From: Ruminococcaceae bacterium Marseille-P2935
GTDB lineage: Bacteria; Bacillota; Clostridia; Oscillospirales; Ruminococcaceae
DNA: 64,000 bases
Assembly: GCA_900104565.1 (NCBI GenBank)
Contig: LT629952.1
Location: 124,001 to 188,000, forward strand
Reading direction: 5' to 3'
The notes beneath the pieces are model-generated. The model was not told the DNA's origin. It did not search any database and saw only the letters and a program-made list of their open reading frames with translations. Numbering within the stretch: the first letter of the stretch is position 1; each line of letters starts with the position of its first letter. A program made the position numbers and the translations under genes. This document shows positions 1-64,000 of this stretch, one piece after another.

Positions 1-113
1 GTTTATATTGATTTGGAAAGCAAAAATGTGTTATGATATAAAAATTATAAAATCCTGCTAAAGCAACATCGGCTGGATGTATCAGGATTTGCAGCATTTT
101 TAAAATTGGTCTC

Positions 114-142
114 TTGACAATATTTCCTGATCCTGTTAAACT
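114..142 (+). promoter_or_regulatory. Predicted promoter of the infC operon
   Basis: A TTGACA box (114-119) and a TAAACT box (137-142) are separated by 17 bp, a good sigma-A-type arrangement. Transcription from here would leave a leader of roughly 155 nt before infC. Bases 1-113 upstream hold no recognisable gene; they may be the 3' flank of a gene outside the window. Confidence 0.6.
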
Positions 143-249
143 ATATTAGAAAACAAAGTAGAACTAAAGTTTCGTTCTCACCAGCGGGCGTTTCGTGCCG
201 TGTGGTCAATATGGTTTTTGCACCAAATAGGTGCATAAAATTGTGTTGT

Positions 250-289
250 AAAGCGTAGACGAACTTTTGTCTACGCTTAAACTTTTTTC
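250..289 (+). terminator. Attenuator-like terminator in the infC leader
   Basis: AAGCGTAGAC (251-260) pairs with GTCTACGCTT (269-278), followed by a T-rich stretch, and lies just before the infC ribosome binding site. A terminator inside the leader of infC-rpmI-rplT fits the known autoregulation of this operon by ribosomal protein L20 in Firmicutes (L20 leader class). I see the hairpin; the L20 control and the alternative antiterminator are inferred. Confidence 0.65.
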
Positions 290-306
290 TGAACAATTGG
301 AGGTGC

Positions 307-831
307 TTGACCATTAGCAAAAATGAACTGCTTATCAACGAGGAGATCCGGGACAAAGAGGTTCGCGTGATTGGCGCGGCTGGGGACCAGCTTGGAGTAA
401 TGCTTTCTAAGGATGCTTTACGAATAGCCACTGAGCAGAACCTGGATCTGGTGAAAATCGCTCCGCAGGCGACGCCGCCGGTCTGCCGCATTATGGACTA
501 TGGAAAATATCGGTTTGAACAGGCGAAACGGGAAAAGGAAGCAAAGAAAAACCAGAAGGTAATCGAAATTAAAGAAATTCGTCTTTCTTTAAATATTGAT
601 ACCAATGATTTTAACACTAAGGTTGGCCATGCGATTAAATTTTTAAACGGTGGCAATAAGGTGAAGGTTTCCGTGCGCTTCCGCGGCAGAGAGATGGCTC
701 ACCCCGAACTAGGTAGGACTATTATGGAACGGTTCGCTGAAAGCTGTGCTGAGGTTGGAAATGTAGAAAAACTGCCCAAGCTGGAAGGACGTAGCATGAC
801 TATGTTTATTTCAGCCAAGCCCGCCAAGTAA
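307..831 (+). CDS. infC: Translation initiation factor IF-3
   Basis: IF-3 binds the 30S subunit, prevents premature 50S joining and checks the start codon. The 174-residue length is normal. The N-terminal half carries the family signature around [16 protein letters not shown] and the basic linker [11 protein letters not shown]; the C-terminal domain ends in [10 protein letters not shown]. The start is TTG at 307 with GGAGG at 299-303; no ATG is usable upstream, in keeping with the habit of infC genes to use rare starts (the next codons read ACC ATT AGC, close to the ATT start of the Bacillus gene). First gene of infC-rpmI-rplT, behind a leader with an internal terminator. Confidence 0.97.
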
Positions 832-853
832 TCACTTAAGGGAGGATATTAAA

Positions 854-1057
854 ATGCCTAAGATGAAATTAAAAACTCATACTGGAGCCAAAAAGCGCTT
901 CAAATTAACCAAAAATGGCAAGGTTAAACGTGCAAAAGCGTATAAGCGCCATATCCTGAACAAAAAAGATACCAAACGCAAACGTGGCTTAAGAAAAGCT
1001 GCTTATGCTGATAAGACCAACGTAAAAGCAATTCGTATGCTGATTCCTTACAAATAA
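854..1057 (+). CDS. rpmI: 50S ribosomal protein L35
   Basis: Small, very basic large-subunit protein (67 residues, normal length). It begins [16 protein letters not shown] and contains [16 protein letters not shown], both typical of bL35. A GGAGG lies 7-13 bases before the ATG. It sits 22 bp after infC and 46 bp before rplT in the conserved translation-factor operon, so its output is probably set by the shared leader. Confidence 0.97.
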
Positions 1058-1103
1058 ATTTTAACGGTAACAAGATATTTCCCAAAAACGGAGGTAAATA
1101 GAT

Positions 1104-1457
1104 ATGGCACGTGTAAAAGGGGCAATGATGACCCGTAAAAGAAGAAAAAAGACCCTGAAACTTGCAAAAGGTTATTTTGGAGCTAAGAGCAAACGGTTTA
1201 AAATGGCCAAACAGGCCGTAATGAAATCCGGCAACTATGCATATATTGGCAGAAAACAGAAAAAACGCAACTTTAGAAGCCTGTGGATCACCAGAATTTC
1301 TGCAGCCTGCCGCATGAATGGAATGAACTATTCCACTTTCATGAACGGACTAAATAAGGCTGGTATTGTGCTTAACCGCAAAATGCTGTCCGAGATTGCA
1401 GTGAATGATTCTGCCGCATTTACTGCTCTGGTAGAAAAAGCAAAGGCTGCTCTTTAA
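1104..1457 (+). CDS. rplT: 50S ribosomal protein L20
   Basis: bL20 binds 23S rRNA early in 50S assembly and, in Firmicutes, also represses this operon by binding its leader. 117 residues, normal. Starts [16 protein letters not shown] and contains [15 protein letters not shown], both family hallmarks. A GGAGG precedes the ATG. Last gene of the operon; a strong terminator follows within 15 bp. Confidence 0.97.
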
Positions 1458-1467
1458 TAGTCTGATG

Positions 1468-1504
1468 AAAACGCTCGAGTAAACCTGTGCTCGGGCGTTT
1501 TTTG
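1468..1504 (+). terminator. Rho-independent terminator after rplT
   Basis: AACGCTCGAG pairs with CTCGGGCGTT (one G-T pair) around a short loop and is followed by TTTTTT. It ends the infC operon. Confidence 0.85.
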
Positions 1505-1659
1505 AACTGTTGGAACAAATTTATACCACTATAGGCGGAAGAAACCACAAATATTGTTGCAAAAATTTTGAAATTCACTTGGAATTTAGAAAACCCTAAG
1601 GACACAGTTGAAATTTCTTAATTTATTATATGATGAAAGCTTTTGAAAGGAGGCGGCCT

Positions 1660-2454
1660 ATGGAACAGATAACCTCGAAGGAGAACGGTCGGATTAAGGA
1701 GCTTGCAAAGCTGATGCGCTCTAAAAAATACCGGCAGGAGAGGAGTGCTTTTGTAACGGAAGGTTTGCGCCTTTCGTTAGATGCTCTTTCTTTGCCTGTG
1801 GCAATAGAAGAGGTTTATGTGACCGAGGAGGTCATAAAAAAACACCCGAAGGAGACCAAACAACTTCTTGAACATGCCGGCCATGCCGCTATTATCACAC
1901 CGGAAATTGCTGAAAAAATTGGGGATACCCAAACCACGCAGGGGGTGTTCTGCGTCCTTCCTATGCTTGACAACTCTGCTCAGGCTGTTAGAATAAGGTG
2001 TGGTGGCCGTTATATTGTTGGGGTATCGCTGCAGGACCCGGGGAATATTGGCACTATTGTGCGCACTGCGGAAGCCTTTGGTTTAGATGGGGTCGTATTA
2101 AGCTCGGATTGTCCCGATCTATACAGCCCTAAAGTACTACGCGCCACCATGGGCGGGGTTTTTCGTATTCCGATTTATCTGTGTGATAAAATAGAGGGCT
2201 TTATCCAGCTCTGCCAGGGGTTGAGGCTGCCTGTTTATGCAACCGCATTAAAAGAGGACAGCGTCCCGGTTACAATGGTAGATCTCCCATCTGGGGCTGC
2301 AGTGCTTATTGGTAATGAAGGAAACGGCCTTTCGGATGAACTGATTGAACAATGTGACCAAAGCATTATAATACCAATGCAGGGTAACGCCCAGTCGCTG
2401 AATGCGGCCATGGCGGCCGGCATAATTATTTGGGAGATGTCCCGAGCCCAGTAA
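1660..2454 (+). CDS. TrmH/SpoU-family RNA 2'-O-methyltransferase
   Basis: SAM-dependent enzyme that methylates a ribose 2'-OH, probably of 23S rRNA; in Clostridia this gene often follows rplT. N-terminal L30e-like substrate-binding region (residues about 1-100), then the SPOUT catalytic domain with its three motifs: NIGTIVRTAEAFG, LIGNEGNGLSDE and the C-terminal IPMQGNAQSLNAAMAA forming the deep trefoil knot. A longer frame opens at 1630, but AAGGAGG at 1647-1653 sits correctly for ATG 1660, giving 264 residues. The exact target nucleotide (RlmB-like or other) cannot be told from sequence. Confidence 0.88.
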   Translation: MEQITSKENGRIKELAKLMRSKKYRQERSAFVTEGLRLSLDALSLPVAIEEVYVTEEVIKKHPKETKQLLEHAGHAAIITPEIAEKIGDTQTTQGVFCVLPMLDNSAQAVRIRCGGRYIVGVSLQDPGNIGTIVRTAEAFGLDGVVLSSDCPDLYSPKVLRATMGGVFRIPIYLCDKIEGFIQLCQGLRLPVYATALKEDSVPVTMVDLPSGAAVLIGNEGNGLSDELIEQCDQSIIIPMQGNAQSLNAAMAAGIIIWEMSRAQ

Positions 2455-2856
2455 TGCGCAAAGAGTAAAGTTTGTTTGGCGGGAATTACAGCCAAAATGA
2501 AAACATGCTCTCTTATGTTATAAGCGGGGGTTATGGCAATATATAAAAAACGACAGCGTAAAAGCCGTTTTGTCCATGCTACATACCTGTGTTCCGTTTA
2601 AAGTAATATAATTTTGGCAAAACTGGTCCGGCTGCTTCTAGTATTTGCTGTAGTTTTGGTTTGCAATAAAACCCCGACATAAAATATCTGTTCTGCGGCC
2701 TAATCTGTAGGCAGCTTAATAGATCAAGATAAGGCTACTGATTCCCCTGCATTTCAAATAAAGAATACAGCATTGTTTATCAAAAATCTCTATTGCCGCT
2801 TTTGGAGATTTTTATCCTCTGTTATGCAGACACATAGCGGCAGAATGGAGGTTTAT
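2455..2856. other. Intergenic region before dprA
   Basis: About 400 bp without a supported gene. A weak inverted repeat occurs near 2550-2575 (AAAACGAC against GCCGTTTT). No RNA family or promoter could be named with confidence. Confidence 0.4.
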
Positions 2857-4035
2857 ATGAGCGAAGAGGTATATTGGATTTGGCTTCAGCAGGTGCTTGG
2901 CCCATGCAGCAGGCATTTGGTTCCGCTGCTTGAACGTTACGGTAACCCCAAGGAAGTTTATGAGGCGAGAGCTGACCTTTGCAAAGAGCCGCAGGGTCTT
3001 TCCAAAGGTGAGCTTTCCCGCCTGAAAAATGCAACGCTGGACCAGGCCAAAAGGGTTGAGGAGCACAACGTAAACCTGGGCTATCAGCTTATAACCCTTG
3101 AGCATCCGGATTATCCCGAGGGGCTTCGTGAAATTTTTGCACCGCCGGCGGTTCTTTACTGCAAGGGACGTATGAACGGCCTTCAGCAAAAAATTTTGAT
3201 TGCTATGGTAGGTACGCGGAAATTTTCGGTTTATGGTAAAAAAACAGCAGAACTTTTTTCGAAGGAGCTGGCAGAAGCCGGCGTAGGTATCGTAAGCGGC
3301 TGTGCGCTGGGGGTGGATTCTTCTAGCCACATTGGCGCGCTAAAAGGCGGTGGTACCACCTATGCTGTACTGGGCTGTGGATTGGATATTGACTACCCTG
3401 CACCTAACCGGGAACTAAAGGAATTGATTGCTCAAAATGGTGCGCTGATTAGTGAATATCCGGCAGGAACACAGGCTCTGCCGTATTATTTTCCCATGAG
3501 GAACCGGATTATCTCTGGCATGAGCCATGGCGTTTTGGTGGTGGAGGGTTCAGAAAAAAGCGGTTCCATGATTACGGCGGGTTATGCAGCTTCTCAAAAC
3601 CGTGACCTGTTTGCAGTACCGGGAGATATTTTTTCCCCAACTTCAAAAGGGCCAAACCGTTTAATTCGCGATGGCGCAATTGCCGCTACCTGTACGCTGG
3701 ATATTTTAGGGGAATACCTTGCCAAGTATCCGGAAAGAATAACCATCAATCAGGAGACAGAGGTGGAACAGCTGGAGCTGAAAGCGAATAGCATAGTGGA
3801 GTGTTCCCCCGCCGCAAAGCAGCTGCCACAGCCGCCAGGTTATTTAACGGCTTTGCAAAAGACTGTTTATGTGATTTTAGAAGAGACACCTCAAGATATA
3901 GAAACAATCGTAGCTAAAACAAAGCTGCCAGTGTATCAGGTACTGAGTATTCTGACCGAACTGGAGCTTTGCGATCTGATAAAACCCCATTCCGGGAAGC
4001 GGTTCAGCCTCCGTTTTGCGGATACGTCAAAGTGA
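2857..4035 (+). CDS. dprA: DNA-processing protein DprA (Smf)
   Basis: DprA binds incoming single-stranded DNA and loads RecA during transformation; the gene is widespread even where competence is unproven. 392 residues from ATG 2857, chosen because ATGGAGG sits just upstream although the frame is open from 2773. Domains in order: N-terminal SAM-like helices (1-70), Rossmann-like DprA core (about 85-300) with MVGTRKFSVYG, GIVSGCALGVD, YPAPNREL and SEYPAGTQ, then a C-terminal winged-helix domain (about 320-385). It precedes topA by 33 bp, the usual Firmicute arrangement. Confidence 0.95.
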   Translation: MSEEVYWIWLQQVLGPCSRHLVPLLERYGNPKEVYEARADLCKEPQGLSKGELSRLKNATLDQAKRVEEHNVNLGYQLITLEHPDYPEGLREIFAPPAVLYCKGRMNGLQQKILIAMVGTRKFSVYGKKTAELFSKELAEAGVGIVSGCALGVDSSSHIGALKGGGTTYAVLGCGLDIDYPAPNRELKELIAQNGALISEYPAGTQALPYYFPMRNRIISGMSHGVLVVEGSEKSGSMITAGYAASQNRDLFAVPGDIFSPTSKGPNRLIRDGAIAATCTLDILGEYLAKYPERITINQETEVEQLELKANSIVECSPAAKQLPQPPGYLTALQKTVYVILEETPQDIETIVAKTKLPVYQVLSILTELELCDLIKPHSGKRFSLRFADTSK

Positions 4036-4068
4036 TCAAGGCTGAAAACTGATATTAGGTGGTAAGAA

Positions 4069-6174
4069 ATGTCAAACTTAGTGATAGTGGAATCGCCTGC
4101 AAAGGCTAAAACAATACAAAAATACTTAGGAAAAAACTATGAAGTGGTGGCTTCTATGGGGCATATTCGCGACCTGCCCAAAAGTAAACTGGGGGTAGAT
4201 GTAGAAGACCATTTTAAGCCTGTATATGTTGAAATTAAAGGTAAAGAAGACCTGGTCAAGACTTTAAAAAAAGAGGCGAAAAAGAGCGATAAAATTTATC
4301 TGGCAACCGACCCGGACCGCGAAGGCGAGGCCATTTCCTGGCATCTTGCACAGATGCTCGGTATGGATTTGAAAGAGGCTAACCGGGTAACCTTTAACGA
4401 AATTACCAAAACAGGTATTCATAACGGAATGGATGCCCCCCGCACAATTGATCAAAACCTGGTGGATGCACAACAGGCCCGCCGGATTCTGGACCGGATT
4501 GTAGGTTATAAGCTCAGTCCTTTTTTATGGAAAAAAGTACGCAAAGGGCTTTCGGCAGGGCGGGTACAGTCGGTAGCGGTACGTTTGATTGTAGACAGAG
4601 AGCTGGAGATCCGTGCTTTTAAGGCTAAAGAATACTGGACTGTAGATGCAAAGCTTTTGGCCCAGGGAAGCCGTTCGGCGTTTGGCGCCAAACTGCATTC
4701 AAAAGATAATAAAAAACTGACAATAAACAATAAGGAAGAGGCAGACCAGGTACTGGCTGATCTGAAAGATGCGCCATTTGTGGTGTCTTCTGTAAAGACC
4801 GGCCTGCGCAAGCGTTCTCCTGCACCTCCGTTTACTACTTCCACCTTACAGCAGGATGCTTCTAATAAACTTGGGTTCCAGGCCAGACGCACCATGAAAG
4901 CCGCCCAGGAACTATATGAGGGCGTTGAAATAAACGAAATTGGCGCAGTGGGCCTCATCACCTATATGAGAACCGACTCTCTGCGCGTGTCGCAAGAGGC
5001 GGTGGACGAGGCTTCTCAGTTTATTCTAAGCAACTATGGAAAAAACTATCTTCCCCAAAGCCCAAGGGTATATAAGTCAAAAAATAATGCCCAGGACGCC
5101 CACGAGGCGATTCGTCCAACCATGCCGTCCCTGACTCCGGCACAGGTAAAGCCAAACCTGACTGCCGATCAGTATAAACTGTATAAATTGATTTGGGAGC
5201 GGTTTATTGCAAGCCAGATGGCAAATGCGCTGCTAGACACTGTTTCGGCAGATGTTGCGGCAAATAATTACCTGTTTAAAGCATCCGGTTACTCGGTACG
5301 GTTTGACGGTTTTACGGTACTGTATGATGTCCCTCAGAAGGAAGAGGATGAAGGAAGCTCTGGAATGCTGCCTATGCTGCAGGCAGGCGATCCATTAAAG
5401 GTGAAGGATTTGCAGGGAAACCAGCATTTTACACAGCCCCCTGCACGCTATACCGAGGCTTCGCTGATTAAGGCGCTGGAAGAAAACGGTATTGGGCGCC
5501 CAAGCACTTATGCACCAACCATAACAACCATTCTTACACGCGGTTATGTAGAGCGCGAGGCAAAGTCTTTAAAGCCTACAGTTTTGGGCGAAGTTACCAC
5601 TAAGCTGATGGAAGAGCAGTTTTCCAATATAGTTGATGTGGAATTTACCGCCAACATGGAGCGGTATTTGGACAAGGTGGAGGAAGGTACCACCGACTGG
5701 GTAAAAACCCTGGAAGAGTTTTATGGGGACTTTGCAAAAACCTTAGAAAAAGCAGAAGAAAATATGAGCGGCACCAGGGTGAAAATTCCAGACGAAGAGA
5801 CCGATGTTGTTTGTGACCTATGTGGGCGCAAGATGGTTATTAAGGTAGGCAGGTTTGGAAAATTTCTAGCTTGTCCCGGGTTTCCCGAATGCAAAAATAC
5901 CAAAAAGCTGGTGCAGGAAACCGGCGGCTTTTGCCCTGTTTGCGGCGGCAAGGTTTTAGCAAAAAAAAGTAAAAATGGCAAAGGCTATTACGGCTGTGAG
6001 CATAACCCCAAATGTCCGTTTATGACCTGGGACAAACCTCTGACCGATATTTGCCCCAAATGCGGTGCTACCCTGTTTAAAAAAGCGGGCAAAGCAGGCA
6101 AGGTACACTGCCTGAAGGAAGGCTGCGGCTATGAGCGTGCTCCGGGAGCCGAGAAAGAGACGGACAGCGAATGA
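4069..6174 (+). CDS. topA: DNA topoisomerase I (type IA)
   Basis: Relaxes negative supercoils by cutting and passing one strand. 701 residues. TOPRIM domain at the N-terminus (LVIVESPAKAKTI; TDPDREGEAISWH holding the acidic metal ligands), then the gate domains; the catalytic tyrosine is Tyr299 in LITYMRTDS, followed by HEAIRPT. The C-terminus carries three four-cysteine zinc ribbons (about residues 585-615, 625-655 and 665-690) that bind single-stranded DNA. The stop overlaps the ATG of trmFO by 4 bp, so the two are translationally coupled. Confidence 0.98.
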   Translation: MSNLVIVESPAKAKTIQKYLGKNYEVVASMGHIRDLPKSKLGVDVEDHFKPVYVEIKGKEDLVKTLKKEAKKSDKIYLATDPDREGEAISWHLAQMLGMDLKEANRVTFNEITKTGIHNGMDAPRTIDQNLVDAQQARRILDRIVGYKLSPFLWKKVRKGLSAGRVQSVAVRLIVDRELEIRAFKAKEYWTVDAKLLAQGSRSAFGAKLHSKDNKKLTINNKEEADQVLADLKDAPFVVSSVKTGLRKRSPAPPFTTSTLQQDASNKLGFQARRTMKAAQELYEGVEINEIGAVGLITYMRTDSLRVSQEAVDEASQFILSNYGKNYLPQSPRVYKSKNNAQDAHEAIRPTMPSLTPAQVKPNLTADQYKLYKLIWERFIASQMANALLDTVSADVAANNYLFKASGYSVRFDGFTVLYDVPQKEEDEGSSGMLPMLQAGDPLKVKDLQGNQHFTQPPARYTEASLIKALEENGIGRPSTYAPTITTILTRGYVEREAKSLKPTVLGEVTTKLMEEQFSNIVDVEFTANMERYLDKVEEGTTDWVKTLEEFYGDFAKTLEKAEENMSGTRVKIPDEETDVVCDLCGRKMVIKVGRFGKFLACPGFPECKNTKKLVQETGGFCPVCGGKVLAKKSKNGKGYYGCEHNPKCPFMTWDKPLTDICPKCGATLFKKAGKAGKVHCLKEGCGYERAPGAEKETDSE

Positions 6175-7484
6175 GCAGCAAAACAGTTGCGGTAATCGGC
6201 GCAGGGCTGGCCGGCTGTGAGGCCGCCTGGGCCCTTGCCAATGCGGGGGTGCCGGTTGCCTTATACGAGATGAAGCCCAAAAAATATTCTGCGGCCCATC
6301 ATTATTCCGGGTTTTGTGAGCTGGTTTGCTCCAATTCTCTGAAGGCTTCACGGTTGGGTTCGGCAGCCGGTCTGTTAAAAGAAGAGATGCGCCGGCTGGG
6401 TTCGCTGATTGTGCCCTGTGCAGAACAGACTGCGGTGGGGGCAGGCGGAGCGCTGGCGGTTGACCGGGAAAAGTTTTCAGATTTGGTCACACAAAAAATA
6501 AAAAAACATCCGCTTATTACTATTGTGCAGCAGGAGGTTACCACACTGCCAAAGGGGGATGTGGTAATTGCCACGGGGCCGCTTACATCGGATGGGTTTG
6601 CAAAAACAATCCGTCAGCTGTGCGGTGAGGAATACCTCAGTTTTTATGATGCGGCAGCGCCAATCGTTACTTTTGATTCCATCAACCAAGATAAAACTTT
6701 TTTTGCAGCACGGTATGGCCGCGGAGATGCAGATTATATTAATTGCCCTTTTACAAAAGAAGAATATGAGCTTTTTTATCACGAGCTGGTTGCAGCCCAA
6801 TCGGTGGAACTAAAAGAATTTGAAAAACAGGGCCTGCCTGTTTACGAAGGCTGCATGCCAATTGAGGTCATGGCAAAGCGGGGGGCCGATACGATCCGGT
6901 ATGGCCCTTTAAAGCCAGTGGGAATTACCAACCCGCACACCGGAAAACGCCCATGGGCGGTGGTGCAGCTGCGCAAAGAAAACGCAGGCGGCAGCTTATA
7001 TAATATTGTGGGGTTTCAAACAAACCTGCGTTTTCCCGAGCAAAAGCGGGTATTCTCCCTCATTCCGGGTCTTGAACATGCAGAATTTGTGCGGTATGGG
7101 GTCATGCACCGAAATACCTTTTTAAATTCCCCCAAACTGCTAGATAATACCTACCGGTTGAAAAAGGAGCCCAGAATCTCCTTTGCTGGGCAGATCACCG
7201 GTGTGGAAGGATATATTGAATCGGCCATGTCCGGCATCCTTGCAGGGTTAAACATGGCAAGAAGGATGAAACAGGAGCCGCCGCTTATTTTACCGCAAGA
7301 TACTATGTCAGGCGCATTGACTGCATATATCAGTGATGAAACGGTGGAGCATTTTCAGCCTATGGGGTGCAACATGGGCATTTTACCATCGACGGAGATA
7401 CGAATTCGGGACAAGTCTCAGCGCTATGAAATAGTGGCAAACCGTGCGCTGGAAAGTTTGAACGCAGCGCTGCTGGTAAAATAA
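6171..7484 (+). CDS. trmFO: Folate-dependent tRNA (uracil-54-C5)-methyltransferase TrmFO
   Basis: Makes ribothymidine at position 54 of the tRNA T-loop, using methylene-tetrahydrofolate as carbon donor and FAD as reductant. 437 residues, normal. FAD-binding Rossmann motif at the N-terminus (VIGAGLAGCEAAWAL); FCELVCSNSLKASR contains one catalytic cysteine and YEGCMPIEVMA the second; the C-terminus has GQITGVEGYIESAMSG. The ATG overlaps the topA stop (ATGA). Confidence 0.97.
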   Translation: MSSKTVAVIGAGLAGCEAAWALANAGVPVALYEMKPKKYSAAHHYSGFCELVCSNSLKASRLGSAAGLLKEEMRRLGSLIVPCAEQTAVGAGGALAVDREKFSDLVTQKIKKHPLITIVQQEVTTLPKGDVVIATGPLTSDGFAKTIRQLCGEEYLSFYDAAAPIVTFDSINQDKTFFAARYGRGDADYINCPFTKEEYELFYHELVAAQSVELKEFEKQGLPVYEGCMPIEVMAKRGADTIRYGPLKPVGITNPHTGKRPWAVVQLRKENAGGSLYNIVGFQTNLRFPEQKRVFSLIPGLEHAEFVRYGVMHRNTFLNSPKLLDNTYRLKKEPRISFAGQITGVEGYIESAMSGILAGLNMARRMKQEPPLILPQDTMSGALTAYISDETVEHFQPMGCNMGILPSTEIRIRDKSQRYEIVANRALESLNAALLVK

Positions 7485-7752
7485 GCGGGGCAGATCAGCC
7501 GAGATTGGTCAGTTATTTCTGATATTGGCAAGCCCGGTAAATAACCCAGCCTGCCCTCAGCAGCCGGGTAAGACTGTAGTGCGGCAGATTTTGGCCAGCT
7601 TGAGGCCGGTGAATATGTTTGCCTTCCCAAAACGTGTTAATTATTTGCACAAATCAGCAGCTGTGTGTTTCTGCTTTCAGCAGATCAAGGCGTTCATATG
7701 CTTTTGAAAAACCAAGACGACTGACATAAAATTACAATGGAGGGAAAATGAA

Positions 7753-8784
7753 ATGAAGATCATTGTAGACGCTTTTGGCGGTGACAACGCCCCGCTGGCA
7801 GTCCTTCAGGGCTGCGAACAGGCGGTTAAGGAATATGGTGTAACCATTTTACTGACCGGGGATGAAACAAAAATTAAGGAAACAGCGGCCAAGGCAAACA
7901 TCTCTTTGAATCAGATGGAAATTTCCCATACCGATACAGTGATCACCATGTGCGATAACCCGGTAGAGGTTGTCCGCTCGCTCAAAGATTGTTCCATGGC
8001 CCGTGGGCTAAAATTATTGGCAGAGGGGCAGGGGGACGCGTTTTTGTCAGCGGGCAGTACCGGTGCTATAGTAGTAGGTGCTTCCCGTATTGTAAAAACA
8101 ATTCCAGGCATAAAAAGAGCAGCGATTGCTACGGTGATTCCTTCTTTCCCCGGGTGTTTTATGTTGATGGATTCCGGTGCAAATAAAGAATGCCGGCCGG
8201 AGATGCTTACCCAGTTTGGAATTATGGGGTCAGCGTACATGAACAAAATTTTGAAGGTGGAAAAACCCCGTGTCGCGTTAATTAACAATGGTGCGGAAGA
8301 AAGCAAGGGAACAGCTCTGCAGCTGGAAGCATATGCGCAGCTGAAGGAGGCCCCGGTTCATTTTATTGGAAATGTGGAGGGTAGAGACCTGCCTTATGGG
8401 TGTTGTGACGTTGCAGTGGCGGATGGGTTTACCGGAAACATTGTGTTAAAGCTTTATGAAGGGTTAGGTTCTGCTTTTTCCAAAGAAATAAAAAAGATTC
8501 TGTATCATTCCACCTTGACTAAAATTGGCGGCCTGCTGGTCAAAAAACAATTTAATGCGTTTAAGGCAACCATGGATTACAGCGAATACGGCGGGGCTCC
8601 GCTTTTGGGCATTTCAAAACCGGTTATCAAAGCGCATGGAAGTTCAAACGCAAAAGCGTTCAAAAATGCGATTCGTCAGGCACGCGACTGTGTGGAGAAT
8701 GATGTGATTGGTGAAATTGAGGAGTCTATGGCTCAGCTGAAGGCACAGGAAAATGCGGCGGAGTGCGAAGAAAACGCCCAATAA
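7753..8784 (+). CDS. plsX: Phosphate acyltransferase PlsX
   Basis: Converts acyl-ACP and phosphate to acyl-phosphate, the acyl donor for PlsY in phospholipid synthesis; peripheral membrane enzyme. 343 residues. Begins MKIIVDAFGGDNAP and contains LSAGSTGA, MDSGAN and the C-terminal YGGAPLLGI loop typical of PlsX. AGGG at 7741-7744 precedes the ATG. In many Firmicutes plsX leads fabD/fabG/acpP/rnc; here rnc follows after 22 bp with no fab or acpP gene between. Confidence 0.97.
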   Translation: MKIIVDAFGGDNAPLAVLQGCEQAVKEYGVTILLTGDETKIKETAAKANISLNQMEISHTDTVITMCDNPVEVVRSLKDCSMARGLKLLAEGQGDAFLSAGSTGAIVVGASRIVKTIPGIKRAAIATVIPSFPGCFMLMDSGANKECRPEMLTQFGIMGSAYMNKILKVEKPRVALINNGAEESKGTALQLEAYAQLKEAPVHFIGNVEGRDLPYGCCDVAVADGFTGNIVLKLYEGLGSAFSKEIKKILYHSTLTKIGGLLVKKQFNAFKATMDYSEYGGAPLLGISKPVIKAHGSSNAKAFKNAIRQARDCVENDVIGEIEESMAQLKAQENAAECEENAQ

Positions 8785-8806
8785 GCAAAGAAAACGAGGA
8801 ATACCC

Positions 8807-9475
8807 ATGGAACTGGAACAAAAAATTGGCTATACTTTTCAAAATAAAGAATTGCTGCAGACGGCGCTTACCCATTCTTCCTATGCCAACGAACACAAAA
8901 ACAAGGTGAATTATAACGAGCGGCAGGAATTTTTAGGGGATGCAGTGCTTTCTATTATCGTGTCCGATTACCTCTTCAATAACTTCCGCTTAGCTGAAGG
9001 TGATTTGACCCGTCTGAGAGCTTCACTGGTCTGTGAAAAAAGCTTAAAACAGTTTGCCTGCTCTATTGACCTGGGCAGATACCTTTTTCTTGGAAAGGGT
9101 GAGGAGTCTATGGGCGGGCGGGCCAGGCCGTCTATTCTGGCCGATGCGTTTGAAGCGTTAATCGCCGCCATCTACCTGGATGGCGGCATGGAGCACGCAC
9201 GTAAATTTGTGCTTACGTTTGTTACCGACGCGCTGATTCATGATACTGCAGCGCTGTTTAAAGATTATAAAACCATGCTGCAGGAGATTGTGCAGAAAAA
9301 CCCGGAAGAAAAGGTGACTTATGAGCTTGTGGAGGAGTCGGGGCCTGACCATAATAAACGGTTTGTGGTTGAGGTGCATTTAAACAGCAATGTCATTGGC
9401 CGCGGAATAGGAACCAGCAAAAAGAACGCGGAGCAGCAGGCTGCCAAAGAAGCGTTGGAACTGATGGGAAGATGA
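8807..9475 (+). CDS. rnc: Ribonuclease III
   Basis: Double-strand-specific endonuclease that processes rRNA precursors and other structured RNAs. 222 residues from ATG 8807 (GAGGA at 8796-8800); the longer frame opening at 8753 overlaps plsX and has no ribosome binding site. Catalytic domain with the signature ERQEFLGDAVLS and metal-binding acidic residues near DAFEALIAAIYLDGG; C-terminal double-stranded RNA-binding domain from about residue 150 ending in GTSKKNAEQQAAKEAL. The stop overlaps the next gene by 4 bp. Confidence 0.97.
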   Translation: MELEQKIGYTFQNKELLQTALTHSSYANEHKNKVNYNERQEFLGDAVLSIIVSDYLFNNFRLAEGDLTRLRASLVCEKSLKQFACSIDLGRYLFLGKGEESMGGRARPSILADAFEALIAAIYLDGGMEHARKFVLTFVTDALIHDTAALFKDYKTMLQEIVQKNPEEKVTYELVEESGPDHNKRFVVEVHLNSNVIGRGIGTSKKNAEQQAAKEALELMGR

Positions 9476-10476
9476 AGCACGCCAATATCAGTATTTTTGT
9501 CCCACATGTTGGGTGCCCCAATCAATGTTCTTTTTGCAATCAAAAAAGCATTTCCGGGCAACTGGTCCCGGTTACTCCGCAAGAGGTTGCAGATATTTGC
9601 AGGCAAGCCGCTGACAGGCTGCAAGACCGGCGCGGGAAAACGGAGATTGCGTTTTTCGGCGGCAGTTTTACAGCAATCGGACAAGAACAGATGGTTTCCT
9701 TATTGCAGGCGGCGGCTCCTTTTGTAGGGGAAAACGGTTTTCATGGCATTCGTGTTTCTACCCGTCCGGACGCAGTTGATGAGCAGCGTCTGGAACTGTT
9801 AAAACAGTATGGGGTAACGGCAATCGAATTGGGCGTTCAAAGCATGGACAACTGTGTTCTGCAGCTAAACAGGCGGGGGCATACGGCCGAAGATGTCAGG
9901 AACGCGGTCAAGCTGATCCGGCGTTACCCGTTTGAGCTGGGGCTTCAGATGATGCCCGGTTTGTATGGCGACAAAGCCTGGGGTGCAGTTGCTACCGCCG
10001 CCGAGCTGGCAGCCTTAAAACCGGATACGGTGCGTATTTACCCAACTGTAGTAATACGGGGCACCTATTTGGAAACACTTTACCAAAAAGGGCTTTACCG
10101 CCCGTTGGCGCTTAGCGAGGCGGTTAACCTTTGTGCAGATTTGCTGCGGTATTTTGAAGAGCAGGACATTCGGGTTATCCGCCTGGGGCTGCATGCCAGC
10201 AAAACGCTGGAGGACGATTATCTGGCTGGTCCTTACCATCCTGCATTCCGCCAGTTATGTGAAAGTGCGCTGATATTAAAAGAAATAATTTGTAAACTAG
10301 AGGAATTGATGCTGCCCAAAGGGGAAATTACCATAGTCACTTCGCCGAAAAATATTTCCAACGTGGCGGGGCACAAACAAAGTGGAATAACCGCTTTAAA
10401 AGCAATGGGCTACACAGTTAAAATAACAGGAAGCGATCGCTTGACAGGTCGACAATTTATTATTAAGGGGAAGTGA
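9472..10476 (+). CDS. Elp3-like radical SAM protein
   Basis: Radical SAM enzyme of unknown substrate. 334 residues. The cluster motif reads GCPNQCSFCNQ near residue 14-22 (Cys-x3-Cys-x2-Cys), followed by FFGGSFTAI and ELGVQSMD, as in the Elp3/MiaB/NifB superfamily; it is too short for a full Elp3 with acetyltransferase domain. Genes of this type lie between rnc and smc in many Clostridia, so conservation of place rather than sequence suggests an RNA-related role. The ATG overlaps the rnc stop, and smc follows after 4 bp. Confidence 0.85.
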   Translation: MKHANISIFVPHVGCPNQCSFCNQKSISGQLVPVTPQEVADICRQAADRLQDRRGKTEIAFFGGSFTAIGQEQMVSLLQAAAPFVGENGFHGIRVSTRPDAVDEQRLELLKQYGVTAIELGVQSMDNCVLQLNRRGHTAEDVRNAVKLIRRYPFELGLQMMPGLYGDKAWGAVATAAELAALKPDTVRIYPTVVIRGTYLETLYQKGLYRPLALSEAVNLCADLLRYFEEQDIRVIRLGLHASKTLEDDYLAGPYHPAFRQLCESALILKEIICKLEELMLPKGEITIVTSPKNISNVAGHKQSGITALKAMGYTVKITGSDRLTGRQFIIKGK

Positions 10477-10480
10477 AACG

Positions 10481-13400
10481 GTGCAGTTAGAATCGCTGGA
10501 GATACAGGGGTTTAAATCCTTTCCGGATAAAACAAAGCTTCAGTTTGGCGGCGGAATTACCGCGGTAGTAGGCCCAAACGGAAGCGGAAAAAGCAATATT
10601 GTCGATGCGGTACGCTGGGTTATGGGCGAACAGTCCACCAAAACCCTGCGAGGCAGCAAAATGGAGGACGTTATCTTTGGCGGAACCCAGTTTCGCGGGG
10701 CGATGGGGTTTGCACAGGTCACTTTGAATATTGACAACCGTGACCGCGCCCTGGACATGGAAAATGATTTAATCAGCATCACCCGCAAGCTTTACCGCTC
10801 GGGCGAGAGCGAATACCGCTTAAACGGCAACATGGTGCGGTTGAAAGATATTTATGAACTGCTTATGGATACCGGCCTTGGACGTGACGGTTATTCCATT
10901 ATTGGGCAGGGAAAAATTGCAGAGATTGTAAGCGCGAAAAACAAAGAGCGCCGTGAAATATTTGAAGAGGCGGCTGGAATCAGCAAATACCGCTACCGTA
11001 AGGGCGAAGCGGAACGCCGGCTGGAACAGGCGCAGGAGAACCTGCTTCGTTTAAAAGATATTATGCAGGAACTGGAGGACCGGGTAGGCCCTTTGAAGGT
11101 GCAGGCGCAAAAAGCAAAAGAATTTTTAGAGTATGCCGGCGAGAAAAAGACGCTGGAGATTTCCCTGTGGCTTTTGGGGTTGGAACGCTCGAAAGAGCAG
11201 CTGCGCAGCCAGGAAGATAAAATTCTAATGTGCAAAGGCAATTACGACGAACTGCAAAATCAGATTGGCGAGATTGAGAAGGGAATTGAACAAGCTTACA
11301 CCAACATGCAGGCGCTGGCTGCCGCTGTGGAAGAGAAGCGTGCCGAGATCAAGGCAATGGAAGAGCTCCGCTCCAAAAACGAGTCCACAACAGCAGTACT
11401 GGAAAACGATTTGTTACATAACCGCCAGGCTATGCAGCGACTGCAGGCCGAGATGGAAGATTCAGCAGGGGCCCGCCAAAGTTTGGAGCAGCGGTTGGAA
11501 GAAGGGTCGAGACAGGTTGCAGAGCAGACGGCAAAGCTTGGTGAAATGCAGGTTCAATTTGGCCAATGCTTGGAAAAACTGAACCAAAGCAAAGGAAAAG
11601 AAAACACTGTACAAAATGAGATTGACCGCCTGAAAGAACGGCGCTTTGGGCTGCGCCAGGCAGTCTCTGACGCGAAGTTAGAGAGCGCTGCTTCCTCCAC
11701 CTTAATTGATGAGACAATTACCAGGCTTTCTTCGCTAAAGGACAGCGATGAGGTTAAGGAGCATAACATTGCTCTTTTAAAAAAGGAATTGGAAGAATGC
11801 CTGGGACTAGTTGACAATATTGAAGAAAATATGGCTTCCCTGCAAAACTCCAGACAGGGCTACGAGCTAAAACGCCAAAGCCGCATAGACAAGCTGCAAA
11901 AGCTGCAGGGGGAGAAAACCGCATTTGATGAGAAAGCAAAGGAATTTTCCCAAAGGGCAAAACTGTTGGAAGATTTGGAACGGAATATGGAAGGCTACGG
12001 CCAGAGTGTAAAGTTCGTGCTTTCCCGCGGGAACCTGCTTCCGGGAGTGCATGGTGTAGTTTCACGCATTATTTCTACCGATGCTGAATACTCCACCGCC
12101 ATTGAGACGGCGCTTGGGGCCGCCATGCAGAACATTGTGGTTGAAAATGAGGATGTAGCCAAACGTGCAATCGGCATGCTGAAAGATTCCCGTTCAGGCC
12201 GGGCAACCTTTTTACCTCTTACAGCGGTAAAAGGCCATGAGCTGAACGAAAGTGGATTAGATCATTGTTATGGTTTTGTTGGGCTGGCCAGCCAGCTGGT
12301 ACGCGCCGGTGAAAAATATAGCGGTATCATCCGTTCTTTATTGGGACGAACGGTTATAGCAGAAGACTTGGACTGTGCGGTGCAGATTGCACGTCAATAT
12401 TCCCACCGCTTCCGGATTGTTACACTGGACGGCCAGGTAGTCAATGCCGGCGGTTCTATGACCGGAGGATTTACTGCTAAAAATGCCGGCATTTTAAACC
12501 GTCAGAATGAAATTGACCGTCTGCATCAGCAGGCAGCCCAACAAACTGCAAAAGGGGAACAGCTTAATACCACCCTCCAGTCTGTAAAGCAGGAGCTTTC
12601 TTCCATAGACGCTATGCTTTTGGGGATTGATGGGGAATATAAAACAGCGGCGGAGGACAAAATCCGTTATGAGGCGGAAAAAAAACGCCTGCGCCTGGCA
12701 TTTGAAGAAGCTGTTCGGGTGAAAGAAGAGGCAGCAGCAGAGTATGATGGGCTTTGTGCCCGGTTGGAAGAGCTGCGGGGTAAAAATTTAACCTCCGACC
12801 AGCTGATTCAAGACTTTGCCTCCCAGCTGCAAGAAATAGAAACAAACATTTCTGCTCTTTCAGAAAAAAAGGAAAGTTGTGTCCAAAATACTTCTCAGTT
12901 AACCGAGCAGCTGAATACCAGGCGTTTAGAGCTGTTGGCGTTTGAAAAAGATTTAGAAGCTTTAAAAGTTTCGGTGGATCAGCTGAGCCAGCAGCGGCTT
13001 TTGCAGTCTGGAAGAACCGACGATCTTTCCAGGCAGATGGAGGATATTACTGCAAAAGATACCGAGATTGCACAAAAGCTGGAACAGCTGCGGCAGGAAA
13101 ATGAAGAATTCACTCAAAAAATTACCCTTTGCAGCGATCAAATTCAAGAGTTGAGCCAGCAGCGCAGTGAGCAGGAGGGAAGTACAACGCGTTTGCGCAG
13201 TGAGGAACGTGAGCTTACCGGAAAACGTGAGCAAATTTCGGGCGAGCTGGCAAGACTGGAAGAGCGCAGGCTTTCGCTGCAAAACGATTATGACGGAATT
13301 ATTTCCCGTATGTGGGATGAATACGAAATTACCGTGTCTCAGGCGAAGGAGCTGGCCCAGCCCATTGAGGAACTGGCCAAAGCACAGCGCCGGCTGTCTG

Positions 13401-14044
13401 AACTGAAATCCAAAATTAAAGCGTTGGGCAGCATTAATGTGGATGCAATTGAGGAGTATAAAGAAGTTTCTCAGCGGTATGAGTTTATGAAGGCACAGAT
13501 CGAAGACGTGGAAAAATCCCGCGATGAGCTGTTCCGCCTGATCGGGGAACTCACCGCTCAGATGAAGGATATTTTCAGCGAGAGCTTTGAACAGATCAAC
13601 CATCAGTTCTCCAAAATATTTATTGAATTGTTTGGCGGGGGCAAAGCACAGCTGAAATTAACCGACGAATCAGATATTTTAGAGAGCGGCATTGAAATTT
13701 TTGTACAGCCTCCGGGCAAAATTATTAAAAACCTGGCTGCACTTTCGGGTGGTGAGCAGGCATTTGTGGCAATTGCCATCTACTTTGCCATTATGAAGGT
13801 AAGACCGTCTCCGTTTTGCCTGCTGGACGAGATTGAGGCGGCGCTGGATGATGTGAACGTTTCTAAGTACGCAGCTTACCTGCGGCGTATGACTACAAAG
13901 ACCCAGTTTATTGCCATTACCCACCGCCGTGGTACTATGGAAGAGGCGGATGTGCTGTATGGCGTTACCATGCAGGAGGAGGGTGTTTCCAAACTTCTGG
14001 AGCTCAATGTTTCTGAGGTAGAGAGCAAGTTGGGCATGAAATAA
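10481..14044 (+). CDS. smc: Chromosome segregation ATPase SMC
   Basis: Condensin ATPase that compacts and separates the chromosome together with ScpA and ScpB. 1187 residues, the usual size. N-terminal Walker [17 protein letters not shown], long coiled coil (about 170-500), hinge domain (about 510-660, [14 protein letters not shown] and GGSMTGG), returning coiled coil (about 675-1020), then LSGGEQ signature and Walker [14 protein letters not shown]. Start is GTG 10481 with AAGGGG upstream. Followed after 18 bp by ftsY, a conserved pairing. Confidence 0.98.
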
Positions 14045-14062
14045 CAACGAGGATGTGAACCC

Positions 14063-14983
14063 ATGGGCTTTTTTTCTAAAATTAGCGAGGGACTGAAAAA
14101 AACAAGAGATTCCATGATCAAACGGGTAGAGGAAATTACAAATTCGTTTACCAAAATAGACGAGGAACTGTTTGAAGAGCTGGAGGAAACCCTCATTATG
14201 GCTGATGTTGGCGCTGCGACTTCAATGAAGATTTGCGATCAGCTGCGGGATGCAGTGAAAAAATGCGGCATTACAGACGCTGCCGAAGTAAAAGGTTTGC
14301 TGAAAGAGATTGTATCGAATATGCTCGCTGGCGGTGAAGAGATGAATCTTTCCACTAAGCCGTCGGTAATTCTTGTGATTGGTGTAAACGGCGTTGGCAA
14401 GACTACCACCATAGGAAAACTGGCGGCCAGTTTAAAAGAACAGGGCAAATCGGTTCTTCTGGCGGCTGCCGACACCTTCCGTGCTGCTGCGATTGATCAG
14501 CTGGAGGTTTGGGCAGACCGTGCAGGCGCGGATCTGATTAAACACAGCGAAGGGGCTGACCCTGCTGCTGTGGTATATGATGCAATCACCGCAGGCAAAA
14601 GCCGGGGAGCTGATGTGATTATTTGCGACACTGCCGGCCGGCTGCATAACAAGAAAAACCTGATGGACGAGCTTAGCAAAATTTCCCGGGTGATTCAAAG
14701 GGAGGCCCCTGACTGTGCCCAGGAGGTTTTGCTGGTGCTGGACGCGACTACCGGCCAAAACGGTGTAAACCAGGCGCGGCTGTTTAAAGAAACGGCAGGC
14801 CTTACCGGTATTGTGCTCACCAAGCTGGACGGTACGGCAAAGGGCGGTATTGTTATTGCAATCAAAGATGATTTGCAAATCCCTATCAAATACATTGGCG
14901 TGGGCGAACAGGTGGACGATCTTCGCCCATTTGTGCCGGAAGAGTTTGTCAATGCGCTGTTTGGGGATGGCGAGGTTTTATAG
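14063..14983 (+). CDS. ftsY: Signal recognition particle receptor FtsY
   Basis: SRP receptor GTPase that delivers ribosome-nascent-chain complexes to the membrane translocon. 306 residues: a short N domain (helices from residue 1 to about 90) and the G domain with GVNGVGKTTTIGKLA, DTFRAAAIDQL, DTAGRLHNKKNLM and TKLDGTAKGG. The long acidic A domain of enterobacteria is absent, as is normal in Gram-positive bacteria. Directly behind smc. Confidence 0.98.
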   Translation: MGFFSKISEGLKKTRDSMIKRVEEITNSFTKIDEELFEELEETLIMADVGAATSMKICDQLRDAVKKCGITDAAEVKGLLKEIVSNMLAGGEEMNLSTKPSVILVIGVNGVGKTTTIGKLAASLKEQGKSVLLAAADTFRAAAIDQLEVWADRAGADLIKHSEGADPAAVVYDAITAGKSRGADVIICDTAGRLHNKKNLMDELSKISRVIQREAPDCAQEVLLVLDATTGQNGVNQARLFKETAGLTGIVLTKLDGTAKGGIVIAIKDDLQIPIKYIGVGEQVDDLRPFVPEEFVNALFGDGEVL

Positions 14984-15129
14984 TTCTGGCATCGTTTTCA
15001 ATTTAAAGTATTGCAGCAATTTGTCGGGTGAATACTGCCCAATATTGTTTTATGTTACTGCAAGGCAACTTTAAACCAGCCTGAACGGAGAACAGCATAT
15101 TTTAGCCAGGCGGCAGGATGGAGTATAAA

Positions 15130-15723
15130 ATGGAGTTTATTATTGCCACCCGTAATGTGGGTAAGCTAAAGGAGTTTAAACGTATTTTAGAGCCTATGGG
15201 CTTTACTGTCATTTCTCAGGTAGATGTTGCGCCGGGCCTAGAGGTGGAAGAGACTGGAACAACCTTTGCCGAAAATGCTTATTTAAAGGCAAAAGGAATA
15301 TATGACCTGACAGGAAAAGCTGCCATAGCAGATGATTCTGGCTTGTGCGTAGATGCCTTGGAGGGCAGGCCGGGAGTATATTCCGCCCGGTATGGCGGTG
15401 CGGCAGCTACCGATGAGGACCGGGTACAGATGTTATTATCGGAACTGGGGGAGGTTCCCGAACAGGAACGTACCGCCCGTTTTATCAGCGCCATCTGCTG
15501 TATTCTGCCCAATGGGCAGGTACTTCGTACCGAGGGCAGCTGTGAAGGAAAAATTGGTTATGAGCCCAAAGGAGAAAATGGTTTTGGGTACGACCCGGTT
15601 TTTATGATTGGCGAAAAAAGTCTAGCTGAAATGTCGGCCTCAGAAAAAGACAGTATTAGTCACCGGGGCCAGGCGCTGCGCCGTTTTGAAGAACAGTTGA
15701 CAAGCTTGTTAAAACTGTCGTAG
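15130..15723 (+). CDS. rdgB: XTP/dITP diphosphatase (RdgB/HAM1 family)
   Basis: Hydrolyses deaminated purine triphosphates (dITP, XTP) to keep them out of DNA and RNA. 197 residues from ATG 15130: GGAG at 15120-15123 fits this start, while the in-frame ATG at 15118 is less well placed. Motifs ATRNVGKLKEFK at the N-terminus, ADDSGLCVDAL, PGVYSARYGG, and GYDPVFM near the C-terminus. The stop codon lies in the loop of a 12-bp perfect hairpin (15708-15734). Confidence 0.95.
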   Translation: MEFIIATRNVGKLKEFKRILEPMGFTVISQVDVAPGLEVEETGTTFAENAYLKAKGIYDLTGKAAIADDSGLCVDALEGRPGVYSARYGGAAATDEDRVQMLLSELGEVPEQERTARFISAICCILPNGQVLRTEGSCEGKIGYEPKGENGFGYDPVFMIGEKSLAEMSASEKDSISHRGQALRRFEEQLTSLLKLS

Positions 15724-15734
15724 ACAGTTTTAAC
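15708..15734. repeat. Perfect 12-bp hairpin spanning the rdgB stop codon
   Basis: GTTAAAACTGTC and GACAGTTTTAAC flank a 3-base loop; the TAG stop of rdgB is split over loop and stem. No T-run follows, so it is a poor terminator in either direction; it could protect the mRNA end or attenuate weakly. Confidence 0.6.
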
Positions 15735-16189
15735 AGCGCATAAGGGCGCAAGCCGATAGGTGAATTGCCTGCGCAAAGCTTTTTATAAAAAGAGGTGAGT
15801 GTTTTGGTTTTATGGTAAGTGGCATTGCTTTTTGCAATTAGATTAAAGTATGTTTTAACGTTTATAAATGCGCTAAAAATTGGCGTACGTAAGGACCCCC
15901 TGCAAGGGGCAAGCTTGCCGGAGGATTCGTGTTTCGCTCAAGCTGATTTTAGTGAGGCCTTCAAAGCATTTAGGTTTATGGCATACTTTGAGGCGTATTT
16001 GAGCATAAACAAAAAAGCCTTTGCTGAAAAATTTTAGTCCCAAAGCAAGGAAGGAATGCCTTCAGCATTCCAGATATAATTTATCGGCGGTTTTGGCAGA
16101 AGCAAAAAAGCGTCAAACCTGTTTTTTTAATAAAATGATTCTTTTTAAAACCGGTATGGTTTTAAAAAATAGACTGAAGGAGAATGTCT
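15735..16189. other. Intergenic region before yhbY
   Basis: About 450 bp with small open frames that lack ribosome binding sites and family resemblance. Short GC-rich inverted repeats occur (CCCCCTGCAAGGGG near 15896-15909; GGAATGCCTTCAGCATTCC near 16054-16072). They look like decayed or uncharacterised repeat sequence; no named RNA element was recognised. Confidence 0.4.
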
Positions 16190-16480
16190 GTGTTAACAAG
16201 CAAACAACGGGCAAAGTTACGTTCTATGGCCAATGGCCTGGAAACTATTTTACAAGTAGGAAAATCGGGAGTCGGCGACCAGCTGATAAAACAGGTGGAC
16301 GATGCGTTAACTGCACGGGAACTGATTAAGCTGCGTACCCTGGAAACCAGCCCGGAATCATCAAGGGAAACCGCCGGGATATTGGCTGATGCAACAAATT
16401 CAGAAGTTGTACAGGTAATGGGCAGCAGAATCACTCTTTACCGAAAAAACCAGAAAAAACCGGTGATCAAACTGGACTGA
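16190..16480 (+). CDS. yhbY: YhbY/CRM-domain RNA-binding protein
   Basis: Small CRM-domain protein associated with pre-50S ribosomes. About 96 residues; LTSKQRAKLRSMAN at the N-terminus, the conserved GKSGV loop and ITLYRKN at the C-terminus. AAGGAG at 16177-16182 is one base from ATG 16184 but seven from GTG 16190, so GTG is the more likely start. First gene of yhbY-nadD-yqeK-rsfS; the obg gene that often precedes it is absent here. Confidence 0.9.
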   Translation: MLTSKQRAKLRSMANGLETILQVGKSGVGDQLIKQVDDALTARELIKLRTLETSPESSRETAGILADATNSEVVQVMGSRITLYRKNQKKPVIKLD

Positions 16481-16490
16481 GGTGACGGTC

Positions 16491-17096
16491 TTGAAGCAAA
16501 AAATCGCCATGTTTGGCGGCACCTTTAACCCTATCCACAACGGGCATTTAAACTTGGTACGGCAGTTTCAGGAACAGATGCATTTTGACCGTATTTTATT
16601 AATACCTACCAGTGTTCCTCCCCATAAGCCGGATGACGGTTTAATTAGCGGGGAACACAGGCTGGCCATGTGCCATATTGCCGCAAGGCCATACCCTTTT
16701 TTACAAGTATGTGATTTGGAAATAAAACGCGGCGGCAGCAGCTATACCTGGCAAACCTTAGAACAACTTGGGCAGGTTTACCCCCGGGCGGAAATTTTTC
16801 TGCTGGTGGGGAGCGACATGTTTTTAACGGTGGAGCATTGGGTGAAGCCAGAACGAATTTTTCAGCTTTGCACTATCTGCGCCGGTGCCAGAAATATGGA
16901 TGAATTTGCTGTACTAAAGCAGCATGCACAGTTGTTATTCAGCCAATATGGCGCAAAAACCCAGGTGCTAGATTTGAAGGTGCTTCCTCTTTCCTCCACC
17001 GAAATTCGCCAAAGAATTAGGGAGGGAAAGTCTATTGATCAGCTTGTTCCAGCAGAAGTGGAAGAATACATTCGAAGAGAAGGCATTTACCGCTAA
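16491..17096 (+). CDS. nadD: Nicotinate-nucleotide adenylyltransferase
   Basis: Adenylates nicotinate mononucleotide to NaAD in NAD synthesis. 201 residues. MFGGTFNPIHNGHL holds the HxGH nucleotidyltransferase motif and LPLSSTEIRQRI is the second signature near the C-terminus. TGAGGTG (16478-16484) best fits TTG 16491; a GTG at 16482 lies inside that ribosome binding site. Ten bp after yhbY; yqeK follows after 16 bp. Confidence 0.95.
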   Translation: MKQKIAMFGGTFNPIHNGHLNLVRQFQEQMHFDRILLIPTSVPPHKPDDGLISGEHRLAMCHIAARPYPFLQVCDLEIKRGGSSYTWQTLEQLGQVYPRAEIFLLVGSDMFLTVEHWVKPERIFQLCTICAGARNMDEFAVLKQHAQLLFSQYGAKTQVLDLKVLPLSSTEIRQRIREGKSIDQLVPAEVEEYIRREGIYR

Positions 17097-17112
17097 CGAG
17101 AGGTGTGGAAAA

Positions 17113-17721
17113 TTGACAGAAGAAGGGTACCAGGCAGTTGCTAGGCGCATGTTAACCCCCGACAGGTATTATCACAGTTTGTGTGTAGCTAAGCAGGCAA
17201 GGTATTTGGCACAGCGCTATGAATGTCAAGAGAACGACGCTTATTTGGCTGGCCTGCTGCATGATATTTGCAAAGACATGCCCACCGATGCGCAGTTGCA
17301 AACCATATTAAAGTCTGATATAATTCTAAGCGGTGTAATTTTATCACAACCCGCTGTTTGGCATGGCCTGGCAGCGTCAGTTTTTATTCAGACCGAATTA
17401 AATATTAAAAAAACGCAAATAATAGATGCAATCCGGTATCATACCACTGGCCGGGCAAATATGACCCTGCTGGATCGTGTTTTATATCTGGCCGACCTTA
17501 CCTCAGAAGACCGGGATTACCCGGATGTGGATAACATGCGGAAACTGGCCGACATTTCCCTGGACCGGGCGATGAAAGAGGCGCTAAAATTTATCGTAGC
17601 TGATTTAGCGCACCGTAACCAGCCAATAGTGGAAGATACCTGGGAAGCATATAACGAATATATCGTTTTAAGCGACGACACCACCGAAACTAGGAGGGAT
17701 GAACGGCGTGACGTCATTTGA
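17113..17721 (+). CDS. yqeK: YqeK-type HD-domain diadenosine tetraphosphatase
   Basis: HD-domain hydrolase; Bacillus and Streptococcus relatives cleave Ap4A symmetrically to two ADP. 202 residues from TTG 17113 (GAGAGGTG upstream); an earlier frame opening at 17035 overlaps nadD and is rejected. Metal-site motifs: YYHSLCVAKQA, LLHDICKD (the HD pair), WHGLAA, RYHTTGR and YLADLTSEDRDYP. The 3' end overlaps rsfS by 14 bp, indicating coupling. Confidence 0.93.
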   Translation: MTEEGYQAVARRMLTPDRYYHSLCVAKQARYLAQRYECQENDAYLAGLLHDICKDMPTDAQLQTILKSDIILSGVILSQPAVWHGLAASVFIQTELNIKKTQIIDAIRYHTTGRANMTLLDRVLYLADLTSEDRDYPDVDNMRKLADISLDRAMKEALKFIVADLAHRNQPIVEDTWEAYNEYIVLSDDTTETRRDERRDVI

Positions 17722-18067
17722 CATGGCAATTGAAATGGTAAAGGCTCTGGATTCTAAAAAGGCAAAGGATATTCAGGTTGTCGATATCAAAGGGCTTTCT
17801 ACCTTAGGGGACTATTTTGTAATCGCCTCGGGCCAAAGCACCACACAGGTGCGGGCACTGGCTGACGAAGTGGACGAGCGGCTTTCCAAACTGGGGATTG
17901 AACCCAAAAGAGTAGAGGGATACGGTTCTTCCTTATGGATTCTGCAGGATTACGGGGATGTAATTGTGCACCTGTTTAACCAGGAAACCCGCGAATTTTA
18001 CGCATTGGAACGACTTTGGGCTGATGGAAAACAGGTTGACCTTACCGGTGTTGTTACTCCGGATTAA
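17708..18067 (+). CDS. rsfS: Ribosomal silencing factor RsfS
   Basis: Binds L14 and blocks subunit joining when nutrients fall. 119 residues; conserved DYFVIASGQST, GYGSSLWILQDYGD and VIVHLF. AGGAGG (17692-17697) is 10 bases from GTG 17708 and only one from ATG 17699, so GTG is preferred. Last gene of the four-gene operon. Confidence 0.94.
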   Translation: MTSFDMAIEMVKALDSKKAKDIQVVDIKGLSTLGDYFVIASGQSTTQVRALADEVDERLSKLGIEPKRVEGYGSSLWILQDYGDVIVHLFNQETREFYALERLWADGKQVDLTGVVTPD

Positions 18068-18260
18068 CGAATTTTATAGTTGTTTCACTTAAAAACCGCA
18101 GCGAATTTTAAGGGCAGGTGCAGCCCGCTGCCGAACAAAAAGGCGAAGCTGGTCACGCACAAAAAAGAAAGTTATCTGTTCAGGCAACCACGCGGCTGCC
18201 GCTTGCCTTCAAAACGGAATGGTTTTGAGGTTTTCTGAGTATAACGAGAGGGTGTTCAGA

Positions 18261-20663
18261 TTGAAATACGATTTTGCCGCAATAGAAAAAAAATGGCAGA
18301 ATAAGTGGGAGGAGTCCGGTGCTTTTAAAGCAACCAATGACTATACCAAACCCAAATACTATGCACTGGTAGAATTTCCGTATCCGTCTGGCCAGGGACT
18401 GCATGTAGGGCATCCGCGCTCCTACACGGCGTTGGATATCGTGGCGCGCAAACGCCGTTTGCAGGGCTACAACGTGCTTTATCCCATGGGATGGGATGCC
18501 TTTGGCCTTCCTACCGAAAATTTTGCAATTAAAAACCACATTCACCCGGAGATTGTTACCAAGCAGAATGTGGCACATTTTAAGGAGCAATTAAAATCCC
18601 TGGGACTGTCGTTTGACTGGAGCCGTGAGATCAATACCACCGACCCCAGCTATTATAAATGGACCCAATGGATCTTTTTGCAGCTGTTTAAAAAAGGGTT
18701 GGCCTATAAAAAAGAGATGTCGGTAAACTGGTGTACCTCCTGTAAAGTGGTTTTGGCCAATGAAGAGGTTGTTAACGGTGTGTGTGAGCGCTGTAGCGGA
18801 GAAGTGGTTCATAAGGTGAAAAGCCAGTGGATGCTCAAAATTACGGAGTATGCTCAGCGGCTGCTGGATGATCTGGATCTGGTGGACTACATAGACCGCG
18901 TTAAGGTTTCCCAGCGCAATTGGATCGGCCGTTCTACCGGTTGTGAAGTGGATTTTGAAACCACGCTGGGTGATACACTGCGGGTATATACCACCCGTCC
19001 CGACACCCTGTTCGGCGCTACCTATATGGTAGTTTCTCCTGAGCATCCACTGTTGGAAAAATGGGCGGACAAGCTGAACAATCTAGACGAGATACGCGCT
19101 TATCAGGTAGAAGCGGGCAAAAAGTCTGACTTTGAGCGTACCGAAGTTGTCAAAGAAAAAACAGGCGTCCGTTTGGACGGTGTAATGGGAATAAACCCGG
19201 TAAACGGCAAGGAAATTCCAATTTTTATTTCTGACTATGTACTGGTTACCTATGGAACAGGTGCTATTATGGCAGTTCCTGCCCATGATACCCGTGACTG
19301 GGAGTTTGCCAAAAAATTTGATCTCCCAATTATTGAAGTGGTAAAAGGCGGCAATGTGCAAGAAGAAGCTTATACCGACTGTGCAACCGGAGAAATGGTG
19401 AATTCGGATTTCCTGAACGGTTTGTCGGTGGAAGACGCCAAGAAAAAGATTGCTCAGTGGCTGAGTGACAATAAAAAAGGCGAACCCAAGGTTAACTATA
19501 AACTGCGTGACTGGGTATTTTCCCGTCAGCGTTATTGGGGTGAGCCGATCCCTATTATTCATTGCGAGCACTGTGGCTTTGTGCCAATAGATGAAAGCGA
19601 ACTGCCGCTGACCCTGCCCGAGGTACAGTCCTATGAGCCCACCGAAAACGGGGAATCCCCCCTCGCTGCCATGGATGAATGGGTAAACGTGACCTGCCCG
19701 GTGTGTGGCGGGCCAGCCAAACGTGAAACCGACACCATGCCACAGTGGGCTGGTTCTTCCTGGTATTTTATGCGCTATTGTGATCCTCATAACGATAAGG
19801 AATTGGCATCGAAAGAAGCGTTGGATTACTGGATGCCGGTAGATTGGTATAACGGCGGCATGGAGCACACCACTCTGCACCTGCTGTACTCCAGGTTCTG
19901 GCATAAGTTCCTTTATGATATCGGTGTTGTTTCCACACCGGAACCGTACCAAAAACGTACCAGCCATGGTATGATTTTAGGCGAAAATGGCGAGAAGATG
20001 AGTAAGTCCAGGGGAAATGTTGTAAACCCCGACGACATTATTCGTGAATTCGGCGCAGATACTATGCGGTTATACGAGATGTTCATTGGCGATTTTGAAA
20101 AAACTGCTCCGTGGAACACCTCTTCTATTAAAGGCTGCAAGCGCTTTTTAGACCGTATTTGGAATTTGCAGGAATGCGTTTCGGGTACGGGCTGGTCCAA
20201 AGAATTGGAAGGTAGCTTTCACAAAACCATTAAAAAAGTAACGGAAGACATTGAGGCACTTAAATTCAATACGGCAATCGCCGCTATGATGGCATTGCTG
20301 AACGAAATTTATGACCATAAAACCCTGACCCGTGATGAATATAAAACACTGCTGTTGCTGGTTAATCCATTTGCTCCCCATATGACAGAAGAGCTTTGGG
20401 AAATTATGGGCTTTGGCGGTGTGGTAACCGGGCAAAAGTGGCCGGAGTATGATGAAAGCAAGTGCCAGGACGACACGGTTGAAATTGTAGTGCAGGTTAA
20501 CGGCAAAATTAAAGCCCGCATTATAATTGAGGCTGTTAGTACACAGGACGAGGTGCTGTCAAAAGTAAAGGCGAATGACAATGTTGCAAAAGAGATTTCG
20601 GGCAAAAACATCATAAAAGAAATCTATGTGCCGGGCAAACTTGTCAATATTGTGGCAAAATAG
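18261..20663 (+). CDS. leuS: Leucyl-tRNA synthetase
   Basis: Class I synthetase charging tRNA-Leu. 800 residues from TTG 18261 (GAGAGGGTG upstream), giving the typical start [12 protein letters not shown]; the ATG at 18219 is in frame but lacks a ribosome binding site. HIGH motif as HVGH in [12 protein letters not shown], zinc ligands CTSCK...CERC (about 170-190), CP1 editing domain (about 220-400, [24 protein letters not shown]), KMSKS in EKMSKSRGN, then the anticodon-binding helical domain. The 190-bp leader was searched by eye for a T-box and none was found. Confidence 0.97.
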
Positions 20664-20700
20664 CCTGAAAACTTGATGTTATGCAATAGCCATAAAGGTA

Positions 20701-20730
20701 TTGACAGGTTAGCGTTATTCATTGTATAAT
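20701..20730 (+). promoter_or_regulatory. Near-consensus promoter of rpsU
   Basis: TTGACA (20701-20706) and TATAAT (20725-20730), both perfect consensus boxes, separated by 18 bp. It lies 64 bp before the rpsU start and is the strongest promoter match seen in the window. Confidence 0.8.
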
Positions 20731-20793
20731 ATTAGATGTTATCCGTAATTATGGATATATTACTCCTGCTGCGGCGATAGGAGGGAATTGGAA

Positions 20794-20961
20794 ATGAAAC
20801 TTAAAGAGAACGAGTCTTTGGATAGTGCACTCAGAAGATTTAAAAGAGAATGCGCGAAATCCGGCGTATTGGCCGAGGTTCGCAAAAGAGAGCATTACGA
20901 GAAACCTTCTGTGAAGCGTAAGAAAAAGTCCGAAGCTGCGCGCAAACGCAAATTTAAATAA
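20794..20961 (+). CDS. rpsU: 30S ribosomal protein S21
   Basis: Small basic protein of the 30S subunit (bS21) that helps mRNA anti-Shine-Dalgarno pairing. 55 residues; [15 protein letters not shown] and the basic tail [15 protein letters not shown] are diagnostic. TAGGAGG at 20779-20785 precedes the ATG. Single-gene unit: own strong promoter and a terminator 22 bp after the stop. Confidence 0.96.
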
Positions 20962-20982
20962 GCAAAGCATGTACAGATGATG

Positions 20983-21007
20983 AAAGCGAGCGTTTGCTCG
21001 CTTTTTC
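20983..21007 (+). terminator. Rho-independent terminator after rpsU
   Basis: AAAGCGAGC pairs with GCTCGCTTT around a GTTT loop, followed by TT. Confidence 0.85.
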
Positions 21008-21035
21008 ATTTGTGTTTTTTATTTGAATAAGATAT

Positions 21036-21264
21036 AATAACCTCACGGTGTACCCCAAATCAAAGATTTGGACACCTGAGAGAACATTGATACTTCGTAT
21101 GAATAACCTCACGGTGTACCCCAAATCAAAGATTTGGACACCTGAGAGAACATTGATACTTCGTATGAATAACCTCACGGTGTACCCCAAATCAAAGATT
21201 TGGACACCTGAGAGAACATTGATACTTCGTATGAATAACCTCACGGTGTACCCCAAATCAAAGA
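21036..21264. repeat. 66-bp tandem repeat, three full copies plus a partial fourth
   Basis: Identical units start at 21041, 21107, 21173 and 21239 (CCTCACGGTGTACCCC), period exactly 66 bp. Each unit contains a hairpin: GGTGTACCCCAAATC pairs with GATTTGGACACC around a 3-base loop. Because 66 is a multiple of three, both strands show spurious repetitive open frames. It lies between rpsU and yqeG. Related, diverged sequence occurs near 23466 and, inverted, near 53408. Confidence 0.95.
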
Positions 21265-21473
21265 ATGAATACTTTACGGTATTAAGTGAGGAGCTAATGT
21301 GCCCGCAGTGAAAGTACCTGCAACTGTAGTGGTATCTTTCGCTTCGGGGCCAATATTACCCCAAATAAGAAAAATAAACTGCGGTTTTATTATTAATCAT
21401 TATAAATTCATTATAAAAACTAGCCATTTACTCGAGGCATATCAAATAAAACGACGCATTTTGGAGGATAGAG

Positions 21474-21974
21474 ATGTCGATACTATATCCGGATCTGCTT
21501 TTACGCAGGGTGCACGATATTACGCCGGAATTTTTAAATGAAAATCATATTGCGGGCCTGCTGTTAGATGTGGACAATACTCTGGCTTTGCCAGATGATC
21601 ATGTAGTGCCGGATCAGGTAAAGGAATGGGTTGACCGAATGAAGGCTTTTGGGGTCAAGCTGATGGTAGTTTCCAATAACTCCAATGAAAGAGTAAAGCC
21701 TTTTGCCGAAAAAATAGGGCTCCGGTTTGTGGCAAATGCCCTTAAACCATTGCCTTGTGGAATGCACAAGGCTGCAAAGCTTTTAGGGTTGCCCAAAAAG
21801 AATGTAGCGGTAGTTGGTGACCAAATTTTTACCGATACTCTGGCAGCTAACCTGTTAGGTTGTACCAGTATTCTGGTAGAACCGATGGTCGAGGGCGGGG
21901 GGCATGGAATTGAGTTCCGGCGCAAACTGGAAGTAAAAGTGCTTCACCATCGGTCTAAAAAATATTCTAGGTAA
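21474..21974 (+). CDS. yqeG: YqeG-family HAD phosphatase
   Basis: HAD-superfamily IIIA phosphatase of unknown substrate, conserved in Firmicutes. 166 residues. Nucleophile motif LLLDVDNTLA (about 30-39), motif II VVSNNS, Lys in NALKPLP and the acidic motif VVGDQIFTDTLAAN. TTGGAGG precedes the ATG. In many Firmicutes yqeG lies with aroE, nadD and yqeK genes; here it stands before an endonuclease-IV-like gene and aroQ. Confidence 0.92.
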   Translation: MSILYPDLLLRRVHDITPEFLNENHIAGLLLDVDNTLALPDDHVVPDQVKEWVDRMKAFGVKLMVVSNNSNERVKPFAEKIGLRFVANALKPLPCGMHKAAKLLGLPKKNVAVVGDQIFTDTLAANLLGCTSILVEPMVEGGGHGIEFRRKLEVKVLHHRSKKYSR

Positions 21975-22155
21975 AGAAGTTTCAGTTAACAAACACTTTT
22001 TTTCAGATACATATTTTCTGTTAGGCGCATAAGCACCCGGAAAATGTTTATGTATTTTACTTTTAGGAAGTCTTTTCCTGCTTTTGACACCGTGTACAGC
22101 AAGTGCTGTAATTTGAATTAATAGCCGATAATAAGCGGCGGACTGGGGGATGAAA

Positions 22156-23040
22156 ATGGTACGTTTTGGACCGGCGGGTAATTCAGACAGTTTTACTGCC
22201 ATGGGATTTAAAAAGACCGCACAAATACCTGAATATGTGCACAAAATGGGCTTGAATGCTTATGAATATCAATGTGGGCGGGGGGTACGCATATCAACTG
22301 AATCTGCCAATGAGCTTGGAAGGCTGGCAAAAGAATATGGAATTCAGCTTTCGCTGCATGCACCGTACTACATTTCTATGTCCAGTATAGAAGAAGAAAA
22401 ACGGTTAAATTCAATACAGTATATTCTTCAGTCTGCACGTGCCGCCCACGATATGGGGGCAGAACGTATTATTGTTCATTCCGGTTCCTGTTCTAAAATA
22501 TCACGGGAAGAGGCGTTGGCGCTGGCGATTGATACTATGAAGCTGGCGGTAAAGGCTTTGGACGATAATGGGTATTCGCATATCCGTATTTGCCCCGAAA
22601 CCATGGGAAAGGTAAACCAGCTGGGTACTCTGGATGAGGTGTTAGAGCTTTGCAAGGTTGATGAGAGGTTAATTCCTTGTATCGACTTTGGCCATTTAAA
22701 CGCCCGTACCTTTGGTGGCTTAAAAAGCTATAAAGATTTTGCTGCAATATTTGATCAGATGGAAAATAAACTTGGCTCTTCTAGAATGAAAGAGTTTCAT
22801 TCTCATTTTTCCAAGATAGAATATACTCAAAAAGGCGGGGAAAAAGCACATTTAACTTTTTCAGATACTCTGTTTGGGCCAAACTTTGAACCGGTGGCCG
22901 ACCTGATTGTTCGAAAAAACTGTTCCCCTATTATTATTTGTGAATCGGCAGGTACCCAGGCGGAAGATGCATACGCCATGAAAGAGATGTATGAAAAAGC
23001 AATTGAAAATCAGTGTAAAAGGCAGACAACGGAGGAATAA
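22156..23040 (+). CDS. Endonuclease IV-like TIM-barrel protein
   Basis: Xylose-isomerase-like TIM barrel, closest in pattern to apurinic endonuclease IV. 295 residues. Metal-ligand-type motifs are visible: LSLHAPYYI, RIIVHSGS, ICPETMGK, CIDFGHLNA, EFHSHFSK and IICESAG. It differs from textbook Nfo in several motifs, so DNA repair activity is probable rather than certain. ATG 22156 is preferred over ATG 22150 because the G-rich ribosome binding site ends at 22149. aroQ begins one base after its stop. Confidence 0.8.
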   Translation: MVRFGPAGNSDSFTAMGFKKTAQIPEYVHKMGLNAYEYQCGRGVRISTESANELGRLAKEYGIQLSLHAPYYISMSSIEEEKRLNSIQYILQSARAAHDMGAERIIVHSGSCSKISREEALALAIDTMKLAVKALDDNGYSHIRICPETMGKVNQLGTLDEVLELCKVDERLIPCIDFGHLNARTFGGLKSYKDFAAIFDQMENKLGSSRMKEFHSHFSKIEYTQKGGEKAHLTFSDTLFGPNFEPVADLIVRKNCSPIIICESAGTQAEDAYAMKEMYEKAIENQCKRQTTEE

Positions 23041-23041
23041 C

Positions 23042-23473
23042 ATGAAAAAGGTGTTAGTGATTCACGGACCTAATATTAACCTCACCGGAATACGGGAAAC
23101 CGGTGTGTATGGCAAGGAGGATATTGACAGCATTAATCTGCAGATTATGGATAAAGCTGAGGAATTGGGGTTTAGCTGCAAGATTTTCCAGTCAAACAGC
23201 GAAGGAGAAATCATTGACCAGCTGCATGCAGCTATGTCTGATTTTGATGGAGTCGTCATGAATGCAGGTGCATATACCCATTACAGCTATGCAATTCGTG
23301 ATGCGATAGCCACAATAAAACTGCCAACAGTGGAAGTGCATTTTTCCAATATTCATGCAAGGGATGAGTTCCGCAGTAAATCGGTGCTGGCGCCTGTTTG
23401 TGTTGGTCAGATTGCAGGGTTTGGAAAATACAGTTACATATTGGCGCTGGAAGCGTTGAAAAATATAATATAG
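23042..23473 (+). CDS. aroQ: Type II 3-dehydroquinate dehydratase
   Basis: Third step of the shikimate pathway: dehydroquinate to dehydroshikimate. 143 residues, usual for the dodecameric type II enzyme. IHGPNINLTGIRE, QSNSEGEIID, MNAGAYTHYS and VEVHFSNIHARDEFR carry the active-site residues. ATG 23042 with GGAGG just upstream. First of an aroQ-pepP-efp block common in Firmicutes, although about 450 bp of repeat-like sequence interrupts it here. Confidence 0.96.
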   Translation: MKKVLVIHGPNINLTGIRETGVYGKEDIDSINLQIMDKAEELGFSCKIFQSNSEGEIIDQLHAAMSDFDGVVMNAGAYTHYSYAIRDAIATIKLPTVEVHFSNIHARDEFRSKSVLAPVCVGQIAGFGKYSYILALEALKNII

Positions 23474-23556
23474 TAACCCCACCCGTTACTAAAACCAAAG
23501 ATTTTGAACAGGTCCCGACAACATTAATACGCTTTTCCTATGAATCACCCCACAGC
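23466..23556. repeat. Diverged single copy related to the 66-bp repeat
   Basis: Sequence after aroQ aligns by eye with the 66-bp unit: TAACCCCAC for TAACCTCAC, CCAAAGATTTTGAACA for TCAAAGATTTGGACAC, ACATTAATAC for ACATTGATAC and CTATGAATCACCCCAC for GTATGAATAACCTCAC, in the same order and spacing within a few bases. Confidence 0.55.
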
Positions 23557-23924
23557 ACATATTCCAACGGTGTTCTTTTGCTTACTACCCTGTACCTGCT
23601 GACGAGGACCTAGTTGTTTATTTTGTTTGCAGAGGCCCTGCTGCATGCGTCCCCTACGGGGAGGTGTTATGCCCTCGCGGGCCGAGTTGAGTGGGGCAAC
23701 ATGAAAAATGGGAAGCTCACCGTTTGGAGATATGCGTCCACCCGTGTTTTACGCATGGGCACAAGTAAATGCGAAAGGGTAGTGTGGAAAAGTGTTCGCC
23801 TTAGGTTGCCGGCATACATGCGAAATTTTCATTCATACAATGTGTTTCTGATAGAATTTGAGATTACCCACCACAATTTGAAACTAAAAAAGGTAGATAT
23901 ACCTGTTGGAAAGGCAGACCTGCA
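23557..23924. other. Intergenic region between aroQ and pepP
   Basis: About 370 bp. It contains short GC-rich inverted pieces (GTCCCCTACGGGGAGG near 23648; CCCTCGCGGG near 23672). An open frame spans 23614-23928 but has no ribosome binding site or family resemblance. It may be decayed repeat sequence. Confidence 0.4.
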
Positions 23925-24992
23925 ATGAGCAAAATAGAACAGTTAGCTAAAAACCTACCCGATGGTGTTGATGCCGCGCTTATATTAAGTGACGAAAACC
24001 GCTTATATTATACCGAGATGGAATCTACCGCCGGAACGTTGTTTGTAACCCGTGAAGCTGCTTATTTAGTGATTGATTTTCGCTATATAGAAGCAGCCCG
24101 CAACCGCGTAAGGGATTGTCAGGTAATATTGCAGGATAAACTTGCTGACCAGATTAACGAACTGATTGCACGCCACCAAGTAAAAGCAGTTGCGATTGAA
24201 AGCGGTTATGCCACGGTAGCCCAATACCTGTATTGGAAAAAACGAATTCGAGATGCCCGGCTGCTGATGGATGAAAAGTTGAATGATGTGATTTTACATC
24301 AGCGTAGGTTTAAGACCGAGCAAGAGATTAAGCTGATACAGCAGGCGCAGAATATTGCTGATGAAGCTTTTGAGTTTGCATTAAATCGGATTAAGCCCGG
24401 TTTAACCGAACTTGAACTGGAATTGGATATGGAGTTTTTCTGCCGTGGAAAAGGCTCACAGGGCGTATCCTTTCCGTTTATCGTGGTTTCCGGGAAAAAC
24501 AGCGCACTGCCTCACGGTGTACCAACCACGAAACCAATTGAGGCAGGGGATTTTGTCACCATGGACTTTGGCGCGGTCATAGATGGCTACCGTTCCGACA
24601 TGACACGTACGGTAGCGGTTGGAAAGGTAAGCGACGAGCAAAAGCTGGTGTACGACACTGTATTGAAGGCACAGCTTGAAGCAGAGAAGGCGGTATGCCC
24701 TGGCAAGAGCTGTTTTGAGATTGATAAGATTGCCCGGGATATTATTCATGAAGCTGGATTTGAAGGCTGTTTTGGTCATGGGCTGGGCCATTCGGTTGGT
24801 ATTGAAATCCATGAGGAACCCCGTTTTAGCCCCGCCAGCACGGATCAGTGTGAGGCGGGTATCGTTATGACGATTGAACCGGGCATCTACCTGGAGGGTA
24901 GATTTGGCTGCCGGATTGAGGATATGGTGCTGATTACTGCCGATGGTAGCCATAATTTTGCGCATAGCAGCAAGAATTTAATCATTTTATAA
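23925..24992 (+). CDS. M24-family aminopeptidase (Xaa-Pro type)
   Basis: Dinuclear-metal peptidase that releases an N-terminal residue ahead of proline. 355 residues: creatinase-like N-terminal domain (1-120) and pita-bread catalytic domain. The five metal ligands are visible in MDFGAVIDGYRSDMTRT (two Asp), FGHGLGHSVG (His), TIEPGIYL (Glu) and CRIEDMVL (Glu). Placement just before efp is conserved and makes cytosolic peptide turnover the likely role. Confidence 0.93.
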   Translation: MSKIEQLAKNLPDGVDAALILSDENRLYYTEMESTAGTLFVTREAAYLVIDFRYIEAARNRVRDCQVILQDKLADQINELIARHQVKAVAIESGYATVAQYLYWKKRIRDARLLMDEKLNDVILHQRRFKTEQEIKLIQQAQNIADEAFEFALNRIKPGLTELELELDMEFFCRGKGSQGVSFPFIVVSGKNSALPHGVPTTKPIEAGDFVTMDFGAVIDGYRSDMTRTVAVGKVSDEQKLVYDTVLKAQLEAEKAVCPGKSCFEIDKIARDIIHEAGFEGCFGHGLGHSVGIEIHEEPRFSPASTDQCEAGIVMTIEPGIYLEGRFGCRIEDMVLITADGSHNFAHSSKNLIIL

Positions 24993-25002
24993 TGGGAACT
25001 AC

Positions 25003-25031
25003 TTGAAAATTTCCTCATTTTAGGGTAGACT
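25003..25031 (+). promoter_or_regulatory. Predicted promoter of efp
   Basis: TTGAAA (25003-25008) and TAGACT (25026-25031) with 17-bp spacing, 48 bp before the efp start. Confidence 0.55.
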
Positions 25032-25078
25032 AAGAACGATAGATTTTTATGAGAAGTTTAATTTTGGAGGTTTAATAC

Positions 25079-25636
25079 ATGATTTCAGCTGGCGATTTTA
25101 GAAATGGCGCAACCTTTGATATGGACGGTAACGTTTTCCAGATTATCGAATTCCAGCACGTAAAACCAGGAAAAGGTGCGGCATTTGTTCGCACTAAAAT
25201 TCGCAACGTGATTTCGGGCGCTGTTGTTGAGAAAACCTTTAACCCAACCGAAAAATTCCCGACTGCTTACATTGAAAGAAAAGAGATGCAGTATCTTTAC
25301 AACGATGGCGACCTATACTATTTCATGGATAACGAAACCTACGAGAACCTGCCTATTAATAAAGGCATTTTGGGTGACGGTTTTAAATTTGTGAAAGAAA
25401 ATATGGACGTTAAGGTGCTTTCCTATAAAGGAAGCGTATTTGGCGTAGAGCCTCCTTTCTTTGTTGAACTGCAGGTAACCCAGACCGATCCTGGCTTTAA
25501 GGGTGATACTGCAACCAATGCAACCAAACCGGCAACCGTAGAAACCGGTGCCGAAGTTAGAGTTCCGCTATTCATTGAAGAGGGTGATATGATTCGTATT
25601 GATACCCGTACCGGAGAATATTTAGAGCGCGCATAA
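25079..25636 (+). CDS. efp: Translation elongation factor P
   Basis: Rescues ribosomes stalled at polyproline stretches. 185 residues in three beta-barrel domains. The tip loop reads [10 protein letters not shown], whose lysine is the site modified in other bacteria; [15 protein letters not shown] and [12 protein letters not shown] are family signatures. GGAGG precedes the ATG. Confidence 0.97.
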
Positions 25637-25686
25637 AACAGTGAAAACTAAGCTACAATAAAACAGGGATAAAGGAGGACATGACC

Positions 25687-26127
25687 ATGACCGTAACCGA
25701 GAAAGTAGCGTATTTAAGAGGACTTGTTGAAGGTTTTGATATTGATCTTGCCAGCAAAGAGGGCAAAATTCTGAAGGCTATTACAGATGTATTGGACGAG
25801 TTGGCATTTTCGGTCGTAGATATGGAAGACGGCTATGCCGAGCTGAGTGAGCAGGTAGATGAGATTGACGAGGACCTGAACACCTTAGAGGAAGAGTATT
25901 ACGGCGAGCTGGATGACGAAGACGATGACTGCTGCTGTGACGAGGGTGATCTTTACGAAGTAGAGTGCCCTGCATGTGGTGATACCATCTGTATTGACGA
26001 AGATATGCTGTTGGAAGGCGAAATGGAATGCCCCAATTGCGGTGAAAAACTGGAATTTGAGCTTCCTGACGATTGCTGCTGTGGTGATGATGGCTGTGAT
26101 TGTGGCTGTGACCATGACCACGAATAA
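25687..26127 (+). CDS. CD1247-type protein with acidic linker and Cys-rich zinc-ribbon tail
   Basis: Uncharacterised clostridial protein. 146 residues from ATG 25687 (GGAGG ends 8-9 bases before it; ATG 25681 is too close). Residues 1-60 form a helical domain (EKVAYLRGLVEGFDID) resembling the N-terminal domain named after C. difficile CD1247; 60-80 are very acidic; then DDCCCDEGD, a CPAC...CPNC zinc ribbon, and a tail CCCGDDGCDCGCDHDHE rich in Cys, His and Asp. The tail looks metal binding. It follows efp by 50 bp and ends at a terminator, so it may be cotranscribed with efp. Confidence 0.75.
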   Translation: MTVTEKVAYLRGLVEGFDIDLASKEGKILKAITDVLDELAFSVVDMEDGYAELSEQVDEIDEDLNTLEEEYYGELDDEDDDCCCDEGDLYEVECPACGDTICIDEDMLLEGEMECPNCGEKLEFELPDDCCCGDDGCDCGCDHDHE

Positions 26128-26145
26128 TTGACGTATATTTCAAAT

Positions 26146-26177
26146 AAAAAGCGGCGGAATTTTCCGCCGCTTTTATT
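26146..26177 (+). terminator. Rho-independent terminator after the Cys-rich gene
   Basis: AAAAGCGGCGGAA pairs with TTCCGCCGCTTTT, followed by a short AT-rich stretch. Confidence 0.85.
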
Positions 26178-26303
26178 TGTGGCAAAAGGCAATTTGATCA
26201 GCCTCATCCTGCTTAGTACAATAACACCTGTATACCAAGTCTCGCAAAATAAGGAAGATTATAAAAAAAGTAAGAATATCCATAACTTTCAAACTAGATA
26301 TAC

Positions 26304-26350
26304 TTGCAAAAGGGCGAATATTCGTATAAAATATTACATGTTGGCCAACA
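26304..26350 (+). promoter_or_regulatory. Candidate promoter with palindromic operators before apbE-rnf
   Basis: TTGCAA (26304-26309) and TATAAA (26325-26330) are 15 bp apart. The palindrome CGAATATTCG (26315-26324) fills most of the spacer and TGTTGGCCAACA (26339-26350) lies just downstream. Both are perfect. The arrangement is what repressor sites look like, but the regulator is unknown and the 15-bp spacing is short. The rest of 26178-26447 shows nothing else. Confidence 0.4.
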
Positions 26351-26447
26351 GTTTGTATATGTTGTCATTAATTTAACAGTATATTGTGTATATTTTGTCA
26401 ATAAAATATTGGTTGGCTGTTGGGGATAAAAGTTGGGTGATAAAAAT

Positions 26448-27524
26448 TTGCAAAAAACCAAAAAAATAGTTTTAACGGTAGTGGGAATACTGCTGTTAGT
26501 TGCTGCTTTTGCAGTTGGAATATGGTGTTCTAATGAGCAAAAGGCCAATTCAACACCGGTAACCTCTATGCAGTTTATTATGGATACCTTTATTGAACAA
26601 AAGATGTATGGTCGCAGCGCCCAAAAGGTAGTCGATGAAATAAACAGCAGCCTAAAAGACTTTGAGCAGCGTATGTCCATGCATTTAGATGAGTCTGAAG
26701 TAACCATGATTAACCTGAATGCCGGGAAAAAGTTTGTAAGCGTATCTCAAGAGACATTTGACTGTATTAAGCTGGCAAAGGAATATTCTGAAAAATCAAA
26801 CGGCCGGTTTGATGTTACCATAGCACCACTGACAAAGCTGTGGGACATCACAGGCTTAGACCCAAGGGTGCCGCCAAAAGAAGAAATTGATAAGGCACTG
26901 GAGTTGGTGGACTACCAAGATATTTTACTGGATGAAAAAAATCGTGGTGTTATGTTGGCTAAAAAAGGACAGGCAATCGACTTAGGCGGTATTGCCAAAG
27001 GAATGGCCGCCGAGATTGTTATAAACATTGCCCGGGAAAAGGGAATTGAATCCGGTTATGTATCGCTGGGGGGAAACCTGGCAGTAATTGGCCAAAAGCC
27101 AGATGGCAGTGAATACGTGTTTGGCGTACGGGACCCACGAGGAGATGCATCGGAATATATTGGAACGGTTCATCTGCCTGGCAAGACAATGGCCACCACA
27201 GGCGACTATGAACGCTATTTTGTGGAAGATGGCGTGACTTACCACCATATTTTAGACCCCGCAACAGGTTATCCGTGCAAAAGTGATTTTATTTCGGTAA
27301 CAATCATTTCAGAACATGGCGCACTGGCGGATTACCTTTCAACAGCGCTGTTTATGATGGAGAAGGAAGATGCTTTATCTATGATAAACTCTGAAGAGTT
27401 TGAGGCGATTTTGGTCGATCAGGAAAAAAACGTTTATTGGTCCAACTCTTTGGAAGGTAACTTCCGCCCCAATGAAACCAAGACAGAGTACCAGTTTCAC
27501 TCTGCTGGGCGAGAAGGGAAGTGA
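26448..27524 (+). CDS. apbE: FAD:protein FMN transferase ApbE
   Basis: Attaches FMN covalently to threonine in extracytoplasmic flavoproteins such as RnfD and RnfG. About 358 residues. N-terminal membrane anchor (IVLTVVGILLLVAAFAVGIWC; no clear lipobox), then MDTFIEQKMYG, the substrate-pocket QAIDLGGIAKGMAAE, SLGGNLAVIG and HHILDPATGYP, all ApbE signatures. GGTGA at 26436-26440 fits TTG 26448; TTG 26433 is an in-frame alternative. Directly upstream of the RNF genes (3 bp gap), so it probably modifies this operon's own products. Confidence 0.95.
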   Translation: MQKTKKIVLTVVGILLLVAAFAVGIWCSNEQKANSTPVTSMQFIMDTFIEQKMYGRSAQKVVDEINSSLKDFEQRMSMHLDESEVTMINLNAGKKFVSVSQETFDCIKLAKEYSEKSNGRFDVTIAPLTKLWDITGLDPRVPPKEEIDKALELVDYQDILLDEKNRGVMLAKKGQAIDLGGIAKGMAAEIVINIAREKGIESGYVSLGGNLAVIGQKPDGSEYVFGVRDPRGDASEYIGTVHLPGKTMATTGDYERYFVEDGVTYHHILDPATGYPCKSDFISVTIISEHGALADYLSTALFMMEKEDALSMINSEEFEAILVDQEKNVYWSNSLEGNFRPNETKTEYQFHSAGREGK

Positions 27525-27527
27525 CAT

Positions 27528-29399
27528 ATGAGGCAGAACGGTACAAGCGCTGCAAAACGAGTCACAACTATGGGGCTGTTGTTTGCGCTGGCCATTGTAC
27601 TTTCTTTTTTTGAATCTGCAATCATGACGCTTTTTCCCATGCTGCCGCCAGGCGTAAAGCTTGGATTATCGAATGTCGTTACTATGTATTGTTTGTTTTT
27701 AGTGGGAAAAGGCAGCGCGTTTACCCTGGTGGTGCTAAAATCCCTTTTTGCTATGCTGCGCGGGTTTATTAGTGGGGCAATGAGTTTTGCCGGTGGTGCT
27801 GTGTCACTGCTTGTTATGCTTTTTCTTATGGTATTAACCCGCCACAAAGCTCGTTATCTGGCTTTAAGTATAGCCGGGGCTGTAGCCCATAACGCGGGGC
27901 AGATTGTTATGGCCCGGGTGATTTTAAAAAATCGCTACGTATACTATTATTTTCCTATACTCTTGCTGTCCGGCCTGGTGGTCGGCAGTGTAACCGGCAT
28001 GGTACTAAACGTGCTGATGCCATATCTTAGCCGGCTTCCGACAGGCAGTCGGGAAGCAGCAAAATCTATAAAAATGGAGGGCAATAACGTGTCAAAGCTT
28101 TTTCGTAAACGGTTAAGCGGTGTAGCGGTGCCGCATCGCAAGAATACAAAAGACTGTGCCACCGTAATGATGCCAATTCCTGATCGGGTTGTGATTCCCA
28201 TGGTGCAGCATATGGGGGCACCATGCGAACCACTCGTAAAGGTTGGAGATATTGTAAAGGTTGGGCAAAAAATAGGGGATTCTGAACAATATGTAAGCGC
28301 TCCTATTCATGCCAGCGTTTCGGGAAAAGTAACTGGATTGGTTGAAATTATTACTCCCGCAGGAGCAAAAACTACGGCGGTTGAGATTGAAGCCGACAAA
28401 ACACAAGAGCCGGATGCATCTATTTGCCCACCGCAGATAAACAGCAGGGAGGATTTTTTGAAAGCTGTAAGAGCATCAGGGTTAGTGGGCTTAGGCGGTG
28501 CTGGTTTTCCGACTCATGTAAAGCTGAACCCCAAAAATCTTTCTGAGGTTGATACGTTAGTAATTAATGGCGCTGAGTGTGAGCCATATATCACCTCTGA
28601 TTACCGCACCATGATGGAAGATACTGAGGATGTGTTAAGTGGGGTACGCTTGGTTTTAAAATGGCTGGGTATTAAACAGGCTTGCATTGGTATTGAAGAC
28701 AACAAGCCCGATGCCATTGCTAAGTTTGCCAAAGCAGTCGAGAAAGATAGTAATATTCAGGTTGTTACACTGAAGTCTAAATACCCACAGGGGGCAGAAA
28801 AAGTAATTATTTATGAGACCACCGGACGTGTGGTTAAGGAAGGTATGCTTCCATCAGATGTTGGGGCTATTGTTATGAACATCACTTCCTGTGCCTTTTT
28901 GGCAAAATATATGAAAACCGGTATGCCGCTTATTTCTAAGCGTATTACCGTAGACGGCGGTGCGGTTGCCGAGCCAAAAAACCTGGTTGCTCCTATTGGT
29001 ACCCCATTTAATCATATTATTGATTTTTGCGGAGGGTACAAAACAGAACCGAAAAAGCTTTTAATGGGCGGCCCGATGATGGGCATTGCGGTTTATGACG
29101 ATAGCTACCCATTGCTGAAAAATAACAATGCAATTTTGGCTTTCGACCAAAAACAAGTGGAAAATATTTTTGATACCCCTTGTATTCGCTGTGGAAAATG
29201 TGTAGCTGCGTGCCCATTTGACCTGATGCCTGTAGCGATTGAGCGCAGTTATAAAAACAATGATGTAGATGGGCTAAAAGCGTTAAAGGTAAACTTGTGC
29301 ATGGAATGCGGTTGCTGCTCCTACGTTTGTCCGGCAAAGCGTAACCTGGTGCTGACAAATAGAATGGCAAAAGCATTGCTTCGTAAAAATAGTAAGTAG
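27528..29399 (+). CDS. rnfC: Gx-family membrane protein fused to RnfC
   Basis: One continuous 623-residue frame. Residues 1 to about 175 are a hydrophobic Gx transporter domain (heptaprenyl-diphosphate-synthase-component-I family; PGVKLGLSNVVTMY, GAVAHNAGQIVMA). Residues from about 188 are a complete RnfC, the peripheral NADH/ferredoxin-side subunit of the RNF ion pump: VVIPMVQHMGAPCEP, GLGGAGFPTHVK, INGAECEPYITSDYR, and two 4Fe-4S motifs CIRCGKCVAACP and CMECGCCSYVCP. These are usually separate genes. A GGAGG (28076-28080) and in-frame GTG (28089) at the join would allow RnfC of normal length (436 residues) to be made alone. So two products are possible. ATG 27528 has a weak GGGAAG upstream. 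Confidence 0.92.
   Translation: MRQNGTSAAKRVTTMGLLFALAIVLSFFESAIMTLFPMLPPGVKLGLSNVVTMYCLFLVGKGSAFTLVVLKSLFAMLRGFISGAMSFAGGAVSLLVMLFLMVLTRHKARYLALSIAGAVAHNAGQIVMARVILKNRYVYYYFPILLLSGLVVGSVTGMVLNVLMPYLSRLPTGSREAAKSIKMEGNNVSKLFRKRLSGVAVPHRKNTKDCATVMMPIPDRVVIPMVQHMGAPCEPLVKVGDIVKVGQKIGDSEQYVSAPIHASVSGKVTGLVEIITPAGAKTTAVEIEADKTQEPDASICPPQINSREDFLKAVRASGLVGLGGAGFPTHVKLNPKNLSEVDTLVINGAECEPYITSDYRTMMEDTEDVLSGVRLVLKWLGIKQACIGIEDNKPDAIAKFAKAVEKDSNIQVVTLKSKYPQGAEKVIIYETTGRVVKEGMLPSDVGAIVMNITSCAFLAKYMKTGMPLISKRITVDGGAVAEPKNLVAPIGTPFNHIIDFCGGYKTEPKKLLMGGPMMGIAVYDDSYPLLKNNNAILAFDQKQVENIFDTPCIRCGKCVAACPFDLMPVAIERSYKNNDVDGLKALKVNLCMECGCCSYVCPAKRNLVLTNRMAKALLRKNSK
28076..28091 (+). promoter_or_regulatory. Internal ribosome binding site and GTG inside the Gx-RnfC frame
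   Basis: GGAGG (28076-28080), 8-bp spacer, GTG (28089-28091) in frame with both domains. The codon falls exactly where RnfC proteins normally begin (SKLFRKRLSGVAVPH). Confidence 0.6.
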
Positions 29400-29410
29400 G
29401 GGTGAATCAA

Positions 29411-30352
29411 TTGAACAATTTATTGACCGTTACGCCTTCGCCTCATATCAAGAGCGGAAATTCGACTACCCGCATTATGCTGGATGTAGTACTTGCAATG
29501 GTTCCTGCATTGATCGCGTCGGTGATTATTTTTGGGCTGCGCAGTTTGTTGCTTGTTGCAGTTTGCGTAGTATCCTGTGTTGTGTTTGAATACTTGTTCC
29601 GGGTGGTTACCAAACGGGCCAATACCATTTCGGATTTAAGTGCTGTGGTAACCGGTATGCTGCTGGCATTCAATTTACCGGTAACTTTTCCAATCTGGAT
29701 GGCTGTACTAGGCTGCTTTGTTGCAATTGTCATTGTTAAACAGCTGTTTGGCGGTATTGGACAAAATTTTGCCAACCCGGCCATTACTGCCAGAATAGTT
29801 TTGCTTGTTTCCTTTGCAGGGCAGATGAGCAATTGGCTGATCCCCCAGAAAACCGCCGGGGGAATTGAGCTGGTTTCGGGTGCAACCCCGCTGACTCTGC
29901 TGGCCGAGGGTACGGCGGAAGGCATTCCAAGCTATATGGATCTCTTCCTTGGGCTGCGAGGCGGCTGTTTGGGTGAAACCTGTGTGCTGGCACTGCTGAT
30001 TGGCGGCGTATACTTAGTTATTCGTAAGGTGATTAACCCGATTATTCCTGTGGCCTTTATGGGTACAGTGTTCCTGTTCAGCTGGGCATTGGGAGCCGAC
30101 CCTCTGATGCAGCTGCTTACCGGCGGCGTTGTACTTGGTGCTGTTTTTATGGCAACCGACTATTCCACCAGCCCGGTAACCAATTGGGGAAAATTAATTT
30201 TTGGCATTGGATGTGGATTGCTCACGGTAGTGATCCGGCAGTTTGGCTCTTACCCGGAAGGTGTGTCATTCGCTATTTTATTAATGAACATTTTAACCCC
30301 GCACATTGACACCCTCACCAAAACCAAGCCGTTTGGAGGTGTGGCAAAATGA
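29411..30352 (+). CDS. rnfD: RNF complex membrane subunit RnfD
   Basis: Integral flavoprotein subunit of the RNF complex, which couples ferredoxin:NAD+ electron flow to Na+ or H+ export. About 313 residues, many membrane helices. The covalent FMN site is visible as VSGATPLTLLAEG with Thr159 as the expected attachment point; NFANPAITARI and FMATDYSTSPV are family signatures. AGGGGTGA at 29398-29404 favours TTG 29411 over GTG 29402. The 3' end overlaps rnfG by 4 bp. Confidence 0.95.
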   Translation: MNNLLTVTPSPHIKSGNSTTRIMLDVVLAMVPALIASVIIFGLRSLLLVAVCVVSCVVFEYLFRVVTKRANTISDLSAVVTGMLLAFNLPVTFPIWMAVLGCFVAIVIVKQLFGGIGQNFANPAITARIVLLVSFAGQMSNWLIPQKTAGGIELVSGATPLTLLAEGTAEGIPSYMDLFLGLRGGCLGETCVLALLIGGVYLVIRKVINPIIPVAFMGTVFLFSWALGADPLMQLLTGGVVLGAVFMATDYSTSPVTNWGKLIFGIGCGLLTVVIRQFGSYPEGVSFAILLMNILTPHIDTLTKTKPFGGVAK

Positions 30353-31731
30353 AGATAGTGAAAGATTTTGTCCTGCCGACGGTAGTTTTAACTGTAATTT
30401 GCCTAATTGTCTCCTTTGCGTTGGTATTTACCAACAGCATTACCGAACCAATCATTACTGAACGTCTGAACGCCGAGGCTACGGCAGCCCGGATTGAGCT
30501 GTTGCCCGAAGCGGATACCTTTACTCCGGTAGAAAACCTGGAAAACCCGCCCGAAGGCTTTGTAGACTGCTATGTGGCAAAAAATGGTGCGGGGTATGTA
30601 ATTACCACCAAGGCCTTTGGTTATGGCGGTGAGATCACCGTAATGACTGGCATTAAGTCTGATTCTACCATATCTAAGGTTAAAGTGCTGAACCATGGTG
30701 AAACCACTGGCATTGGAACCAGGGTGGTAGATGATGAAAATTACCTGTCCACCTATAACGGAAAAACCGGAAGTTTGGAAGGGGTCACCGGTGTAGCGGG
30801 CGCTACAGTTTCTTCCAAAGGGCTGCGTTCCGCAGTTACTGCCGCATTTGAGGTTTACTCTGCGGTTTCAGGTGCCGATGTTCCAGAGGCGGAAAACCCG
30901 ATTGACCCGGAAAAACCCGAAACCCCGCCGGTTGACTTTATGGCGCAGCTTTTCCCGGATGTTCCGAAAGGCAATGTAATCGAAAGCGCTTCGGAGGAGT
31001 ACACCGCATTTAAAGCAGGGGACCAGGGCTTTGTGATTCTTTCTTCACAGGAAGGTTTTTATTCCAAACCACTGACCTTGGCGGTAGGATTTGATCCAAA
31101 CGGTTCTATTGTGGGGATTGTAGTAACTGAAATGAATGAGACCGACGGCGTTGGTTCGGGAGTAGGCGATGCTGCCTATTTAGAAAAATATGTGGGTAAA
31201 ACCTCTGCCGGGGATATTGACGGTGTTGAGAATGTATCAGGGGCTACCATCTCTTCTACGGCATTTAAAGATGCTGTAAAAGCTGCCGTTGAGCTGTTTG
31301 ATACCGTAAAAAACGATATGCAGTCGGCCATTGCGCCTTTTATAACCAAAATTTATTCTGATGCAACGGCAGAAGAGGTAACCAGTGCCGAAGTAGATGG
31401 ATTTGCTGCTTACAAGGTGGGAAGTAAAGGATATATCGCACTTGGCTCTGCAGAAGGCTTTTATTCCAAACCGCTGACCTTGGCAGTCGGGTTTGATGCT
31501 AATGGTTCTATTTCTGGCATCGCAGTGACCGAAATGAACGAGACCGAGGGGGTTGGCTCTGGAGTAGGAGATGCTGCCTATTTAGAAAAATATGTGGGAA
31601 AAACCTCTGCTGCAGATGTTGATGGTGTTGAAAATGTAGCTGGTGCTACCATTTCATCTACCGCCTTTAAGGATGCATTAAAAGATGCGATAGAAAGATT
31701 TGGCCAGGCGAAAGGGGTGCTGGGTGCATGA
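30349..31731 (+). CDS. rnfG: Enlarged RnfG with three FMN-binding domains
   Basis: RnfG is normally about 200 residues with one membrane anchor and one covalently flavinylated domain on the outer face. This one has 460 residues: anchor (about 8-28), FMN domain 1 (to about 175, VAGATVSS with Thr153), a proline-rich linker (about 182-198), FMN domain 2 (to about 325, VSGATISS with Thr300) and FMN domain 3 (to the end, VAGATISS with Thr434). Domains 2 and 3 are near copies, 134 codons apart, also alike at DNA level (31051-31283 and 31453-31685), so the last duplication is recent. ApbE at the head of the operon would load all three sites. Overlaps its neighbours by 4 bp on each side. Confidence 0.93.
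   Translation: MKIVKDFVLPTVVLTVICLIVSFALVFTNSITEPIITERLNAEATAARIELLPEADTFTPVENLENPPEGFVDCYVAKNGAGYVITTKAFGYGGEITVMTGIKSDSTISKVKVLNHGETTGIGTRVVDDENYLSTYNGKTGSLEGVTGVAGATVSSKGLRSAVTAAFEVYSAVSGADVPEAENPIDPEKPETPPVDFMAQLFPDVPKGNVIESASEEYTAFKAGDQGFVILSSQEGFYSKPLTLAVGFDPNGSIVGIVVTEMNETDGVGSGVGDAAYLEKYVGKTSAGDIDGVENVSGATISSTAFKDAVKAAVELFDTVKNDMQSAIAPFITKIYSDATAEEVTSAEVDGFAAYKVGSKGYIALGSAEGFYSKPLTLAVGFDANGSISGIAVTEMNETEGVGSGVGDAAYLEKYVGKTSAADVDGVENVAGATISSTAFKDALKDAIERFGQAKGVLGA
31051..31685 (+). repeat. 402-bp-offset internal duplication in rnfG
   Basis: 31051-31283 and 31453-31685 encode almost the same 78 residues (from EGFYSKPLTLAVGF to STAFKDA). Most base differences are at third positions. It duplicates one FMN-binding domain. 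Confidence 0.85.
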
Positions 31732-32399
31732 AAAAATTAAAAATACTGCTGAATGGCATTATTAAAGAAAATCCGGTACTAGTACTAGTTCTGGGTACCT
31801 GCCCGACCTTGGCTGTCACAACCATGGCCGTAAACGGTGTTGGTATGGGTATGGCGGCTACCGTTGTACTGCTTTGCTCAAATGTTGCAATTTCTCTGCT
31901 GAAAAATATTATTCCCGACAAAGTTCGAATTCCGTGCTATATTGTTATAGTTGCTGGCTTTGTAACGATTGTAGGCCAATTGGTAAAAGCATTTGCACCA
32001 GATATTGACGCTGCGCTCGGAATTTTCCTGCCGCTGATTGTGGTAAACTGTATTATTCTTGGCCGCGCCGAGATGTTTGCCAGCAAAAACAGTGTTCTGG
32101 ATTCTGCTCTGGATGGTATTGGCATGGGCCTTGGCTTTACGCTGGCTTTGCTCATCATGGGCTCTATCCGCGAAATTTTAGGTTCCGGAAGTTGGTTTGG
32201 CATGCAAATTCCATTTATTACCGAGCCAGTTGGTATTCTTGTTCTTGCCCCAGGTGGTTTCTTTGTATTTGGCTGCCTGGTAGCTTTGGTAAACAAACTG
32301 ACCAAAGGCAAAGCGGTAGGCAAACGTGAGATGGGCTGCGCCGCCTGTCCTTCTGCAAGTTTCTGTGGAAAAGCATCGGAAGGGGGCTGTGAAAAATGA
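31728..32399 (+). CDS. rnfE: RNF complex membrane subunit RnfE
   Basis: Six-helix membrane subunit, homologous to RnfA and to NqrD. 223 residues. LGTCPTLAVTTMAVNG and VNCIILGRAEMFAS are typical, the latter near the cysteine that helps bind the intramembrane iron-sulfur cluster shared with RnfA. Odd: the C-terminal tail after the last helix carries four extra cysteines (GCAACPSASFCGK...GGCEK, residues about 203-222). Starts in a 4-bp overlap with rnfG and ends in one with rnfA. Confidence 0.95.
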   Translation: MKKLKILLNGIIKENPVLVLVLGTCPTLAVTTMAVNGVGMGMAATVVLLCSNVAISLLKNIIPDKVRIPCYIVIVAGFVTIVGQLVKAFAPDIDAALGIFLPLIVVNCIILGRAEMFASKNSVLDSALDGIGMGLGFTLALLIMGSIREILGSGSWFGMQIPFITEPVGILVLAPGGFFVFGCLVALVNKLTKGKAVGKREMGCAACPSASFCGKASEGGCEK

Positions 32400-32992
32400 G
32401 CCAAATGATGTTTATTTTAGTCAGTGCGATTTTTGTAGAAAACTTTGTACTGAGCAAATTCCTTGGTATCTGCCCGTTCCTTGGCGTTTCGAAAAAGCTG
32501 GATTCTGCTGTTGGCATGAGTTTGGCGGTAACATTTGTTATGTGTATTTCTACAGCGGTAACCTGGCCGCTGTATACCTACCTGCTTAAACCAAAAAATT
32601 TGGATTATATGCAGACAGTAGTATTTATTCTGGTCATTGCCGCATTGGTTCAGCTGGTAGAGATTATCTTGAAAAAGTATGTTCCTGCGTTACACCAGTC
32701 TTTGGGCGTATATTTGCCGCTGATTACCACCAACTGTGCAGTTTTGGGTGTTACTATCCTCAATGTAGACGGTGCTAAAGCGTTTAGTTACGGTCAGGCT
32801 ATGGTAAACTCGGTAGGTGCGGGGCTTGGGTTTATGCTTGCCATGGTGCTCTTCTCTGGTGTGCGCAGTAGGGTAGAGACCAGCGACCGCCCTGAATCCT
32901 TTAAGGGTTTGCCCGCAACCCTAATTGCCGCTTCGATTGTATCGGTGGCATTTATGGGCTTCTCAGGAGTTGCCGAAGGCATCTTCCATTAA
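32396..32992 (+). CDS. rnfA: RNF complex membrane subunit RnfA
   Basis: Six-helix membrane subunit pairing with RnfE in inverted topology around a 2Fe-2S cluster. 198 residues, normal. NFVLSKFLGICPFLGVS at the N-terminus and TTNCAVLGVTI in the middle are the conserved cysteine-containing helices. Its ATG overlaps the rnfE stop; rnfB follows after 18 bp. Confidence 0.96.
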   Translation: MSQMMFILVSAIFVENFVLSKFLGICPFLGVSKKLDSAVGMSLAVTFVMCISTAVTWPLYTYLLKPKNLDYMQTVVFILVIAALVQLVEIILKKYVPALHQSLGVYLPLITTNCAVLGVTILNVDGAKAFSYGQAMVNSVGAGLGFMLAMVLFSGVRSRVETSDRPESFKGLPATLIAASIVSVAFMGFSGVAEGIFH

Positions 32993-33010
32993 TGATCGGA
33001 GGGAGAAAGA

Positions 33011-33823
33011 ATGGAAATTTATCTAATTCCGGTTGGTCTGGTAACCCTGATTGGAATATTGGCCGGCCTGGGCCTCGCGCTGGCCTCCAAATTTATGGCG
33101 GTCCCTGTTGATGAAACATTCGATAAGGTTCGTGCCTGTTTGCCTGGGGTAAACTGCGGTGCTTGCGGCTATGCTGGCTGTGATGACTACGCAAAAGCAT
33201 TGACACAGAACAATGGTATAAAAACCAACCTATGTATCCCTGGTGGTGATGGTGCTGCCAAAGCCATCAGCGAGGCATTGGGGGTTGAGTTTGAAGATGT
33301 GGAGGAACAATCCGCCGTGGTACGCTGTGCCGGCAATTGCGAGGTATCTTCTTATGTAATGGATTATGAAGGCCCGCAGACCTGTGCCGCCTGCAATACC
33401 TTTTACCAGGGCAGAAGAAGCTGTTCCAGCGCCTGCCTGGGCTATGGGGATTGTGTAGATGTTTGTCAATATGATGCAATTCATATTGAAAATGGTGTAG
33501 CAGTGGTGGATAAATCCCGCTGTGTTGGCTGTGGCATGTGTGCTAAAATGTGCCCTAACAATTTAATTACCATTGTGCCCTTCACCAGCAATGTAACAGT
33601 TACCTGTTCTTCTCATGATAAGGGCGCTTATACACGTAAGGTGTGTAAAGTAGGGTGTATTGGCTGCCGCAAATGTGAAAAATCCTGCCCGACAGGCGCT
33701 ATTACTGTCAATGATAACCTGGCTGCCATTGACCCTGCAAAATGCATTAACTGTGAAGTATGCGTTGGCCAGTGCCCAACTGGTGCTATTCAGGTAATTA
33801 AGTGTAAAAATTTAGAAGCATAA
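33011..33823 (+). CDS. rnfB: RNF complex ferredoxin subunit RnfB
   Basis: Iron-sulfur subunit that takes electrons from ferredoxin. 270 residues: N-terminal membrane helix, the 4Fe-4S domain with CLPGVNCGACGYAGCDDYA (about 39-58), a second cysteine set around CAACNTFY, and further 4Fe-4S ferredoxin motifs, among them CVGCGMCAKMCP, CIGCRKCEKSCP and CINCEVCVGQCP. Many clusters in a row make it a multi-step electron wire. GGAGG precedes the ATG. Last gene of the operon, 20 bp before a terminator. Confidence 0.96.
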   Translation: MEIYLIPVGLVTLIGILAGLGLALASKFMAVPVDETFDKVRACLPGVNCGACGYAGCDDYAKALTQNNGIKTNLCIPGGDGAAKAISEALGVEFEDVEEQSAVVRCAGNCEVSSYVMDYEGPQTCAACNTFYQGRRSCSSACLGYGDCVDVCQYDAIHIENGVAVVDKSRCVGCGMCAKMCPNNLITIVPFTSNVTVTCSSHDKGAYTRKVCKVGCIGCRKCEKSCPTGAITVNDNLAAIDPAKCINCEVCVGQCPTGAIQVIKCKNLEA

Positions 33824-33842
33824 GAGAATATGCTTTCATAAC

Positions 33843-33886
33843 CAAAAAGCCCGCCATTGCATTTTTTGCATTGACGGGCTTTTTAT
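33843..33886 (+). terminator. Terminator of the apbE-rnf operon
   Basis: AAAAGCCCGCCATTGCA pairs with TGCATTGACGGGCTTTTT (one mismatch area) around a T-rich loop. Confidence 0.85.
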
Positions 33887-34437
33887 ATGGAGCTTAAAAA
33901 ACACCGGCCAAGACGGAGAGATAAAAACTTTAGATGCAGAAATTTTTCTTTTTGCTAAAATAGATGCAGATTGCCGGATGCACATTAGATGACAGGATAA
34001 CCTTACACAAAGCTGCCCTTTGAGGAATTTGAAGTGGCGATTCCAATACCATTTTCAAAAACATTTAAAAGAAGTTTGCAGAAACTCAAAGCGGACATAA
34101 ATAAATATTGCAAAAATTGCAAAGTATGCTAGGGTTATGAAAGCAGAAATGTACCCGGATCGCATTCACATGCCTGCGAATAGCCTGCTGAAGTAAGGGC
34201 AGCATAACACAAATACGAGCAAGCCCCACCAAGTGGGGCTGCTCGTAAATATTATACTGTCAGATTTTTTCAATGCACCTCGAGGAGACCGCCAATATTG
34301 TTTTTGGGCTATTTAAGACCACCGTTTTCCAGAGATTCTGCCCATGATGCTGGTGAAGTTAGCTGAAATATGATTTTATAATTATAAATCATATTCCATT
34401 TTTTGTCAGAGGGGTGCTGCTTCTGTGAAGAGCAGCG
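33887..34437. other. Intergenic region after rnf
   Basis: About 550 bp with no supported gene. It holds a GC-rich hairpin at 34214-34247 (ACGAGCA/GCCCCAC against GTGGGGC/TGCTCGT, no T-run) and an AT-rich palindrome at 34368-34396 (AATATGATTT against AAATCATATT). TAGATGCAG is repeated at about 33931 and 33961. No RNA family is recognised. Confidence 0.45.
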
Positions 34438-35154
34438 TTATTGTTTACAGATGATCATGGCAATAAAATTCATATATTTTCCGGCACCAGCGTTTAAAGC
34501 TTTTCGGTCATTGACAGCATATTCGTTGTCACAGGCGAGCCAGTCGTTCCAGCATTCGTCAAAGCTTTGCATTTCACCCAACTCAATTATTTCAATTCCT
34601 TCCGTTTCAGATAAAATATTTCTCCAAAATTTGGCATCATGAAGGGTTTGAATATCCTCTGCGCTCCACGATAGCAGCATCTCCGCAGGAATATTTTCAT
34701 GAATGTCCTTTTTTAGCCCCGGCACTGCAATCAGAAGGCGCCCGCCATGTTTTATCAGCGGAAGCAAATGCTGGCTCAGGTATTCTTTGTCCGTTCCAAA
34801 GTAGTGATAAGAATCAATGCAGATTACAGTATCGAAAAATTCATTCGCATAAGGCAGTTCATGAGCTTCCGCTTTAATAGGAATAATCTGTTGTGAGGTT
34901 AGCCCCAAGGCATCGAACCGCTGCTTATTTTCGGTGGGGCTAATCCATAAATCGGTAGCAAAAACCCTTGCCTGATATTCTTTGACTGCAAAAAGCGAGG
35001 TCACTCCCTTTCCGCAGCCAAGGTCCAAAACCGTTTCACCAGGCAAAAGCGGGTACTTTTGCAACAGTTCTTCCAACAATTTCATGGGGTTAGGGCCCAT
35101 AATGTTTTGCTGTATAAACGCCATATCATATTTTTTAGATTTTATATAATTCAC
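34438..35154 (-). CDS. Class I SAM-dependent methyltransferase
   Basis: Small-molecule-type methyltransferase of unknown substrate, 238 residues. SAM-binding motif I VLDLGCGKGVTSLF, the acidic end of strand 2 (FATDLW), then AEAHELPYANEFFD and the motif TVICIDSYHYFG. Start is GTG at 35154 (complement), with AGGAGGA seven bases before it. It stands alone between two intergenic regions. Confidence 0.85.
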   Translation of the reverse strand: MNYIKSKKYDMAFIQQNIMGPNPMKLLEELLQKYPLLPGETVLDLGCGKGVTSLFAVKEYQARVFATDLWISPTENKQRFDALGLTSQQIIPIKAEAHELPYANEFFDTVICIDSYHYFGTDKEYLSQHLLPLIKHGGRLLIAVPGLKKDIHENIPAEMLLSWSAEDIQTLHDAKFWRNILSETEGIEIIELGEMQSFDECWNDWLACDNEYAVNDRKALNAGAGKYMNFIAMIICKQ

Positions 35155-35577
35155 TTGTAATTCCTCCTGATAATCATGGTTAAACCTTGTTATATTAATA
35201 AAACTTTTTATAAATAGTATGTTCCAAGTGATTTTACTTCTTTTCTATGATGGCACGAGAACAGTATAAGTGATTATCGGAAGTAAACATCATTTGATTC
35301 ACATAAACATGGTATTTCAAATGGAGCACATAGATGCAAAAAAGGGGCATAGTTTTAAACTATGCCCCAATAGATCGTTGAAACCTATCTGTCATAGTTC
35401 TGTACGAAACAAAATTGCACAGCAAATAAAAGCAATTTGATATTGCCTTTACAAAATGCAAAATGCAATCATACGTGTTCCTTACAGAACAATCTCCAAA
35501 CAGACAACTCCCTTATTTATAAAAGATATAAACATCATACTGCTTAAAATTAAAGTTGTCAATACAAAAAAATAGAA
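35155..35577. other. Intergenic region with a minus-strand terminator
   Basis: About 420 bp, no supported gene. The only clear structure is the terminator at 35334-35368 belonging to the gene on the right. Confidence 0.4.
35334..35368 (-). terminator. Terminator for the HAD phosphatase gene
   Basis: On the minus strand GGGGCATAGTTT pairs with AACTATGCCCC and is followed by TTTTTT. It lies about 210 bp past the stop of the HAD gene. Confidence 0.75.
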
Positions 35578-36213
35578 CTAACCAAGCAACTGTTTTACAG
35601 CGTCAAAAATTTCAAACCCTGTTTTTACACAAAGGTCAGAATCTCTCATTTCTGCTTTTCCATACCCATACAGGCAGCCAATAAATGGAATGTTGTTGGC
35701 TCTGGCAGCCTGCAGATCATACAGGCGGTCACCAACCATTACAGCCTTATCGGGTTTCACTTCTTCTAACAGAATACCTAAAGTGTCAATTTTAGTTTTC
35801 CCTTCGATCAGCGGACGTTTGTAGTCCATGTATGGTTCCATGCCTAAAGCAGTAATGACCCGGCTGATGTAAGGCAGAAAAGCATTGGAACAAACTGCAG
35901 TTTTGTATCCGTTTTCCTTTAATTTGATCAACGACTCCATGACGCCGTCAAAGGTGCCGCAGTTTATTTTCATATAATCCCGCTCAACTTCACCCAAACG
36001 CTTCATAAAACGGTCCTGCTCCTCCTTAGAGCGGTCAGGCAGGTATTTCTGCGCAAACTCATATACCACACCACCCATCATCGAGAGGATTTCTTCCCGC
36101 GAAAATTCCCCGGCATTAAATTCCTTTAATACCTGTTGGGTTGCAGGTACGGTAAACAGCTCCGTTTTGTTCAGTGTTCCATCCAGATCAAAAATTACCA
36201 ATTTACTACTCAT
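35578..36213 (-). CDS. HAD-family phosphatase (phosphoglycolate phosphatase-like)
   Basis: HAD hydrolase with an alpha-helical cap. 211 residues. Motif I VIFDLDGTLNKTE, motif II AVCSNA, Lys in EGKTKIDTL and motif IV MVGDRLYDLQAA are intact, so it should be active; substrate unknown. AAGGAG precedes the ATG on the minus strand. Divergent from the DivIVA-like gene. Confidence 0.88.
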   Translation of the reverse strand: MSSKLVIFDLDGTLNKTELFTVPATQQVLKEFNAGEFSREEILSMMGGVVYEFAQKYLPDRSKEEQDRFMKRLGEVERDYMKINCGTFDGVMESLIKLKENGYKTAVCSNAFLPYISRVITALGMEPYMDYKRPLIEGKTKIDTLGILLEEVKPDKAVMVGDRLYDLQAARANNIPFIGCLYGYGKAEMRDSDLCVKTGFEIFDAVKQLLG

Positions 36214-36313
36214 ACTTACTCCTTATGGCATTATATTTACTCATTTACGCAACTGTTTTCATTATAACGGATCTATTCTCAAGAAAAAATTGATAATGTA
36301 ACAAAACTGCCCT

Positions 36314-36341
36314 TTGTTTTTATAAAAATAAATGGTATAAT
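36314..36341 (+). promoter_or_regulatory. Possible promoter of the DivIVA-like gene
   Basis: TTGTTT (36314-36319) and a perfect TATAAT (36336-36341) with 16-bp spacing, 33 bp before the start. Confidence 0.45.
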
Positions 36342-36373
36342 TGTACACAACAATGTAGGTAAGGGTGAAGCAT

Positions 36374-37081
36374 ATGAGCGAACAGGGCCTTTTTAAAACA
36401 GTTTTTAGTGGTTTTGACAAAAAAGCGGTGTTGCAGTATGTTCAAGATATGAATGAGAAGGCAAACCAAGCACAGGACGAGCTAATGCAGCAGATTCAAA
36501 CGTTGGAGGAATCCAAAAAAGCGTTACAAGACCAGCTGAAACAGCAGCAGGATCAGTTAGCCCGGCAAGAAGAAGAAAACAATCTGCAAAAAAGCAAGAT
36601 ATCAGAACTTACAAGTTCTATGAATACACTGTCTTTCCGGTTGGAAAAACAGGTACAGCTCACGGATGAAAAAGACCGGGAGCTGAAGATTCAGCAGGAA
36701 TCAAATCGGCAGCTGAAGTTCAAGGTGGAAAGTCTGGAATATAAAAGCCGTAAATATGATGAGGTGGCGCTTGAAATTGGCGAAACCCTGGCCGATGCCC
36801 GTCACAATGCTGCCCAAATTACCGATAAGGCAAAAATAGAGGTCAATGAAACTGCTGAAAAAATGCAGACGGAACTTTGTTCCTTCCAGGATGAACTAAA
36901 GCAACTGAAGCGCCAGATGCTAGAGTCTATGGATAAAATCCGACTGCGGCTGGAGCAGATGGAGCAGGCGGCAGACAGCGCTTCCGCCAGTTTTACCGTT
37001 TATGAATTATCTGCACCTATATTAGAATCCCAGCTGGAGGATGACCGGGAGCCAGAGCCGGCAGCTGAGTTTTTTCGCTGA
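36374..37081 (+). CDS. DivIVA-like coiled-coil protein, possibly frameshifted at its 3' end
   Basis: 235 residues from ATG 36374 (GGGTG upstream). Residues 1-30 (FKTVFSGFDKKAVLQYVQDM) match the membrane-binding start of DivIVA-type proteins; about 30-200 is coiled coil, rich in Gln, Glu and Lys. DivIVA-like proteins mark cell poles and septa, but the partner here is unknown. The frame stops at 37079 straight after a run of six T. Removing one T opens 45 further residues (EPPITVPEN ... SVLERFLERLGRWLQ), ending at 37214 and overlapping the next gene's start, as coupled genes do. So the true protein may be longer. Confidence 0.75.
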   Translation: MSEQGLFKTVFSGFDKKAVLQYVQDMNEKANQAQDELMQQIQTLEESKKALQDQLKQQQDQLARQEEENNLQKSKISELTSSMNTLSFRLEKQVQLTDEKDRELKIQQESNRQLKFKVESLEYKSRKYDEVALEIGETLADARHNAAQITDKAKIEVNETAEKMQTELCSFQDELKQLKRQMLESMDKIRLRLEQMEQAADSASASFTVYELSAPILESQLEDDREPEPAAEFFR

Positions 37082-37201
37082 GCCGCCGATAACCGTGCCT
37101 GAAAATAAAACTCAGATGCGATCAGGTGGCAGGTCAGCTTTGCGGCGGACCAGCACTTTCCGCCATTCAGTGCTGGAACGCTTTTTAGAAAGACTAGGAC
37201 G

Positions 37202-37750
37202 GTGGTTACAATAGCAAACATTCATATCCATACTTCCGAACTGCCCGAGCGGGTCAAGGAATTGCATGCCGGCAGTTCGATTTTATTAAGCGGGGTAATT
37301 TACACGGCGCGGGATGCTGCCCATAAACGGCTGTTTGCCCTGCTGGATGACGGAAAGCCACTGCCGTTTCCTTTAAAGGGCAGCACCGTCTATTTTGCTG
37401 GACCCACCCCAAATCCACCAGGTAAGGTAATTGGCTCATGTGGCCCCACCACATCTGGCCGGATGGACCCATATACTCCCCGCTTAATGGATTTAGGACT
37501 TTGTTGTACAATTGGTAAAGGGGAGCGTAACGAGCAGGTTAAACAGGCAATCGTTAGGAATAGTGGCCTTTATTTGTGTGCTATTGGCGGGGCAGGGGCG
37601 TTAGCTGCCCAATGTATTACTTCCTGTGAGGTAATTGCTTTTGAGGATTTAGGATGCGAATCCATTAAAAAGCTGGAAATAAAAGAGTTTCCGCTGATTG
37701 TGGCAATCGATGCGGAAGGCAGAGATATTTTCCGTCGTGATACTATTTGA
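37202..37750 (+). CDS. Fe-S fumarate hydratase-type beta subunit
   Basis: Beta subunit (swivelling domain) of class I Fe-S hydro-lyases such as fumarase or tartrate dehydratase. 182 residues. LSGVIYTARDAAHKR, FAGPTPNPPG and the signature CGPTTSGRMDPYTP are present. The catalytic 4Fe-4S cluster sits in the alpha subunit, normally the gene just upstream; here the upstream gene is DivIVA-like and no alpha subunit is in the window. GTG 37202 has AGGA only two bases before it, so the start is less certain. Confidence 0.88.
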   Translation: MVTIANIHIHTSELPERVKELHAGSSILLSGVIYTARDAAHKRLFALLDDGKPLPFPLKGSTVYFAGPTPNPPGKVIGSCGPTTSGRMDPYTPRLMDLGLCCTIGKGERNEQVKQAIVRNSGLYLCAIGGAGALAAQCITSCEVIAFEDLGCESIKKLEIKEFPLIVAIDAEGRDIFRRDTI

Positions 37751-37823
37751 ATTTTACAGAGATCTCTTATAATGAAAGTAGCCAGGCGTTAAAAATAAAT
37801 TACGCATGAAATAGAGAGAAAAA

Positions 37824-37855
37824 CGGGAACAGGTAATGGCCTGCTCCCATTTTTG
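37824..37855 (+). terminator. Terminator after the fumarase beta gene
   Basis: GGGAACAGG pairs with CCTGCTCCC (one mismatch) and is followed by ATTTTTG. Confidence 0.7.
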
Positions 37856-37976
37856 TTGCACAGGCAACAAAATTGCCTGTATTCGTGGGAAAGCAGAAAA
37901 ATGACTTCGCAATTTGCTATTTCTATGTTAGAATAAAAAAGACTGACAAAATAAGCAGCTGTATTTTGGAGGAAAT

Positions 37977-39578
37977 ATGATAACTGTATCGAATTTAAGT
38001 TTAAGTTTTAATGGACAAAACCTGTTTGCTGGGGCAAATTTAATTTTTACCGGAGGTAACTGTTATGGCGTAATAGGCGCCAATGGTGCGGGAAAATCCA
38101 CTTTTTTACGAATTCTTTCGGGGGAGCTGGAACCAACCACCGGTGATGTTTTTATTGACCCCAAAACCAGAATGTCGGTGTTAAAGCAGGATCACTATGC
38201 ATTTGACGAATATACGGTATTGGACACCATCATTATGGGCAGTCCCCGCCTTTACCAGATTATGCAGGAAAAGGAGGCCCTGTACTCAAAGGAGGATTTT
38301 ACAGAAGAGGATGGGGTGAAAGCGTCTGAACTGGAAGCAGAGTTTGCCGAGATGAACGGCTGGGACGCAGAGACCGAGGCAGGGCGGTTAATGAATGGTT
38401 TGGGGTTAAGCAGTGAGCTGCTTGATGCACAGATGAGCACCCTTACCGGTGGAGAAAAGGTTAAAATTTTATTGGCGCGGGCGCTGTTTGGCCAGCCGGA
38501 TATTATTTTACTGGACGAGCCTACCAATAACCTTGATATCCAGTCTATTAGCTGGCTGGAAGATTTCCTGCTGGATTATGAGGGAACTGTCATTGTAGTC
38601 TCTCATGACCGTCATTTTTTGAATAACGTATGCACACATATTGTAGATATTGATTTTTCAAAAATTCGGGTTTATGTTGGTAACTATGATTTTTGGTACG
38701 AGTCCAGCCAGATGGTTCAACGTATGCTCAACGACCAAAAAAAGAAAAGCGAAGAAAAAATTAAAGAGCTGCAAAACTTTATTGCACGCTTTTCTGCCAA
38801 CAAATCAAAGTCTCGGCAGGCAACCAGCCGTAAAAAGTTAATTGATAAGCTTACGGTTGAGGATCTGCCGGTATCGTCCCGCCGGTACCCCTTTGTTGGC
38901 TTCCAGATGGACCGGGAACCAGGCAAGGAAATTTTAGCAGTAGAAAATATCAGCAAAACCATAGATGGCGTACAGGTACTTAAAGACGTTTCTTTCCGGG
39001 TAAACCGCGGAGATAAAATTGCTTTTATCGGTGAAAATGAAATTGCCAATACCACGCTGTTTAAAATCCTTATGGGAGAATTGGAGCCGGATTCAGGAAG
39101 TTATAAATGGGGAATCAGCACCAGCCAATCCTATTTCCCACACGATAACTCCAGCTTCTTCAACGGTTGTGAGGAAAGTATTATTAAGTGGCTGGAACAA
39201 TATTCGAAAGATACGACCGAAACTTATTTAAGAGGCTTTTTAGGCAAAATGCTTTTTTCAGGTGATGATGTATATAAGCCGGTCAATGTTCTCTCTGGCG
39301 GTGAAAAGGTACGCTGTATGCTTTCTCGCATGATGATGTTTGGCGCAAATGTTTTGGTGCTTGACCAACCTACCAACCATTTGGATTTGGAATCAATCAC
39401 CGCAGTCAATGACGGCCTTATTGATTTTAAAGGGGTAATTTTGTTTACCTCACACGACCACCAGTTTATTCAGACGGTAGCCAACCGGATTATTGAATTT
39501 ACCGAAGATGGGGTAATAGACCGCAGTGAAACCTATGATGAATATCTTAGTTTTAAGCTGGGCCGTACCATTGAATAA
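37977..39578 (+). CDS. ABC-F family ATPase (YkpA/YbiT group)
   Basis: Soluble tandem ABC ATPase without membrane domains; ABC-F proteins act on the ribosome. 533 residues. NBD1 is canonical: GANGAGKST, LTGGEKVK, ILLDEPTNNLD. The linker (about 245-290) is basic and helical (P-site tRNA interaction motif). NBD2 is degenerate: the Walker A region reads GENEIANTT without the usual Gly and Lys, and Walker B reads VLVLDQPTNHLD, with Gln at the catalytic Glu position; LSGGEKVR is intact. The short linker argues against an antibiotic-resistance type. GGAGG precedes the ATG. Confidence 0.9.
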   Translation: MITVSNLSLSFNGQNLFAGANLIFTGGNCYGVIGANGAGKSTFLRILSGELEPTTGDVFIDPKTRMSVLKQDHYAFDEYTVLDTIIMGSPRLYQIMQEKEALYSKEDFTEEDGVKASELEAEFAEMNGWDAETEAGRLMNGLGLSSELLDAQMSTLTGGEKVKILLARALFGQPDIILLDEPTNNLDIQSISWLEDFLLDYEGTVIVVSHDRHFLNNVCTHIVDIDFSKIRVYVGNYDFWYESSQMVQRMLNDQKKKSEEKIKELQNFIARFSANKSKSRQATSRKKLIDKLTVEDLPVSSRRYPFVGFQMDREPGKEILAVENISKTIDGVQVLKDVSFRVNRGDKIAFIGENEIANTTLFKILMGELEPDSGSYKWGISTSQSYFPHDNSSFFNGCEESIIKWLEQYSKDTTETYLRGFLGKMLFSGDDVYKPVNVLSGGEKVRCMLSRMMMFGANVLVLDQPTNHLDLESITAVNDGLIDFKGVILFTSHDHQFIQTVANRIIEFTEDGVIDRSETYDEYLSFKLGRTIE

Positions 39579-39626
39579 GGGCGCTTGCAAATACTGAAAC
39601 ATTGAATTATATATGCAAAATAATAA

Positions 39627-39667
39627 AAAACACATCTTACGCTACTAAGCGGCGTAAGATGTGTTTT
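39627..39667. terminator. Bidirectional terminator between ABC-F and MATE genes
   Basis: AAAACACATCTTACGC pairs with GCGTAAGATGTGTTTT, A-rich on one side and T-rich on the other, between converging genes. Confidence 0.85.
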
Positions 39668-39685
39668 AGCATATTCCGGGTTTGG

Positions 39686-41092
39686 TTATACTGCTATTTT
39701 GGTCCAGCGTCCACTGGAAAAACGGAATTGTGCAAATAGAAAACGGATCATTTGGTCTAGAAACAGCCCAATCCAGGCGCCGGGCAGACCCAGCCCCAAA
39801 GGATAACAGAGAATCCAGGAGGCAATAGGGCGCAGCAGGGTAATGCTGATTAATGAAACAACTGCAGTAAACAGCACATCGCCGGCGCCACGCAAACAGC
39901 CGGTAAGAATTACCTGTGGAATTTGGGCAAGGCAGGAAAATGCGATGATAATCATTAGCACAGAGCCGATTTGTATAATTTGTAAGTCCGGGGTGAAAAT
40001 ACGGACAAACAACCGTCTCCCCCCACAGAAGATGAGGAAAAGTAAAAAAGAGACCAGCATGCCAATTCTCTGGCATACCTTACCATACACAATTGCAAGA
40101 TCGCTTCGCTTGGCGCCAAGGTTTTGCCCGACTAATGAGGATGCTGCAATGCCGAATCCATCTCCAACTGCGTAGGAGATATCTAAAATATTGGAGCAGA
40201 TTTGGTGTGCCGCAAAGGCGACTGTACCTAAATTTGCTACAATTTTAGCATAGGTAAAAAAGCCAATACGCATGAACACCTGTTCCACCATAGCGCCCGA
40301 ACTTATTTTCAGCATTCCTCCAATTGTATGGCGGTCAAATTTCCAAGGTGTATGATTATACAGGTCTAAAAATTCGCCATGGTGGCTGATAGAATAAATA
40401 GAAAGCAAAAAGCCAACAAAATTGCCAATTGCGGTGGCAATTGCGGCGCCGGTCACTTCTAGCCGAGGGAAAATCCAATGCCCTCCTATAAGAAAATAAT
40501 TGAAAATTAGGTTAACCAGGTTTGCAATTAAGTTTGTGCGCATTGAGATACGGGTATTGCCCACGCCACGCTGCGCAGCATTAATGGTGAGCCCAACCGA
40601 AGAAAAAAAGTTTCCGACAAGTATAATACGAAAATAGGTTGTGGCAGGGTCAATCACGTCACTTTGTGCGCCCGAAAAGAGCAGAATTTCTCTTGCAAAT
40701 AGTATTCCCAGCACTGACATGAACAGAGATAGGGCAGAACTTAGCAGAATCGCTTGTTTTAAGCAGGAGTTGGCGCCGTCTATATCTCGCTGGCCACGGC
40801 GTCTGGCAACGATGGCAGTGACCCCTACGTTTAAAGAAACAATAACAGACAATACAATATATTTGGGCTGATTTGTAATTCCAACTGCTGAAATGGCCGC
40901 AGGCCCAAGCCCACCGACCATGACGGTATCAACCGAAGCAATCAATGCAACCAGAACAGCTTCCAGTGCGGAGGGCCAGGCTAGGTTTATTGCAGTGGTA
41001 TAAGCCTCCCGGGTGGGAGGAAGCTCACCCTGAATGAGGGAGGGACGAATAAAATCAGAAGGGGCAAACAAACGCTTGACGATCCCAGACAT
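39686..41092 (-). CDS. MATE-family efflux transporter
   Basis: Cation-coupled multidrug exporter of the MOP superfamily. 468 residues with about 12 membrane helices. Family patterns: WPSALEAVLVALIASVDTVMVG in helix 1, MRTNLIANLVN, and GFGIAASSLVGQNLGA in the second half. Starts at ATG 41092 (complement) with AAGGATG before it. Substrate unknown. Confidence 0.92.
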   Translation of the reverse strand: MSGIVKRLFAPSDFIRPSLIQGELPPTREAYTTAINLAWPSALEAVLVALIASVDTVMVGGLGPAAISAVGITNQPKYIVLSVIVSLNVGVTAIVARRRGQRDIDGANSCLKQAILLSSALSLFMSVLGILFAREILLFSGAQSDVIDPATTYFRIILVGNFFSSVGLTINAAQRGVGNTRISMRTNLIANLVNLIFNYFLIGGHWIFPRLEVTGAAIATAIGNFVGFLLSIYSISHHGEFLDLYNHTPWKFDRHTIGGMLKISSGAMVEQVFMRIGFFTYAKIVANLGTVAFAAHQICSNILDISYAVGDGFGIAASSLVGQNLGAKRSDLAIVYGKVCQRIGMLVSFLLFLIFCGGRRLFVRIFTPDLQIIQIGSVLMIIIAFSCLAQIPQVILTGCLRGAGDVLFTAVVSLISITLLRPIASWILCYPLGLGLPGAWIGLFLDQMIRFLFAQFRFSSGRWTKIAV

Positions 41093-41230
41093 GTTTTTAC
41101 ATCCTTTATGTAAGAAATATCATTCCTATTATAACGGATTCAACAAGTATTGCCAATGGCCAGGAAGTATTTTAACCAATCAGTTGCATTCCTGCCGGGC
41201 AACCTGATAAAATTATTATGAGGTGAAAAA

Positions 41231-42304
41231 ATGTTGGAATTTATAATAGAAAAGGAAGATCTCTGGCACCGCCTGCAGCGGGAAAAAAAGCCGGTTCTGC
41301 TTTATGGCATGGGCAATGGTGCTGAAAAAATTATGCGGGTGCTGGAGCAATATAAAGTTCCATTGGAAGGGATTTTTGCCAGTGATGAATTTGTGCGCGG
41401 CCACTCTTTCCACGGTTTTCGGGTACTACGTTTTGAACAGGTGTTGGAACGATACCAAGAATTTACCGCATTGATTGCATTTGGCGTACACGATACCCCT
41501 ACCATGGAGCGTTTATATCATATGGCCCAGCAGTACGATGTGGTTGCCCCAGACGTTCCAGTAGCCGGGGAAGGGCTGTTTAACATGGAATACCTAAAGC
41601 TACACGAGGCGGAGTTTGAGCGTGCGTACAGGCTGCTGGAGGACGAACAGTCACGCCGGGTATTTGCAGATGTAATTAATTTTAAGCTCAGCGGTTCTTT
41701 ACACTATTTAAAACGTTGTGTTACCCTGCCGGCCGAAGCCTACGAACTGTTGCATCTAAACGGGTGTGAACATTATCTGGACCTGGGAGCTTATGATGGT
41801 GATACCCTCGAGGAATTTATTCAAATAACAGGTGGAAAGTATAAAAAAATAACGGCATTGGAGCCGGACCCCAAAAATTTTAAGAAACTTCAGAAGCGGG
41901 TTGAAAATTTAGAAGCTACAAATGTTAAGCTTTACAACCTGGGTGTGTGGTCACATCAAGACCAGCTTCCATTCCAGAGCAAGGCAGGGCGTAATTCTGC
42001 TCTCGGAACAGGAAAGGGCGAGCTGACGCCTGTAGACAGTGTGGATCACCTGCTGCAGGGTGAAGCGGTCAGCTATATTAAGTTTGATGTAGAGGGCGCA
42101 GAGTTTGAAGCCATACAAGGAGCAAAGCAAATGATCCGCAGCCAGGCACCCAAGCTGATGTTGGCAGCCTACCACCGTAATGACGATTTGTTCCGGCTCC
42201 CACTTATGCTAGCAGAAATTCAGCCCGAATATCGTTTCTACTTAAGGCGGTTTCCCTATATTCCGGCATGGGAAATAAATTTATTGGCAGTAAAAAGACT
42301 TTAG
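41231..42304 (+). CDS. FkbM-family methyltransferase
   Basis: 357 residues. Residues 1-120 form a nucleotide-binding-like N-terminal domain (VLLYGMGNGAEKIMRVL, then FGVHD). The C-terminal half is an FkbM O-methyltransferase: YLDLGAYDGDTLEEF (SAM loop), ALEPDPKNFKKL, and IKFDVEGAEFEAI. FkbM enzymes methylate sugars or other small molecules; the target here is unknown. GAGGTG precedes the ATG. Next on the same strand is a polysaccharide deacetylase, hinting at envelope glycan work. Confidence 0.85.
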   Translation: MLEFIIEKEDLWHRLQREKKPVLLYGMGNGAEKIMRVLEQYKVPLEGIFASDEFVRGHSFHGFRVLRFEQVLERYQEFTALIAFGVHDTPTMERLYHMAQQYDVVAPDVPVAGEGLFNMEYLKLHEAEFERAYRLLEDEQSRRVFADVINFKLSGSLHYLKRCVTLPAEAYELLHLNGCEHYLDLGAYDGDTLEEFIQITGGKYKKITALEPDPKNFKKLQKRVENLEATNVKLYNLGVWSHQDQLPFQSKAGRNSALGTGKGELTPVDSVDHLLQGEAVSYIKFDVEGAEFEAIQGAKQMIRSQAPKLMLAAYHRNDDLFRLPLMLAEIQPEYRFYLRRFPYIPAWEINLLAVKRL

Positions 42305-42451
42305 AGTTTTAATAGCAAGATGTATTTTACAAGAAGCGCCTTGTCGGATGAATCTGTTGCAAAATTCGATCCAACATATCATTGGTTTTATGCAAAAACC
42401 TATCTTCTCCCGCATAATCTTTAAAGAGAATGTGTGGGAGAGGGCGAAGAA

Positions 42452-43225
42452 ATGAGAGTACACATCTGGAAAAAGAAACAGGCAGCAGCATTTTTATTGG
42501 GTGGGTTTGCATTGTATATTGGACTGGTAGCAGGAATACGCATGGTTATTACCGCAGCTGCCGAGACAAAAGCAAAGCAGCTGCCGATATACTCGGTAGA
42601 AACTGAGAAAAAACAGCTTGCGTTGGGCATTAACTGCGCTTGGGACAACTCTGATATTCCGTTATTACTGCAGACTTTGAAGGACGCGGATGTTAAAGCT
42701 ACTTTTTTTATTGTGGGGGATTGGTGTGAAAAATTTCCCGAATCGGTAAAAGCATTAGCGGAGGCGGGGCATGAAATTGGCAACCATTCCAACCACCATC
42801 CCGATATGGCAAAGCTGACCAAAGAGGAGATTATAAAAGAAATAAATAGGGCCTCAGACCGGATTGAAGCAGTCACAGGAAAAAGACCCGAACTATTCCG
42901 GGCTCCCTCGGGGAGCTATAATAACCTGGTGATTGAAACAGCTAAGGAACAGGGATATATTCCCATCCAATGGAATTTGGACAGCCGTGACTGGAAAGGG
43001 CCTTCTCCCGAGGAAATGACCAAACGAATTGTAAGTAATGTACAAAACGGCAGTATCACGTTATTCCATGCGGGAAAAGAGAACACCGACAAAGCACTGC
43101 CGGAGATTATTCGTCAGCTAAAGGAAAAGGGGTATGAGTTTGTTCCGGTTGGGGATTTAATTTACCGTGAACATTATACAATAGATCATACTGGGCAGCA
43201 AAAGAGCCTGCCAGTATTGCAGTAG
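42452..43225 (+). CDS. Polysaccharide deacetylase, PdaB-like
   Basis: Membrane-anchored NodB-domain deacetylase, similar to the sporulation protein PdaB. 257 residues from ATG 42452. N-terminal membrane segment (about 8-33), then motif 1 GINCAWDN (in place of TFDDG), TFFIVGDWCEK, the metal histidines in GNHSNHHPDM, RAPSGSYN, and LFHAG. The variant first motif is what I recall for clostridial PdaB proteins. Likely acts on peptidoglycan of the spore coat-cortex region. Confidence 0.85.
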   Translation: MRVHIWKKKQAAAFLLGGFALYIGLVAGIRMVITAAAETKAKQLPIYSVETEKKQLALGINCAWDNSDIPLLLQTLKDADVKATFFIVGDWCEKFPESVKALAEAGHEIGNHSNHHPDMAKLTKEEIIKEINRASDRIEAVTGKRPELFRAPSGSYNNLVIETAKEQGYIPIQWNLDSRDWKGPSPEEMTKRIVSNVQNGSITLFHAGKENTDKALPEIIRQLKEKGYEFVPVGDLIYREHYTIDHTGQQKSLPVLQ

Positions 43226-43340
43226 CATTCCCGAAAATATGTGATACAACCAACTATGAAAATTTTATGTATTGCATTTTTCAACGTCTTTTAAAACCCT
43301 GTTGGTAGATAGATAACATCCTGATATAATGAAGCAAACC

Positions 43341-43388
43341 AGATGCAGCAAGGCGGCGGATAATTTATCCGCCGCCTTGCTGCATTTT
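43341..43388. terminator. Bidirectional terminator between deacetylase and nhaC
   Basis: GATGCAGCAAGGCGGCGGATAA pairs with its complement ending TTGCTGCATTTT; over 18 bp of near-perfect stem between converging genes. Confidence 0.85.
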
Positions 43389-43407
43389 AGAAAAGGATTA
43401 GTATGTG

Positions 43408-44745
43408 TTATAGGATGAATCCAAACACCAAGAACAGCACTGCGCAAATACCGAACTGTATGAAACGGTATGGCATGAATGATTTACTCAACTCCACAGG
43501 GTCTACCCCATTCGAACCGGAAACCATAATAATAACATCAGAGATTGGAGAGGACTGATCACCAAACTGAGACCCGCTGTAACAAGCACCAAAGGTTAAA
43601 GCGAGACTTGCACCTGTAGCCCCAGCCAATGGAAGAGCAATCGGAAGCATCATAACCAAAGCAGTGCCCAAACTTCCAGTAGAATAAGAGACCAGGGAAG
43701 CAATAACAAAAACCATAAGAGGAACAATTACCTTTGTCATGTTTGATCCTACAAGGCTAACGACATAGTCAGAAAAGCCAATGCCGCCTAACATAGAGCC
43801 GAAACCAAAAGCAAATATTAAGATTAAAAAAACAGGGGCCTGATTCATAAAACCACGAATAATTCCACCGGACATTTCAGAAAATTTCATGGTACCGCGA
43901 CAAAGTGGGTAAATAATGGAAAGAATACAGCCAACCCAAAGTGCAGGCAGAAAGACGATTTGCTTTTCAATAATGGAATATGTAGCCAAAGTAATAACAA
44001 GGCCGAGTAGCGGCAGTACAAAGGCCATAAAATCTGCCGGAAGGCCGTCATCTTTTTCGGCTTCTACAGGAGTATACTCACAGTCTGTAGATTCCGTAGC
44101 AAGCTTTTGGTGCTTTTTCATTGGCCCAATATCAGGAATTACGCCAAGCACAAATAAAATAGCAGTCAGGATGGAGAGCATTGTAAAGAAGGAAAACCAA
44201 ATAGACTGATAATAGAATTGTGTCCCATTTATCTGCGGCATAATGGAAGAAACCATGCCGGAGCAAAACAGAAAGTACATGGAGAATGGCAGTAGTGAGG
44301 TCAAATTTGCCGTATTGGCAACAATAAAACCTATCTTGTGACTGGGGACTTTATTCTGCTTTGCAACAGGTTTAACAATCTGCCCAACGGTAAGGTCAGC
44401 CAGGTAGTCATTTACCGATAAAATGACTGACAGCAATAGCGCCATACCTTTTGCTTTGGAAGGAGAGTTCACTTTTTTATAAGACCATTTGGCAAATGCT
44501 TTAAAGCCGCCGCCTCGTTCCATAAAGTAAAGCATAATACCAATTGGGATAAACGACATTAATACGTCACCATTATTGTAAATACCTTCCACCATAGCGG
44601 TGCCAATAGGTCCCAAAAAGTTAAAGCCGGATGTCATAATTGAAATGGAGCACATACCGGCAAACAATGCTAAAATAACATTTTTGGAAAGCAGCGCAAT
44701 TACAATTGCCAGAATAGGGGGAACGATTGTCCAAAAACCAAACAT
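43408..44745 (-). CDS. NhaC-family Na+/H+ antiporter
   Basis: 445 residues, about 11 membrane helices. Family patterns: SVILSVNDYLADLTVGQIV, NTANLTSLLPFS, GSLGTALVMMLPIALP and SGSQFGDQSSPISD. Members exchange Na+ for H+, and some carry organic acids, so the substrate is open. AAGGAGG precedes the ATG on the minus strand. Divergent from the GntR regulator, with palindromes between them. Confidence 0.9.
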   Translation of the reverse strand: MFGFWTIVPPILAIVIALLSKNVILALFAGMCSISIMTSGFNFLGPIGTAMVEGIYNNGDVLMSFIPIGIMLYFMERGGGFKAFAKWSYKKVNSPSKAKGMALLLSVILSVNDYLADLTVGQIVKPVAKQNKVPSHKIGFIVANTANLTSLLPFSMYFLFCSGMVSSIMPQINGTQFYYQSIWFSFFTMLSILTAILFVLGVIPDIGPMKKHQKLATESTDCEYTPVEAEKDDGLPADFMAFVLPLLGLVITLATYSIIEKQIVFLPALWVGCILSIIYPLCRGTMKFSEMSGGIIRGFMNQAPVFLILIFAFGFGSMLGGIGFSDYVVSLVGSNMTKVIVPLMVFVIASLVSYSTGSLGTALVMMLPIALPLAGATGASLALTFGACYSGSQFGDQSSPISDVIIMVSGSNGVDPVELSKSFMPYRFIQFGICAVLFLVFGFIL

Positions 44746-44922
44746 ACAATAATACCTCCTTCAAATAACTGATTACCTACCTAGGGGTTTTGCTGATTCT
44801 AACACATCCTTCCTGAACATAGTTTCGGTTGAACGCTGTAACAAATCAGATACGGTATGTACCACCACAAGAAGTATCTAATTTGACTAAAACATGGAGA
44901 AATATGGTTACAAATTTGTGAT

Positions 44923-44980
44923 TTTATTATATAATAAATTTAGTTTTGTTTGCAAAGTGGTACATTTTAATATAAAATGT
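44923..44980. promoter_or_regulatory. Two AT-rich palindromes between nhaC and the GntR gene
   Basis: TTTATTATATAATAAA (44923-44938) is a perfect 16-bp palindrome and ACATTTTAATATAAAATGT (44962-44980) has perfect 8-bp arms. They lie in the divergent promoter region and are candidate operators of the adjacent regulator; they do not show the textbook TNGTNNNACNA GntR half-sites. Confidence 0.45.
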
Positions 44981-45042
44981 TTTTTATATAAAACAATACT
45001 GTGTATTATGTATAAAATATGGATGGAGGTTGAAGGCTGGGG

Positions 45043-45732
45043 ATGGATGATTACAAAGAAAAATACAAGCAAAAAACAAGCGAAAACCCCTTTTTACCTG
45101 CCCATGAGGTAGTAAAGGAGGTACTGCGTGACGATATTTGTACCTGTGTGATCCAACCAGGTGAACGGCTAAAAGAGGTTGAAGTCGCAAAAGTATTTGG
45201 TGTAAGCCGCACGACGGTACGCCGGGCTTTTGAAACTTTGCTGGCAGAAGAGTGGCTGGTACATAATGGAAAGCAGGGAGTGAAGGTAACGCCGTTATCC
45301 TTAAAACAATATAAGGACTTGATTGAGCTGCGCTCCTGGCTGGATTCCTTTGCCGGTAAATTGGCAGCGGCCAGAAGGACAAAAAAGGATTTGTCAAAAC
45401 TAAATCGTCACGTCCTGGTACCGGATTCGGCAGATTACCTGGAGTTTTACCGTACGGATGTTGCATTCCATAAAGCAATCTACTATGCTTCTGGTAATGA
45501 TTATTTAATTAGCATTTATGAGCACATCAGTTTTGATCTGTCCAGGGTAAAGTCCTTTATCGCCGGAGGATCGCTGACGTTGGATGATAAGCACAGGGTC
45601 AACGAAGAACATGCAAAAATTTATAATGCTATACGGGAACAGGATGGTAAAGCTGCTTTTATTTGTTCTCAGAAACATGCAAAAATGGTCTTAACAGGCA
45701 CTATGCTCTGTAATTTTGAGGGAGATGGTTAA
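45043..45732 (+). CDS. GntR-family regulator with FCD domain
   Basis: 229 residues. N-terminal winged helix (about 20-85) with PGERLKEVEVAKVFGVSRTTVRRAFETL; C-terminal all-helical FCD ligand-binding domain with YRTDVAFHKAIYYASGN and HAKIYNAIREQDG. FCD regulators sense small organic acids or sugar derivatives. It lies between nhaC (divergent) and the kinase-SIS-YjbQ genes (same strand, 280 bp on), so either or both may be its targets. Confidence 0.92.
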   Translation: MDDYKEKYKQKTSENPFLPAHEVVKEVLRDDICTCVIQPGERLKEVEVAKVFGVSRTTVRRAFETLLAEEWLVHNGKQGVKVTPLSLKQYKDLIELRSWLDSFAGKLAAARRTKKDLSKLNRHVLVPDSADYLEFYRTDVAFHKAIYYASGNDYLISIYEHISFDLSRVKSFIAGGSLTLDDKHRVNEEHAKIYNAIREQDGKAAFICSQKHAKMVLTGTMLCNFEGDG

Positions 45733-46011
45733 GTAGGTTTTAAAGCCTTAATCTGCCGTATACTTTTTGAAGCAAATGCGTATGGGTGCATCTCAAAACT
45801 TTATTAGGCGGCCCGGTAAAGGTGGCTTTTCACCCTCTACCGCTGGTTTTAGTAAATGACCGGTATTATACAGATTTTAAATATAATTTTTCTTAAACGT
45901 CCTTATTACAACAGGAATGTTTGCGTTAACTTTGATAACCCTGTCAGACCCGGGTTAATCTGAGGTTAGCTGAGCAGATAAAATTTTATAAAAAATATAG
46001 GGGGTAAGGTT

Positions 46012-46932
46012 ATGGACTATATTGCAGTAGGTGACTTATTGCTGGATACTGTTCGTTTTGCAGATGGCAGCGATAGCGGCGTAAATGCTGGCGGTCCGGT
46101 AGCATTTGGGTATACAGGTATTCGCTTATGGACTGACAGCTGCTGCATGGTGTGCAATGCCGGTGCGGATTATTACGAATACTTTAAACCCTGGATTAGC
46201 CGTAACAATATTATTACGGATGGCATCAAAGTAAAATCAGACTATACAAACCATTTTTTTCTAACTTACCGGGCCGATGGCAATTATGAATATTGCTATG
46301 GATTGGAAGGAAAATGGGGAACGATTAACTTTGGTTACTTAAGGGTTGACGCTGATGACATCGAACCGTTTTGTAAGGGGCTGAAGGGGTTATATATTGA
46401 TCAGCCTATTGATATGGTCTTTTGGAAAAAGCTGATAGCTTTAAAACAAAAGTATGGCTTTAAAATTATGTGGGAAATTCAGCGTGAAACCTATTTTACA
46501 GATGCGGCGGAAAGAATTCGTGAAATTGTACCGCAGGTAGATATTTTTTCAATTAATAGCCGGGAAGGCGGCGAATTTTTTGGAGTACATACTGACGATG
46601 AGATTATTGACGTACTCAAGCAGTTCAGAACTCCCTGTTTCTTCCGAGTAGGAGAAAAGGGTTCGCATATGATTATGAATGGCAAGGACTATTATGTCCC
46701 AAGTATTGTGATTGACAAATGCGAAGACCCTACCGGCTGCGGAAACTCTTCAACCGCAACAGCCATGTATGCTTTCTGCGAGGGCTACTCCCCCTATGAA
46801 ATTGCTATTATGGGGAATATTACCGCGGCTTACAACCTGAGGCAATATGGCCTGATTCCAGAATTTAACGAGGAAATCAGAACGGCTGCCAAAGCGCTGT
46901 TTGAAGAAAAACGCAAAGAATATATAGAATAA
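46012..46932 (+). CDS. PfkB-family carbohydrate kinase with altered catalytic motif
   Basis: 306 residues. GDLLLDTVRF and the NAGGPVAFGYTG region are ribokinase-like sugar-binding motifs. The C-terminal signature that normally reads DTxGAGD here is DPTGCGNSSTATAMYAF: the catalytic-base Asp is Asn. The rest is intact, so it may be a distinct subfamily rather than a dead enzyme. GGGGGTAAGG precedes the ATG. The SIS protein follows after 13 bp. Confidence 0.85.
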   Translation: MDYIAVGDLLLDTVRFADGSDSGVNAGGPVAFGYTGIRLWTDSCCMVCNAGADYYEYFKPWISRNNIITDGIKVKSDYTNHFFLTYRADGNYEYCYGLEGKWGTINFGYLRVDADDIEPFCKGLKGLYIDQPIDMVFWKKLIALKQKYGFKIMWEIQRETYFTDAAERIREIVPQVDIFSINSREGGEFFGVHTDDEIIDVLKQFRTPCFFRVGEKGSHMIMNGKDYYVPSIVIDKCEDPTGCGNSSTATAMYAFCEGYSPYEIAIMGNITAAYNLRQYGLIPEFNEEIRTAAKALFEEKRKEYIE

Positions 46933-46945
46933 ATGGAGGCTTAAC

Positions 46946-48100
46946 GTGGAACAGGGGATTTATTATAACAATGCATTGGCCCGGCAGGCAAAAAGTGTTC
47001 CGGAATATTTGGATGTGATCAACAAAAATATTGATTTTGTCTATCTTCTGAACAGTATCACCATGAAGGAAATTATGGATGTGAAAAAAATCATCATTAC
47101 CGGCTGCGGAGACTCCTATGCTGCCGGAATCGCGATGAAGCCGCTCATGGAAGAGATACTGGGCTTAGAGGTAGAGGTTTGTCGTGCGGTGGAATTTAGC
47201 CGTCATTACCGCGCTGAACAAATTGGAGACCGGCCCGGAAACCCTTTGGTAGTGCTGATTAGTGTTTCAGGTACCGTGACGCGTGTTATTGAAGCTGCTA
47301 AACGGGCAAAGCTGCATGGAGCAAATACCCTGGCCATTACCAATTCAAAGGATACCCCTCTTGCGCAGGAGTGTAACCATGTTATTGAATTAAATACCCC
47401 GCAGGTGGAAAGAGCGCCTGGATGCAGTGCTTATGTGGCATGCTGTCATGCACTAATTCTTTTGTGCATTCGCATGGGAAGAGTCCTTTCTTCCTATGTG
47501 CCTGCCATGGAAAACGCCTATCGCGACCAGGCCATGGAATATATTCATAGTTATAATGCGGATGTAGCAGATAGAATTGCCGCCCAGATGCATGACCTGG
47601 CCGACAGCTGGAAAGACTGTAAAAGCTTTGACCTGGTGGGGGATGGCGGGGCTTTTGCCAGCGCTTTGTTTGGCGGTTGGAAATTTGTCGAGGCGTTTGG
47701 TGGCGTTGTGACCTTCGAGGATTCGGAAAACTGGCTGCATGAAAATTTCTTCTTTATGCAGCCCGAGAAAATTGGTACGATTCTTTATGTCGATAAAAAC
47801 AGCCCGTCCTTTTCTAGGCAGATGGAAACAGCAGCTGTAATGAAGAAAATTGGCCGCAGGGTATTGGTTATTACTGATGCACAACCGGAATTGTTTGAAG
47901 CAGGCATCATGGTCTGCCAAATACCCTCTGCAAAAGATTACCGGTATCAACCGCTTATGCAGCATTTGCCAGTAGTTTATTTAGCGGCCTATTTGGCAGA
48001 ACAGCTGGGAACCCACTACTACCGTGAAGGTGATGGCGACAACTGGTATGAACCTTCCGGGATATACCCCATTCGGAAAAGTAAAGTTATGGTACTGTAG
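46946..48100 (+). CDS. SIS-domain sugar isomerase or deglycase
   Basis: 384 residues with two SIS (phosphosugar-binding) modules: IIITGCGDSYAAGIAMKP and LISVSGTVTRVIEAAKRAK in the first half, FDLVGDGGAFASALFGGWKF in the second, and a conserved EDSENWLHENFF. Proteins of this build isomerise or cleave aminosugar phosphates; FrlB, which splits fructoselysine-6-phosphate, is one example found beside a PfkB kinase. Start GTG 46946 with GGAGG upstream. Cotranscribed with the kinase. Confidence 0.85.
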   Translation: MEQGIYYNNALARQAKSVPEYLDVINKNIDFVYLLNSITMKEIMDVKKIIITGCGDSYAAGIAMKPLMEEILGLEVEVCRAVEFSRHYRAEQIGDRPGNPLVVLISVSGTVTRVIEAAKRAKLHGANTLAITNSKDTPLAQECNHVIELNTPQVERAPGCSAYVACCHALILLCIRMGRVLSSYVPAMENAYRDQAMEYIHSYNADVADRIAAQMHDLADSWKDCKSFDLVGDGGAFASALFGGWKFVEAFGGVVTFEDSENWLHENFFFMQPEKIGTILYVDKNSPSFSRQMETAAVMKKIGRRVLVITDAQPELFEAGIMVCQIPSAKDYRYQPLMQHLPVVYLAAYLAEQLGTHYYREGDGDNWYEPSGIYPIRKSKVMVL

Positions 48101-48120
48101 TCTAGATAGGAGAAAATAAC

Positions 48121-48522
48121 ATGGTGATTCGCAAAAAAATAGAGACCCAACATAACAAAGTAACCGATCTTACTGCTCTTGTGAATGAAGCAGTTGAAAA
48201 TAGCGGAGTACAGGATGGTATTTGTGTAGTTGCTGTGCCGCATACCACAGCTGCCCTGGTTATCACCTCCTTTTGGGATCCCCTTGGCTGGGAGGATTTA
48301 ATGGATGAATTAAACCGTTTGATCCCATCCCGGGTAGATTTTAAACACCAAGAATCTCCAACTGATGCATCTGGCCATTTAAAATCTGCGCTTACTGGTA
48401 CGTCAATAACCCAAATTATTGAAGACGGTAAGCTCTTGCTGGGTTCTTCCCAGGGAATCTATTTTCTGGAGTTTGATGGACCGCGAACCAGAGAGGTAAT
48501 CATTAAAATATTAAAAGGTTAA
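48121..48522 (+). CDS. YjbQ-family (UPF0047) protein
   Basis: 133 residues, usual length. VAVPHTTAALVI near residue 40 and GSSQGIYFLEFDGPR at the C-terminus are the conserved pockets of the YjbQ family. Some members complement thiamine-phosphate synthase mutants, but the native role is unknown. Twenty bp after the SIS gene and with a ribosome binding site AGGAG, so it is part of the same unit. Confidence 0.88.
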   Translation: MVIRKKIETQHNKVTDLTALVNEAVENSGVQDGICVVAVPHTTAALVITSFWDPLGWEDLMDELNRLIPSRVDFKHQESPTDASGHLKSALTGTSITQIIEDGKLLLGSSQGIYFLEFDGPRTREVIIKILKG

Positions 48523-48687
48523 ATTCTTAAGTTCCGAAGAAAATGATGTTGCAAAACCATTTAAAATGAAAACAATATGAGTTTTTAGAAATACTTTTAA
48601 TCCGTTATTTTATAAAAAGTCGGCATGATTTTCTCCGGTAATATGACAACAAGAACAGGAAGTTATTGGTTCAAAAGGTATTGTATC

Positions 48688-48723
48688 CACTTTTTGTGGG
48701 GGATTTTTCCCCCACAAAAAGTG
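48688..48723. terminator. Long perfect hairpin between yjbQ-like gene and tnaA
   Basis: CACTTTTTGTGGGGGA pairs without mismatch with TCCCCCACAAAAAGTG around TTTT: a 16-bp stem. No T-run follows, so it may be a processing or stability element or a weak terminator. Confidence 0.6.
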
Positions 48724-48773
48724 ACCCAGTTATTTTAGTTTGAATGAAAAAATGGAATGAGATTCAATAATAG

Positions 48774-48785
48774 GGAATCGATTCC
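48774..48785. promoter_or_regulatory. Perfect 12-bp palindrome upstream of tnaA
   Basis: GGAATCGATTCC, 22 bp before the tnaA start and next to its ribosome binding site. Candidate operator; no known regulator assigned. Confidence 0.4.
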
Positions 48786-48806
48786 ATATAAATTGGAGGT
48801 TAAGTT

Positions 48807-50201
48807 ATGGCAATTCAATATATTCCGGAGCCTTTTCGGATAAAAATGGTAGAGACGATCAAAATGCTCACCAGGGAAGAACGGGAACAAAGAATTAAGG
48901 AGGCCAAGTACAATCTGTTTAATTTAAAAGGAGAGGATTGTTATATTGACCTGCTGACTGACTCTGGAACCAATGCCATGAGTGCGCAGCAGTGGTCTGG
49001 GGTAATGTGCGGTGATGAGGCCTATGCAGGTGCAAGCAGCTATTACCACCTTGTTGATACGGCAAAAGAGATATTCGATTATGATTTTTTCCAGCCGGTA
49101 CACCAAGGCCGTGCTGCAGAAAAAGTGCTTTTACCTACTTTTTTGCATAAGGGTCAGTTCGCAATTTCCAATATGTTTTTTGATACTACCCGAGCACATG
49201 TAGAGCTAGCTGGTGCAAGGGCCATTGACTGTGTTGTAAAAGAGGCCAAGGATCCTTCGAAACGCTGTAAATTTAAAGGAAATATGGATTTAGAAAAATT
49301 AGAAAAGCTGATTTTAGAGCATGGACCTCAAAACATTGGGCTGGTTGTTATGACTATCACCAATAATTCTGCGGGCGGACAGCCGGTATCACTGGAAAAT
49401 ATGCGCCAGGTATCCGAAATCTGTAAAAAGTATGATATTCTCTTGAACATTGATGCTGCACGGTATGCGGAGAATGCTTATTTTGTAAAACGGGATGAAG
49501 ATGCCTGCAAAAATATGTCCATTTTAGAAATTATCAGAAAGATGTTCTCTTACGCTGATATGTTTACCATGTCGGCAAAAAAGGATACCATTGTAAATAT
49601 GGGCGGCTTAATCGGTGTAAAAGATGCGGAAAAAAATGCTGAGCTAATTATGAAAATTAAGGCTAACTGTATTAGCTACGAGGGCTTTATTACCTATGGC
49701 GGTCTGGCCGGGCGAGATTTAGAAACGTTAGCAATTGGACTGAAAGAAGGGTTGGATGAAAATTATCTGCATTACCGCATTGGGCAGATGGAATATTTGG
49801 CATCACTGCTGGATGATGCCGGCATTTCATACCAATCGCCTGTAGGCGGTCATGGCGTGTTTGTAGATGCAGCGGCAATGTTCCCACAGATTCCATACTA
49901 TGAGTTTCCGGGTCAAGTGCTTGCAATAGAGCTATACAAAGAGGCGGGAATCCGTACCTGCGATATAGGTTCCTATATGCTTGGAAATGACCCTGATACG
50001 GGGGAACAGCTGCACGCTGATTTCGAATTTACCCGGCTGGCCATTCCCAGAAGAGTATATACCCAGGCCCATCTGGATGTAATTGCACGGGCGCTGATCG
50101 CTATTAAAGAACGTGCTAAAGATATGAAACATGGCTACCGTATAACATGGGAACCGCCGATTCTGCGCCATTTTCAAGCATCCTTAGAGCCGGTAGAATA
50201 G
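48807..50201 (+). CDS. tnaA: Tryptophanase
   Basis: PLP enzyme that splits L-tryptophan to indole, pyruvate and ammonia. 464 residues. [29 protein letters not shown] lysine Lys259 in TMSAKKD, and YGGLAGRD. It must be told from tyrosine phenol-lyase: the segment [14 protein letters not shown] matches tryptophanases (phenol-lyases have Arg there), FFDTT rather than FTTT, and ILRHF near the end keeps the tryptophanase His. GGAGG precedes the ATG. No tnaC-like leader peptide was seen. Own terminator at 50398. Confidence 0.92.
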
Positions 50202-50397
50202 CATATTTTGATTTGAAACGGCTCTTCTGTATGCATATAGTTGTGGTGTTGCAATTTTGAAGCTTTAGAAAGAAATTTTCAGAATAAATTTTTGAAAAAA
50301 TATCTCTCTTTTGTGAAATATATAAAGATATCGTTTTGAAAAATACTACGGATGCAACTAGGGTTCATACAGTTGGACAATGATTTTATGGGTGACA

Positions 50398-50434
50398 AGA
50401 ATCCGCAGGAGCTAATCTCCTGCGGATTCTTTAC
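50398..50434 (+). terminator. Terminator after tnaA
   Basis: AAGAATCCGCAGGAG pairs perfectly with CTCCTGCGGATTCTT around CTAAT, then TTACA. Confidence 0.8.
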
Positions 50435-50553
50435 ATAAAAAATATTTATTGAGAAAGGTTCAAAAAGAAGGCGTTTGATAGTTAATAAAGGTATGTAATT
50501 TTTCTGTAATAAAATAGAGTTTCAGTCACTCAATCGCAGAAAAGGAACAAAGA

Positions 50554-50712
50554 ATGAATATTCTGATAGCAGTGAAGGGTGTAAATAACTGTAAGACCAG
50601 AGAATATAAAATGGAATTGCTCAGACTTGTACAAAAGTGTGAAGAAAAGTATTTTACGGAGAAAAACGAGCAGCACAATGCGGTAAACACCATTCAGAGA
50701 GTGGAAAGATGA
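50554..50712 (+). CDS. Possible small protein of unknown function
   Basis: 52-residue frame starting MNILIAVKGVNNCK and ending NTIQRVER. AAGGA sits seven to eight bases before the ATG. The product is charged and probably helical (KMELLRLVQKCEEKYF). No family recognised. It stands alone on the plus strand before a convergent gene, with no clear promoter. It may be chance. Confidence 0.3.
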   Translation: MNILIAVKGVNNCKTREYKMELLRLVQKCEEKYFTEKNEQHNAVNTIQRVER

Positions 50713-50833
50713 ATAGGGGCCACGGGTTTTAGCATTGGACAACTGTTAATACAGCGGCCCCAAAATATGAACCACAGCACGGAATATATAAGGAGTTATT
50801 TTACCAGTGTACGAGAAATAAGGGATTATTCCT

Positions 50834-50868
50834 AAAAAAACACCCCCGTTATGACGAGGGTGTTTTTT
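50834..50868. terminator. Bidirectional terminator before PBP1A
   Basis: AAAAAACACCC pairs with GGGTGTTTTTT; lies just past the end of the minus-strand PBP gene. Confidence 0.85.
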
Positions 50869-50889
50869 GTTTCAATTTTATTCAGAAAC

Positions 50890-53088
50890 CTAATCCCACC
50901 AGCTTGGCCGGTCATCATCATCATCATTACCAGAGCTGGAACTGCTGCCTGTCAGGTGTTTTACACATGTACCGGGAATATTCGAGCTTTTGTACCAGCC
51001 GGTAGCAGTTGACGGACAATATTCGGTAGCAATGTCGCCTGTTTCGGTACAATAGGTCATAGATACAACGTTGCTGCTTGCGGGGAACTGTTTAATTTCC
51101 AGCCCTTGATGCAGCGGCTTCATCATATTGCGCCATAAAATTGGAGGGGGGAAGTAATATCCGCTGTAATCTACAGCAACGTTTCCAGTTTCATAACCCA
51201 TCCATACCGAAGCTACATAGTAGGGGGTGAAACCTACAAACCAGGTGTCCCTGCGGTTGGTAGAAGTTCCGGTTTTACCGCCGGTCGGCATGCCGTCCAT
51301 TTTAACCTGGTTGCCGGTACCAGCTTCTACAACACGCTGCAGCAGTTTGTTCATAACCGTTGCCGTCTCAAAAGAGATCACCCGCTGGGGTGTAGTATCC
51401 TTCTCCAATATAACGTTGCCCTGACTGTCTAATACTTTGTAATAAGAATAAGGGGAAGTAAAGGTGCCGCCATTGGCGAAGATCTGATAAGCGCCAGCCA
51501 TCTCCAGCGGAGTGACGCCGTAGGCCATACCGCCCAGAGCCATAGAGGAACGGGTAATATCGGTGATTACCCCGTCTGCAGTCACCTCGCGCTCTACCAG
51601 TGAGTACATGTTCAGCTTATTCTTTAAGAAATCAAAAATTGTTCTGGGTCCTAATGCTTCGGTCAACTTTGCTGAGATTGTATTGATAGAGTTGCGAAGC
51701 GCGGTATCTATAGTCATTGGGCCGGTATAAGTGTTCGATTCGTTGGTAGGCCATTTTATCGTTTTGCCATTGTCTACAATTTCAAGGGGTTCATCCACAA
51801 GCACAGTAGAGTAGGTGATCGAATCATTCTCTACCGATAACACATAAGGGCCAATCGGTTTAATGGAAGAACCGGGATGACGCCGGGACATAGTAGCAAT
51901 ATTCCAGCCACGATTTGTTTCCTTAGGTCGGTTAGAACCCATCATAGCTAAAATTTTTCCATTGACATCAGTGATCACCATTGCTGCTTCCGGCATTTCC
52001 TGGTTACGCAGCTTGGGATAATTGTCAAAATTGGTAAAAGCGTCATTTAAATAGTTTTGCATTTCTTCATCAACAGTAGTATAAATACGCAAACCACCGC
52101 TGAACAAAAGCTGTGCTGCTTTGGTCTCAGTATAACCAGCAACATTTACCAAATCGTCTAAAACTTCTTCAATAACATGGTCTACAAACCAGCTTTGGTC
52201 GGTGTTTACCTTTTGAGTGCCGCCGCCCCGCACAAAAACAACCTCCTGGTTTTTGGCTTTTTCATACTCGGCGTCGGTAATTAATCCCTGGTCATGCATT
52301 TCCCACATAATATGATCGCGCCGGGTTTTATTGTTTTCGGGGTTTAAAAAAGGGTTGTAATAGGTGGGGCTTTGCGTTATGCCTACAATGGCCGCCCCCT
52401 CTGCAATAGTCAGCTCACTTACATCCTTATCAAAGTACAAGTTGGCGGCTGCCTGAATGCCGTTGGTATTTCCGCCGAAGTTAACAGTGTTTAGGTAGCT
52501 TTCCATAATCTGGTCTTTGGAATATTGTTTTTCTAGATTTAGAGCCCGAAAAATTTCCCTGACTTTACGATCGACACGTGGGGCATTATCTCCGGTAATA
52601 TTACGTACAACCTGCTGTGTAATGGTAGAGCCACCTGCATTGCTGCTGTAAATGGGAATAAACTGGTTTATAAATGAACCAAAAGTACGAATCCAGTCGA
52701 CACCTTGATGCTGCAAATAACGTTTGTCTTCAATTGCAATCGCAGCATTTACCACATGTTTGGGAATTTTATCATAATCCACCCAAATACGGTTTTCTTC
52801 CTGATGGATTCGCTGCAATTCGTAAGGTTCACCCGTATTCTTGTCATATGCATACAATATGGTAGTGTAGTTTAAATCAACGGCACTCAGATCAACACCA
52901 TTATCGCTATTGATATATTTGAATACATATACCGTTAAAACTGCTGCAACAATACAGCCTGTGATCACACAGACAAAAAAGAATGTGACAAAGACTCTTC
53001 CGATGGTTCCAAATATGTTTTTGGCTACGCCCCATCCGGATGAACCGGAATTATGAGAGGAGGGCAGATCATTTTTCTTTGAAGCCAT
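50890..53088 (-). CDS. Penicillin-binding protein 1A, bifunctional
   Basis: Class A PBP that polymerises and cross-links peptidoglycan outside the membrane. 732 residues. Short cytoplasmic N-terminus, membrane helix (about 30-57), GT51 glycosyltransferase (about 85-260; EDKRYLQHQGVD with the catalytic Glu, GGSTITQQVVRN), transpeptidase (about 375-650) with SSIKP, SIN and KTGTS motifs. The tail is acidic (GNDDDDDRPSWWD). ATG 53088 (complement), with AGGAGG upstream on that strand. Confidence 0.95.
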   Translation of the reverse strand: MASKKNDLPSSHNSGSSGWGVAKNIFGTIGRVFVTFFFVCVITGCIVAAVLTVYVFKYINSDNGVDLSAVDLNYTTILYAYDKNTGEPYELQRIHQEENRIWVDYDKIPKHVVNAAIAIEDKRYLQHQGVDWIRTFGSFINQFIPIYSSNAGGSTITQQVVRNITGDNAPRVDRKVREIFRALNLEKQYSKDQIMESYLNTVNFGGNTNGIQAAANLYFDKDVSELTIAEGAAIVGITQSPTYYNPFLNPENNKTRRDHIMWEMHDQGLITDAEYEKAKNQEVVFVRGGGTQKVNTDQSWFVDHVIEEVLDDLVNVAGYTETKAAQLLFSGGLRIYTTVDEEMQNYLNDAFTNFDNYPKLRNQEMPEAAMVITDVNGKILAMMGSNRPKETNRGWNIATMSRRHPGSSIKPIGPYVLSVENDSITYSTVLVDEPLEIVDNGKTIKWPTNESNTYTGPMTIDTALRNSINTISAKLTEALGPRTIFDFLKNKLNMYSLVEREVTADGVITDITRSSMALGGMAYGVTPLEMAGAYQIFANGGTFTSPYSYYKVLDSQGNVILEKDTTPQRVISFETATVMNKLLQRVVEAGTGNQVKMDGMPTGGKTGTSTNRRDTWFVGFTPYYVASVWMGYETGNVAVDYSGYYFPPPILWRNMMKPLHQGLEIKQFPASSNVVSMTYCTETGDIATEYCPSTATGWYKSSNIPGTCVKHLTGSSSSSGNDDDDDRPSWWD

Positions 53089-53407
53089 TGTGTCGTATCG
53101 CCTCCTTAATAGCTTTATTATGCCTAAAATAAATTATTTACCAGATGGTATTATGAACCACCTGTTTCTATGTCATACCGGATACAGTATTTTTATCACC
53201 GTACAACATATGCTTTACAGCTTGTACCAAATTGTATCATAATTTAGAAAACTACGATACAGTTTGGTGCTGTGAATTTAATAATTGGGGAAAACTGGGA
53301 AATTAAGCAACATTGGGTGGGAATACATTATTATTTCATGCCTGTGTGGTGAGCTGCCGGAACAGTAAAACAACTGCTTTGGAGTTATTCGTGCAGAGTG
53401 TTGGGGA
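53089..53407. other. Intergenic region upstream of PBP1A
   Basis: AT-rich flank with the PBP1A ribosome binding site and presumably its promoter; no gene or named element seen. Confidence 0.35.
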
Positions 53408-53460
53408 ATTCCCTCGGGTGTCCGAATCTTTGAACATGAGTTACACCGAGAGGTTATTAT
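53408..53460 (-). repeat. Inverted relative of the 66-bp repeat at the edge of the 93-bp array
   Basis: CTCGGGTGTCCGAATCTTTGA, TACACCGAGAGGTTATT and ATAC follow in the same order as the reverse complement of the 21041 unit (CTCAGGTGTCCAAATCTTTGA, TACACCGTGAGGTTATT, ATAC). It runs straight into the 93-bp array. Confidence 0.65.
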
Positions 53461-53745
53461 ACCATGAACACGAAGTGTGAATGGTATAATTGGCCATTGC
53501 CGTATGGCAGGCCATGGGAATGAGTATAATAAGCGCTTTACGGTTGTTATTATGCCATGAACACGAAGTGTGAATGGTATAATTGGCCATTGCCGTATGG
53601 CAGGCCATGGGAATGAGTATAATAAGCGCTTTACGGTTGTTATTATGCCATGAACACGAAGTGTGAATGGTATAATTGGCCATTGCCGTATGGCAGGCCA
53701 TAGGAATGAGTATAATAAGCGCTTTGCGGTTATTATACCATAATC
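53453..53745. repeat. 93-bp tandem repeat, three copies
   Basis: Units share CCATGAACACGAAGTGTGAA at 53462, 53555 and 53648, period 93 bp. Each unit has several palindromes: ACCAT..ACACGAAGTGT..ATGGT (in copy 1 extended to TATACCAT/ATGGTATA), TGGCCATTGCC against GGCAGGCCA, and ATAATAAGCG against CGGTTATTAT at the unit boundary. Copies differ at only a few bases. Since 93 is a multiple of three, the minus strand shows a long repetitive open frame that is not considered a gene. Confidence 0.93.
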
Positions 53746-53880
53746 TAACAATAAAGTGTAAAGGAAAAATGAAAATGCATTTTAAAAAGCATACCTTTTG
53801 TCCTTATTTTGGAATAAAAGATGAATTTCGGGGCCAGAATATTGCAGAATTAGTATTGCGTGAGAATAGGATGTGTGACC

Positions 53881-54231
53881 ATGAAAAGAACGATGCTTTG
53901 GACAATTGTAGCGGTAGTTGTAGTGTCAATTGCTGCATTTGTAATGGTGCGCCTGACAGAAACATTGCAGCAGCCCCCAGAAATCAGCCAGCCGCTGGGT
54001 GAACCGGTAGGGCAGGCAGTGCACAGCCAGCCGCTGGATTATCAATATCTATTAAAGATATATGATGGAAAACTGGCAGTTTTTCATGCAGACCAGACAG
54101 AGGAGCCATATATGGTGCTGGACGTCTATGTTTCTACTCTGCCGGAGTATGATAGAGGGCAATTAGCACAGGGCATTCAGGTAAAAGACTACGCTGAACT
54201 GATTGCCAGGATAGAGGACTATATCAGCTAA
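53881..54231 (+). CDS. BofC C-terminal-domain-like protein
   Basis: 116 residues from ATG 53881 (AGGATG upstream; an earlier in-frame ATG at 53860 is less well placed). N-terminal membrane segment (about 5-22), then a linker and a C-terminal domain with LLKIYDGKLAVFHAD and VYVSTLPEYDRGQL, the pattern of the BofC C-terminal domain. In Bacillus BofC acts in the intermembrane space of the forespore to control SpoIVB and pro-sigma-K processing; here only the second domain is present. Confidence 0.75.
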   Translation: MKRTMLWTIVAVVVVSIAAFVMVRLTETLQQPPEISQPLGEPVGQAVHSQPLDYQYLLKIYDGKLAVFHADQTEEPYMVLDVYVSTLPEYDRGQLAQGIQVKDYAELIARIEDYIS

Positions 54232-54379
54232 TAAACAAGTCGGCATACCCAAGAAGTATTATACTCATTTGCTCATGCGATACAAGAGCAGTTACCAATT
54301 TGTAAAGAAGTTTTAATAACTATAGGTGGATTAAGGAACCCTTTTTTGGTAAACTAAAAACAGGAAGAGGGGTACGCCT

Positions 54380-54754
54380 ATGAACTTTCGTTACGTGCAC
54401 AATAATATTAATGTATTGAATTTGAAAGAAAGCATCGCTTTTTATCAAAAGGCTCTTGGGCTGACGATTCAAAAAAAGAAAAAAGCGGAGGATGGCAGCT
54501 TTGAGCTGGTATTCCTCACCGACCGGGAAGCAAAACATAATATTGAACTCACCTGGTTGCGGGATCGCCAGGATCCTTATAATCTGGGCGACAACGAAAT
54601 CCATATGGCATTTATTACCGACGATTTTGAGGCTGCTTACCGCCTGCATAAGGAAATGGGCTGCATCTGTTTTGAAAATAAAGCAATGGGCTTGTATTTT
54701 ATCAGCGACCCGGATGGCTACTGGATCGAAATTCTTCCCGAAGACAGAGATTAA
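54380..54754 (+). CDS. VOC-family (glyoxalase I-like) protein
   Basis: 124 residues. Two beta-alpha-beta-beta-beta repeats. Likely metal ligands are visible: His in YVHNNINVL, Glu in NIELTWLRD, His in EIHMAFI and Glu in YWIEILPED. Closest in pattern to lactoylglutathione lyase, but the substrate cannot be assigned. GAGGGG precedes the ATG; own terminator follows. Confidence 0.85.
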   Translation: MNFRYVHNNINVLNLKESIAFYQKALGLTIQKKKKAEDGSFELVFLTDREAKHNIELTWLRDRQDPYNLGDNEIHMAFITDDFEAAYRLHKEMGCICFENKAMGLYFISDPDGYWIEILPEDRD

Positions 54755-54809
54755 TCCGTGCTCCTTAAATAATTATACTTTAATCATTTACAAACAGCTC
54801 TCCGCTGAG

Positions 54810-54840
54810 GCTCCCATACTTTTGGTATGGGAGCTTTTTG
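54810..54840 (+). terminator. Terminator after the VOC gene
   Basis: GCTCCCATA pairs with TATGGGAGC around a short loop, followed by TTTTT. Confidence 0.85.
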
Positions 54841-55195
54841 TTTTTCCATTCCATTGGAAGTGGGGGTGGTTTTCTCATTGAGACAAACAAGTTTAAAAGC
54901 TTTTGCAGAAGTGTTTTGTCTTTGTTATATTAGCCGAGCGTTTTCACTCATTCAAAACCGTTCGTTTCGAAGGTGCGCGGCAGCTGTACGTGGCTGATAA
55001 AAATGAGAGAATTTTTGCCTACAGTCAAATCTTTGCGCCTTTTATGTGAGGCAAAGAAATACCTGCCGTCTGAAAACTGTTGTAACCTTTAAATTTATGG
55101 ACTGTCAATTGCTGAAGGAATTGTTAAAAAAGAGCCCGCTGCAAGAATCTGAACGAAATTGGGGAATTGCCAAGGTTTGAAAAATAAAATGAAAT
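54841..55195. other. Intergenic region between VOC and ytvI-like genes
   Basis: About 350 bp. No open frame, hairpin or RNA family that I can support. Confidence 0.35.
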
Positions 55196-56272
55196 TCAAC
55201 TCCTGTAAAGGTGAATCTGCCCTGTATCGTTCAAATGTTTCAAAAGCAGTGCTGCCAGCGGCGCAAGCATTATGCCCAATATTCCAAACAGCCGTAACCC
55301 AAGGAACATGGCAGTTACTGTAACCAGTGGGTTTAAACCAATCTGGTCACTGAGCACCTTCGGTTCGATTAAACTGCGTATCAGGGTAATAATTCCGTAA
55401 AGTATGGCCAACCCAATAGCAAGAGCGGTGTCCTGTCGCAAAAATTCGAATACGATCCAGGGTATCATGACACCACCGGTGCCTAAAATAGGGAGCAAGT
55501 CAAACAAAGCAATTAATAAGGCAATGGCTGGCGCGTAGTCTACACCCAGTGCCCACAGACCGATTGACAATTCTAAAAATGTAATAAACATAAGAATCAG
55601 GTAAGCACGAACCATTTTAAATACCGTGTGCACAATAAAATTTTTGCTTTCCATGACTAGTTCTCGAAAGCGTTTGGGAATTTGACGCATAACAAAACGG
55701 GAGACATTTTGATAATCCAGGCAGATTAAAATGGAGGAGAGGATAGTGAACAAGAATGTGGTAAGATAAAGCGGCATTTTTTTTGCAATATTGGTACAGA
55801 ATGTGAGCATAACCGTAGAAAGGGTAGTAACCAATTGATTGATACTGTTTGAGAATACGTCTAATAGCTCCGCCACGCGATCGGAACTGTGAGGGGACAG
55901 CTTTGTAAAAAAAGAAATGATCCACTGATTGACCGATTCAAAAAAGGGTAACGCATTTTGTTCATATAAGGCAGGCAGCTGCGAGAAGAAGTTATCGAAT
56001 TGGCTTGCCAGAAAAGTAATAAAAATCCAGAGAATAACCGTTATAAGAGAATAGAAAAGAAAAGCAGAAAAAAAAGCAGCGGCTTTTGGCCTAAACCGCC
56101 AGTGCTTTATAAAAACCTGGGTTAGTGGCTTTAAAATAAATGCAATTGCAAACCCAAGAATAAAGGGGAGTACTAAACCCAGCAGATATCGTAAGCATAA
56201 ATAAATTATTCCGGTTACAGCTAGTGTATAGCCGCAGTTAATCAGCAGCTGCACTTTTTTATCATGCTGCAT
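55196..56272 (-). CDS. YtvI-like membrane protein of the AI-2E exporter family
   Basis: 358 residues with about eight membrane helices. Signature DLLPILGTGGVMIPW and EPKVLSDQIGLNPLV of the AI-2E family; clostridial and Bacillus YtvI members are expressed in sporulation. AAGGAGG fits ATG 56272 (complement), six codons inside the longest frame. Function as a transporter is inferred. Confidence 0.85.
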   Translation of the reverse strand: MQHDKKVQLLINCGYTLAVTGIIYLCLRYLLGLVLPFILGFAIAFILKPLTQVFIKHWRFRPKAAAFFSAFLFYSLITVILWIFITFLASQFDNFFSQLPALYEQNALPFFESVNQWIISFFTKLSPHSSDRVAELLDVFSNSINQLVTTLSTVMLTFCTNIAKKMPLYLTTFLFTILSSILICLDYQNVSRFVMRQIPKRFRELVMESKNFIVHTVFKMVRAYLILMFITFLELSIGLWALGVDYAPAIALLIALFDLLPILGTGGVMIPWIVFEFLRQDTALAIGLAILYGIITLIRSLIEPKVLSDQIGLNPLVTVTAMFLGLRLFGILGIMLAPLAALLLKHLNDTGQIHLYRS

Positions 56273-56621
56273 TTTATTCCTCCTTTTCATTTAGATAGCC
56301 GTATCAATTAGTATGGGAAAAACCAGGAGAAATATGTTTTAATTATGGTTTGATAAAAAATCTCTTAAAATATTACATTATATTTTTGGCGCTTTTATGG
56401 AAAATACATAAAAAAAGTTTGTAAAATTTTGCAAAGTAAGAACAACCTATAAAAATCTATAAAATCAGCAGGAAACAGAAGCTAAGATGACCTAATTTTG
56501 AAAAACCTCTGGATTTAACCTAAATTAGGAGGTATTCATCCCAAACAGTGATTGTCAAACTTGTTTACCTTTGTTATAGTGTACTTCGTAATAATACAAT
56601 CGTATTTGTGAGGTGGACTGT
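56273..56621. other. Leader region of the threonine operon
   Basis: About 350 bp between divergent genes. It contains an inverted repeat CCTAATTT (56491-56498) and AAATTAGG (56522-56529), then the promoter at 56552. No T-box or riboswitch core was recognised. Confidence 0.4.
56552..56580 (+). promoter_or_regulatory. Predicted promoter of the threonine operon
   Basis: TTGTCA (56552-56557) and TATAGT (56575-56580), 17-bp spacing, 41 bp before the first gene. Confidence 0.6.
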
Positions 56622-57065
56622 ATGCAGGATATCCCGAAATACCTTTTAGTAGATACCAAAGTACTGCCCGAGGTATTTTCAAAAGTAATGCTGGCAAAGC
56701 GGTTGTTAGCCAGGGGAAAGGCTAAAAACTCCTCTGAGGCAGCTAAAATGGCCGGAATTTCCCGCAGCGCTTATTATAAATATAAGGACTCTGTACATGC
56801 TCCGCAAACAGCCGTGTCGGACAATATTACGACTTATTATGCGGTGTTGGAAGATATTCCAGGAGTTTTGTCATCTTTTATTACCGAGCTTTATAAAGCG
56901 GGAGCTAACATACTTACAGTGAATCAGAACATTCCTGTTGATGGCGTGGCGCCTGTATCCATTTCGGCAAGAACCAACCATCTGCAGATGGATGAAGATG
57001 AATTTGTTTCGTACCTTACTGGTCTTAGTGGGGTAGTGGAAGTGAAAAAGCTGACTTCGCAGTAA
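56622..57065 (+). CDS. ACT-domain protein (PheB/UPF0735-like)
   Basis: 147 residues. N-terminal helix-turn-helix-like segment (RGKAKNSSEAAKMAGISRSAYYKYKD, shown in part: SSEAAKMAGISRSAYYKY), then an ACT domain (about 68-145) with YAVLEDIPGVLSSFITEL. ACT domains bind amino acids, so it may sense threonine or a related amino acid for this operon; an enzymatic role is unlikely. TGAGGTG favours ATG 56622. hom follows after 42 bp. Confidence 0.83.
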   Translation: MQDIPKYLLVDTKVLPEVFSKVMLAKRLLARGKAKNSSEAAKMAGISRSAYYKYKDSVHAPQTAVSDNITTYYAVLEDIPGVLSSFITELYKAGANILTVNQNIPVDGVAPVSISARTNHLQMDEDEFVSYLTGLSGVVEVKKLTSQ

Positions 57066-57107
57066 TTTCATGAGCAAAGCAAAAGAATACCCAAAGGAGG
57101 AAAACAG

Positions 57108-58343
57108 ATGGTTAATATAGCAGTGATGGGATATGGCGTAGTCGGCTCTGGGGTCGTAGAGGTCATTTACAAAAACCGCGAAAGCATTTTAAAAAAATGT
57201 GGAAAAATTATTGATGTAAAATATATTTTGGACTTGAAGGATTTTCCAAACAGCCCCTATCAGGAAAAATTTGTAAAAGATTTTAATGTCATTTTAAATG
57301 ATGACGACATTTCCGTAGTCGTTGAGGTAATGGGCGGTATTGAGCCCGCATTTACCTTTGTAGATGCCTGCCTGAAGCGGGGGAAAAGTGTTGTAAGTTC
57401 CAACAAAGAACTGGTAGCAGCCAAAGGTGCGCAGCTTTTAAAGACTGCCCGGCAAAATAATGTAAATTTCTTTTTTGAGGCCAGCGTTGGCGGCGGTATA
57501 CCCATTATTCGCCCGCTGCACCAATGCCTTGCCGCTAACCAGATTTATGAAATTGCCGGAATTTTAAACGGTACCACAAACTTTATTTTAACCAAAATGA
57601 TCAAAGAAGGTATGAGCTTTGATTCGGCACTAAAACTGGCTCAGGAGCTCGGCTATGCTGAGCGCAATCCTTCTGCCGATGTTGACGGGCACGATGCCTG
57701 CCGTAAAATTTGCATTCTTGCCTCACTGGCATTTGGCAGCCATGTTTATCCGCAGAATGTACATACCGAAGGGATTACTGCCATTACGTTGGAAGATGTG
57801 GCCTATGCTGAGGATTGGGGCGGAGTAATCAAACTGATTGGCCGCGCCAATAAAACGGAGGACGGAAAACTACAGGTAATGGTAAGCCCGGCATTCATAC
57901 AAAACGACAGCCAGCTTGCCAACGTAAATGATGTGTTCAATGGAATTCTGGTGCGGGGGGATACTACCGGCGACGTTGTGTTTTACGGAAAAGGCGCCGG
58001 CAAATTACCCACCGCTTCGGCTGTAGTGGCTGATGTAATTGAAGAAGTAAAGTCTCCGGGTACGGTGCGGTCCCTGCGTTGGGAGGATTCTACCGGAAAC
58101 AATGTTGAGGATACGGCGACATATCAGGCACAGATGTATGTGCGTGCACAGGGCCAGAAAGCAAAAAAAGAGATTGAAGCGATATTTGGAGAGGTATGGT
58201 ACCTCGCACGTCAAAATCAGCCGCTGGATGAAGTGGCGTTTGTGACCCCATTACTAAAAGAGGGGGAACTCAACCATCAGTTCCAGCAGTTGGAGGCGGC
58301 AGGAGTTTCTATTCTTGCAAAAATCAGAATATTGGATTATTAA
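57108..58343 (+). CDS. hom: Homoserine dehydrogenase
   Basis: Reduces aspartate semialdehyde to homoserine with NAD(P)H. 411 residues. Nucleotide-binding MGYGVVGSGVVEVI, SSNKELVAAKGAQL, EASVGGGIPIIRPL and GILNGTTNFILTKM with the catalytic region ADVDGHDACRK. The C-terminus (from about 335) is a short ACT-like regulatory region, usual for allosteric control by threonine. AAGGAGG precedes the ATG. Confidence 0.97.
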   Translation: MVNIAVMGYGVVGSGVVEVIYKNRESILKKCGKIIDVKYILDLKDFPNSPYQEKFVKDFNVILNDDDISVVVEVMGGIEPAFTFVDACLKRGKSVVSSNKELVAAKGAQLLKTARQNNVNFFFEASVGGGIPIIRPLHQCLAANQIYEIAGILNGTTNFILTKMIKEGMSFDSALKLAQELGYAERNPSADVDGHDACRKICILASLAFGSHVYPQNVHTEGITAITLEDVAYAEDWGGVIKLIGRANKTEDGKLQVMVSPAFIQNDSQLANVNDVFNGILVRGDTTGDVVFYGKGAGKLPTASAVVADVIEEVKSPGTVRSLRWEDSTGNNVEDTATYQAQMYVRAQGQKAKKEIEAIFGEVWYLARQNQPLDEVAFVTPLLKEGELNHQFQQLEAAGVSILAKIRILDY

Positions 58344-58385
58344 TTGCTTTTTAAGCCCATTTTGTCAATTACGGAGGCTTCACAT

Positions 58386-59291
58386 ATGATAAAAGTAAGG
58401 ATCCCGGCGACCAGTGCCAACATTGGTTCCGGGTTTGATTCCCTTGGACTTGCGGTTTCTATGTACAATTATGTTGAGGTTGAGGAATGCGAGGGCATTC
58501 ATATTACCTCGACTGACTCGGTTCCTATTCCAACGGATGAAAATAATTTAATTTATAAAACTTCTAAATATTTGTTTGACCTTTGTGGTAAAAGCCTGAA
58601 AGGCCTTAAGATCAGGCAGACCAACAATATTCCAATGGCACGCGGCCTTGGAAGTTCATCAGCTTGTATTGTATCCGGCTTGCTGGCCGCCAACCAATTG
58701 ATGGGAGAACCGCTCAGCCAGGATGAGATTATTAATATTGCGGCCGCCATGGAGGGACACCCTGACAACTCCACACCGGCATTGATCGGGGGGCTGGTAA
58801 CCTCGGTATTAGAAGATAAGACCGTACATTATGTAAAGCAGGAAATTAAGGATGATTTACGGTTTGTCACAATTATTCCTGATTTTGAACTGAAAACTTC
58901 GCTGGCACGATCAGCTTTACCGAAAGAGGTAACCCATAAAGAGGCAGTATACAATCTTTCTCGTGCAGCTTTGATGTCGGTTTCGTTATATAGCGGGAAC
59001 TATCAGAACCTGCGGGTAGCCGCCCAGGATAAATTGCACCAGCCCTACCGCCTGAAGTTGATCAAAGGTGCCGACCGGGTATTTGATATTTGTTATGGTT
59101 TGGGAGCATATGCTGCCTATATCAGCGGTGCTGGTTCCACCCTGATGGCTATTGTGGATAAGAAGATTGAAGGTTTTGAAGAAAAACTTCGCGATGATTT
59201 AAATTATTTGGGATTATCAGCCTGGCAGATTCATAGCCTTAGTATTGATAATATTGGCACAACAGTTATAATAGACAAGGAAACATATTAG
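58386..59291 (+). CDS. thrB: Homoserine kinase
   Basis: GHMP kinase that phosphorylates homoserine for threonine synthase. 301 residues from ATG 58386 (CGGAGG upstream; the frame is open from 58344 without a site). VRIPATSANIGSGFDSLG at the N-terminus, the ATP loop RGLGSSSA (about 91-98), and the C-terminal ISGAGSTLMAI. Between hom and lysC; no threonine synthase gene is in the window. Confidence 0.96.
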   Translation: MIKVRIPATSANIGSGFDSLGLAVSMYNYVEVEECEGIHITSTDSVPIPTDENNLIYKTSKYLFDLCGKSLKGLKIRQTNNIPMARGLGSSSACIVSGLLAANQLMGEPLSQDEIINIAAAMEGHPDNSTPALIGGLVTSVLEDKTVHYVKQEIKDDLRFVTIIPDFELKTSLARSALPKEVTHKEAVYNLSRAALMSVSLYSGNYQNLRVAAQDKLHQPYRLKLIKGADRVFDICYGLGAYAAYISGAGSTLMAIVDKKIEGFEEKLRDDLNYLGLSAWQIHSLSIDNIGTTVIIDKETY

Positions 59292-59311
59292 TAATTTTTG
59301 GGGGGTACACG

Positions 59312-60517
59312 ATGGGTTTAATCGTACAAAAATTTGGCGGTTCATCGGTTAAGAATGCGGAACGCCTCTTCCATGTGGCAAAAATTGTTACCGATACCTA
59401 TGCCAAAGGAAATAGTGTTATAGTTGTCGTATCCGCACAGGGAGATACTACGGATGACCTGCTGGAAAAAGCAGCAGAAATTAATCCTCAGGCTTCTAAG
59501 CGTGAAATGGATGTACTTTTGAATACAGGCGAAATGATTTCCATCTCTTTGCTGGCTATGGCAATTGAGAAACTGGGTTATCCGGTTATTTCGCTCACCG
59601 GCTGGCAAGCAGGTTTCTTAAGCGATTCCAACCATGGAAATGCAAGAATTCGCAGAATAAACACCGAGCGGGTGGAAAATGAAATTCACAAAGGCAATAT
59701 TGTAATTGTGGCAGGGTTTCAAGGCCTAAACCGCTATGATGACCTTACGACTCTAGGACGCGGAGGTTCGGACACCAGCGCAGTAGCGTTGGCAGCAGCA
59801 CTTTCGGCAGACAAATGCCAGATTTTTACCGATGTGGATGGCGTTTATACGGCAGACCCGCGGCTGGTAAAGACTGCCCGTAAAATTGATGAAATCACCT
59901 ATGATGAGATGCTGGAACTGGCAACACTAGGGGCACAGGTATTACATAACCGTTCTGTAGAAATGGCTAAAAAATACAGCGTTAACCTGGAGGTAGTCTC
60001 CAGTTTGGAAAATAAACCCGGCACACAGATTAAGGAGGTAGTGAAAGTGGAGAAAATGCTGATTAAGGGCGTAGCCAGAGATAATGATGTTGCACGAATT
60101 TCGGTGATTGGTTTGCCGGATCAGCCCGGTATTGCTTTCCGTGTATTTTCTTTGCTTTCCGCAAAAAAAATAAATGTTGATATTATCCTTCAATCTATTG
60201 GTCGTGAAGGGACCAAAGATATCAGCTTTACTGTATCCAGATCCCACAGGCAGCAGGCAGTTGACCTGCTGAATGAAGTGAAAGAGTCACTGGGTGCCAA
60301 AGAGATTCTGTGCGATGAGAACATCTCTAAAATTTCTATTGTGGGTGCTGGTATGCAAAGCAACCCGGGCGTGGCATCTAAGATGTTTGAGGCATTGGGT
60401 GAGGCAAATATTAATATTCAGATGATTTCTACAAGTGAAATTAAAATTTCTGTCCTGATTGATAGAAAAGACAGCGAGCGCGCATTGAGTGTAGTGCATG
60501 ATGCTTTTGCGATCTAA
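59312..60517 (+). CDS. lysC: Aspartokinase
   Basis: Phosphorylates aspartate, the first step to lysine, threonine and methionine. 401 residues. KFGGSSVKNAERL at the N-terminus, LGRGGSDTSAVALAA and TDVDGVYTADPR in the kinase domain, then two ACT domains (about 265-400; GLPDQPGIAFRVF, MISTSEIKISVLI). Linked to hom and thrB, so control by threonine is plausible. An internal start for a beta subunit is possible, as in Bacillus, but no strong site was picked out. Confidence 0.96.
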   Translation: MGLIVQKFGGSSVKNAERLFHVAKIVTDTYAKGNSVIVVVSAQGDTTDDLLEKAAEINPQASKREMDVLLNTGEMISISLLAMAIEKLGYPVISLTGWQAGFLSDSNHGNARIRRINTERVENEIHKGNIVIVAGFQGLNRYDDLTTLGRGGSDTSAVALAAALSADKCQIFTDVDGVYTADPRLVKTARKIDEITYDEMLELATLGAQVLHNRSVEMAKKYSVNLEVVSSLENKPGTQIKEVVKVEKMLIKGVARDNDVARISVIGLPDQPGIAFRVFSLLSAKKINVDIILQSIGREGTKDISFTVSRSHRQQAVDLLNEVKESLGAKEILCDENISKISIVGAGMQSNPGVASKMFEALGEANINIQMISTSEIKISVLIDRKDSERALSVVHDAFAI

Positions 60518-60527
60518 ACCGAATTAT

Positions 60528-60555
60528 ATGCCTGCACCTTATGGTGCAGGCATAC
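60528..60555 (+). terminator. Hairpin after lysC
   Basis: TATGCCTGCACC pairs with GGTGCAGGCATA; only a weak T-run (CTGTTT) follows. Confidence 0.6.
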
Positions 60556-60975
60556 TGTTTATACAAAACCTTTACAGGACTGACTGTTTTGTAAAAATAA
60601 GCGGGACGCATGACGGCACCTATGAGGTGAAAGGAAAAATCCTTTGCGGGCAGATGCTCCACGATAGGGGGATTAAGTACTGCCTTTGTACATGTTGAAA
60701 CTGCACTGGTGGTCTTGCCCTCATATACCTTGCACACAATTGGGCGTGATTCCTTTCGCTACAGTGTGCCTTTTGTAGCCATCTTAAATATTATTCTGCC
60801 CCTTAGTGTCATTGCAATACCCTGCTGCCATCACAGCTTAGGCAGAAAATTTTAGGGTAGCAGCTTTTTAGTGAAATATTAAAAAAATGCAATTAGGATC
60901 GTAAAGCTTTTCATTAAAATAAGGGGAGAATGCAGTTTGTTATGCCGGAACAAAGCGGCGGAATGGAGTATAAAA
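60556..60975. other. Intergenic region before the thymidylate-synthase-like gene
   Basis: About 420 bp. Small open frames are present but none with a convincing start or family. No regulatory RNA recognised. Confidence 0.35.
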
Positions 60976-61632
60976 ATGAAGTGTTTAGGCAATGTTGAAA
61001 CGATTGGATTAGCCTGGATCACCATGTTGAATGAAATTATCCAGAATGGAACTGAAACCCTGTATACCGACAATGCAGATGAAAGCTACCCGGTTAAAGA
61101 AGTAGTTGGCAGGGTACTGACCATTCAAAATATGAGCCTGCCCGATCCAATTATTGAAAAATATATGGTGCCTGAAGAGTTTGTATGGATGGAAGATAAT
61201 TTTACAAAGCTTGGTACAGTAAAAGAGCTGTATCATGAAAATTCTTATGCCAGCAGGTTCTATCGTTACATGAACGAAAAAAACCAGATGGAGTGGGTGA
61301 TTACACGGCTGCAAGAAAATTTGCATGCCCGCTCTGCCACCATTACTACATTTGAACCCTTGACCGATGAAAAATATATTCCCTGTGTCAGTATGCTGGA
61401 TTTCTATGTAGAAAGTGACAAGCTGGATTTATATGTTTACTGCCGCAGCCTGGATTTTGGATGTAAGGCATACGTCAACCTGGTAATGCTTTATAAGATT
61501 ATGAAGCAGATTGCAGATAAAATTAATATTGCTGTTGGTGCAATGCATTTGATTGTAAAATCAGCACATGTTTATGATCGGGACAAACAAAAAATAGAAC
61601 GCATTTTAAGTGACTATTCTAAAAATTCATAA
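60976..61632 (+). CDS. Small thymidylate-synthase-fold protein
   Basis: 218 residues from ATG 60976 (TGGAG seven bases before; a TTG at 60937 is in frame). Matches the ThyA core: Cys137 in YIPCVSMLDFYV, Arg157 and Asp160 in YCRSLDFG, Asn168, His198 and Tyr200 in KSAHVYDRD. The spacings Cys-Arg 20, Arg-Asn 11, Arg-His 41 and His-Tyr 2 equal those of E. coli ThyA. Differences: shorter than ThyA (264), no N-terminal phosphate-loop Arg motif, and Val where ThyA has His after the Cys. Methanogen-type synthases are similarly small. It may be a thymidylate synthase or act on another pyrimidine; alone in its transcription unit. Confidence 0.72.
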   Translation: MKCLGNVETIGLAWITMLNEIIQNGTETLYTDNADESYPVKEVVGRVLTIQNMSLPDPIIEKYMVPEEFVWMEDNFTKLGTVKELYHENSYASRFYRYMNEKNQMEWVITRLQENLHARSATITTFEPLTDEKYIPCVSMLDFYVESDKLDLYVYCRSLDFGCKAYVNLVMLYKIMKQIADKINIAVGAMHLIVKSAHVYDRDKQKIERILSDYSKNS

Positions 61633-61736
61633 AACTTTTCATTTTAAAATTGTTTGGTATCGTTTTGTTTTTTCATGGTACCCGATCGCCTTTATAAGGC
61701 ATTGTTTTATTTGAGCTTGATGTTTTTGCATACCCA

Positions 61737-61780
61737 AAACAGCTATTCCCTTCCTTGTTTGGTGGGAATAGCTGTTTTCT
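61737..61780 (+). terminator. Terminator after the thymidylate-synthase-like gene
   Basis: AAAACAGCTATTCCC pairs with GGGAATAGCTGTTTT around a 13-base loop. Confidence 0.8.
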
Positions 61781-61804
61781 CCGGTACCTTATTTTCATAC
61801 ATGC

Positions 61805-61839
61805 AAAAGGAACCCGCCTTAGAAGGCGGGTTCCTTTTT
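61805..61839. terminator. Bidirectional terminator before the FMN lipoprotein gene
   Basis: AAAAGGAACCCGCCTT pairs with AAGGCGGGTTCCTTTT around AG; serves the converging minus-strand gene. Confidence 0.85.
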
Positions 61840-61864
61840 ACGAATCAAGTATTCCTGAAATCAA

Positions 61865-63160
61865 TTATTCAGCAGCCGGTTCAACAACCAAAGTGGTGGT
61901 ATCGCCAGTAGCGGCATTGCTTTTCAGCAGCTGCCCAACCAGCAATTTAAAGTTGTTGCTGCTGGAGGTAGCGCCAGCTACATTTTCAACCTTTGTCACA
62001 TCACCATTTGCATTGTTGAAAGAATCAACCAGTTCTTTAGAATATTTTTCAGGATAGGTTTCGGGCATGCCGTTTTTCTTGTTGCCTGCAGACATGCTCT
62101 CTTTATAGTCAGCATCTTTGCTCTTCAGTTTGGTATTGTCAGTTTCGTTGAAAGAATCATACTCATCAATGGTTACTTTACCATCTTTAACAGTAAGAAC
62201 AACATAATCTTTCCAGCCATGGCTAAAGGTGCTCATTTCTGCACGGTAGGTTCCATCCACATACTGAGGCAGGGTGTACTCGCCGGTTACACCATTTTCA
62301 GCGTTTTTCAAAACAGCGGTCATCAACTTTTTAAAGCTCTCGGTAGCGGTGGTAGCACCTGCAACTGTTTCAACCTTGCTCAGGTCACCATCAGCAGCAG
62401 TAAAGGCAGCAACAAGTTCTGCAGAGTATTTTTCGGGATAAGTCTCAGGCAGGTTGTTTTTCTTGTTGCCGGCGATCATGTTGGTTTTATACTCTTCGTC
62501 CTGGCTCTTCAGCTTGGTGGGGTCCTCTTGATTTATGGCATCATACTGCTTTACAGTAAGAACGCCGTCTTTCACTTCAGCTACAACAAAATCTTTCCAA
62601 CCATAATGATAATCAGCACTCATCACTTTGTATTCGCCGTCAGCATATTTGTTGACAACCAGGGTAGTAGTATCGCCAGTTAAAGCATTTTTACCTAAAA
62701 TTTCACGTATAAAACGTTTAAAGGTATTGGAAGCAGAAGTAGCGCCAGCCACATTTTCAACCTGCTCTACATCGCCGGTTTTGCCAAAAGAGGCGATCAG
62801 CTCTGGCGAGTATTTTGCAGGATATGTTTCGGGCAGGCCATTTTTGGCATTTCCGGCCATCATGGAGGTTTTGTAATCTTCGTCTTTCGATTTCAGTTTG
62901 GTGTTGTCCTGCTCGCTGTAGGCATCGAACTCGTCAATGGTGATCTGATCATTTTTAATAGTCAGGACCACATAATCCTTCCAGCCATAGTGGAAATCAG
63001 CTGCCTCAGCGCGGTAGGTTCCATCTTTGTACTTCAGCTCAGCAGCAGACTGAGAAGGCTGAGAGGCAACATTGGAGCTGCTTTGACTGTTACTAGTGCA
63101 GCCAGCAAATGCTGAAACAGCCAAAGAAACAGCCAAAAGGGTCACAATAATTTTTTTCAT
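61865..63160 (-). CDS. Lipoprotein with three FMN-binding domains
   Basis: 431 residues. Lipoprotein signal ending in AFAGC with Cys21, then a Ser-rich linker, then three tandem domains (about 43-155, 168-285, 298-412), each with a HYGWKDYVV- or SHGWKDYVV-type strand, a KYSxELVxxF helix and a flavinylation-type motif: VAGATSAS (Thr141), VAGATTAT (Thr270), VAGATSSS (Thr398). The motifs are 128-129 residues apart. Such domains receive FMN covalently from ApbE; the PplA lipoprotein of Listeria extracellular electron transfer is built alike with two. It would sit on the outer face of the membrane. AAGGAGG precedes the ATG on the minus strand. Confidence 0.9.
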   Translation of the reverse strand: MKKIIVTLLAVSLAVSAFAGCTSNSQSSSNVASQPSQSAAELKYKDGTYRAEAADFHYGWKDYVVLTIKNDQITIDEFDAYSEQDNTKLKSKDEDYKTSMMAGNAKNGLPETYPAKYSPELIASFGKTGDVEQVENVAGATSASNTFKRFIREILGKNALTGDTTTLVVNKYADGEYKVMSADYHYGWKDFVVAEVKDGVLTVKQYDAINQEDPTKLKSQDEEYKTNMIAGNKKNNLPETYPEKYSAELVAAFTAADGDLSKVETVAGATTATESFKKLMTAVLKNAENGVTGEYTLPQYVDGTYRAEMSTFSHGWKDYVVLTVKDGKVTIDEYDSFNETDNTKLKSKDADYKESMSAGNKKNGMPETYPEKYSKELVDSFNNANGDVTKVENVAGATSSSNNFKLLVGQLLKSNAATGDTTTLVVEPAAE

Positions 63161-63383
63161 AAGTTCCTCCTTATTAAATTCACGGATTTAACTGGTAAAG
63201 TATAACATAGTAAACTACATGAGTCAATAACATTATTTCCTGATCTTTATAAACTATGTGGCTTTAGAATAATGTATTATGTACAGTGCCATACTACTGT
63301 ATAGGGAAAATAAGGAAATATGCTATGACTTTTACATAGTATACCAAATGGGTAGTAATTAATCAATAGGAAAGAGGAAAAAA

Positions 63384-63563
63384 ATGGATAAAAATTTACA
63401 ATTCAGAGAAAACTGGGGGTCAAAAATTGGGCTTATCATTCTTGCTATAGGCAATGCTGTTGGCAGAAAAGGGATTAAAGCAATACAGCCTGATCAGGTA
63501 CCGGCTTTGAATGATGCTGGTGCAGTTGGCACTGCTTGTTGGTTTTATGTGGCTGCAGTATAG
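63384..63563 (+). pseudogene. Remnant of a sodium:neurotransmitter symporter (SNF) family gene
   Basis: A 59-codon frame with AGAGGA upstream begins like an NSS/SNF transporter (FRENWGSKIGLIILAIGNAVG), which normally runs to 440-500 residues. After GNAVG the family sequence (LGNIWRFP) is lost, and the frame stops at 63563. In another frame (63511-63738) hydrophobic sequence continues (FAFWCLAVPPVLAVLLI), which may be part of the same decayed gene. Best read as a large internal deletion with loss of frame. Confidence 0.65.
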
Positions 63564-63742
63564 TTGGGGGCAATTGCTGGGCGGCTATCAAGGCAAGGTT
63601 GTTCGCCCGGCAAAGCTGCTGCCGCGTCAGTTTGCATTTTGGTGCCTTGCTGTACCGCCTGTTTTGGCTGTTCTGCTTATTTTAACAGCAGGAAAGGTGT
63701 TGCTTTTAAGTCGGGAAGTGTGCCCATGTTATCTTTAGCCGA

Positions 63743-63771
63743 TTGAAATGCCACAAAGTCTGTTGTATAAT
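63743..63771 (+). promoter_or_regulatory. Predicted promoter of the ATP-grasp gene
   Basis: TTGAAA (63743-63748) and TATAAT (63766-63771) with 17-bp spacing, 37 bp before the start. Confidence 0.6.
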
Positions 63772-63808
63772 GGAGCATACGGAAAATTGACAAAAGGACG
63801 TGGATAGT

Positions 63809-64000
63809 TTGAGAAAACTGCGCTATCTCTGGAATCGGATTACCAATATGGACTATAAAAAAATGTATGAGACAGCAAAAATAGTCCATCAGCGCTGCGG
63901 TAAAAACACACTTGCAACTATGGCAGATATGATTTGGTGCGGTTTTAAATATATGGCCGGGTATATGGATTATTTAGTTTTTGAATTTTATCGGCTCAAC
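63809..64000 (+). CDS. Sugar-transfer-associated ATP-grasp protein, 5' part
   Basis: Only the first 64 codons lie in the window. YKKMYETAKIVHQRCGKN and WCGFKYMAGYMDYLVFEFY match the N-terminus of the ATP-grasp family linked to exopolysaccharide and cell-surface sugar clusters. AAAGGA (63794-63798) is ten bases from TTG 63809 and too near GTG 63800. The catalytic part is beyond the window, so the call rests on the N-terminal motif alone. Confidence 0.65.
   Translation, partial: MRKLRYLWNRITNMDYKKMYETAKIVHQRCGKNTLATMADMIWCGFKYMAGYMDYLVFEFYRLN

Follow-up and report, generated by a model that had tools for sequence, protein, structure and literature searches.

The window analyzed here, a 64,000-nucleotide stretch of contig LT629952.1 from Ruminococcaceae bacterium Marseille-P2935, contains a complete apbE-rnfCDGEAB cluster on the forward strand, with overlapping or tightly packed frames, and this cluster is the setting of an RnfG that has three FMN_bind domains. 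The flavin transferase gene apbE (26433 to 27524; PF02424, E = 1.2e-84) is located upstream within the same cluster and is the only ApbE match in a profile search of the bacterium's own genome (2.67 Mb, with a computed completeness of 100%). The following frame (27528 to 29399) combines a Gx-transporter-like membrane domain, Hpre_diP_synt_I (PF07456, 18 to 162), with RnfC (RnfC_N, 198 to 291, Complex1_51K, SLBB, and 4Fe-4S). It is followed by rnfD (29402 to 30352; PF03116, E = 7.6e-117) and by rnfG, an open frame of 460 amino acids with an ATG start (30349 to 31731) that overlaps both the end of the rnfD frame at 30352 and the start of the next rnf frame at 31728. Two PF02508 subunits come next, at 31728 to 32399 (E = 3e-67) and 32396 to 32992 (E = 4.4e-60), which we take from the gene order to be RnfE and RnfA, respectively. 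The last gene (33011 to 33823) matches PF04060 FeS and several Fer4 profiles and is named rnfB, the multi-[4Fe-4S] subunit, from its domains and the gene order.

The transporter-like domain runs in frame into RnfC, and a GGAGGG followed by GTG near position 28089 could still allow RnfC to start on its own. The two are encoded in separate frames in all 11 of the relatives opened, so that the fusion does not recur in these 11; the joined frame may reflect either genuine fusion of RnfC with the transporter-like domain or a lost stop codon.

By gene position and anatomy, the product of 30349 to 31731 is RnfG, and the RNF ion pump to which it belongs is ordinary in other respects. The gene lies between rnfD and rnfE/rnfA, and the protein has a single N-terminal membrane helix, as read from the sequence, followed by an FMN_bind domain with Thr153. 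Its first 182 residues align to solved RnfG structures (9eri_G, E = 2.2e-12; 7zc6_G, E = 6.2e-12), with the alignment to 7zc6_G beginning at residue 1. A sequence-only reading of this DNA had proposed that RnfG was expanded here from one to three covalent-FMN domains, with GAT motifs at Thr153, Thr300, and Thr434. Both the domain count and the three threonine positions were confirmed exactly: PF04205 matched the protein in three stretches (E = 3.9e-44; 149.6 bits against a cutoff of 22), and each domain alone exceeded the Pfam cutoff in a whole-genome search. Domain 1 (D1; 30619 to 30849, 57.9 bits), the canonical RnfG ectodomain that aligns to 9eri and 7zc6, carries the Thr153 codon at 30805 to 30807. 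It is separated by a Pro/Glu/Asp-rich linker of about residues 173 to 195 (30865 to 30933), read from the translation, from domain 2 (D2; 31060 to 31293, 59.9 bits), with the Thr300 codon at 31246 to 31248. Domain 3 (D3; 31462 to 31695, 57.6 bits) carries the Thr434 codon at 31648 to 31650. The acceptor motifs are VAGAT, VSGAT, and VAGAT in D1, D2, and D3, each retaining the [S/T]GA[S/T]-like form. All three domains agree at nine of the 10 flavin-site positions tabulated; at the tenth, D1 has Glu, and D2 and D3 have Asp. FMN is therefore predicted, from these motifs, to be attached at Thr153, Thr300, and Thr434. No multi-heme cytochrome domain was found in this RnfG, where FMN_bind was the only Pfam match and the translation contains no CXXCH. 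A structure model of the protein was poor (pLDDT 55.7, from a three-sequence alignment) and gave no usable domain geometry.

The sequence-only reading had further described D2 and D3 as near-identical over a 402-bp offset, with mainly third-position differences, and had ascribed them to a recent duplication under selection for the protein. The offset is the best by far (score of 148, with 12.4 for the next, among offsets of 60 to 699 bp), and third codon positions hold 31 of the 40 nucleotide differences. The likeness, though, spans about 237 bp (79 amino acids) rather than the full 402-bp unit, so that near-identity was too strong a description. At this offset, the core tract of the first copy (31051 to 31287, residues 235 to 313) and that of the second (31453 to 31689, residues 369 to 447) are 82.7% identical in nucleotides and 88.6% in amino acids, whereas the flanks are only 21% (42 residues before the core) and 23% (13 residues after it) identical. 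With shifted borders, the values were 84% for the core and 18% for the flank. The rates computed for the core were a dS of 0.89 (bootstrap, 0.63 to 1.52), a dN of 0.060, and a dN/dS of 0.067 (0.033 to 0.147). These values bear out selection for the protein, with both copies long held by purifying selection, but a dS of about 0.9 does not support a recent duplication. Recent duplication of the whole unit was rejected as stated, the flanks being too divergent.

To place the flank divergence in context, it was compared with all survey domain pairs whose cores are 75 to 95% identical (53 pairs, which include related pairs and are not 53 independent draws). Over the 40 residues that lead into the core, these pairs had a median identity of 82%; the pair in the window was the lowest at 21%, and the next lowest was 42%. 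The D2 core is 86% like the D3 core, and the next-scoring cores are at 43 to 47%. The stretch before D2, in turn, scores best against domain 2 of another genus (L038, 45%), and for the stretch before D3 the best-scoring partner is still, by a narrow margin, that of D2 (51, with 50 for L003). Only one other within-gene pair has alike cores, domains 1 and 2 of L052 (76%), and its flanks are less extreme at 47%. The combination of alike cores with extreme flank divergence suggests that D2 and D3 are an older pair whose cores were homogenized. Gene conversion of the cores is, in our judgment, somewhat the better account. Faster divergence of the flanks retains a sizable share of the probability, because synonymous sites do not independently indicate two ages: among codons for the same amino acid, synonymous differences were found in 27/69 in the core and 6/12 in the flanks (Fisher P = 0.53).

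To determine the number of FMN_bind domains in related RnfG proteins, a protein search was made of 247 genomes of the same family, 201 of which had a match, and a second search covered 61 relatives, including other families, of which 53 had a match. In total, 156 loci were read, with 157 frames bearing FMN_bind domains; four rows had been dropped before the survey, namely L153 and L031 to L033, the last three being the L001 gene again. A hit counted as a domain of its own only if it had at least 70 amino acids and did not overlap another, a rule that moved L156 and L159 from two domains to one. RnfD upstream and RnfA/E downstream were present for 148/157 frames; of the other nine, six had RnfD in the same frame and three had no neighbor match on one or both sides. 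The six (L101, L116, L144, L145, L149, and L155), open frames of 497 to 564 amino acids, are apparent RnfD-RnfG fusions with a single FMN_bind domain, and in L116 a further RnfG-like frame lies directly behind the joined one.

Within the family, 145 of the 201 matching genomes were examined, one locus each and the window included. One domain was found in 100 genomes, two in 32, three in 10, and four in 3, so that RnfG with two to four domains occurs in 45/145 (including the window's own genome), a fraction likely on the high side because the genomes examined were mostly the better matches and some others, such as G070, were left out. The proposal that homologs be searched for domain number thus yielded recurring extra domains. 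Since 100/145 genomes have one domain, the extra domains are dispensable to RNF. The nearest relatives by their match to the Gx-RnfC frame, G004 (61%) and G006 (57%), have two domains each, and the next, G066 and G062, have one each. A Thr or Ser occupies the acceptor column in 59/62 appended domains, in 46/46 first domains of multidomain RnfG, and in 111/111 single domains, with near-identical relatives counted. The three appended domains that lack it belong to other genomes. In L037 and L038, it is the third domain of a three-domain RnfG that has no Ser or Thr in this column; these two domains are probably flavin-free, judging from the alignment, which is less sure for L038 because a VGAS lies nearby.

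A domain tree was built from 90 columns and 120 rows, without the near-copies L042, L045, L048, L058, and L061 and without about three in four of the single-domain rows; many of its forks are unresolved. D2 and D3 of the window cluster with 32/50 appended domains of other genomes (96/92), in a cluster that also takes in three first domains belonging to a divergent group; the remaining 18 appended domains lie outside it. D2 is the sister of D3 (100/98), a pairing specific to the window genome, which is the sole genome of its genus compared. Taken as a whole, the appended domains need at least four changes by the starred branches, and several gains, losses, or exchanges are therefore likely. The simplest history suggested by the tree is that an older appended domain came first and that D2 and D3 split later in the lineage of the window. 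A one-to-three expansion in one recent step, as originally supposed, probably did not occur, as appended domains occur widely in other genomes as well, and what is specific here is the D2/D3 pairing alone. RnfG proteins with four FMN_bind domains were seen in L006, L058, and L061. In L006, the only one of these in the tree, domains 2 and 4 are sisters (92/88), and domains 1 and 3 share a clade made up largely of first domains but are not sisters; by this placement, L006 may have arisen through doubling of a two-domain unit.

The appended domains appear to derive from RnfG itself. When the 62 appended units and the 46 first units were each aligned and the two alignments compared with hhalign, they matched over 122 columns (probability of 99.9, E = 1.9e-36), including an LLPEA-like stretch before the core, and this match through the precore stretch identifies the appended units as RnfG-type ectodomains. 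Recruitment of bead-type domains, like those of SaFMN3 and CbFMN4, was rejected as the likelier source on the same match and because matches to domain 1 of CbFMN4 (8p2b) are weak (D2, E = 0.00086; D3, E = 0.016). Solved RnfG is likewise matched only weakly by D2 and D3 (E = 0.00091 and 0.011, respectively, for the best hit, 7zc6_G), and the structural matches are therefore not enough on their own to settle the source.

An RnfG with more than one flavin is not new. The statement in the sequence-only reading that RnfG is known to carry a single FMN omits a class described by Méheust et al. (2021, eLife; PMC8238504), in excerpts of which RNF clusters with multi-flavinylated RnfG are reported and a second (bifurcated) outward electron path is proposed. 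The three-domain RnfG is thus already in print as a class, and the window protein adds one more example, unusual only in its patchwork repeat. The protein resembles that class in having more than one FMN_bind domain within an RNF cluster, to which apbE also belongs in the window; it differs from the multi-flavin/multi-heme RnfG of PMC8238504 in that it has no multi-heme cytochrome domain. The excerpts treat the class as a whole and describe no individual sequences, so the window protein may already belong to the set studied, and they contain no mention of a patchwork D2/D3 repeat. Like canonical RnfG (7zc6 and 9eri), the window protein has the N-terminal stretch and a D1 with the acceptor threonine, but it carries two further C-terminal RnfG-type domains. 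SaFMN3 and CbFMN4 also have an N-terminal anchor with FMN_bind domains in tandem, and their three and four domains, respectively, carry covalent FMN when made with ApbE, according to excerpts of PMC10339131; three FMN are likewise predicted for the window RnfG. The domains of SaFMN3 and CbFMN4 are short and of the bead type, with over 80% likeness among those of the same protein, whereas the window protein is an RNF subunit whose units have the RnfG-type stretch ahead of the core. Among the papers listed in literature searches, which included flavinylation papers from 2021, 2023, and 2024 and a 2025 ApbE review, titles and the openings of abstracts disclosed no study of a multidomain RnfG, and no experimental test of the outward-path idea was found in the flavinylation literature searched.

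The reading that we favor, with moderate confidence, is that of a multi-flavinylated RnfG in which D2 and D3 form a side branch of the RNF pump that leads electrons from D1 to acceptors beyond the membrane. In excerpts of PMC12174285, RnfG moves between RnfA/E and RnfD, passing one electron. D1, located beside the N-terminal helix, has the anatomy for this role and, by analogy with solved RNF complexes, would receive the electron at the iron-sulfur cluster of RnfA/RnfE and deliver it to the flavin of RnfD. D2 and D3, each with a predicted ApbE-attached FMN, would be tethered on the outer face by the Pro/Glu-rich linker, would most likely take electrons from D1, and could pass them to acceptors outside the membrane. 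Flavinylation itself, electron transfer between the domains, and the outside acceptor are what we infer here. An outward path, which the sequence-only reading had also inferred and which agrees with the proposal made in PMC8238504 for multi-flavinylated RnfG, is plausible.

Four families were searched in the genome for a candidate acceptor (PF04205, PF00890, PF14537, and PF12682). The profile search found no other FMN_bind match and no match to Cytochrom_c3_2 or Flavodoxin_4, and the best FAD_binding_2 protein (559 amino acids) has a start without an evident signal peptide, as judged by eye. The excerpts of PMC8238504 name no acceptor either. This outcome counts against the side branch, as do the 100 family genomes with a single domain and the three appended domains elsewhere that lack an acceptor residue. 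The missing acceptor would suit an electron buffer, in which the extra flavins store electrons near RnfG and even out their passage between ferredoxin and NAD+ without an outside acceptor. The three FMN of SaFMN3 have a single potential of -184 mV, from which the authors inferred no directionality in excerpts of PMC10339131, and flavins that share one potential suit storage as much as conduction. The missing gene says little, however, because quinones, free flavins, or iron would leave no gene trace, and we regard buffering as a minority possibility. It is more doubtful still that D2 and D3 are spacers or interaction modules whose flavinylation is incidental or absent. Such a role would accord with the variable domain number in the family and with the three appended domains that lack an acceptor residue, but not with an acceptor kept in the remaining 59 or with core residues held under strong purifying selection while the flanks diverge. 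A recent, functionless tandem duplication that will soon be lost, to which only the restriction of the sister pair D2/D3 to the window genome might point, is very improbable given the synonymous divergence, the long purifying selection on both copies, and the retention of every tabulated flavin-site residue in D2 and D3.

Combining the outward path with the history of the domains, a bolder and less likely reading is that the family has repeatedly rebuilt RnfG with copies of its own ectodomain, neighboring cores being kept alike by gene conversion while the flanks diverge, which would give a self-contained outward flavin wire. Such a wire would need no other FMN_bind protein, as the genome search found no FMN_bind gene besides rnfG. 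In RNF, electrons normally pass out to RnfG and then straight back in. If the side branch is real, the extra flavins of RnfG would let some of these electrons leave, linking the ferredoxin pool to acceptors outside the cell membrane. Because the genome has one apbE match and one FMN_bind gene, flavin bands of the FMN_bind type should come from this RnfG, and the genome of this bacterium would therefore be a clean place for testing the outward-path idea.
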